DNA from: a virus
Length of the DNA: 29,689 nt
Virus record (IMG/VR): IMGVR_UViG_3300031576_000235
Location: 1 to 29,689 of that record
Reading direction: 5' to 3' (one strand)
Positions 1 through 29,689 of this stretch are shown here, piece after piece. How positions within the stretch are numbered: the first letter of the stretch is position 1; each line of letters opens with the position of its first letter. The notes under the pieces were generated by a model that was given only the letters and a program-made list of their open reading frames with translations, was not told where the DNA came from and did not search any database. The position numbers and the translations under genes are program-made.

Positions 1-100
1 TTGTGACCGTCCAGAGCGCGCCCGCGACAGCGGCGACGCAGCCGACGCTGAACACCGTCCAGAACGCCACCGGAACCAGCGTGCGCCTGAGGTAGGTCAC
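1..100 (-). CDS. Small membrane protein, truncated by the window edge
   Basis: A GTG codon at 100-98 opens a frame that stays open to position 1. It shares a GTGA junction with the stop of the upstream gene (TGA at 99-97). The 33 visible residues begin VTYLRRTLVPVAFW and continue with a hydrophobic, Val/Ala/Gly-rich stretch of about 22 residues after two arginines, as in a membrane anchor with a positive N-terminal side. Family unknown; the rest of the gene lies outside the window. The junction and hydrophobic pattern make it likely real. Function cannot be given. Confidence 0.6.
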   Translation of the reverse strand, partial: MTYLRRTLVPVAFWTVFSVGCVAAVAGALWTVT

Positions 101-303
101 GATCCGTCGCCTTCGGCTCCGACGCGGAACGGACGCTCGGCGACGGGATAGAGCCCTTTCCAGATCACCCACACACGCTCGTACTGTGCCTTGGCCGTGT
201 AGTTCCACAGGCGCCGCCCGTTGGCGCGGCGTTCAGTGATATACCCCCCGGCGATCCGTCGCGCGAGGTTGTCGAGATCGAGAATATCGGTCACCTTCGT
301 CAT
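97..303 (-). CDS. 68-aa protein resembling the N-terminal end of phage RNA ligases
   Basis: The protein has an ILDLDNLARRI stretch, then GGYIT, then WNYTAKAQYERVW. From memory of the family, phage RNA ligases of the nucleotidyltransferase superfamily open with this arrangement: a DLD-type helix, GYI, then a NYT..AQYxxxW segment, followed by RGL(I/V) and ARPF. Here a degenerate KGLYPVAERPF follows and the protein then ends, before any KxDG nucleotidyltransferase motif could occur. It cannot be a working ligase by itself. The ATG at 303-301 overlaps the upstream stop (ATGA), and a GTGA junction links it to the next gene. It may be a remnant or a stand-alone accessory domain. Confident as a gene, moderate on the resemblance. 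Confidence 0.7.
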   Translation of the reverse strand: MTKVTDILDLDNLARRIAGGYITERRANGRRLWNYTAKAQYERVWVIWKGLYPVAERPFRVGAEGDGS

Positions 304-482
304 CGCGCGAGCTCGTCTGGGTGCGATGGCGCGCCACGTTTGGTTCGCGCCGACACCATCGCCAGCATCCGCACGATCTCACGGCGTTGTTTGGGCGGGC
401 CGGAGCGCGAAGCGCGCCGAAGTATCCCCACGCTCAGCGTGCGAATCAACGTGTCGAGCGTGCGGCTCTGCTCCGGGGTCAT
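300..482 (-). CDS. Hypothetical 60-aa protein
   Basis: The frame begins MTPEQSRTLDTLIRTLS and ends in a charged tail. The ATG at 482-480 was chosen because a GGAGG Shine-Dalgarno lies about 10 bases upstream; the longer in-frame extension is Arg/Pro-rich shadow sequence. It joins the 68-aa gene through a 4-base ATGA overlap. The composition suggests a short helical, basic protein (SVGILRRASRSGPPKQRR). There is no recognisable domain or signal. Probably a small early or accessory phage protein. Confidence 0.65.
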   Translation of the reverse strand: MTPEQSRTLDTLIRTLSVGILRRASRSGPPKQRREIVRMLAMVSARTKRGAPSHPDELAR

Positions 483-497
483 GGCGTCGTCGCCTCC

Positions 498-507
498 GGG
501 GGGGGGG
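498..507. repeat. Ten-base G homopolymer between two small genes
   Basis: A run of ten G on the plus strand lies in the 49-base gap between the gene ending at 532 and the one starting at 482. On the coding strand it is a C run directly before the GGAGG ribosome binding site. A run this long is prone to slippage and to assembly error. It lies outside both reading frames, so a length change would only alter leader spacing. Confidence 0.6.
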
Positions 508-531
508 CCTGATTGACCGCGCTGCGGCACG

Positions 532-810
532 TCACGCCGGCACCGCCCCTTTCCGCGCCAGCCGCGCGTGGTCGGCCACATAGCGCCGGGTGTTGCCGCC
601 GTGCGCCCGTGCCGGTGCGGCCGGGATCTCGGCCCCGCACCCACACGCGCAGCGCCGAGGAGCGTCCGCCGGCCGCGGCGTCCAGACTGTCAGGTGCGGC
701 TCGATCGCCGTCCGGCCGCAGATGCACGTCAGGTACAGGACTGAGGAGCCGAAGCCGTCCTTATCAAGGAATTCGCGGATCACCCCGCACGCTCGGACGT
801 CGTGAGTCAC
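532..810 (-). CDS. Hypothetical Cys-rich 92-aa protein, possible zinc binder
   Basis: The GTG start at 810-808 has GGAGG 5 bases upstream (read on the minus strand) and a GTGA overlap with the previous stop. The upstream in-frame sequence is Arg-rich and looks non-coding. Two Cys groups are visible: LTCICGR around residues 29-31 and CACGCG at 54-58. The C-terminal half continues HGGNTRRYVADHARLARKG, a basic tail often seen in small phage proteins with a CACGCG motif. This may be a small zinc-binding or DNA-binding protein, which is inference only. The nearest neighbours are other very small unknown genes. Confidence 0.7.
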   Translation of the reverse strand: MTHDVRACGVIREFLDKDGFGSSVLYLTCICGRTAIEPHLTVWTPRPADAPRRCACGCGAEIPAAPARAHGGNTRRYVADHARLARKGAVPA

Positions 811-1034
811 AGGGGCCTCCGTTCGCGGGTCTCGCCGTCGATGGTCGCGACGGCCTTGCCGCTGGCGTCGTAGACGATGCAGTCCGGCCGACGATGGACC
901 GTCTGCGGATTGAGCGCGTTCCGAATGCGCCACGCGATCGACACGGCCGGGGATTCGGCGCTGATACCGCCTTGCTTGCCGCTGACCCCGAACACGACCC
1001 CGGACGTCCAGCCGGACGGCGAGTGGTCGGCCAT
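807..1034 (-). CDS. Hypothetical 75-aa protein
   Basis: The C-terminal part reads DCIVYDASGKAVATIDG and ends ETRERRPL, a two-strand pattern common in very short phage proteins. The stop at 809-807 makes a GTGA junction with the next gene. The start is uncertain. The ATG at 1034 begins MADHSPSGWTSG, and an ATG at 1181 would add 49 residues. That extension is extremely Arg-rich, typical of out-of-frame high-GC sequence, so the shorter form is preferred even though its ribosome site is weak. If the short form is right, 1035-1218 is non-coding. No function is recognised. Confidence 0.5.
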   Translation of the reverse strand: MADHSPSGWTSGVVFGVSGKQGGISAESPAVSIAWRIRNALNPQTVHRRPDCIVYDASGKAVATIDGETRERRPL

Positions 1035-1218
1035 CCGAATTGCCCCGGTTGTCCGGCCCTCTTCGTTCAGACGAATCCCGCGCATCCGTTGACGCGCGCG
1101 GTCGCCCCGGCGTTGGGGGGCACCAAAGCCGGGCCGCTCGCGCATCCTGGGTTTCGCATCCGGGCCGCGCCGCTGGCTCATCGTGGCGCGCACAATACCA
1201 TGATGATGGGCACCGGTG

Positions 1219-1326
1219 TCAAGCGGAAATTTTCCGGAGCGGATTCTGGCAACGCGGGCACTTCTTGGGGTCCGGCCGGCGTAGAACCCAAGTGTGTCCG
1301 CAGGTGGGCCGGGGGCAGCGCATCAT
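1219..1326 (-). CDS. Tiny zinc-ribbon protein, 35 aa
   Basis: A short frame opens with ATGATG at 1326-1321 and stops at TGA 1221-1219. Its layout is two Cys pairs, C4 and C9 (followed by GHTW) and C23 and C26 within KKCPRCQNP, with a basic linker. This C...CGHTW...CPRC layout is the classical small zinc ribbon encoded by many phages. No good Shine-Dalgarno precedes ATGATG; an in-frame ATG at 1368 would add 14 residues and lies almost at the predicted transcription start. It is the first gene after a candidate promoter. The Cys pattern is the main evidence, and function is unknown. Confidence 0.6.
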   Translation of the reverse strand: MMRCPRPTCGHTWVLRRPDPKKCPRCQNPLRKISA

Positions 1327-1373
1327 CGGGAGGAGAGTGATTGCTGGTCGCGTCGACGTAGCTTTCATAGGTT

Positions 1374-1390
1374 ATCGTATATCGTATTAT
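1374..1390. promoter_or_regulatory. AT-rich tandem ATCGTAT repeat, candidate operator and divergent promoter
   Basis: The 7-base word ATCGTAT occurs twice in tandem (1374-1380 and 1381-1387) and is followed by TATTAT (1385-1390), a 5/6 match to a sigma-70 -10 box on the plus strand. The matching plus-strand -35 is poor (TTTCAT at 1363-1368). The patch is far more AT-rich than its surroundings. It lies between the leftward small genes and the plus-strand gene at 1504, where a shared operator would be expected. Confidence 0.4.
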
Positions 1391-1404
1391 TCCGTCGGCG
1401 TCAA
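1376..1404 (-). promoter_or_regulatory. Candidate sigma-70 promoter for the leftward small-gene cluster
   Basis: On the minus strand TTGACG (1404-1399, 5/6 match to the -35 consensus) is followed by a 17-base spacer and TATACG (1381-1376, 4/6 match to the -10). Transcription would start near 1369 and read the zinc-ribbon gene and the small genes to its left. The -10 overlaps the tandem ATCGTAT repeat, so a repressor bound there could block it. This rests on sequence match only. Confidence 0.4.
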
Positions 1405-1503
1405 CAGGTGGATGTGTTAGTGTCGCGGCGCGGATGCGTACCACTTATCCGCCGGCCGGAGCCCGTTAGCGAGCTGCTGGGGAGCGGCAAAGGGGGACGA
1501 ACG

Positions 1504-1956
1504 ATGAGACGCGAGTACGAGTTGACCGACGAGCAACACGCGAAGCTGCTCGACGCTTGCAAGCCAACGCCGGCCATGTGGGGCAGAGGCGGCATGCCGA
1601 TGTTCAAGTCGCCACAAGAGAACGCCAACGCCGCGTGGGCCGATATCGGGCGGGAGATGGGCTTCGACTCCATGACCGTTCGGCCGGTGGCAGGGAAGTC
1701 GAGTCGCTACTTCACCGCCGACTCGACGCGGTCTATGGCTCACACGGAGGCGACGGTCGCGCCGCTGGCAAAAAACGCCGTTATCGCTACCACGTTCTCG
1801 ATGCCCGCCGAGGGCATCGTGCAGTTCAACATCAGCGTCAAGGTCAACGCCCAGGATTTTGCGGGATGGTCGCCTGACCGGATCACGGCCTTCTTCGGAG
1901 GGATCGCACAGGTCTTGGCAGCGAAGGGGGCTCTGGAACGGGACGCGAGCGCATAA
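1504..1956 (+). CDS. Hypothetical phage protein, the only convincing plus-strand gene
   Basis: The ATG at 1504 was chosen because AAAGGGGGA lies about 7 bases upstream; the in-frame extension to 1294 looks non-coding. The 150-aa product has two visible parts. Residues 1-77 start MRREYELTDEQHAKLL and include SPQENANAAWADIGREMG and a TVRPVAGKS segment, a pattern I recall from small proteins of many podoviruses and siphoviruses. Residues 78-150 are beta-rich, then GWSPDRITAFFGGIAQVLAAKGA, a pattern I recall as a separate small phage protein. The gene may therefore be a fusion. It converges on the late operon, with a hairpin between the two. Function unknown; possibly early and under its own promoter. 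Confidence 0.85.
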   Translation: MRREYELTDEQHAKLLDACKPTPAMWGRGGMPMFKSPQENANAAWADIGREMGFDSMTVRPVAGKSSRYFTADSTRSMAHTEATVAPLAKNAVIATTFSMPAEGIVQFNISVKVNAQDFAGWSPDRITAFFGGIAQVLAAKGALERDASA

Positions 1957-2023
1957 CCATCCGGCGGCGTGGGATACACAACAACGTGAAGACGGAGGCA
2001 GCGATGTAGCGGCTAACGGCAGC

Positions 2024-2065
2024 GGGGCGACTGAGGGGGTGTTGGCAGACATCCTCAGTCGCCCC
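2024..2065. terminator. Perfect 13-bp hairpin between convergent units, candidate bidirectional terminator
   Basis: GGGGCGACTGAGG (2024-2036) is exactly complementary to CCTCAGTCGCCCC (2053-2065), with a 16-base loop. It lies 67 bases after the plus-strand gene and downstream of the last leftward late gene, where both transcripts should end. No strong T run follows on either strand, so termination may depend on Rho or the hairpin may only protect 3' ends. Confidence 0.6.
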
Positions 2066-2167
2066 GCGCGGCTTTCGGTGACCGTCGGTTAAAGTCCCGC
2101 CGGCCACCCCAGCCACCTACCGTAATACACCCGCCGAGCGAGCTCCGCGACGAAATAGTTGCCAAGA

Positions 2168-2215
2168 CTATCGTTTCGGCTTGTCCCATCGGGGAGACTT
2201 GCACTTGGGGCACAC
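2168..2215 (-). other. 15-codon mini-ORF or remnant with a CPKC zinc-knuckle end
   Basis: One base after the stop of the DUF1353 gene, a GTG opens VCPKCKSPRWDKPKR and then a stop. CPKCKSPxWDKPxR is, from memory, the C-terminal half of a widespread two-Cys-pair phage zinc ribbon; the first Cys pair is missing here. It may be a vestige, the tail of a frameshifted gene, or chance. The remaining sequence to 2089 in a neighbouring frame reads GNYFVAELARRVYYGRW, which could belong to another decayed or very small gene. There is no ribosome site of its own. Confidence 0.3.
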
Positions 2216-2216
2216 G

Positions 2217-2567
2217 CTAGCCCTGGTAGGCTGTCCACCCCAACGCCCGGACGGCGGCCCACATCGGCCCGCGAATCCACGGCGCGATCCGAAGCGAGGC
2301 CATCGCCTCCGCGAAGACGGCATCCGCCGTCGCGCGCGGGACCAGTCCGTCGTAGAGCCGGTCATGCACGACAGCGGGCTTGCGTGCCCGGTCGCCGTAC
2401 CACCAAAAGACAAATGGGATGCGCGGGATGCTGGCGAAGTCAGTGACGACACCGGCCGGCACTTCAACGCGCCCGATCAGGTCGCTCTCGTAGAGGAGCG
2501 GAGCGAGGAGTTGCCACCGACCGTCGGCAAGCTCGCGGACGTCGAGGTCCGTCAGGAACGCGCTCAC
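2217..2567 (-). CDS. DUF1353-family phage protein
   Basis: The 116-aa product contains VTDFASIPR near residues 40-48, then FVFWWYGDRARKPAVVHDRLYDG. This TD(F/G)AS(I/V)PR ... HDxLYDG layout is the signature of the DUF1353 family, found at the end of phage lysis or tail modules; its biochemical role is not established. The GTG start at 2567 overlaps the upstream stop (GTGA). It is the last clear gene of the leftward late unit, before the convergent hairpin. Length agrees with the family. Confidence 0.85.
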   Translation of the reverse strand: MSAFLTDLDVRELADGRWQLLAPLLYESDLIGRVEVPAGVVTDFASIPRIPFVFWWYGDRARKPAVVHDRLYDGLVPRATADAVFAEAMASLRIAPWIRGPMWAAVRALGWTAYQG

Positions 2568-2773
2568 TGACGGATCCGCTCCCTCAATCGCTGGATTTCC
2601 TGACGCAGCGCCCGGATCTCCTCATTCTGCCGCTGCTGCGTCTTCCGGTCCTCGTACCTCTGGTAGATGCTGACACCGCCGACTACGGCGTCGAGCAGCA
2701 GCGCCGGAGCCAGGAACGTCAGACAGCCGGTCAGGGTGAGCGCAATCAGGAGGAGGAGAACGATCAGGCTCAT
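2564..2773 (-). CDS. Small lipoprotein with coiled coil, possible spanin component
   Basis: The 69-aa product starts MSLIVLLLLIALTLTGC, a signal peptide ending in a lipobox (LTGC, Cys17). A second hydrophobic stretch follows (residues 18-34). A charged heptad-like segment runs to the end (QRQNEEIRALRQEIQRLRERIRQ region, about residues 43-69). Phage outer-membrane spanins are short lipoproteins, and this gene sits in a lysis cassette two genes after the endolysin, so a spanin role fits a Gram-negative host. The second hydrophobic part is unusual for an o-spanin. ATGA overlap upstream and GTGA downstream support the start at 2773. Confidence 0.7.
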   Translation of the reverse strand: MSLIVLLLLIALTLTGCLTFLAPALLLDAVVGGVSIYQRYEDRKTQQRQNEEIRALRQEIQRLRERIRQ

Positions 2774-2937
2774 CGCGTCGGCGCCAGCTCCACGCCGAAC
2801 GCGCGGAGGACGGTCATCACGTACCAGAGCCAAGCGCCGACGACCCACGGCCCGAGTGACGCACCGCCGAAGATCAACCATGCCAGCGCCGGCACGCGCG
2901 CTACTTGTCGGCGTAGTTGCAGGTGGGGTCGAAGCAT
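2770..2937 (-). CDS. Small membrane protein in the lysis cassette
   Basis: The 55-aa frame has a basic N-terminus (MLRPHLQLRRQ) and a long hydrophobic region from about residue 14 to 43 (ALAWLIFGGASLGPWVV then WLWYVMTVLRAF). This could form one long or two short membrane helices. The ATG at 2937 has GAGG motifs 6-14 bases upstream but overlaps the preceding zinc-protein gene by 37 bases. A GTG at 2895 would remove the overlap but lacks a ribosome site. It could be a second holin or an antiholin; this is positional inference only. Confidence 0.55.
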   Translation of the reverse strand: MLRPHLQLRRQVARVPALAWLIFGGASLGPWVVGAWLWYVMTVLRAFGVELAPTR

Positions 2938-3011
2938 CGCCACCTCGCCTCTGCGCGGGAATAGACGAGCGAGTCCCTTCCGCAGCGCGGGCACGTCTGC
3001 GTCGCCGGCAT
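2901..3011 (-). CDS. Tiny zinc-ribbon protein, 36 aa
   Basis: The frame starts at ATG 3011-3009, sharing one base with the endolysin stop (TGATG), and ends at TAG 2903-2901. Cysteines at 7 and 10 (CPRCGRDS) and at 26 and 31 (WRCFDPTCNYA) form a compact zinc-ribbon pattern on either side of a basic hairpin. Very short proteins of this form are common next to phage lysis genes. Role unknown. The tight coupling suggests co-translation with the endolysin. Confidence 0.7.
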   Translation of the reverse strand: MPATQTCPRCGRDSLVYSRAEARWRCFDPTCNYADK

Positions 3012-3388
3012 CAGTAGAGCCAGATCACGTTGAGCGCGTCCGACTCGCGCGTCCCGACGCCCACGTGCAGGAACGTCTTGCCGATCCCGACGCGTGTGAA
3101 GCCGGCCTGACGGGCGGCGTCCAGCATCTTCCAGCGCTCGCGAGAGCCGAGACACCGCACGTCCGCCCCTTCGCAGCCCTCTGCTCGTTCATGTTCCGAG
3201 CCCGCCACCCCGCCCTCGTGCTCATTCCAGAACGCGCAGCGATTGCCGGAGTTGACGACGATCGGTGCGTCGTACATCTCACGCATCCGGTCGAGATACA
3301 GGCGCAGCAATCGGGAAGGCTTCGTCGGCGCGTCGCATTCCGGTCGCCCGCAGCGACACAGGAATTCGTCGTCGGTGAAGTGGCTCAC
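3011..3388 (-). CDS. Endolysin-like M15 peptidase (Peptidase_M15_3 type)
   Basis: The 125-aa product starts MSHFTDDEFLCRCG, the usual opening of this peptidase family. The middle has VNSGNRCAFWNEHEGG and GSEHERAEGCEGADVRC, and the end has GIGKTFLHVGV. His66, Asp76 and His108 are in the positions of the three zinc ligands of M15 DD-peptidases or L-Ala-D-Glu endopeptidases. It should cleave peptidoglycan stem peptides for host lysis. There is no signal peptide, so export would need a holin; the holin-like gene directly upstream overlaps by ATGA. Length is typical for a single-domain endolysin without a wall-binding module. Confidence 0.9.
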   Translation of the reverse strand: MSHFTDDEFLCRCGRPECDAPTKPSRLLRLYLDRMREMYDAPIVVNSGNRCAFWNEHEGGVAGSEHERAEGCEGADVRCLGSRERWKMLDAARQAGFTRVGIGKTFLHVGVGTRESDALNVIWLY

Positions 3389-3645
3389 GGCCGATCCCGT
3401 TCCAGCCGATCCACCCGGTACGCGAGCAGCCGGATGTCGCTGCGGATCTCCCCGACGATCTCGTGTGTCTCCTCCACCTTGTCGCAGATGCGCCTGATCG
3501 ACGCCCGGATGTCGTCCATCCCCGCCCGGCGATCACCCTCCGGCCGTCGCCGCCCCTTCCACAGCGCCGCCGCGAGCGCTCCGAGGGCGGTCACGAACGC
3601 GGCCGGGCCGCCCCAGCCTCCATCGGACGCGATCGGGTCGGTCAT
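3385..3645 (-). CDS. Holin-like protein with one TM and a coiled coil
   Basis: The 86-aa product has a short N-terminal segment, one hydrophobic helix (AAFVTALGALAAALW, about residues 15-29) followed by KGRRR, and a C-terminal region with heptad character (residues 44-84, ending YRVDRLERDRP). One-TM proteins with a charged cytoplasmic tail directly before an endolysin are usually holins or holin-associated. The ATGA overlap with the endolysin supports this. The Shine-Dalgarno is weak (GGTGAG). The alternative is a structural membrane protein. Confidence 0.7.
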   Translation of the reverse strand: MTDPIASDGGWGGPAAFVTALGALAAALWKGRRRPEGDRRAGMDDIRASIRRICDKVEETHEIVGEIRSDIRLLAYRVDRLERDRP

Positions 3646-3678
3646 GTCGCGCTCACCGGAAGGCCCGTTCGGTGGTCG

Positions 3679-5139
3679 TCATTCGGCAAGCCGGCTCACG
3701 CCCCGCTGGGCCGCGGCGTCGAGGATGGCCTGTAACATCGGCGGCACCGAATAGGGCGCGCGGCCCGTGTACTGAGACCCGACATTGGACAGCGGCGCCC
3801 GGATCACCCCGCCCGGCAACGACATGGTGCCCGTGTTGGTGCCGCGCCCGAGCGTCGCCATCAGCGCATCGAGTGGCCCGCCAGCCCCGGGTGTCAGGAG
3901 ACTCTTGGTGCCAGGCTGTGCGCCGCCGAGCGCGTCGTTGAGCGCCTGGAAACCCCGCGGGCCGAGCTTGTCGATGAGCGCCTGTCGGTTCTCGGAAACG
4001 TAGCGCCGCACCATGTTTTCGTCGAGCATGATCCGGTTCGGGTAGCCACGGAACGGCCCCTCAGGGCTCCCAGAGCGCAGCATGTCGAGATATTGCTCCC
4101 CGCCGGCATAGGGAGCCCGGATCCGCACGAAGACGTCAGCGGCGGCCGGATTGACGGCTCTCAGGCCGCCCACCGACTCGTTCAGCGCATCAGCCCAGAG
4201 CTTCTGCTGCGGCACTTTGCCGACGCCTTGTCCGAGCGGGGCTTCCGAGAATGCCTTGCTGCCAACCCACGAAATCACTTCCTGCGCCTGGCGGGGCGTG
4301 AAGCCGCTCGTCGCGACGGTGCCGATCAACTTCTCGCGCGCGAGTTGCGGCATCGCCATGTAGGCGTCGAGGAGCGCCGGCCCCATGACGAACGCCCCCG
4401 GCGCGAGCCGGTCCACCTCGGTCATGCCGCGATCGAACGCCGCGCTGAGCGCGTTCTGGCCCTGATCGGTCAGCGCCGCCGACTGCATCGCCGCCGAGGT
4501 CTTCCCACCCTTGAGCGTCGGCGAGAGCCTACCCTTCGCGCCCCCGATTACGTCAGCGAGTTCGGGCGAGGCGAGACGGATGGCATCCGTCATTCGCCCG
4601 GCCTGCGACTCGGCGATCCGGCCCTTCACGAAGGGCAAGGAGCGCGCCCCCTTGCCGACGACCGCGCCAGCGCCCTCGGCGAGCGAGTTCACGCCGAGGG
4701 CCTTCACGCCCGTGTCGAGCGCATCTGTGCCCTGCCCCTCCATGAGCCCGCCCGCTGTCGCGGCGGCCCCTGTCGTGAGCGTGCGCCCGGCCGGCGTGCT
4801 CAACGCGCGTCCCGCAGCTTTGGCGGCCGGATAAGGAAGGGCCTGAAGGATGCTCGGCAGGAACGGGCCGGCCGCTTCGCCGATGTGCGAGGGCTTCTTC
4901 GGGATCATGTCCGAAACGAAACCCTTCCAGTCCATGTTGGCGAGCCGATCTACAATGATCGGTTTCCTCGGATCGGGCGGCACCAGTTCGTCGGCAATTG
5001 CTTTCGCGGCTTGGGACATGAGGCCCGGGCTACTCGGCCGCGCCGCTGGCTTGTCCGGTTCGGCGACCCAGCCGCCTGTCACGCTTTTGTCCGTCCGCGG
5101 CAGCTTGACCGGCTCGTCCGGTTCGACGACCCACGCCAT
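3679..5139 (-). CDS. Putative internal virion (ejection) protein, 486 aa
   Basis: Large Ala/Gly-rich protein with no domain I can name. The N-terminus repeats a motif: WVVEPDEPVK and, after a spacer, GWVAEPDKPA. A hydrophobic Ala/Gly-rich region follows (ALPYPAAKAAGRALSTPAG, TTGAAATAGGLMEG), then a mostly helical body. It is the last of four consecutive large proteins between the tail genes and the lysis cassette, the position of internal or ejection proteins in podoviruses. The membrane-active-looking segment fits a channel role. No transglycosylase motif was found. The start shares one base with the upstream stop (TAATG). Confidence 0.75.
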   Translation of the reverse strand: MAWVVEPDEPVKLPRTDKSVTGGWVAEPDKPAARPSSPGLMSQAAKAIADELVPPDPRKPIIVDRLANMDWKGFVSDMIPKKPSHIGEAAGPFLPSILQALPYPAAKAAGRALSTPAGRTLTTGAAATAGGLMEGQGTDALDTGVKALGVNSLAEGAGAVVGKGARSLPFVKGRIAESQAGRMTDAIRLASPELADVIGGAKGRLSPTLKGGKTSAAMQSAALTDQGQNALSAAFDRGMTEVDRLAPGAFVMGPALLDAYMAMPQLAREKLIGTVATSGFTPRQAQEVISWVGSKAFSEAPLGQGVGKVPQQKLWADALNESVGGLRAVNPAAADVFVRIRAPYAGGEQYLDMLRSGSPEGPFRGYPNRIMLDENMVRRYVSENRQALIDKLGPRGFQALNDALGGAQPGTKSLLTPGAGGPLDALMATLGRGTNTGTMSLPGGVIRAPLSNVGSQYTGRAPYSVPPMLQAILDAAAQRGVSRLAE

Positions 5140-6509
5140 TAGGGCACCGGCACCCAGCGCTGGCCGTCAGACTTCACGCGCTGGCCCGTCTGCGCATTCC
5201 GCAGTATCGTACCGGCCATCTGCGCCGGAGGCGGGAGCTGGTCGAAGGATTGCGGCGCGGCCGGCGGCTGGATCGTGAGCCCCGATCCGAGCCCCGCGCC
5301 GTAGTAGGCGGTATGAATCTGCCGGTCGAGTTCATCGGGGTCGATGGTCGAGCGTCCGGACTTGGCGAGTTCGATGCGTACCTGTCTCGAAACGGTCGCA
5401 TAGCGGGCGAGCTGCTTGGCCTTCGCCAGCATCTCGGTCGCGCCGCCTAGCTCGCGGCCCGTCGGCGTGTAGCGCCTGACGACGACAAGCTCCGTGCTAG
5501 TCAGTTGCTTGCCACCTTCCCCGAAGGCGGTCCCCTGAAGCCGGCCCATGAGCGCATCGAAGTCCGCAAACCGCTGATCCTCAGCGGTCGAGATACCGAG
5601 CGTGCCGCGCAGCGCTAGCAGGACTTTCCGCCCGCCACCGCGAATGGCCCCGGAGAAGTCCTGAATCTCCTTCGGCGTGAACGACTGAAGCTGTTTCAGG
5701 TCATTCAGAGTTTGCGTGTGTACGCCAATGGCCTGCCGGTCGGCCGCCTCCGGTGGGCGGTTCTGAATCGCGATCTCATTCTTCGCGCCGAAGACGCGGA
5801 TATCGTCCTCGATTTTCTGTTCGCGCGCCGCCGCCACCTGAGCGGCCGTGGCCGTTGCCGGGTCGATCCCCCGCCCTTGCAGGATGTCTTCGACGGACTG
5901 CGAGAGGTTCGGCTTCGGCGGCTTCGGCGTCGCCGGATTGAGAACGGTCAGACCCGTCGGGTCGCGGAGTTCCTTCGTCGGGTCGTACTGGATCGGCGGC
6001 TTCGGGTCGCGTGGCTTGAAGAATTCATGCGCTGTCTTCGCCGCCTCACCGAGCGGGAAGCCGCGCAGCACCCGCGACAGCGCCACCATGTTCGGGTCGC
6101 GCACGGTCGGCGGTGTTTCCATCGTCGCCCCGACGTCGCCGTAACTCTCGGCCACCGGGCCGCGCCTCGATCCGATGTTCTGCACTTCACCGGCGATCTG
6201 TCCGACCTGTTCCAGCTCCCGCGCCCACTTCGCGGCTTCGTCCTCACGGGCTAAGGTACGCGCGTAGAGTTGCGCGCCGAGCGCGGCCGGCATCTTCCCG
6301 GCTCCCGGCACGTCCACGTAGCGCGCCGCTTCCTGCGCGGCGAGGTTCTGGCGCTGGAGATCGAGCGACCCCTCGCGGTACGCCCTCGTCTCGTCGAGCT
6401 GCTGCTGTTTCAGGCGCTCCGCGTCGGCGGCTTCGACGCCCGGACGATAGCCGCCGGCCGACAGGCCGAGGATGCCCGAGAGCGGGGCGAGCCAGTTCAG
6501 CGCACCCAT
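5139..6509 (-). CDS. Putative internal virion protein, 456 aa
   Basis: The N-terminus MGALNWLAPLSGILGLSAGG is hydrophobic. A long Gln/Glu/Arg-rich helical region follows (LKQQQLDETRAYREGSLD) with coiled-coil character to about residue 120, then a Pro-rich linker with TPKPPKP. The C-terminus reads AGTILRNAQTGQRVKSDG and RWVPVP. No enzyme motif is seen. Length, composition and position between two similar large proteins suggest an ejected internal protein. TGATG and TAATG junctions bind it to its neighbours, so equal expression is likely. Confidence 0.75.
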   Translation of the reverse strand: MGALNWLAPLSGILGLSAGGYRPGVEAADAERLKQQQLDETRAYREGSLDLQRQNLAAQEAARYVDVPGAGKMPAALGAQLYARTLAREDEAAKWARELEQVGQIAGEVQNIGSRRGPVAESYGDVGATMETPPTVRDPNMVALSRVLRGFPLGEAAKTAHEFFKPRDPKPPIQYDPTKELRDPTGLTVLNPATPKPPKPNLSQSVEDILQGRGIDPATATAAQVAAAREQKIEDDIRVFGAKNEIAIQNRPPEAADRQAIGVHTQTLNDLKQLQSFTPKEIQDFSGAIRGGGRKVLLALRGTLGISTAEDQRFADFDALMGRLQGTAFGEGGKQLTSTELVVVRRYTPTGRELGGATEMLAKAKQLARYATVSRQVRIELAKSGRSTIDPDELDRQIHTAYYGAGLGSGLTIQPPAAPQSFDQLPPPAQMAGTILRNAQTGQRVKSDGQRWVPVP

Positions 6510-7309
6510 CAGATGAAGAACCTCGACCAGTCGAGCGCGTCCTCCGGTCCGAAGAGATCGAGGAGGAAGTCGGCGTCGCCCGGATCGAAGCTGAGCGCGT
6601 CGAGTCCGCCGAGGTCGTCGATCCCGAAGTCGATACCGCCGAGGTCGTCGATCCCGAAGTCGATACCGCCGAGGTCAAGGTCATCGGCGCTCCCGTAATC
6701 CTCAATCCCGCCATAGGGCGTTCCGGCCACGCCGGGCACTTCCCCCATCGTCTCCCCCGGATAGGCGCTGGCTTCGGTCGAACTCGGCTTCGCCCACAGC
6801 CGGTCGAGCCCGCGCTTACCCGCTCCGGCGAGAGCGCCGCCGACGCCTTTGAACGCCCCGCCCCTCGCCAGTCCATAGACGCCCGCCATCCCGAGCCCGC
6901 CGAGTCCTTGGGTGAGCATCTGCCGGTTGGCCGTCGACTCCTGCCGGTTGAGCGCGTCCTTCTGCATCTGCTGGTTGCCGGCGTACTGCGCGGCCTGCTG
7001 CTCGCGGTTCAGTTGATTGCCGGCCGCGCCCGCCGCCTGACCGAGGGCGGCCAGCGACGCCTGCTGGGCGGACAGATAAGCGTCGCGCTGTGCCTTGAGC
7101 TTGGCGTCGCGGACTTCGTTCTCCATCTGCTCGCGGATGGTCGAGAGCCCCATGCCCCGCGCAAAGACGTCCTCTCGCCGGCCCCGCGCCTGCTTGTCGA
7201 TCGCGTCGAGGGCGTTCTGATAGAGGTACTGCTCCGTCTTGGCCGGATCGACCGCGAGTTGTTCGAGCCCGCCCATCGAGCGACGGAGCAACTGCTCAGC
7301 ATTCGGCAT
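6509..7309 (-). CDS. Putative internal virion protein with an acidic repeat tail, 266 aa
   Basis: Residues 1-145 are a Gln/Ala-rich helical region (SAQQASLAALGQAAGAAG, NREQQAAQYAGNQQMQK) likely to be coiled coil. Then comes a Gly-rich hydrophobic patch (GLGGLGMAGVYGLARGG). The C-terminal 60 residues are highly acidic and contain a duplicated DLGGIDFGID unit and DFLLDLFGPEDALDW. The acidic tail is unusual beside basic neighbours and may bind a partner or mimic DNA. No enzyme motif. TGATG junctions occur on both sides. Assigned to ejection or internal proteins by position. Confidence 0.75.
   Translation of the reverse strand: MPNAEQLLRRSMGGLEQLAVDPAKTEQYLYQNALDAIDKQARGRREDVFARGMGLSTIREQMENEVRDAKLKAQRDAYLSAQQASLAALGQAAGAAGNQLNREQQAAQYAGNQQMQKDALNRQESTANRQMLTQGLGGLGMAGVYGLARGGAFKGVGGALAGAGKRGLDRLWAKPSSTEASAYPGETMGEVPGVAGTPYGGIEDYGSADDLDLGGIDFGIDDLGGIDFGIDDLGGLDALSFDPGDADFLLDLFGPEDALDWSRFFI
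6611..6676. repeat. Two exact 30-bp tandem copies plus a 6-bp partial copy
   Basis: The unit beginning gaggtcgtcgatcccgaagt (6611-6640) is repeated without change at 6641-6670, with six more matching bases to 6676. It is in frame and encodes the repeated acidic decapeptide near the C-terminus of the 266-aa protein. Exact identity suggests a recent duplication. Confidence 0.95.
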
Positions 7310-8382
7310 CAGCGCATCCTCAAGCGGTCGAGTCCGCTGCGCCTCTTCGGCGGTTCCTCGCGGTTGATGTATTCGAGCAACGGAAGGTAGCGCGCCGTCG
7401 AGTCTTCGTCCACGACGTATTCGCCTTCGTGGGCAGTGATCCGTCTCGGATCGGAGCGCCGCCCGCGCTTCGGGATGCGCCCGCCGCGACGGTAGGACTG
7501 AACTTCGGTGGAACTGACGCCCGCCCCGGGGTTGCTAACGGCACCACCTGGACCGGTCGCGGTATTGCCCCCGAAGTTCGTGGTGAAGGCTCCGGGGATG
7601 TTCGGATGCGGCGAGAGTCCGAGTAGGTTGAGCGCGACCGGATCGAGTTGCGACAGGGACGTCGGCAATCCCTCGACGTCGAACGGCGGTTGCGTCTCAA
7701 TGGCTGTAAATTGATCCTCCGGGCGCCCGGCCGCCGTTGCTTGTGCCTGCGCCTCCTGATTCACAGCGTGTTGGGTGATCGCCGAAATCAGACTCGTCAC
7801 CGGGCTGAAGAACGGCGACAGCGCTACCTCCACCGCTGTCCGGCCGAGTCCGATACCGGCCTCCGCCAGCGTCGGCGGTTTGCCGCTCGCCAGATTCGCG
7901 ACGAGCCCGAGAAGTCCCGGCCCGCCGAAGACTGCCTGCGCCGTGGCCAGTCCCTCCGGCGTGTCGGTCAGGTTCTCTGGCGACGACGGGGCGATACTCG
8001 CGCCGATGTCGCCCGGGCCAGGCGCGGCCTCCGGTTCGAGGCCGCGGCGGCGCACGTCGGCCAGCCGATCGAGACCCTCCTGCTTCGTTCCTTCCCCAAG
8101 GAGGTCGCGCGCGCGACCACGAAGTTGCGGGGCATCAGGCTTGACGTCCGCGAAGTCGAGCGTATCGAGGCCGCCGGCCGTCGGTTCGGCCGTCGGTTCG
8201 GCCGTCGCGGTGGCGGTGGCCGGTTGCGGGAAGGTTGGCAGCCGCCGCATGGCCTGGACGGCTTCGAGGTCACCGCCGAGTTCCGGCGGTTTCGGCGAGG
8301 CCGACAGGCCAGCCAGACCGGATGCCGGGCGGAAGCCGGCCCTCGCCGAAGGCGGCCCGAACGCGCGCGGATTGATCGGCAT
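7309..8382 (-). CDS. Putative internal virion or tail-associated protein, 357 aa
   Basis: The Pro/Ala-rich N-terminus has a TATATAEPTAEPTAGG repeat near residue 56. The centre is hydrophobic and helical (ALSPFFSPVTSLISAITQHAV). The C-terminus is basic, YRRGGRIPKRGRRSDPRR followed by ITAHEGEYVVDEDS. A GGRIP...GEYVV ending occurs, as I recall, in phage structural proteins of the tape-measure or internal-protein type. It is first of the four large proteins before lysis. The start at 8382 lies five bases after the upstream stop. No enzymatic motif. Confidence 0.7.
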   Translation of the reverse strand: MPINPRAFGPPSARAGFRPASGLAGLSASPKPPELGGDLEAVQAMRRLPTFPQPATATATAEPTAEPTAGGLDTLDFADVKPDAPQLRGRARDLLGEGTKQEGLDRLADVRRRGLEPEAAPGPGDIGASIAPSSPENLTDTPEGLATAQAVFGGPGLLGLVANLASGKPPTLAEAGIGLGRTAVEVALSPFFSPVTSLISAITQHAVNQEAQAQATAAGRPEDQFTAIETQPPFDVEGLPTSLSQLDPVALNLLGLSPHPNIPGAFTTNFGGNTATGPGGAVSNPGAGVSSTEVQSYRRGGRIPKRGRRSDPRRITAHEGEYVVDEDSTARYLPLLEYINREEPPKRRSGLDRLRMR

Positions 8383-8387
8383 GGCGT

Positions 8388-9056
8388 TCAGCCTCCGTTC
8401 AGGAAGAGGACGAGCTGACCGCGCTGAAGGATGTCATTGTCAGTGGTCGCCGCCCCCGTGCATTTGATCGTCACCGCCCCCGAGAGCGTTTCGGCGGGCT
8501 GCGTGGTCTCGACATCGATCAGCGTCGTCGTGCCGCCCTGGAGCAGGAACGCGATGGCCTCCTGGGTGGCGGCGGCCGTCCGCGCGACGACCGCGATCTG
8601 GACCCACGTATCGGCCTGGCCCGTGGTGAGCGATGTCGTCAAGATCGCCGTCGCCCCGAAGTTGAGGGTCAACGTCTTGGCGTTCGCGTTATTGGCTCCC
8701 GTGCCCCACGTGATGATGAGCACGGCTTCGGCGTTCGTCCCGAGAATCGCGGCGGGCAGCGAATAGGTGATGAGATCATCGGTCCCGCCGCCGACGTTGC
8801 CGACGCTCGTGGTCGAGAGGTTGAGGATGTCGGGCACCCACTCGGGGGCGGTGCCCGTCGAGGCCAGCATCCGCCGGGCCGCGCCGATGGCGAGTTTCGA
8901 CAGTGCGGTCGTGGCCGAAGCGTAGATCATGTCGCCGGCGGTGTAGGACGTGTAGCTGGTCGTCGTCCCGCAGACCTGATTCAACGCCGTGAAGTTGGAA
9001 TTGAAATCGGCGGCCACGGGGACAGTGGCGTCGAGATGTGTGATTAGGGTCGGCAC
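8388..9056 (-). CDS. Structural protein with a beta-sandwich-like C-terminus
   Basis: The 222-aa product starts with a fibre-like N-terminus (ATVPVAADFNSNFTALNQV, then YTAGDMIYASATTALSKL and LASTGTAPEWV). This YTAGDMIYAS...LxxxSTGT pattern is a recurrent phage tail or fibre motif. Residues about 85-222 are Thr/Ala-rich beta strands (NAKTLTLNFGATAIL, WVQIAVVARTAAATQEAIA), typical of a jelly-roll adhesin domain. It is probably a virion adhesin or decoration protein. The GTG start follows directly on the upstream stop. Confidence 0.75.
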   Translation of the reverse strand: MPTLITHLDATVPVAADFNSNFTALNQVCGTTTSYTSYTAGDMIYASATTALSKLAIGAARRMLASTGTAPEWVPDILNLSTTSVGNVGGGTDDLITYSLPAAILGTNAEAVLIITWGTGANNANAKTLTLNFGATAILTTSLTTGQADTWVQIAVVARTAAATQEAIAFLLQGGTTTLIDVETTQPAETLSGAVTIKCTGAATTDNDILQRGQLVLFLNGG

Positions 9057-10721
9057 TTACACGCCTCTCCTGACCTGACGACGACGGCGGAACGCCAATT
9101 CATAGCCATACCAGCTATAGAGCGGCTGGATGCCCTCCAGCGTGCCGTTCACGCGAACGCCGACATATTCGGCCGTCCCACTCAGGTCGACGCGTTTGGT
9201 GATTTGTTCTCTCGCCCCGAGCACATCCGTGCCGAGCGTCCAGTTGACACCGAGCGTTTTCGATGCCCCGAGCATCGATACGCTGTAGGTCTTGGATGCC
9301 ACCTGTTCACCGTCTAGCCGTGTCGCGACGGTGGCCGTATGTGATCCAGCTTCCCGGAAATAGAAAAAGCCGTACCGCAGCGTCTTGTCCCAGCCAGGCA
9401 AGCCGAGATCGGACAAGTGTTCGGCATTCAGGACCAAAAAGATCTTCGTACCCCCGGCCCAGTGATCAACCGCATAGACGATAGAGTCGTCCGTGATGTT
9501 ACTGGCGTGGGCGATCCAGATCTCGTTCCGGTCGGTCTGGGCATCGAGGACCGACCACATGGCCGTGATGTGCTCGACAGCACTGCCGAGGGCGGTAATT
9601 CTCGGAGGAATCCACCGACTCCACGCCCCGAGAACGAGGTCATAGACGAGGATGGTGTCTGGAAGCCGGTCCCCGTTGCCGTCAATCGCAAACAGGAGCC
9701 TGTTATGGGAGGCATCGTAGACGGCGATGGCCTGGTCCAGATGCATGGATGCGATCGAGAAAGGAGTCTCGCGAGCATTCAGCCCCGTTCCAATTCCTAT
9801 GGATGCCCCAGAACCCACGCGCGCCCCGAGGGCAAAGAGTGGACCGATCCGATCGCTCGCAAACTTGGCTTTCAGGTCGCCGAAGTTCAGAACCGTCGAG
9901 ACCGAGACGATACCGTTCCGGGAGAGGTAGAACACGTCGTTCCCCGCGAAGACTGCCCCGGCGTGCGACACTCCGCCGACCGAGCCTGTGGTTGGCACGA
10001 GGTTCGTGATGGCAAAGTCCGACGGGCTGGTGCCCTGCAACCGGAACGGCCGGTTCTCTTTGATGACGATGAGTTCGTTGACGCCGGCGACGAGATTGAT
10101 GGCCTTGTAGCCATCGTTCTCGCTGACGAAGACGGACCCCGCGCCCCCTGACGTCCAGTCGGCGACGTTGTTCAGCTCTGACCACGACAGGCGCGTGGGC
10201 TGCGTGGCGTCGAGCATGAAAGCCCGGTTGCCGTGGATCGCGACCGGGCCACCCGTGCCCGGGGGCGAGCCGCCGAGCGTCGTCACCGACGTCCCGTCGT
10301 AGACGCGCGGCGCGTCCACGCGGTTGCAGATGAGCAGCGTGTCACCGTACTGGGCGAAGTAGAAGCGTGTGTAGGTCGAGAGCCCCGAGAGTAGTGTCGT
10401 GTACGTCGTCTGGCCCGGATCGGCGCGCAGGATGGTACCGGCTTCTGTGCCGACGATGATGTGGTGCGTGTTGTCGGACTTCCGATACTGCGCGCCCCCT
10501 GTGATACGCACGCCCGTGACTCCCGCCTGACGCTGGAGCGCCGGGCGTAGGCTCGACACGCCCCCGGACTCGGTATAGACGGCGTTGTCGGCTCGCCGGA
10601 GCGAGTTCTGCCCGCGGGTCAGCGATTGCGTCAGCGGCGCGAGTTTGATGTCCCAACCTTTGCGGAAATCGAAGACTTTGAAGGTCGAGAGTTCGCGTCG
10701 CCGCGGAGCCGCCGTCTTCAC
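9057..10721 (-). CDS. Tail protein, beta-propeller-like (gp10 stabilisation or tail tubular B type)
   Basis: The 554-aa product is rich in beta blades. It shows DFRKGWDIKLAPLTQ, NSLRRADNAVYTESGGVSS, GTEAGTILRADPGQTTY, and MLDATQPTRLSWSELNNV followed by ADWTSG and VSENDGYKAI. The last group is characteristic of short-tail hub or stabilisation proteins of podoviruses (P22 gp10-like; T7 gp12-like by role). It should plug or extend the portal channel. The adaptor gene lies directly upstream (GTGA junction), as in P22-like and T7-like tail modules. The start is GTG. Confidence 0.8.
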   Translation of the reverse strand: MKTAAPRRRELSTFKVFDFRKGWDIKLAPLTQSLTRGQNSLRRADNAVYTESGGVSSLRPALQRQAGVTGVRITGGAQYRKSDNTHHIIVGTEAGTILRADPGQTTYTTLLSGLSTYTRFYFAQYGDTLLICNRVDAPRVYDGTSVTTLGGSPPGTGGPVAIHGNRAFMLDATQPTRLSWSELNNVADWTSGGAGSVFVSENDGYKAINLVAGVNELIVIKENRPFRLQGTSPSDFAITNLVPTTGSVGGVSHAGAVFAGNDVFYLSRNGIVSVSTVLNFGDLKAKFASDRIGPLFALGARVGSGASIGIGTGLNARETPFSIASMHLDQAIAVYDASHNRLLFAIDGNGDRLPDTILVYDLVLGAWSRWIPPRITALGSAVEHITAMWSVLDAQTDRNEIWIAHASNITDDSIVYAVDHWAGGTKIFLVLNAEHLSDLGLPGWDKTLRYGFFYFREAGSHTATVATRLDGEQVASKTYSVSMLGASKTLGVNWTLGTDVLGAREQITKRVDLSGTAEYVGVRVNGTLEGIQPLYSWYGYELAFRRRRQVRRGV

Positions 10722-11440
10722 GCGAAGCCCCCGAAGCCCGTCGCCACTTCGATGTCCTGCGTCTGACGCGCGTTCGCCCCGAAGACATCGGCGATGACCT
10801 GCCTGGCCCGTGCCTCATGCGCCTCGGAATTCGGATTGCCCTCGATGAGCATGGCGCTCGCCGTCGCGTAGTGGATGACCGCAAGATAGAGCGGCCACGG
10901 CATCGTCAGTTCGTCCGACCCCGCCGACAGATCGCCGAAGATCTGCACGTACGTCATCTTCGTATCGAGTGTCGTATCGACGCGCGGTGCCCACCGGAGT
11001 GTCCGCTCCCCGGTGATGTCGAAGTAGATGACCGAGGGCGCGACGTCCGTGGTGATCTGCATCGCCGCCCGCATGTCCGGGTGTGAGAGATCACGATAGA
11101 CCAGCACGACGTGCTCATAGTCCGCCGTCGTGATCTCGATGAGCTTCATTTCGAGGAAGTCCGGGGGCAGCGTCAGCGTCGTCGTCGAGCCGGACACGAT
11201 CCGCATCCCCGTCGCCGCGTAGGTGTCGGTGAGGATCGTCAGCGAGCCATCGCCCGACCCACGGGTGATGGTGAGATAGTCGTCTTTTAGCGCCCGCACT
11301 TCGGACGCCACGCGATCTTTCGCCTCGTTGATGAGCCGCGTGACTTTCGTGGCGGACAGAAAGCTGGCCGTGTCCTCGTCGAAGTACGTCCGCACGGCGT
11401 CCGTGAGGTTGGTCAGGGTTTTGTGCAAGGCTTGGGGCAC
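10718..11440 (-). CDS. Head-tail adaptor protein
   Basis: The 240-aa product is helix-rich with TKVTRLINEAKDRVASEVRA near the N-terminus and LPPDFLEMKLIEI in the middle. Beta strands follow (RTLRWAPRVDTTLDTKMTY), then MPWPLYLAVIHYATASAMLI, a pattern shared by phage adaptor (tail tubular A or gp4-type) proteins. It would bind the portal ring and receive the beta-propeller-like tail protein encoded next. The GTG start at 11440 has AGGAGGG about 8 bases upstream. Moderately sure of family, more sure of module. Confidence 0.75.
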   Translation of the reverse strand: MPQALHKTLTNLTDAVRTYFDEDTASFLSATKVTRLINEAKDRVASEVRALKDDYLTITRGSGDGSLTILTDTYAATGMRIVSGSTTTLTLPPDFLEMKLIEITTADYEHVVLVYRDLSHPDMRAAMQITTDVAPSVIYFDITGERTLRWAPRVDTTLDTKMTYVQIFGDLSAGSDELTMPWPLYLAVIHYATASAMLIEGNPNSEAHEARARQVIADVFGANARQTQDIEVATGFGGFA

Positions 11441-11444
11441 CGGG

Positions 11445-11651
11445 TTACCCTCCTGCCCGCTTCAGTGCGTCCCGCGCCTTGTCTTCAGGGAATCCGCCCG
11501 TCTCGACGGCCGTCCGCACGACGTCGCGCAGGTAGATGACCGAGGCCAGCGTGTCCCACTCGCTCCGGGTGAGGACGACTTCGCTCCGGCCCTGACGGGC
11601 CGCTTCCGTGAATCGGTCACGCATCCCTGCCGCCACGTCGTCGAGCGTCAT
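11445..11651 (-). CDS. Hypothetical 68-aa protein
   Basis: Short helical protein (MTLDDVAAGMRDRFTEAARQ ... SEWDTLASVIYLRDVVRTAV) with a basic C-terminus. ATGA overlap with the upstream gene and a strong ribosome site for the adaptor in its last codons place it in the virion operon. It lies between a 168-aa unknown and the adaptor. No domain recognised. Confidence 0.75.
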   Translation of the reverse strand: MTLDDVAAGMRDRFTEAARQGRSEVVLTRSEWDTLASVIYLRDVVRTAVETGGFPEDKARDALKRAGG

Positions 11652-12154
11652 GCGACCACTCTCCGGTCACGGATCAGGAACCCGTCCTCGTGCCGTTTCG
11701 TGCGTGGCTGTGGATCGTCGGCCAGCGACACGCGCCGGCCGTCGAGCCAGGCCGCCCGGTCGGCCGCGTCCCGGGCCGCCGCCTGCATGTAGTTGTCGAT
11801 GTCCCGGTCGGCGTCTTTCCGCCGGGCCTCTTCCCGCTCATCGAGCTTGCGGTTGACGGTCTTCCATCCCCCCTGGCGCCACGCATCCGCATCAGCCAGC
11901 GCGTCCATCACGTAGGGCACGTTCTCGGCGTCGGACGTGGGCACCGTCAGGATGTGATCGAACTCCGGCCACGCCTCGGCCCGATCGAGCCCCTTGGCCG
12001 AGCGGTACGGAGTCGGCCGGACCTTCAATTCATGGCCCACGCGCGGATCGCACTTGCGCTCGATGAACCACGTCTGCGAACGGCTGGCCCAGCGCACGCG
12101 GAGATCGGCGTCATACGCACGCAATGCCGTCACGAGGCCGACGGGGGGCGTCAT
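11648..12154 (-). CDS. Hypothetical 168-aa protein of the tail module
   Basis: Starts MTPPVGLVTALRAYDADLRV, then RWASRSQTWFIERKC. The ATG at 12154 has an ATGA junction with the methyltransferase gene; the long upstream extension of this frame runs through that gene and is shadow. The N-terminal half looks like a small alpha/beta domain. The C-terminal half is a long charged helix (KLDEREEARRKDADRDID, YMQAAARDAADRAAWL). I recall similar unknown proteins between methyltransferase-type and adaptor genes in uncultured podoviruses. Possibly structural. Confidence 0.75.
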   Translation of the reverse strand: MTPPVGLVTALRAYDADLRVRWASRSQTWFIERKCDPRVGHELKVRPTPYRSAKGLDRAEAWPEFDHILTVPTSDAENVPYVMDALADADAWRQGGWKTVNRKLDEREEARRKDADRDIDNYMQAAARDAADRAAWLDGRRVSLADDPQPRTKRHEDGFLIRDRRVVA

Positions 12155-12726
12155 CGCTTGGTCAACACGGCCTGAATGTCGTCGACGGCGTTTAAGTAAT
12201 GGCGCATGGCGAACGCCCGCGCGTCCTCGCTGCGCTGCCCGATGGCGAGGGTGACGACGTACGACGGCGCGAAGTCGAAATCCGCCGTGATCGGATAGTG
12301 GTCGAGCTTGTTGGCGGCGCGCCAGTCCTTGTTGAAGTAGCAGAAGGTGACGTCCGAGATCGGCCGTCGGTGCGTGGGGTCCTGCCACGCCCGGACGCTC
12401 GCGTACCACGGCGCGATGATCGTCGCCTTGCCGCCGGGGATCAAGACGCGGTGGAGTTCGTTCATGAACGCGATGAGGAGATCGGTGCCGTCCGGCGTTT
12501 CGCCGAGCGGAATGTGCTCGACGAAGTGTGAGCTGTACGCCTCCTCCACGCTGGCATCCTTCCAGGGCCACGGGAAGCGAAGGAGATCGACGACCTGATT
12601 CACCTGTTCCGTCTTCACCTTGTCCACGCCGAGGAAGCCCTCGCGCTTGTTCTGTCCGCACGCGAGGTCGAGCTTGAGGAGGTTGTCCTTGGCCCGGAGC
12701 TTCGCCGCCGCTCTCGCCTGCTTCAT
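12151..12726 (-). CDS. Class I SAM-dependent methyltransferase-like protein
   Basis: The 191-aa product shows SAM-binding motif I (LLKLDLACGQNKREGF), then LGVDK as the acidic end of strand 2. SSHFVEHIP follows, then NELHRVLIPGGKATIIAPWY, which matches the Methyltransf_11-type post-motif loop and strand. The substrate is not evident. Its neighbours are a glycosyltransferase-like gene and virion genes, so a sugar or a virion protein is plausible. The ATG at 12726 makes a TGATG junction with the upstream stop; GTG at 12729 is an equally possible start. Confidence 0.85.
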   Translation of the reverse strand: MKQARAAAKLRAKDNLLKLDLACGQNKREGFLGVDKVKTEQVNQVVDLLRFPWPWKDASVEEAYSSHFVEHIPLGETPDGTDLLIAFMNELHRVLIPGGKATIIAPWYASVRAWQDPTHRRPISDVTFCYFNKDWRAANKLDHYPITADFDFAPSYVVTLAIGQRSEDARAFAMRHYLNAVDDIQAVLTKR

Positions 12727-12926
12727 CACACCGCTTCAATGGTCCAGTCGGCATAGGCAGCCCGGAAGTCCGCGAGCAGAGGCCGAAACACCGCCCCCTG
12801 AGTCCAACGCTCCCGCCCCAAGTCCACGAGCGGCCCAGCACCTCGGGACACCATGAACTCGAAGGGGCCTTCGCCAACGTTCATCCAGTGCCTCTCGTCG
12901 ACGGTGACTCTCCTGACCAGTGTCAT
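12726..12926 (-). CDS. Hypothetical 66-aa protein
   Basis: Short beta-rich protein (MTLVRRVTVDERHWMNVGEG, then FEFMVSRGAGPLVDLG) ending in a helix (LLADFRAAYADWTIEAV). It is coupled to the glycosyltransferase-like gene by TGATG and to the methyltransferase gene by a TGATG or GTGA junction. No known domain. It may assist one of these two enzymes, judging only from its position between them. Confidence 0.7.
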   Translation of the reverse strand: MTLVRRVTVDERHWMNVGEGPFEFMVSRGAGPLVDLGRERWTQGAVFRPLLADFRAAYADWTIEAV

Positions 12927-13669
12927 CACCACACCATCCCAGTCTCGGCATCGAGGTGGCCGACCTTCACTCGCGTATCGCAGGCAAACCGATACCCGGC
13001 CGCGCCCGCCCGTTGGTAGAAGTAGAGGTCCTGCGTCATGAGCGCCGCGCCCACGCCGGGCGTGTACTCCTGAAGCGTCTTGAACCACGGCGGGTCAAGC
13101 TTCTTGAACATCGCCAGCCGGAACAGGTTGAAGCCCATCCCGAGGCCGTTGGCGCGCTGCACGGTGTCAAGCCGAGGAATCTGCGGCCGGAAATTCAGCG
13201 GCAGATCGTTCGGGTCACCGTAAATCATCGGCTGACCCCCCTCGCCCTTCGTCCAGTAGAGCCCGCCCACCGCGTCATACTTCTGGCCGTCGACTTGGCC
13301 CTCGATCGCCTCGTACAACTTGAGCAGGCCATCGGGCGGCGGAAGGTTGTCGTCCTCGACGGTGAGCAGATACCGGAACTTCGCGAGTGTGGGATTGGCG
13401 AGAACCATCGACACGACGGCATTGTACGCCTCGCCCACTTCCATCCCTTCGAGAAAGAGCGGCCCCACGACCTGCTGGTTCATCGGCCGGATCAGGCCGA
13501 TCCACGAGCCGACGGCGCGCGACGGGAGTGAACGACCTCCGCGCGTCGGGCACACCCAGACCGTCGAGAGGTCGCGGTAACCCTGTCCCTTCGCGAGCCG
13601 CACGGTCGCTGCCGCGAGATCGCGGTTGTGGAGTCCCGTTTCGGGCATCACGATCGCAGGAGTGCTCAT
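12926..13669 (-). CDS. Glycosyltransferase-like protein (GT-A fold type)
   Basis: The 247-aa product has an N-terminal alpha/beta region with YNAVVSMVL and FRYLLTVEDDNLPPPDGL. Asp106-Asp107-Asn108 sit where GT-A enzymes carry the metal-binding DxD-type motif. Later come MTQDLYFYQRAGAAGYRF (a TxDxxF-type acceptor-site motif near residue 214) and VKVGHLD (His238). It likely transfers a sugar from a nucleotide donor. No membrane segment is seen. Set among fibre genes, it may modify virion fibres or host glycans. ATGA and TGATG junctions occur on either side. Donor and acceptor unknown. Confidence 0.75.
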   Translation of the reverse strand: MSTPAIVMPETGLHNRDLAAATVRLAKGQGYRDLSTVWVCPTRGGRSLPSRAVGSWIGLIRPMNQQVVGPLFLEGMEVGEAYNAVVSMVLANPTLAKFRYLLTVEDDNLPPPDGLLKLYEAIEGQVDGQKYDAVGGLYWTKGEGGQPMIYGDPNDLPLNFRPQIPRLDTVQRANGLGMGFNLFRLAMFKKLDPPWFKTLQEYTPGVGAALMTQDLYFYQRAGAAGYRFACDTRVKVGHLDAETGMVW

Positions 13670-13947
13670 ACCCTCACGAAGTCGAAGATGTACGTCCGGT
13701 TGGTGGCGAGCACGTAGCCGGAGGCGGCGCCGCGTGTCACGACCGCCGCCGCCAGCGCGGCGCGGATGGCCGCCGCGTTGTCGGTGAGGTTCACGCGCGC
13801 CATCACCGGGAACGTCTCGACCGCCCCGCGGTCGGAATCGAGGAAGATGAACTCCGCCTCGATCTCGACCTGCTGGATCAGCGGACTCACCGGGTCGACG
13901 TAGAATCCGAGGTTGCTGATCTGCTTCTGGACCGCGACCGCTGGCAT
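13666..13947 (-). CDS. Hypothetical 93-aa virion-region protein
   Basis: Beta-rich small protein (QISNLGFYVDPVSPLIQQVE, IEAEFIFLDSDRGAVE, ATNRTYIFDFVRV) with a helical centre (NAAAIRAALAAAVV). AGGGGGG lies about 6 bases before the ATG. It lies between the GGNN-repeat fibre and the glycosyltransferase-like gene. No family recognised; it could be a fibre assembly or decoration protein. Confidence 0.75.
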   Translation of the reverse strand: MPAVAVQKQISNLGFYVDPVSPLIQQVEIEAEFIFLDSDRGAVETFPVMARVNLTDNAAAIRAALAAAVVTRGAASGYVLATNRTYIFDFVRV

Positions 13948-13960
13948 GCGTCCCCCCCTG

Positions 13961-15361
13961 TTAGAACACGGACTGCACGTTGTTGAGTACCAGACGTGGC
14001 ATCAGTCCTACATCCTCCCCACGAAGCGCCGAGCGATGGATGGTCGAGGGAAGATCAGAACGTGAGACGCTAGAGCGGCCGGCAAAGATCCCCCATAGGA
14101 GGGACGAGTTGTTCGTGTTCCCCGATGTCCCCACGGTCCCGCTCGCGGTCCCGGTATGATAATGGCGGATGCCTAACCAAGACATTGCCGGAGCGACACC
14201 AGACGACCGAATTAGCAGCCCTAACCAATAGTTAGTCTGTGATAAAGCGAATTGTGCGGAGAATAAACTTGAGGCTAGCGTCAGCCACCGCGCGCCGTTG
14301 ACCATTGACGAGTTGTTCGAGTTAGCGCTATATGCCCACGTGGACTGGGCGCTATTCAACAGGTTCAGCGTTGAAGATGCACTCAACGTATAGATCCCAA
14401 GATCAAGACTATAGGTCTGCGCGCCTGTCACCGAAGTGGCGCCGGTCATGTTGCCGGACAGCATCAGCATCGCGGTCTCGACGGTCATATTACCGGGGAA
14501 GACGTTGTTGACGCCGGCCAGCGGATACACCCAGAGCGTCCCGTGTGATGTCCCCATTGACGAGAGCGTGCCCGCCCACTGGTTGTCAAAGATATTGAGC
14601 GTCGGCGCCGCGCCCCCGCCCCCCCCGGAGATCGTGATGGTCTGCCCGCCCGCCGCCGTCGCGCCCGAGAGCGTGATGTTCGCGCCGCCGGCGAACGCGA
14701 CCGATCCATACCGCGTCCCGGTCTGTCCGGCCGTGTTGCCTCCCGAGATCCCGGCGACGGGCACGCCCGCATGGACATGATCGTCGGCGGCGAACCGCGA
14801 GGTATTCGTCCCGCTTACGGTCGCCGTGCCGACCGATTGAATCGCGTTGGAGACGACGGGCGCGGTCTGGCTGAACGCCGAGATGGTGACGGCGTTGCCG
14901 GCCTGGGAGAGCGTGATGTTGTTGCCCCCCGCCAGCGTCATCACCCCGGACGAGATCAGCGCGAGCGCCCCCGCCGTGTTGCCGGAGAGCGTCAGGTTGA
15001 ATCGGCTCTGCGTTTGCTCCGTCTGCGCTGCCGCCGAGACGGTGATCGTCATGGACGAGCCGTTGGTTGATCCCGAGAGCGTCACATTGTTGCCGCCGGC
15101 CAGCACGAGCTGACGCGAGACCGTGCCGGTATCGCCTGCGGTATTGCCGCCCGAAATCCCGGCCGACATGACCTGTGTCTGCACGCTCTGCGCTGCCGCC
15201 GAGACACTGATGGCATTGCCGTCTTGCGACACCGTGAGATTCGGACCACCGGCCAGCGTAAGCGTCCCGCTGGACACCAACGCGCCCACCCCGGCGGTAT
15301 TGCCACCGATGGTGACATTGATGCCCGCTCCACCGGCCCCCCCAGCGAGGAGCAAGGCCAT
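13961..15361 (-). CDS. Tail fibre with GGNN-type beta repeats
   Basis: The 466-aa N-terminal region (to about residue 260) is a series of short beta repeats such as TLAGGNNITLSQAGN, VLAGGNNVTLSGST and AGISGGNTAG(D/Q)TGT. These are a hallmark of fibres in many uncultured tailed phages. The C-terminal domain (FPGNMTVETAMLMLSGNMTG, YSLDLGIYTL, QTNYWLGLLIRSSG) is a different, Ser/Asn-rich fold, the probable receptor-binding tip. DNA for this tip is much richer in A+T than its surroundings (about 42% G+C for 14221-14280). TGATG links it to the upstream gene. The attachment partner is unknown. Confidence 0.85.
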   Translation of the reverse strand: MALLLAGGAGGAGINVTIGGNTAGVGALVSSGTLTLAGGPNLTVSQDGNAISVSAAAQSVQTQVMSAGISGGNTAGDTGTVSRQLVLAGGNNVTLSGSTNGSSMTITVSAAAQTEQTQSRFNLTLSGNTAGALALISSGVMTLAGGNNITLSQAGNAVTISAFSQTAPVVSNAIQSVGTATVSGTNTSRFAADDHVHAGVPVAGISGGNTAGQTGTRYGSVAFAGGANITLSGATAAGGQTITISGGGGGAAPTLNIFDNQWAGTLSSMGTSHGTLWVYPLAGVNNVFPGNMTVETAMLMLSGNMTGATSVTGAQTYSLDLGIYTLSASSTLNLLNSAQSTWAYSANSNNSSMVNGARWLTLASSLFSAQFALSQTNYWLGLLIRSSGVAPAMSWLGIRHYHTGTASGTVGTSGNTNNSSLLWGIFAGRSSVSRSDLPSTIHRSALRGEDVGLMPRLVLNNVQSVF

Positions 15362-15738
15362 CAGTCATAGACCTCGATATAGGAGACCGTCTGCGTCCCC
15401 GATCCCACAATGCCGAGAATCGCAACGGTCGTCGGAATGGAAATGAACGCACCGACGATGCCGGCCAGCAGGAGCCCATTCGAGGTTGTCACGCCCGAGG
15501 GGCCGAGATAGACCGCCGTGGTCCCGTGATTTATCACGAGGATGCCGCGGCGGGTGGACCGCGCCGCCGCAATCGTCGTCCCGCCGGCCGTCGTGGTGAC
15601 CGACACCTGATTAACGGCGATATTGCCAACCCCGGTCTCCTTGACCACCTGCGCATCGGCCGGCTCGGTCTTCTGCGTCAGCTCCGTATTGAGCGTCGTG
15701 AGCCGTGCGGCAATCTCGGCAAATCCTGTCTCAGGCAT
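15361..15738 (-). CDS. Hypothetical 125-aa virion protein
   Basis: The N-terminus is a short helix with coiled-coil potential (FAEIAARLTTLNTELTQK). The rest is Thr/Val/Ile/Gly-rich beta sequence (VSVTTTAGGTTIAAARSTRR, GILVINHGTTAVYLGPSGV). The latter is a frequent pattern in phage structural proteins that surround or decorate tails. TGATG junctions join it to the collagen-like fibre before it and the repeat fibre after it, suggesting that the three are made together. Confidence 0.75.
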   Translation of the reverse strand: MPETGFAEIAARLTTLNTELTQKTEPADAQVVKETGVGNIAVNQVSVTTTAGGTTIAAARSTRRGILVINHGTTAVYLGPSGVTTSNGLLLAGIVGAFISIPTTVAILGIVGSGTQTVSYIEVYD

Positions 15739-16742
15739 CAGTCCTTCCGGATCGGGAACGCCGGATCGCCGCCGACGAGCTTCGCCCACTGAATGCGGTA
15801 GAGGTTCTCGTCGGTTTGCATCGGCAGCCACGTCCAGCCCGGCGGGAGCGGGTCGCTCTTGTACCACCACGCGACAGCCCCGGCCGGCACCGAACCCGGA
15901 GGGCCGGGCTCGCCGATGTGACCCGTCGCCCCGTCCTTGCCCCCTCGACCGTCGAGACCATGGGCCCCGTCGCGTCCGGGACGTCCGGCCGGACCCGGCG
16001 GCCCCGGTGCTCCGTCCTTGCCGTCAAGGCCTGGCAACCCGGCGGGGCCGTGTTCGCCGCGTTCACCGCGGTCGCCCTTCGGTCCTTCTGGGCCGATCGG
16101 TCCAGTCGCCCCCGGAGCCCCGTCGAGCCCGTCGCGACCATCCTTTCCCGGCCGGCCGGCGGAGCCGTCACAACCGGCAGGGCCGGACTCGCCGCGCTCG
16201 CCCTTCGGTCCTCGCTGGCCCGGATCGCCCTGTGGCCCCTGTTCCCCCCGCCGACCGGGAAGAATGCGCGACACGATATCGCGCTCATCGTCGGACGCAC
16301 CCGGCCCCGGCGGTCCGGGGGGTCCTTGCGACCCCTGAGCCCCAACCGGCCCGGGCGGACCATCTTTCCCCGGAACCCCTTGAATCCCATCACGCCCCGC
16401 CCGTCCAGGAGACCCCTGCGGACCGCTCTCGCCGTCTTTGCCGTCGCGTCCCGGTAGGCCCAGCTCCCCGCGCTCACCCTTCGGACCACGCTCGCTGGGA
16501 GCGCCAGCCGGGCCAACTGGCCCATCGCCCCCCCGAGGGCCGTCGACACCATCCCGCCCCTGCGGACCGCGCTCACCGTCCTTGCCGTCTCGTCCCGGCG
16601 AACTTGGCTCCCCGCGCTCGCCCTTTGGACCGCGCGCCCCGGGTTCGCCTTGCGGCCCCCGTTCCCCCTGGGGGCCTGGGGGTCCGCTCTCTACGACTTC
16701 GCGCTCGACCTCGGCGGCCGGGCCATAGCTACGTACCGGCAC
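15738..16742 (-). CDS. Collagen-like fibre protein
   Basis: The 334-aa product is Gly-X-Y repeat from about residue 20 to 285 (GPPGPQGERGPQGEPGARG and many more). It is broken once by a charged non-collagen insert, ASDDERDIVSRILPGRR, near residue 150. Collagen triplets trimerise, so this is probably a trimeric virion fibre shaft. The C-terminal ~50 residues (VPAGAVAWWYKSDPLPPGW) resemble a degenerate tail-collar-like knob. The N-terminal 19 residues would attach it. GTG start. The triplets GRDGKDGE and GPKGERGE recur, suggesting growth by duplication. Confidence 0.85.
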   Translation of the reverse strand: MPVRSYGPAAEVEREVVESGPPGPQGERGPQGEPGARGPKGERGEPSSPGRDGKDGERGPQGRDGVDGPRGGDGPVGPAGAPSERGPKGERGELGLPGRDGKDGESGPQGSPGRAGRDGIQGVPGKDGPPGPVGAQGSQGPPGPPGPGASDDERDIVSRILPGRRGEQGPQGDPGQRGPKGERGESGPAGCDGSAGRPGKDGRDGLDGAPGATGPIGPEGPKGDRGERGEHGPAGLPGLDGKDGAPGPPGPAGRPGRDGAHGLDGRGGKDGATGHIGEPGPPGSVPAGAVAWWYKSDPLPPGWTWLPMQTDENLYRIQWAKLVGGDPAFPIRKD

Positions 16743-16743
16743 G

Positions 16744-17631
16744 TCACGCCGCCCTGACCTGGCACGTCACACGGTTGCCACCATTGGCCGTGCCGAAGAG
16801 CGCGACCAGCGCGTCGCCGTAGAGTTCGCCCGTGCCGCCCGTGAGGTTATCCTGGGCCAGCACGAGATCACGCCCGGAGAACTCTTCGAGCAGCGTGGCG
16901 TTGTCGACCACGGCCTCAGTCGGAAAGAACAGGCGGAAGACTTCAACCGTGGTCAGGGTTGCCCGGGTCGTCGTCGGAGCCGTGGTGGCCCGGCAGTTCA
17001 TCGCGTAGTAGTCGTTCGGCAGGGCGGTCGCCAGCGAGGAGGACTTGCCCCAGTCAATCGGCTCAGGGAAGACGATTAACTGTTCGCCCGTCGCATACGC
17101 CGCCGCTGCCCCGTCGTGAATGAACAGGTTGGCCTCGGCTGCCTGCCAGCCCGTGCCGGCCAGCGTCGAGAACCGCACGGCGCGCACCGGGGACCCGCCC
17201 GTGTCGGCGGTGCCCACGTTCAGGCTCACGGCGTTGAACGGCACGCGCGAGAGCACCACGAAACCGTCGTTGTTCGTGGTGGTTTCTAGGTCTACGTCGT
17301 CGGCCCCGGCATCCTGCGCGTCCGTGGTGTCGTCCACAAACGTGGTCGTTGAGTTCGTCCACGTCCCGAACCTCCACAAGTAATTCGGGATACGCACGCC
17401 GATGCCGTGGACGCTACCTTCGCCGCTCGACGTGCCCGAGCGGTTGTGGAGCGCCCAGTAGCCGAGGTTGACCCCCGGCAGACGGAGCGTCGCCGCGGCG
17501 ACCGGCCCGGAGCCGTAGGCCCGGTACGAGGGCGGTCGCCAGACCAGGGCATCGTCGGTCTGCTGATTCGTGCCGCGCAACCGCCACGGCTGCTGAACCT
17601 GGACGGAGTTGTAGGCGCCGGACTGGATCAT
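16744..17631 (-). CDS. Virion structural protein, beta-rich, 295 aa
   Basis: Beta-strand-rich protein with GVNLGYWALHNRSGTSSGEG, NYLWRFGTWTNSTTTFVDD, SLNVGTADTGGSPVRAV and ANLFIHDGAAAAYATG. Asp/Thr-rich loops suggest a tail adhesin or baseplate-like domain. No catalytic motif. It is located between the tailspike group and the collagen-like fibre. I recall similar sequences only as unknown structural proteins of uncultured phages. Confidence 0.75.
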   Translation of the reverse strand: MIQSGAYNSVQVQQPWRLRGTNQQTDDALVWRPPSYRAYGSGPVAAATLRLPGVNLGYWALHNRSGTSSGEGSVHGIGVRIPNYLWRFGTWTNSTTTFVDDTTDAQDAGADDVDLETTTNNDGFVVLSRVPFNAVSLNVGTADTGGSPVRAVRFSTLAGTGWQAAEANLFIHDGAAAAYATGEQLIVFPEPIDWGKSSSLATALPNDYYAMNCRATTAPTTTRATLTTVEVFRLFFPTEAVVDNATLLEEFSGRDLVLAQDNLTGGTGELYGDALVALFGTANGGNRVTCQVRAA

Positions 17632-17861
17632 GGCGAATCACACCCTCCAAAGATGCGCTCGTAGCCGGCCCGGTAATTCTCCCGCGCCGGCCGCGAGCCT
17701 TCCCCCACCACCGCGAAGTGGGCGCGCTCGTATTTCATGTGGATGTCCTGCGCCGACAGGTCAAAGGCGGCGTGTCGGACGTCCATGAGCCGGTCCTGCC
17801 GCGCATTCCGCGCCCGTCGCTCCCGCTGCTCCGCATAGAATTTGTAGTCGCGCGTCGCCAT
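17628..17861 (-). CDS. Hypothetical 77-aa charged protein
   Basis: Very basic helical protein (MATRDYKFYAEQRERRARNA, then RQDRLMDVRHAAFDLSAQD) with a C-terminal NYRAGYERIFGG. An ATGA overlap links it to the 295-aa structural protein; the tailspike gene ends seven bases after... i.e. upstream of its start. No domain. It may be a small assembly factor. Confidence 0.7.
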   Translation of the reverse strand: MATRDYKFYAEQRERRARNARQDRLMDVRHAAFDLSAQDIHMKYERAHFAVVGEGSRPARENYRAGYERIFGGCDSP

Positions 17862-17868
17862 CGGCGGC

Positions 17869-18879
17869 TCAGGCCGTGTAGACGGTGCCGTTCCCCGTGC
17901 CCGCGGAGATCGTCATCAGGAAGTTGCGGTAGAACCCGATCTCGGCGGTTTCCGCGGCGTTCAGGTCTGCGAGGCCACCCGCCGCGCAGAAGCCGACCGA
18001 GCCCGTGAAGTCTTCGATGGAAAACGACATGATGTCCGCACCCGTATCAGTGAGTCTCACCAGGTTCGTCACCGCCGTGGAGGCCGCGCCCCGGAGATAC
18101 CCCTTGCCGCGCCGGATCAGGAAGCCCCCGTCCGCCGAGGCGCCCGTGACGTTGAGGAGCGCGATGGCGAGCGTCGTGCCGCCGCCGTGCGACAGGATGA
18201 AGTCCTGAATCACGAGATCGCGCACGGTCGCCCCGACCGACAGATGCGGTCCCTGGGCGGCGTCCGTGTACTGGGAGAACCGCTCGAAGAGGCAGTAGTC
18301 GTTCGTGTTACCGGCGAGCGTGCAGAAGATCGTGGACGTCGAACCGGTGATGTCCTCGGTCTGGTGTACGTAGTCGTGCATGTGAATCTGGTCCGCGCCG
18401 GCTGAGAGCGACCAGATCGAGGTGGCCGTCAGGGGGATGAACCGGAGATAGCCGACTTCCACCCGATCCACGCTGATGGCATTCGTGCCGATGGCGTCCG
18501 TGACGAGCACCCGTGCCCCGTTCGGATGCGACACCCGGGGACCGAGGAAACGCATGTCCGGGACGTTGAGCGCCAGCGCCGTGGTCGCGATCGAGTACGA
18601 GCCCGGCGTCAGGAGAACGACATCGCCGCGGAAGTCGACGCATTCGTCGATCGCGGCCTGAATGGCGGCGCGGTCGGTCGCGTAGGAGGTGATCGGCCCG
18701 CCGGAGGTGTAGAAGACGTACCCCGGCTCCCGCTCCATCCAGAGATCGAGCGGGCCAGTCTTGTCGGCGCGCGACCAGCCCTGAGCCTGCGTGCGGAAGT
18801 TGCTGTCCACGACGTAATGGACCTGGCCGACGTCGGTGGCATTCCGCTCGATTGCGGTCACGAGGTCTCTGAGGTTCAT
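17869..18879 (-). CDS. Right-handed beta-helix tailspike, possible polysaccharide-binding or -cleaving protein
   Basis: The 336-aa product contains TSYATDRAAIQAAIDEC, the start motif of pectate-lyase-3 type beta helices, then DVVLLTPGSYSIATTALALN and DMRFLGPRV. A long run of short strands follows (VEVGYLRFIPLT, DLVIQDFILSHGGGT). Such proteins form trimeric tailspikes that bind or depolymerise capsule or O-antigen. Catalytic residues cannot be assigned. The ATG at 18879 has AGGAGA 6 bases upstream. A structured region with a small ORF lies directly before it. Confidence 0.75.
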   Translation of the reverse strand: MNLRDLVTAIERNATDVGQVHYVVDSNFRTQAQGWSRADKTGPLDLWMEREPGYVFYTSGGPITSYATDRAAIQAAIDECVDFRGDVVLLTPGSYSIATTALALNVPDMRFLGPRVSHPNGARVLVTDAIGTNAISVDRVEVGYLRFIPLTATSIWSLSAGADQIHMHDYVHQTEDITGSTSTIFCTLAGNTNDYCLFERFSQYTDAAQGPHLSVGATVRDLVIQDFILSHGGGTTLAIALLNVTGASADGGFLIRRGKGYLRGAASTAVTNLVRLTDTGADIMSFSIEDFTGSVGFCAAGGLADLNAAETAEIGFYRNFLMTISAGTGNGTVYTA

Positions 18880-19007
18880 TGTGTTCTCCTGACGGCGTTC
18901 TCGCGTCTCGGCGCGACCGGCCCCATACCCCGGAGACCCCGACTCATTCGGTTCGACGTGCCCGGCGAGGTGGCGGCGAAGGCGGCGCGTGACGGGGTCA
19001 GAGTCAC
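18876..19007 (-). CDS. Very small basic ORF, 43 aa, start inside a hairpin
   Basis: A GTG at 19007-19005 opens a frame beginning VTLTPSRAAFAATSPG, then NRMSRGLRGMGPVAPRR, and stopping at TGA 18878-18876, which makes an ATGA junction with the tailspike gene. GAGG lies about 6 bases upstream of the GTG. In the folded RNA both the GAGG and the GTG would be paired. A GTG at 19025 would add six residues but lacks a ribosome site. The ATGA coupling and sensible composition favour a real gene; there is no homology I can name. Confidence 0.4.
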   Translation of the reverse strand: MTLTPSRAAFAATSPGTSNRMSRGLRGMGPVAPRRENAVRRTQ

Positions 19008-19026
19008 GCGATCCTCGCCGGGCACG
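18957..19026 (-). promoter_or_regulatory. Nested perfect hairpin covering an SD and a GTG start
   Basis: The outer stem pairs 18957-18970 with 19013-19026 (14 of 14 bases; minus-strand RNA CGTGCCCGGCGAGG with CCTCGCCGGGCACG). The inner stem pairs 18986-18993 with 19003-19010 (8 of 8; CGCGTGAC with GTCACGCG). On the transcript the outer 5' arm carries the GAGG ribosome site and the inner 5' arm the GTG start of the 43-aa ORF. It could regulate translation, or act as a terminator or processing site between the head genes and the tailspike. Confidence 0.7.
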
Positions 19027-19036
19027 ATCCGTTCAC

Positions 19037-19504
19037 TTACGCCGCATTGTGATAGAGCACATAGACGGTCGGATCGTTTGCGACGGCCCCCGTGCCCTGC
19101 GTGGTGGACGGCGCCGCGATGCCGATGCCCGAGCCGTCCGTGGCCGTCAGCCGATAGATGCCCGCCCCGAGACACACGGCGGCCGAGATTTCCCCGCTCG
19201 TGCCCGACACCGCGACCTGAAGGATCGAGTCGGTCGTGCCGACCGTGGCGTCGTCGGCCGCGTAGAGATGCACCGTACAGGCGGTGCCGTTCGACTTCGC
19301 GATCAGGGCCAGTGGATAGGCCCCCGTCGTCGCGTCGAGCACGACGATCGTGTGCACGGCATCCGCCGCGTAGAGCGACAGCGTGTCAAGCACCTTGAGG
19401 CTCGGGGCCATCCCCGCCTCGACGGCGCGGATGACGGGCCAGACTCCATCACCGAGGTAGGAGGCGAGATCCTTGATGCTGGCGAGCGTGGTGACGTTGG
19501 GCAT
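19037..19504 (-). CDS. Hypothetical head-region protein, 155 aa
   Basis: The N-terminus is helical (ASIKDLASYLGDGVWPVIRA, VEAGMAPSLKVLDTLSLY). The remainder is beta-rich with small residues (DAVHTIVVLDATTGAYPLAL, CTVHLYAADDATVGT, GAGIYRLTATDGSGIGIA), suggesting an Ig-like or jelly-roll domain. It is encoded two genes after the major capsid protein, so a head decoration protein is plausible. It starts immediately after the upstream stop. Confidence 0.7.
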   Translation of the reverse strand: MPNVTTLASIKDLASYLGDGVWPVIRAVEAGMAPSLKVLDTLSLYAADAVHTIVVLDATTGAYPLALIAKSNGTACTVHLYAADDATVGTTDSILQVAVSGTSGEISAAVCLGAGIYRLTATDGSGIGIAAPSTTQGTGAVANDPTVYVLYHNAA

Positions 19505-19948
19505 TTATGATTTCTCCACGGCGACGGCCCGCTGGCGGCCAACGCCCTGCCGCTCGCGGAGGGCGGCGGCGTCGATGTGGACCTTCTTCGTCTCGGTGAT
19601 GCCCAGGCCGCGCGGCACCCCCCGCGTATCCCATCCCTCGAGCGCGTCGGCGATCTCGATCGGCTCGCTGTCCGCCACTTCCGTGCCGAGTTCGTGCTGA
19701 AGCAGCGGCACCATCGCCTTGAAGCCCGGCGCGGCCTTGATCGCGACGCGATGCACGTACTGCCCATCGGTCGTGTGGACCTTGAGATGATCGTGGGTGA
19801 ACACGAACCGCACGACGTCGGCCGAGACGCTGACTTCCATCTCGCCCGGCGCCCACACGATCGGTTCGCCGTCGTACTGGAATTCGAACCCGCCCGTACA
19901 GGCGCGATCGATCAGCAACACTTGGCGGTAGTCGTGGCCGTCTGGCAT
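19505..19948 (-). CDS. Hypothetical head-region protein, 147 aa
   Basis: Starts MPDGHDYRQVLLIDRACTGG two bases after the capsid gene stop; the longer in-frame extension overlaps the capsid gene and is shadow. The first half is beta-rich (FEFQYDGEPIVWAPGEMEVS, VVRFVFTHDHLKV). The second half is helical with EIADALEGWDTRGVPRGLGI and ends in a basic tail. I recall similar unknowns directly after capsid genes of uncultured podoviruses; possibly a head-completion or decoration protein. Confidence 0.7.
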   Translation of the reverse strand: MPDGHDYRQVLLIDRACTGGFEFQYDGEPIVWAPGEMEVSVSADVVRFVFTHDHLKVHTTDGQYVHRVAIKAAPGFKAMVPLLQHELGTEVADSEPIEIADALEGWDTRGVPRGLGITETKKVHIDAAALRERQGVGRQRAVAVEKS

Positions 19949-19949
19949 A

Positions 19950-21239
19950 TCAGTCGATGTGGGAGACCACGACTGAAGCCGTGACTCCATCGAGCCTGAA
20001 GCAGGTGTTCGGCTTCTCGACGACCCAGTTCTCCCAGCGGCGGAAGAACGCCTCATAGCCGTCTTGCAGGCTCGAACCCGTCCCGAGCCGCTGGAGGACC
20101 GAGCCGTCTTCGTCCATCCACGAGCCTTTGTCCTCCGTGTAACGGACGAAGCTGGACTCGTCGCAGCCGAAGACCATCCCGTACGGCGCGTACTTCTCTT
20201 CCCACAGCTCGATCCCGCCGAAGGTCAGCGGGCGCTTCTTCGCTGCGACCGTGCCGGCATCGGGCCGGTTCAGATCGCCTCCCATGTAGCGGCGTCCGTC
20301 GTCCGTCATGGCGATGTAGGCCCGTCGCACGGAGTGGTGCATGATGAACTTTGAGATTTCCCCGTCGCCGCGCTGGTCGGCGAGGTCGATCCCGCGCTGC
20401 ATGACGTCGGACGAGAGCGCTCCCACCGAGCCGATGACCGTCGACTGCGTGCTCGGATAGGTCGTGCGGTTGACGTTCATGTAGGTGGCGACGTAGGTGG
20501 CGTCGTCGATCCCGCCGAGGAGCCCCATCGGATCCTTGACGTATGAGGTGTCCGACACGTCGGTGAGCGCCGCCTTGTTGGCGCGCACGACGTAGTTGTT
20601 GTCGACCGGCCCCGACGTCGAGGTGCCCGTGGTGAACGTGGTGCCGGCCGCCGGAACCGTGACGACCGTCTCGTCCGCGGAAGCCACGATCGCGCCCGTC
20701 GCCGCCGTGACGAACGTCACGAGATCCCCGGCGTTGATGAACCGGGTGCCGTTGGTGGCCCCCGCCACCCCGCCGGGCGAGTCCACCGTCACGGTGGTAC
20801 CGGTCGAGGTGCCGTTGACGTAGGCGAGAATGCCGCGGCCGTCGTGCAGGATCGCGCGAGCGAGGTAATTGCGCAGGTCTTTGACGAGGCCCTGCATCTC
20901 GGACTCCATGATCGACACGAACGCCGAGCGGGGACCCTGGCTCGCCTTCATGATCTGCGTCGAGAACTGCACGCGCCCGCCCGTGTACTTCATGGGGATG
21001 CGGACGGTGGCGTACTTCTGCGCGCCGGCCGGGGGCAGTGCCCCCATCTCGGCGTAGGAGCCGACGCCCGAGTTACGGCCGACGTGGGCCGGGTACTCGA
21101 CGAAGCGTCCGCCCCATTCCTTCGCGTCCCGCTCCTCGAACATTTCGAGGGTGCGGAACTTGTGCGGGATCAGTTCCTTGATCTCGCCGTAGACCGTTTT
21201 GAGGATTTCGTCGGCGGTGGAGGTATCAGTACCGGCCAT
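19950..21239 (-). CDS. Major capsid protein (HK97-fold type)
   Basis: The 429-aa product begins with a helical segment (TADEILKTVYGEIKELIPHK). KEWGGRFVEYPAHVGRNSGV and KYATVRIPMKYTGGRVQFS follow, the E-loop and N-arm-like strands of tailed-phage capsids. The spine-helix segment has SAFVSIMESEMQGLVKDLRN. A Thr/Val-rich beta insertion lies near residues 145-215. The C-terminal half carries KFIMHHSVRRAYIAMTDDG and KRPLTFGGIELWEEKYAPYG, typical of the A-domain. It directly follows the scaffold-like gene. GGAG lies 9 bases before the ATG. Order and length match other podovirus capsids. Confidence 0.9.
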   Translation of the reverse strand: MAGTDTSTADEILKTVYGEIKELIPHKFRTLEMFEERDAKEWGGRFVEYPAHVGRNSGVGSYAEMGALPPAGAQKYATVRIPMKYTGGRVQFSTQIMKASQGPRSAFVSIMESEMQGLVKDLRNYLARAILHDGRGILAYVNGTSTGTTVTVDSPGGVAGATNGTRFINAGDLVTFVTAATGAIVASADETVVTVPAAGTTFTTGTSTSGPVDNNYVVRANKAALTDVSDTSYVKDPMGLLGGIDDATYVATYMNVNRTTYPSTQSTVIGSVGALSSDVMQRGIDLADQRGDGEISKFIMHHSVRRAYIAMTDDGRRYMGGDLNRPDAGTVAAKKRPLTFGGIELWEEKYAPYGMVFGCDESSFVRYTEDKGSWMDEDGSVLQRLGTGSSLQDGYEAFFRRWENWVVEKPNTCFRLDGVTASVVVSHID

Positions 21240-21243
21240 CTAA

Positions 21244-22050
21244 TTAACTCCGGCCGCTCGCCATCGAAACGGCTCGATCTCTCATGTCTTTCCAGACGCC
21301 CTTTTCCCCGACCTTGGCGATGTCGGGCGGGGCGTCGCGATTGATCGAGCCGCCGGCGGGGCGAGGTGGCAGATTGGACGTTGATCGTTTGGCGGCGACG
21401 ATCGCCGGAGCCGTCGGGCGAGGCCCGAACCACTTGCCGTGGATCTGTTTGAAGGCGTCGTCCAACACCCCGAGATCGCCGCTGTCATAGCGTTGGCGTG
21501 CGTCGGGCAACCGGAGCGCGGCCTGGCGCACCGCGGCCACAAGCCACCCGAGCGATTCGTCATCGGTGTCGAGGCCGGCCTTTTCGGCGAGGCCCCGGAT
21601 ATGGGTGACGGCCGAGCGACGCTGCGTCTCGGCCTGCGAGTGGCCGAACTGCTGGATCGCGTCGGGCGTCTGAAGGAGTCGATCGGCGTGTTCGGCCAGA
21701 TCGAGCAGGCGCTTGAGCTTCGGATCGCCGTCGAAGAGCTTCGTGAGGGCGGCGATGGCCTGCTGCGACTGGAACTGCTCCTCCGGCGAACCGGCCGGAG
21801 CCTGCGCCTGCCGCTTGAGGATGGCGAGTTCCTGCTGCAACTGCTGAAGAGACTGGCCGTGCTGAGCGGCCTGTGCGCGAGCCTCGTTCCGCTCGCGGAG
21901 CATCTGCTGCCAGCGGGGATGCTGATGAAACGGACCTTCTGCCTGAGCCGGATGGCCGTTCCCGGTATTGAGCGGGTCGGTGCCCGAAGCCTGCGGCTCG
22001 GATGCGGGGGCCGAACCCGCGCCGTCTACGACCTGACTTTCACCGTCCAT
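21244..22050 (-). CDS. Putative scaffolding protein, 268 aa
   Basis: Charged, Gln/Ala-rich protein with a long coiled coil at about residues 50-85 (RWQQMLRERNEARAQAAQHG, QSLQQLQQELAILKRQ). A helical middle follows (LFDGDPKLKRLLDLAEHADR) and a disordered Pro-rich end. This and its place between portal and major capsid genes are those of head scaffolds. The ATG at 22050 has AAAAGGG 6-9 bases upstream and is preferred over a longer in-frame start at 22068. The sequence itself is not family-diagnostic. Confidence 0.75.
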   Translation of the reverse strand: MDGESQVVDGAGSAPASEPQASGTDPLNTGNGHPAQAEGPFHQHPRWQQMLRERNEARAQAAQHGQSLQQLQQELAILKRQAQAPAGSPEEQFQSQQAIAALTKLFDGDPKLKRLLDLAEHADRLLQTPDAIQQFGHSQAETQRRSAVTHIRGLAEKAGLDTDDESLGWLVAAVRQAALRLPDARQRYDSGDLGVLDDAFKQIHGKWFGPRPTAPAIVAAKRSTSNLPPRPAGGSINRDAPPDIAKVGEKGVWKDMRDRAVSMASGRS

Positions 22051-22101
22051 GCGCGCCCTTTTGCGCACGCCGTCGCCGTGGCGGTCATCCAGAACGCGAA
22101 A

Positions 22102-22129
22102 GGCGCTGGCCCCTTGCGGAACCAGCGCC
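22102..22129 (-). terminator. GC-rich 8-bp hairpin in the portal-scaffold gap
   Basis: GGCGCTGG (22102-22109) pairs perfectly with CCAGCGCC (22122-22129). On the minus-strand RNA the stem is followed by TTTCG, a short U tract. It lies in the 260-base gap 22051-22310, the longest in the late unit, where no convincing gene was found. It could be a terminator or attenuator that lowers read-through from terminase and portal into scaffold and capsid. Confidence 0.5.
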
Positions 22130-22149
22130 CGTCGCGCGCTGTCGGTGGC

Positions 22150-22171
22150 CCCCCGGTGCGAGGACCGGAGG
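22150..22171 (-). other. Second hairpin in the portal-scaffold gap
   Basis: On the minus-strand RNA CCTCCGGT (22171-22164) pairs with ACCGGGGG (22157-22150), 8 pairs with one G-U and a 6-base loop. It lies about 20 bases before the GC-rich hairpin at 22102-22129 on the transcript. The rest of the gap (22172-22310) contains only a weak TTGACG with TACATT at 19-base spacing, which I do not call a promoter. Confidence 0.4.
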
Positions 22172-22310
22172 CTTTCGGCGGGGGATCAACCCGCGCCCGT
22201 ATGTGATTGTCGTGCGGCGCTACGCCCGCCGCCGAGGCGAATGTCCTACGCTCTGCGTCTCACCGCGCGGAATGTACCGCGACCAGGTGCCATCACGTCA
22301 AGCCCAATCG

Positions 22311-24581
22311 CTACCCGGTCGCACTCGCCGCCCCATCGCGTTCGAGTTCGCCGAAATCCCCCTCCATTCGCTCCGGCGAACTCGACGTGTTCATGGGTTG
22401 CACCCGCGGCCCCGGCCTGGCGAGGAACCCGGCCATTGGGTTCGCCGGCTGCTGAATCCCCTGAAGGGCCTGGGCCTGGTGGATCATCAGGATGTCGTGC
22501 CATTCCTTGTGCTTGGCCGCCACCACCCGGATGATTTTGGGCAGTTGCAAGGCCCGTTCGGACTTCAAAAACGCTCCGTGCTCTTTCGAGTGGATGGCGT
22601 GCCCGTCGATTGCCCCCCATACCTCGATCGCATCCGTGTCGATCCCGGCCCGACGGAGGATCTCGACGCTGGCCGACCAGTCGGATTCTTCCATCGCCGC
22701 CACGTCGTCCGGCGAGGCCGTCTGCCATCGCGGGTCGGTCGCCATCTGCGCGAAGGCTTCGTTCTCCATGATGGCCTTCTTCGTGTCGGCCTGCATGGAG
22801 GGGATCAGGTCGAGATGCCCGTATTTTTCGAGGATTTTGAACGCGGTCTCCGGGTCGGCGCGGTTCACGACGCCGAGCGCGATCAACTGCTCGATCTCGG
22901 CCCGCTCGGCCAGCGTCGATCGTGGCATGGACGAACCCGCCTCCGGGATCACATCGACCTGGCCCTGCAAGTCGGCCCCGACGAACTTTTCGACTTCCCA
23001 CTGTCCGTCTCGTCCCTGGATTTTACGGAAACGTTCCTCCGTCCAGTATTCGCGGGCGATTTCGAGTGCCTGCCTGGCCCATTCGGCATGCGCGTACTCC
23101 CACTCGATGAACAGCGGGCCGAACCGGCTCATTCCACGTTCCTGGAGGATTTGCAACGCGATGCCGGCCGAGACGCCTTCCGGCCGGGCTCCCTTGAGAA
23201 CGTCGAAGATGCCGGAGATGGCCTCGAAATCCTTGTCGATCATCTGGATCTGCTGCATGAACGACATCGGGATCGGCTGACCCGGAATGCGCCACGTACT
23301 CGGATGCGGCATGCCCTGTTGCCAGTTGATCCGGTGGACGGCCCCGGACTCGCCGCTAAATGCCTGGATGTTGGCCGCCGTCGGCACCATCCAGACTGGC
23401 GAACCCATGCGCATCCCGCACGCCTTGATGATCGACTGCCAGCGGTTCCGGTCGGCCTGAAGCAAGGCCAGATCGTTCGCGACCGTTTTCGGATACGCCG
23501 AACCGGGCACACGCTTCTGCGGGAAGTAGACGAACGGCAGGAACGGCTGTTTACTCCCGTCCGCCTGGCGCGCCCCGTACGGCAAGGGACCGGCGAACGC
23601 CACGGTCTCCCGGCCAAGCAGGATGGCGAGCAGTCCGTCCGGGTACGTCTCGTCGGGGAGCTGCCAGTACCAGCGTTCGGTCACCCGGTTGGCGACCTGC
23701 CGGGACGTGTTGACGAGGAACCGCTGGGTCGAGCCGTCGTCGAGGGCGGGACCGATCGTCGGCAGGGCCTCCCCGTACCACTCGTCCATGCCGGAGACGA
23801 CGTTCGGCTGGATCGACTCCTTGAGATGCGGCCAACGGGATTTCGCCGCGTCCTCGCTGACCGTCTTTTCCCGGAGGCAGGCTTTCTGCCGGGACCACTC
23901 GGTCACCGACGAATCGAAGTACATCTCGAAGATCGGCACGACATCCGAGTACATCTTGCCGCGCGGCACCGTTTCGGTCGCCTGAACGTACTGGCCACCG
24001 CATTCGGGACAGGGTGACAACAGGTCGAGGGACGGGGCTTCGGGCTCCCGTTCGGCCCCGCACCCGTCGCACTGCTCGACGATCAATTCACGGGTGCCGT
24101 GCACCGGATCGGGGTCATAGCCGGTTTCGCGCCACGCCCCACCGGTCAGGCCGACCCACCCCGCGAGGGCTTGCCGGGTCGTGCGGATCGATACCTCGTC
24201 CTCGACGACGGCAATGGCCCGCGAGGCCACGTCGGCGGCGGCCCGGTCTTCCGGTTCGTTCGGGGAGCCGGGCGCGAAGTGCAGCCGTGGCTCGATGCGC
24301 GCGAAGACGGAAATCAGCGCGTCCACCGTTTCGGCGAACTTGTTGGTGACCGGGGTCGGCGTGCCTTTCGTCAGGATGGAGGGACGGAAACGGTTGATGC
24401 GCCGGTCCCAGTTGATCCACTGCACGCCCTGGAAGAAGAGAATGTTCCGGTACGCGGCGCGGACGAACGTCTCGCGGCCCTTTTTCCATTCGTCCAGTCG
24501 TTTGGTGACGAGCGTGCGGATCGCGTCGTGATTGGCGTAGGGGTCCGGGGCTTGCGGCAGCTCAGTCTGCGGGTCAGCCAT
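22311..24581 (-). CDS. Portal protein (P22-like podovirus type) with a zinc-ribbon insert
   Basis: The 756-aa product starts MADPQTELPQAPDPYANHDA. Family-like features are RNILFFQGVQWINWD, VTNKFAETVDALISVFARIE, a long helical core with LLQADRNRWQSIIKACGMRM, and DFEAISGIFDVLKGARPEGV with AGIALQILQERGMSR. Length fits large podovirus portals. It forms the dodecameric ring for DNA passage. An unusual CDGC...CPEC group (Cys171, 174, 191, 194) suggests a zinc ribbon in the wing region. The ATG at 24581 was chosen because the longer extension overlaps the upstream gene in a shadow frame. Confidence 0.9.
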   Translation of the reverse strand: MADPQTELPQAPDPYANHDAIRTLVTKRLDEWKKGRETFVRAAYRNILFFQGVQWINWDRRINRFRPSILTKGTPTPVTNKFAETVDALISVFARIEPRLHFAPGSPNEPEDRAAADVASRAIAVVEDEVSIRTTRQALAGWVGLTGGAWRETGYDPDPVHGTRELIVEQCDGCGAEREPEAPSLDLLSPCPECGGQYVQATETVPRGKMYSDVVPIFEMYFDSSVTEWSRQKACLREKTVSEDAAKSRWPHLKESIQPNVVSGMDEWYGEALPTIGPALDDGSTQRFLVNTSRQVANRVTERWYWQLPDETYPDGLLAILLGRETVAFAGPLPYGARQADGSKQPFLPFVYFPQKRVPGSAYPKTVANDLALLQADRNRWQSIIKACGMRMGSPVWMVPTAANIQAFSGESGAVHRINWQQGMPHPSTWRIPGQPIPMSFMQQIQMIDKDFEAISGIFDVLKGARPEGVSAGIALQILQERGMSRFGPLFIEWEYAHAEWARQALEIAREYWTEERFRKIQGRDGQWEVEKFVGADLQGQVDVIPEAGSSMPRSTLAERAEIEQLIALGVVNRADPETAFKILEKYGHLDLIPSMQADTKKAIMENEAFAQMATDPRWQTASPDDVAAMEESDWSASVEILRRAGIDTDAIEVWGAIDGHAIHSKEHGAFLKSERALQLPKIIRVVAAKHKEWHDILMIHQAQALQGIQQPANPMAGFLARPGPRVQPMNTSSSPERMEGDFGELERDGAASATG

Positions 24582-24589
24582 CGTCGTCC

Positions 24590-25027
24590 TCAACGCCGCC
24601 CGCCCGATGTCACCCGGGGCGCGTCGCTTCGATCGTTCGCCCATTGCGCCATCACGGCATCCCGCTCTGATTCGGCGAGCCCGATCTGATCCGCGAGATG
24701 CGCGCGGAGAAACGCGCCGTGCTCGTCCGTGAAACAGACCGCGTGGCGTGTCTTCGCGATGCTCAGTTGCACGCACGGCCCCGTCGCGATCGGCTCGCCG
24801 CCCGACGTGAGCCCTGCCGGGGCGGAGTCGCCCAGGGCGGGCGCGTGCCCGGGACAGAACGCGATCGGCGACGTGAATCCCGTCGGTGTCGCGTACGAGG
24901 CGAAGATCGTGTCCGGCTTTGGCCAGAGGCCGACGACCGCGCCGGCTTTGGCCTCGTTGCGCTCTACTTGCTGGACGACGGTGCGCCAGCGGAGCGTGTC
25001 GCACACGGCGCAGTGGGCAGGCTTCAT
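24590..25027 (-). CDS. Hypothetical 145-aa protein between terminase and portal
   Basis: Starts MKPAHCAVCDTLRWRTVVQQ, an N-terminal CxxC pair. A beta-rich centre follows (TIFASYATPTGFTSPIAFC, with a further CPGH) and a helical C-terminus (ESERDAVMAQWANDRSDAPR). The Cys and His arrangement could hold zinc. The ATG at 25027 overlaps the upstream stop (ATGA). Function unknown; its position suggests packaging or head-assembly timing. Confidence 0.7.
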   Translation of the reverse strand: MKPAHCAVCDTLRWRTVVQQVERNEAKAGAVVGLWPKPDTIFASYATPTGFTSPIAFCPGHAPALGDSAPAGLTSGGEPIATGPCVQLSIAKTRHAVCFTDEHGAFLRAHLADQIGLAESERDAVMAQWANDRSDAPRVTSGGRR

Positions 25028-25311
25028 CCTTCGTCCTGATTCATTGCGTGGATCACCTTCGGCCCGCGCCCTTTCGCCGTGAGTTCGCACTGATCGCAGC
25101 CCTTCCGCCGGTGCATCAGACAGATGATTCCCGGCGGGCCGGGATCGAAGGCGCGGACTTCGTGACCGTCGGCGTCGAGGATGTGGACCGTCCGGTCCAG
25201 ACGATCTGGCTTCGTCGGCGGTCCCCACAGCGCCCGCCTGGTAAACCGGCGGGCGGGCTGCACATCGCCCGTCATCAGCCCCAGCCGTGTCACGTCGGCC
25301 GGCCCGCTCAC
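25024..25311 (-). CDS. Hypothetical 95-aa protein with a C-terminal Cys/His cluster
   Basis: A basic N-terminus (VQPARRFTRRALWGPPTKPD) is followed by a beta hairpin (RTVHILDADGHEVRAFDPG) and IICLMHRRKGCDQCEL, whose Cys and His residues might bind metal. The GTG start shares a GTGA junction with the upstream stop. Nothing identifies a function. Confidence 0.65.
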   Translation of the reverse strand: MSGPADVTRLGLMTGDVQPARRFTRRALWGPPTKPDRLDRTVHILDADGHEVRAFDPGPPGIICLMHRRKGCDQCELTAKGRGPKVIHAMNQDEG

Positions 25312-25562
25312 GACTGCCCCGCCTGGGTGAATTCGGGGTCGCCCATCAACGTCGCCAGCGCGTCGGCGGCCTCATCGCGCACGACCGGGGCCGTGGGCAG
25401 CGCGGAGGGGCGCGTGAGCGGGGCGATCGACGGCACGCGCAGGCGCAGCAGCTCCTCGACCGCGTGCTCAGCGCGCGTGCGTTCCCGCTCGTACTGCACG
25501 CGGAAGTAGGTGATCTCGTTTTCGAGGTGTCGAATGAACGCGCGATTCGACCACCAGAGCAT
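25308..25562 (-). CDS. Hypothetical 84-aa coiled-coil protein
   Basis: Starts MLWWSNRAFIRHLENEITYF, then VQYERERTRAEHAVEELLRL, a strong heptad pattern to about residue 42. A Pro/Ala-rich linker and a short C-terminal helix follow. The ATG at 25562 shares one base with the upstream stop (TGATG). Short coiled-coil proteins at this place are sometimes structural or packaging accessories; no direct evidence here. Confidence 0.65.
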   Translation of the reverse strand: MLWWSNRAFIRHLENEITYFRVQYERERTRAEHAVEELLRLRVPSIAPLTRPSALPTAPVVRDEAADALATLMGDPEFTQAGQS

Positions 25563-25672
25563 CAGGCCCCCCGCGCGTAGGCGCAGAAGCAGCGGTCGCC
25601 GTGATAGCTCAGGCACCACGCCAGTCGCACCAGCGCCAGAATCTTGTCACGCTCGCTGACCACGGACTTCAT
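25562..25672 (-). CDS. Hypothetical 36-aa Cys-rich protein
   Basis: A tiny frame, MKSVVSERDKILALVRLAWC, then LSYHGDRCFCAYARGA. ATGA with the upstream stop and TGATG with the downstream start bracket it, which is good evidence for a translated gene despite its length. Cysteines at 20, 28 and 30 with His24 could form a small metal site. Function unknown. Confidence 0.6.
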   Translation of the reverse strand: MKSVVSERDKILALVRLAWCLSYHGDRCFCAYARGA

Positions 25673-25908
25673 GGCCACACCTGGTCGAGCGGCTGACCCG
25701 CTTCCCACCCCGCGAGGATGGCGAGCGCGACGTTGACCGCCGTGGCCTGATCGTCCGGGGCGCCGGAGAACACGAGCGTCGTGAACCAGCCGCACCGATT
25801 CGCGCCGACGCGCACGTCCGCACGCCGGCAGACGCGACGGATCTTCGCGAGCGCGGCGAGCTCCGCCTTCGGCGAGGTGAACCGCACGGGCAGCGACGTC
25901 TTCACCAT
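25669..25908 (-). CDS. Hypothetical 79-aa protein next to the terminase
   Basis: Alternating basic beta segment (TSLPVRFTSPKAELAALAKI, RRVCRRADVRVGANRCGWFT) and a helical end with ATAVNVALAILAGWEAGQ. The ATG at 25908 overlaps the terminase stop by seven bases; GTG two codons... one codon later is the alternative. It is the first gene after the terminase. No known family. Confidence 0.65.
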   Translation of the reverse strand: MVKTSLPVRFTSPKAELAALAKIRRVCRRADVRVGANRCGWFTTLVFSGAPDDQATAVNVALAILAGWEAGQPLDQVWP

Positions 25909-27572
25909 TCGTCCACCCCCTGCGCATAGTCCATCTCGCGCGATTCACGGACGCGCTGCATGTGGTAGGCGGCACGCAATTCCGTCCGGTCGAGCGGCGG
26001 AGCCCGGCGCCGCGCCCGCTGCCTGCGCACGTTGGCCTCGAACAGGAGGCGCGCCTCGACCTCTGGATCGTCCGGCCGCGGCGGCTCCTCACCGGCCGGC
26101 TTGAGACGCATCTGAAGCGAGTCCACGACCGCATCGAGCATGTCGTCGTGGGTATTCTCCCGATCGGGGCGCCACTTCTCGGCTTCGTCGAGGAACTCTT
26201 CGAGGACCGGCACGTCGTTCAGAATGCGGACCATCCCCTTCGCCCACGGGGGTTCGAGGGCCCGGATGCGCGTATTCTTGGCCGCCTTCGTGTCCCGTTC
26301 GAGTTTGTGGACCGGCAGGTAGTAGCCACGGTCATCACCTTCGGACGTGAAGAGACGCATGTAGATTTTGGCGAAGCCGATCGCCTCGAAGCCGATCGTC
26401 ACGATCCCCGGAGTCCGCGCGAAGGCATCATAGACCTGGGCGACCAGTTCTGATTCCGGCCACCGGGCCCGGCGGAGATCGAGGATCCACATGACGTTGG
26501 TCTGATCGAACCCGACGACGGCGATCGCGGAAAAATCCGCGTAGCCCTTCTCGGAGATGGCCGGGTCGACCGTCATCACCTTCCACATCGTGTCGAGGGG
26601 CGGCATCTCGTGCCGGGACATCACCTGGATTTTCGTGCGCGGGAAGTAGACGCTGCCGGGCGGCAGGGGATCGAGCAGACATTGGGCGGCGAATGCCGAG
26701 GGGCCGGCTTCCCGGAGAAAGTGTTCCACGAGCAACGCCGGGCTCCACTTCTCAGGATAGGTCACCCGGACCCTTCCGTACTCTGGATACCCCGGCACTT
26801 CGGCGCCGGCCGGATCGGGGTACCAGCACGCTTCCTCGAAGAGGCCGATGCCGCCATGACGCTTCGCGCGGCTCCGGAGGACGGCGTGATGATCGTCGTA
26901 GTGCCAGGTCGTGCCGGTCGTGTCCAGAGTCGCCCCGGGATCGAACAGGAACGAGGCCGATCGGACGAATTGTTTGACGTCCTCCCGCAGCTCGCGGGTC
27001 GCGTAGTTCTCCCGTCCCACAAGATCGTCGAAGGAGCCGTGGGTGTAGTGGCGGGAGGTGATCTCCCCGGAGATACCGATGGTCTCCACGGTCGCTTCTT
27101 TGGTCTTCCGCGTGCGCCTGACGGTGATGGCCCCCCGGGTCCACATCTCGGCCTGCCGTTCGGGATCCGCATACAGGATGTCGGGGAAGCACCAGAGCAG
27201 GAGCGGATGAACGAGCCCGGCCTTGAGTTCGGCCAGCATGCCTTCCGCGTTCTCGCTCTTGTTCGAGGCGATCAGGATGCGGGTCTGCGGGTCGTTGAGG
27301 ATCAGTTGGATATTCTTGCAGACAGTCAGGATGGTCGTCTTGAGGAACCCGCGGCTGACGAGGTAGAGGTTCTGGCGATAGGGCGTCGTCTGCACGAACT
27401 GACAGAGGCGGCGCTGCAATTCGCCGGGCTGATGCCCGGGCCGGGGTTGATACGTGCCGTCCGGCTGGCGCTCCTGGTTCAGCAGATCGAAGAGGTAGTA
27501 GAGGTCGTGCCGGGCGAGCCAGCGCATCGTCTGGCGCGCTTCTTCGTCGGCGGCCGAGACCGTGCGCTTCAC
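25902..27572 (-). CDS. terL: Terminase large subunit (packaging ATPase-nuclease)
   Basis: The 556-aa product has an N-terminal ATPase with SRGFLKTT at about residues 73-80, the variant Walker A of many phage terminases. TRILIASNKSENAEGML follows, and GSFDDLVGREN (Asp182-Asp183) is a likely Walker B. The C-terminal RNase H-like nuclease shows MTVDPAISEKGYADFSAI (Asp336), VTIGFEAIGFAK (Glu397) and HDDMLDAVVDSL (Asp476/477/480). It pumps DNA into the head at the portal and cuts it. The GTG start at 27572 has a GTGA junction; the long extension upstream is shadow. No small subunit is recognised in the window. Confidence 0.95.
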   Translation of the reverse strand: MKRTVSAADEEARQTMRWLARHDLYYLFDLLNQERQPDGTYQPRPGHQPGELQRRLCQFVQTTPYRQNLYLVSRGFLKTTILTVCKNIQLILNDPQTRILIASNKSENAEGMLAELKAGLVHPLLLWCFPDILYADPERQAEMWTRGAITVRRTRKTKEATVETIGISGEITSRHYTHGSFDDLVGRENYATRELREDVKQFVRSASFLFDPGATLDTTGTTWHYDDHHAVLRSRAKRHGGIGLFEEACWYPDPAGAEVPGYPEYGRVRVTYPEKWSPALLVEHFLREAGPSAFAAQCLLDPLPPGSVYFPRTKIQVMSRHEMPPLDTMWKVMTVDPAISEKGYADFSAIAVVGFDQTNVMWILDLRRARWPESELVAQVYDAFARTPGIVTIGFEAIGFAKIYMRLFTSEGDDRGYYLPVHKLERDTKAAKNTRIRALEPPWAKGMVRILNDVPVLEEFLDEAEKWRPDRENTHDDMLDAVVDSLQMRLKPAGEEPPRPDDPEVEARLLFEANVRRQRARRRAPPLDRTELRAAYHMQRVRESREMDYAQGVDEW

Positions 27573-27853
27573 GCCACCCCACCGTCGACCGCGTGCGTGG
27601 TGTCCTTGCGCCGGAGCAGTTTCGCCACGAGGTGACTCATCTCGTGGGCCACCGCATGTGCCTGGCGATCGTTCAGCCCGAGCCCGGCTCCGAACCAGAC
27701 CGTCGCCGTGGGGTGACTGGCGCATTCCGTGTTCAGCACCGTGACGGCGAGCACATCACCCTTCTGCGCGTACTCGGCCACGAGGTCGTCATCGACCCCG
27801 TTGACCACCCGGAGCCACGGGGCGCCGTTTTCGGACAGGTAGGTGAAGGTCAC
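27569..27853 (-). CDS. Hypothetical 94-aa protein with an HEMSH motif
   Basis: Beta-rich first half (MTFTYLSENGAPWLRVVNG, GDVLAVTVLNTECASHPTA), then a helix RQAHAVAHEMSHLVAKLLRR containing HExxH at residues 70-74. HExxH is the zinc motif of metalloproteases, but the protein is far shorter than any such enzyme known to me and no third ligand is clear, so catalysis is doubtful. The GTG start has GGAG about 6 bases upstream and overlaps the preceding mini-ORF. A GTGA junction leads into the terminase. Confidence 0.7.
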   Translation of the reverse strand: MTFTYLSENGAPWLRVVNGVDDDLVAEYAQKGDVLAVTVLNTECASHPTATVWFGAGLGLNDRQAHAVAHEMSHLVAKLLRRKDTTHAVDGGVA

Positions 27854-27929
27854 CGGCTCCGCGGGAGAACATGCGGCCGACGCTGGACCAGAAGCCCATC
27901 AGGGGGGCCACGCCGCCGTAGACGATCAT
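27789..27929 (-). CDS. Possible 46-aa mini-gene overlapping the HEMSH gene
   Basis: An ATG at 27929 makes an ATGA junction with the stop of the fibre-like gene and opens MIVYGGVAPLMGFWSSVGRM, then a basic tail. The last 22 codons overlap the next gene by 65 bases, and that part looks Arg/Pro-rich like shadow sequence. The junction and the first 27 residues are gene-like; the overlap is not. Uncertain. Confidence 0.35.
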   Translation of the reverse strand: MIVYGGVAPLMGFWSSVGRMFSRGAGDLHLPVRKRRPVAPGGQRGR

Positions 27930-29044
27930 GGCAGCACGTCCGTCACGAGGTAGAACACGATCGTGCCTTGGCTCAGATTGCTCGTCGCCCCGTCGCCCAG
28001 ATTGCCCGTGCCGGACGTGATCCGATAGGTGAGCGTCGTCGTTGCCGACCACGACATGAGCACCCCGTCGAAGAGTGCCCCGTTGGCCGACCGGGCGGCG
28101 GCGTTCATCGAGGCCCCGAGTTCGCCGTCGGCATCGCCGAACTGCGCCGTCGCCGCGTCGAGATCGAACGACAGGAGGAGCTGCGTCCCGCCGGCCGAAG
28201 TCCCCAGCGTCCCGGAGAGGGTCGTCGACGTACAGACCGCTGTGCAGGCGTACACGGTGGTCAGGTCGGCGATGACCCGCCGGAGGAACGTTTTGGCCGG
28301 CATGGTCGCAATCGTCAGGTCGCAGGTCGTGGCCGCGGCGACGCAGTTCGCCGAGGTGACCGTCACCTTGTAGACGAGCGTCCGCACCACGCCGACCGCG
28401 TTCACCGTCACGCCGGTCCCCGACCCCGCCGTGATGTTGCCGGCCGGCGCGATGTCGCCCTGTCCGGTGCCGCCGTTCGTCACCCCGACCACCCCGGCCG
28501 ACAACCGCTCGATCCCCGTATCTGCTGACCCCACCGCGTTCGCGGTCGAAGACCAGTGGTATTGAGCGCTGACAGCTATGGCGGTCCCCAACCCGCTCCC
28601 CACCGCTCCCCACGCTAACTGTGAAGTCCCGCCGGTCGATGCGAACGCCCAGATATTCGCCGCGGATCGGTAGAGACCGATCCCGGTTGCGGCATCCGAT
28701 GAAAACCGCATCGCCGGGTTCCCCGCCGTGCCGTCCGGCAATACCCACACCCCACCCGCCAGTTCCAGGGCGTTGCCCGTCTGGGTCAGCGTCAGGTCAC
28801 TGTCGTCCCAGTTGATGACCCCGCCCTCGGCCAGGAATAGATCGCTCCACTGAAGCGTCGCCGAGCCCAGCGCCGCCCCGTCGTTCGTGGCCGGCACCGG
28901 GGCCAGCACGAAAATGTTCGACGACGCCGGACTGATCCGCTGGGCCATCGCCGTGTAGGACACGCCGAACAGCAGGCCGAGGACGATCCCCGCCACCACC
29001 GCCCGACCCCACGAGCCTTTCGCGAGCGTCAGCGAGCGGAGCAT
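27926..29044 (-). CDS. Fibre-like protein with an export signal peptide
   Basis: The 372-aa product starts MLRSLTLAKGSWGRAVVAGI, a basic n-region then a hydrophobic core to residue 31, and AMA|Q, a good signal-peptidase I site after Ala34. The mature part carries tail-fibre motifs: DLFLAEGGVINWDDSDLTL, and NPAMRFSSDAATGIGLYRSA with NIWAFAST. The C-terminal ~150 residues are a beta domain with four Cys (SANC, TTC, VYAC, AVC) that could pair after export. Fibre-type sequence with a signal peptide is unusual. TAATG links it to the upstream gene. Role unknown: host surface display, superinfection effect, or a virion protein. Confidence 0.8.
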   Translation of the reverse strand: MLRSLTLAKGSWGRAVVAGIVLGLLFGVSYTAMAQRISPASSNIFVLAPVPATNDGAALGSATLQWSDLFLAEGGVINWDDSDLTLTQTGNALELAGGVWVLPDGTAGNPAMRFSSDAATGIGLYRSAANIWAFASTGGTSQLAWGAVGSGLGTAIAVSAQYHWSSTANAVGSADTGIERLSAGVVGVTNGGTGQGDIAPAGNITAGSGTGVTVNAVGVVRTLVYKVTVTSANCVAAATTCDLTIATMPAKTFLRRVIADLTTVYACTAVCTSTTLSGTLGTSAGGTQLLLSFDLDAATAQFGDADGELGASMNAAARSANGALFDGVLMSWSATTTLTYRITSGTGNLGDGATSNLSQGTIVFYLVTDVLP

Positions 29045-29538
29045 TAGCTTCGCCTCCCTGCATCGGTAAAACGTCTTTCCCCTGCCCCCACCCGCACCAT
29101 CCGGCAGCAGATCCCCTGGCACCGCGGACCGTGCGGCGTCACCGTCGCCTTGCTGGCGTTCTGCGGAGCCGCATACGCCCCAACCGTCATTAGCGGACCC
29201 GCCCGCTCTCCCAATTGTCGCTTCAAGCCCGTCACCTCGGCCGCCAGCACCTCGCAGTTCGCGCACCCCTTCCCGTTACGTCCATTACGTGCCGTTACGG
29301 CATTGCGTGCCGTTACGGCATTGCGTGCCGTTACGGCCGTTACGGCCGTTACGGGCGTTACGGGCGTTACGGCGGCCGTTACGGAGGGCGTTACGGCCGT
29401 TACGGAGCCCGTTACGGGCGTTACGGCGGGCGTTACGGCCGGCGTTACGGAGGCCGTTACGGCCTTCCGGCACACCAGACACCACCGCGGATGCTTCCCT
29501 GTTCGCCCCACACCGCACTTCGTGCAGGTCTCAGCCAT
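29044..29538 (-). CDS. Cys-rich protein with a Val-Thr repeat linker
   Basis: The 164-aa product opens with C5-x2-C8, then C20-x2-C23, a zinc ribbon. Residues 27-82 are (Val-Thr-x)n repeats (VTP, VTA, VTAVTAVTARNA). GCANCEV (C92, C95), a short coiled coil and a CQGICC end follow. AAAAAGGGG lies just before GTGATG; the ATG at 29538 is chosen. The repeat DNA is near-palindromic. The layout, a zinc ribbon joined by a flexible repeat to a second Cys pair, suggests a nucleic-acid-binding protein. It is first in the visible late unit. Confidence 0.7.
   Translation of the reverse strand: MAETCTKCGVGRTGKHPRWCLVCRKAVTASVTPAVTPAVTPVTGSVTAVTPSVTAAVTPVTPVTAVTAVTARNAVTARNAVTARNGRNGKGCANCEVLAAEVTGLKRQLGERAGPLMTVGAYAAPQNASKATVTPHGPRCQGICCRMVRVGAGERRFTDAGRRS
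29275..29461. repeat. Block of 16 GTTACG repeats
   Basis: GTTACG occurs 16 times (plus one ATTACG), mostly at 9- or 12-base spacing and twice at 18, in a 187-base block. Most copies extend to CGTTACGG. The reverse complement of GTTACG is CGTAAC, and the near-palindrome CGTTACG/CGTAACG makes Val-Thr codons on both strands. The block lies inside the Cys-rich gene. It could be a protein-binding array as well as coding sequence. Confidence 0.95.
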
Positions 29539-29615
29539 CACCCCTTTTTATACCCCCTCAGCGCTTTTCAGAACGCGAACGAACAGAGACGGGGGAGGCC
29601 AATGCCCAGGCCCCA

Positions 29616-29656
29616 CGGCGGAACGGGACTCCCGGCAACCTCGATCGGTTCCGCCG
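29616..29656 (-). other. 9-bp hairpin in the leader before the first visible late gene
   Basis: CGGCGGAAC (29616-29624) pairs perfectly with GTTCCGCCG (29648-29656); the loop contains a small GGG-ACT-CCC stem. It lies in the non-coding 29542-29689 stretch, in which no gene was found. It could end the upstream unit or shape the leader RNA. Confidence 0.4.
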
Positions 29657-29670
29657 CCGGCCAGCTTCCG

Positions 29671-29689
29671 ATAATAGGCAGTATGTCAA
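29671..29689 (-). promoter_or_regulatory. Candidate promoter elements at the window edge
   Basis: On the minus strand TTGACA (29689-29684) and TATTAT (29676-29671) are good -35 and -10 words, but they are only 7 bases apart, so they cannot be a pair. TATTAT could work with a -35 outside the window. The AT-rich patch lies about 135 bases before the first late gene. Confidence 0.25.

Follow-up and report, generated by a model that had tools for sequence, protein, structure and literature searches.

A 7-bp DNA word repeated sixteen times inside a phage zinc-ribbon gene: a DNA-level array with a possible role in packaging

Selection very probably acts on the DNA word, rather than the peptide, of a dense repeat array in a phage genome fragment. 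The fragment, here called the window, is the whole stretch of DNA analyzed, an IMG/VR virus record of 29,689 bases with a structural module on the minus strand. Near its right end, sixteen exact copies of CGTAACG (CGTTACG on the plus strand) occupy positions 29274..29461 of the minus strand, inside a gene for a small Zn-ribbon protein; the (Val-Thr-x)n peptide that they encode looks like a by-product of the DNA array. Judging by the sequence and its counterparts in other phages, the array likely serves as a platform to which a phage DNA-binding protein binds at many sites, and it may, more tentatively, be an iteron-like set of sites that is bound by a phage protein and marks the genome for packaging in a pac-like manner. 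We infer protein binding, cooperative filling of the array and the packaging role.

The first-pass annotation had reported sixteen GTTACG copies in near-palindromic units at 9- or 12-base spacing: the count and coordinates are confirmed, all 16 copies being exact, and the 'CGTTACGG' unit is correct, since the base 3' of CGTTACG is G in 15 of 16 copies. The spacing holds for 12 of the 15 intervals; the other three measure 18, 18 and 19 bases, and each contains one decayed copy (on the plus strand, CATTGCG at 29319-29325 and 29301-29307 and CATTACG at 29283-29289, all within the minus-strand array). The 19-base interval shifts the frame, so that the last copy in coding order reads Gly-Arg-Asn-Gly instead of Val-Thr. 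That (Val-Thr-x)n can be read on both strands also proved right. Outside the array, the whole window contains no further CGTAACG; dinucleotide shuffles of the whole window give a mean of 3.24 copies (SD 1.88) and at most 9, against the 16 observed. As RNA, the array (29268-29467, minus strand) folds better than shuffled sequences (z -3.1, 2/200 as good), which is expected of near-palindromic units, and a search of Rfam for a structured RNA at the array returned no match.

The array lies, as first described, within a Cys-rich gene, the minus-strand ORF 29538-29044 (alternative GTG start at 29541), whose 164-aa product reads CTKC...CLVC (a Zn-ribbon-like N-terminus), the Val-Thr array, CANC and CQGICC; two CxxC pairs precede the array, which lies about 80-260 bp after the gene start, inside the coding sequence. 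The protein has zero matches in Pfam or PHROG. Its stop codon overlaps the start of the next minus-strand gene, 27926..29044 (TAATG), itself without a family match, and this overlap supports a real gene. The array sits 1.5 kb upstream of the terminase large subunit gene (25902..27725, minus; phrog_38, E 9.9e-65), with two genes in between; an ORF with the portal protein (22311..25004, minus; phrog_156) and the major head protein gene of the structural module (19950-21239, minus) follow. Neither an initiator gene nor a small terminase gene was identified within the window, which is a fragment. The structural module also encodes a 334-aa protein with collagen-like Gly-x-y repeats (15738-16742, minus), and near the left contig end a short ORF (97-303, minus; LWNYT...QYERVW) bears what we take to be a resemblance to the N-terminus of a phage RNA ligase.

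The closest relative among named phages, MW202554 (capsid 43% identity), is devoid of CGTAACG arrays; a terminase search in IMG/VR yielded zero relatives. Neither a protein-based search nor a search with a Zn-ribbon DNA pattern found a close homologue of the window gene, and the latter revealed no array-bearing relative. VTP-repeat proteins returned by the search with the host protein were rejected as homologues: they are unrelated structural proteins of aquatic phages with mixed codons. In L129-L191, mostly low-GC phages, long VTPVTP repeats lie between Cys-rich segments of structural-type proteins and are apparently a protein-level feature because their codons are mixed. In another record, an ORF that is rich in Zn-ribbon repeats and whose C-terminus is HNH-like (L404:2736-4109, minus) contains a repeat, CIKCGEPRDGKHPSYCKEC, that resembles the window Zn-ribbon.

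The array has the pattern expected when a DNA word is under selection. When the window protein was resampled synonymously with the phage's own codon usage, a mean of 0.76 copies was obtained, with a maximum of 6 in 20,000 draws, compared to the 16 present. The Val-Thr pairs of the array are encoded by GTA ACG in 15/15 cases, yet GTA makes up 5.4% of Val codons in this phage, and the two Val-Thr pairs outside the array use GTG. Finally, the spacers take ten forms across the 15 intervals while the 7-mer is invariant, and one copy is kept in another frame, where it specifies Arg-Asn instead of Val-Thr. The earlier proposal of an iteron-like DNA array with the protein as its by-product is therefore supported, by the resampling and by the recurrence of the same word in at least 69 unrelated, irregularly spaced arrays. 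Homologues that keep the Val-Thr repeat with different codons, the pattern named at the outset as contrary to this proposal, were not encountered: related arrays, which are not close homologues of the window gene, keep the DNA word and alter the peptide (RN, VT, other frames).

These arrays come from a scan of viral contigs for three CGTAACG copies with gaps of 2-11, which retrieved at least 120 stretches in at least 88 independent clusters, at least 69 of them irregularly spaced; the full listing for a control word of the same composition, CGATACG, comprises 44 clusters, of which 24 are irregular. Among the matches listed, CGTAACG arrays are concentrated in DNA-transaction genes. A strict basic motif, A.RQ.xYRxR, accompanies 29/69 of the irregular CGTAACG arrays among these matches vs 0/24 for CGATACG (p 2.6e-5); this and the other p-values given here are guides, not confirmatory, because the motif patterns (in several versions), the class B filter described below and the tests took shape as the analysis went on, and homologous loci are among those compared. 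In control loci, ORFs of this kind are too scarce for the motif to be informative. The association suggests that A.RQ.xYRxR may read the CGTAACG word.

Some CGATACG arrays also sit in initiator-like genes, which lack A.RQ.xYRxR (L193:1653-2711, L235:2161-3162, L241:6195-6902, L261:2353-3006), so in-gene arrays are not special to CGTAACG. The replication initiation gene of phage epsilon15 (L398:35179-35856), a distant relative, contains 8 of the genome's 18 copies of GCGGAC/GTCCGC, followed by a purine-rich AGAGAAGAGAAG tract. Because epsilon15 uses another word and the control word too is found in initiator-like genes, in-gene arrays built from different words look general. In bacterial genomes, a scan for dense arrays picked up largely tandem repeats of regular 9-bp period in host genes, along with two initiators (L416 and L420). 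No published account of the CGTAACG word or of such in-gene arrays was found in the open-access literature.

Most CGTAACG arrays among the matches listed lie in phage replication-initiation genes (class A), with PHROG annotations of replication initiation, primosomal, DnaD-like loader, replisome organizer and O-like proteins and the Pfam families Phage_rep_org_N, DUF1376 and DnaT. In 28 class A genes, picked as initiator-like hosts for the resampling and base-composition figures, 166 copies are present vs 26.2 expected under synonymous resampling, the word is read in more than one frame in 25/28, and the spacings, which peak at 10-12 bp, are indivisible by three in 86/127 cases. On the 3' side of these arrays GC is ~0.10 lower in the first 30-bp bin and ~0.15 lower in the second, and is back at background beyond them: an A+T-rich stretch follows within 60 bp, as in lambda O/ori. 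Each of 17 records with an initiator array has its pairs of the word confined to a single locus, at most split into parts separated by less than 500 bp, and a reversed control pattern has zero occurrences; the initiator arrays are 2.1-35 kb from terminase. The window shares with class A the 7-bp word, the irregular spacing of roughly one helical turn and the location within a gene; by contrast, class A hosts are initiators and an A+T-rich stretch usually follows, and the window shows neither.

A second setting (class B) emerged when array ORFs of up to 170 aa were filtered for A.RQ.xYRxR, a motif seen in initiators. The filter singled out eight genes (L080, L070, L081, L387, L482, L493, L089 and L027) from about six families, with L080/L070 and L081/L387 apparently homologous pairs; their neighbors were identified after selection. 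In 7/8 cases the array gene adjoins terminase genes, mostly together with a portal gene, at 0.1-2.2 kb from the array, although in L027 the terminase match is weak (E 4.6e-9) and the portal is not confirmed. The exception is L089: its array gene is part of a head/tail module, the terminase is 8.6 kb away, and an A+T-rich dip is present. A further small array ORF with the motif, L361, was left out of the count; no terminase was found in its record, and its inclusion would weaken the position rule. Class B arrays are closer to terminase than initiator arrays (p 0.0015-0.005, from distances read by hand in records that are possibly circular). The A+T-rich dip likewise divides the two settings, being present at 24/28 initiator arrays vs 1/9 small-gene arrays including the window (p 1.9e-4).

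The window falls into class B on the strength of its small array gene, its position in the packaging module, its Cys pairs (L081, L387 and L493 have similar Cys-pair N-termini before the array) and its missing dip: GC in the first two 30-bp bins 3' of the array differs by +0.03 and -0.03 from that of the window, and the lowest 60-bp stretch near the array is no lower than in 30% of random stretches. Like L080, L070, L081, L387, L482, L493 and L027, it combines a small array gene near terminase/portal genes with the absence of the A+T-rich dip; unlike them, it encodes a longer protein that has no significant match to class B proteins, and A.RQ.xYRxR is absent from every ORF of the window. A tblastn search of named phages with the small array proteins produced no useful relative.

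How might such an array work? The near-palindromic 7-bp word, set about one helical turn apart inside the small Zn-ribbon gene of the packaging module, would provide the sites; the reading frame would do no more than keep them mostly 9 or 12 bp apart, with the (Val-Thr-x)n linker as a by-product. Whether the Zn-ribbon protein or the product of a gene outside the contig, a DNA-binding protein of the phage would occupy the array, and the occupied array would mark the genome for terminase, as a pac site does. Packaging is favored over an origin because the array is near terminase and the A+T-rich element is missing; the position of seven of the eight small array genes is in line with this choice. 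Several facts stand against it: the window protein lacks the motif of the other small array genes and is separated from terminase by two genes, the small-gene group is few, partly made of homologous pairs and picked by motif, L089 breaks the position rule, and MW202554 has no array. There is a precedent in SPP1, where pac overlaps gene 1, the small terminase gene (PMC6316719). SPP1 has a packaging recognition sequence overlapping a coding sequence beside the terminase large subunit gene (PMC6316719), as the window would have if its array were a pac site; SPP1, however, has pacL, pacC and pacR in the small terminase gene, whereas the window has a 16-copy array in a Zn-ribbon gene. For partition, another role suggested by the first-pass annotation, no support was found.

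The main rival of packaging is a replication origin, in which the array would be an iteron set hosted by the Zn-ribbon gene and bound by an off-contig initiator; we consider this possible but rather unlikely. It draws on the same word arrays in many phage initiation genes with an A+T-rich stretch directly 3', on the single array locus per record and on the layouts of lambda ori and SPP1 oriL. In lambda, the iterons and A+T-rich tract of the origin occupy the middle of gene O, whose product gains residues with additional iterons, and Stx-phage origins have 6 iterons (PMC7466680). In SPP1 oriL, direct repeats in gene 38 are bound by a phage protein and accompanied by an A+T-rich unwinding element (PMC6316719). 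Lambda ori/O and the window are alike in repeated binding sites, predicted ones in the window, in the middle of a coding gene (PMC7466680), and oriL shares the direct repeats within a gene. The likeness ends there: of the hallmarks of a lambda-O-type origin, the window displays multiple conserved sites but neither the adjacent A+T-rich tract nor the initiator host, its putative sites being sixteen copies of a 7-bp word in a Zn-ribbon gene unrelated to any initiator, and oriL is located in the origin-binding protein's own gene, next to its unwinding element. Nor does the window contain an initiator gene. GC skew reaches its minimum near the start of the terminase gene in MW202554 and at the contig end beside the array in the window, which speaks for an origin; the MW202554 minimum may instead reflect transcription, because it coincides with a switch of gene direction.

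Next comes an operator array, i.e., sites through which a regulator, perhaps the Zn-ribbon protein, would control transcription of its own gene and of the structural operon. In favor of this, the array stands at the upstream end of a long run of structural genes that share one direction, in the gene of a putative DNA-binding protein, and the Cys-pair proteins of L493, L081 and L387 likewise precede arrays. This reading is improbable: the sites lie well inside a coding sequence rather than at a promoter, sixteen copies are many for an operator, and the word is common to phages with unrelated host genes. Least probable of all, and quite unlikely, is expansion of a Val-Thr linker by slippage or recombination, or a repeat kept at the protein level, with no DNA function: Tandem Repeats Finder does report overlapping periods of 9-54 bp in the array, repeated runs of identical CC/GC spacers make some local duplication likely, mixed-codon VTP-repeat proteins exist, and so do regular 9-bp CGTAACG tandem arrays in bacterial genes without a replication context, but differing spacers around an invariant 7-mer, the out-of-frame copy, the rare GTA codon used throughout and the reappearance of the word, in irregular arrays of mixed frame, at particular kinds of gene all oppose it.

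A broader proposal, speculative and doubtful as it stands, would unite the two settings: CGTAACG arrays may be the cognate sites of A.RQ.xYRxR, a short basic motif that would be transferable between phage proteins with no other relationship, so that the reader and its in-gene sites would be attached together to initiators, making origins, and to packaging-module genes, making packaging signals. The window would then be a variant in which the Zn-ribbon may be the reader.

A few model phages are known to have binding sites within genes, namely lambda in O and SPP1 in genes 38 and 1. What we describe is a single 7-bp word that turns up across unrelated phages, next to an unwinding-type element in one setting and without it in the other. 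The short basic motif and the DNA word make a testable pairing, and the case warns that some low-complexity 'RNAVT' or 'VT' protein repeats are DNA signals in disguise. For uncultured phages, CGTAACG arrays offer a sequence handle for origins and possible packaging signals.
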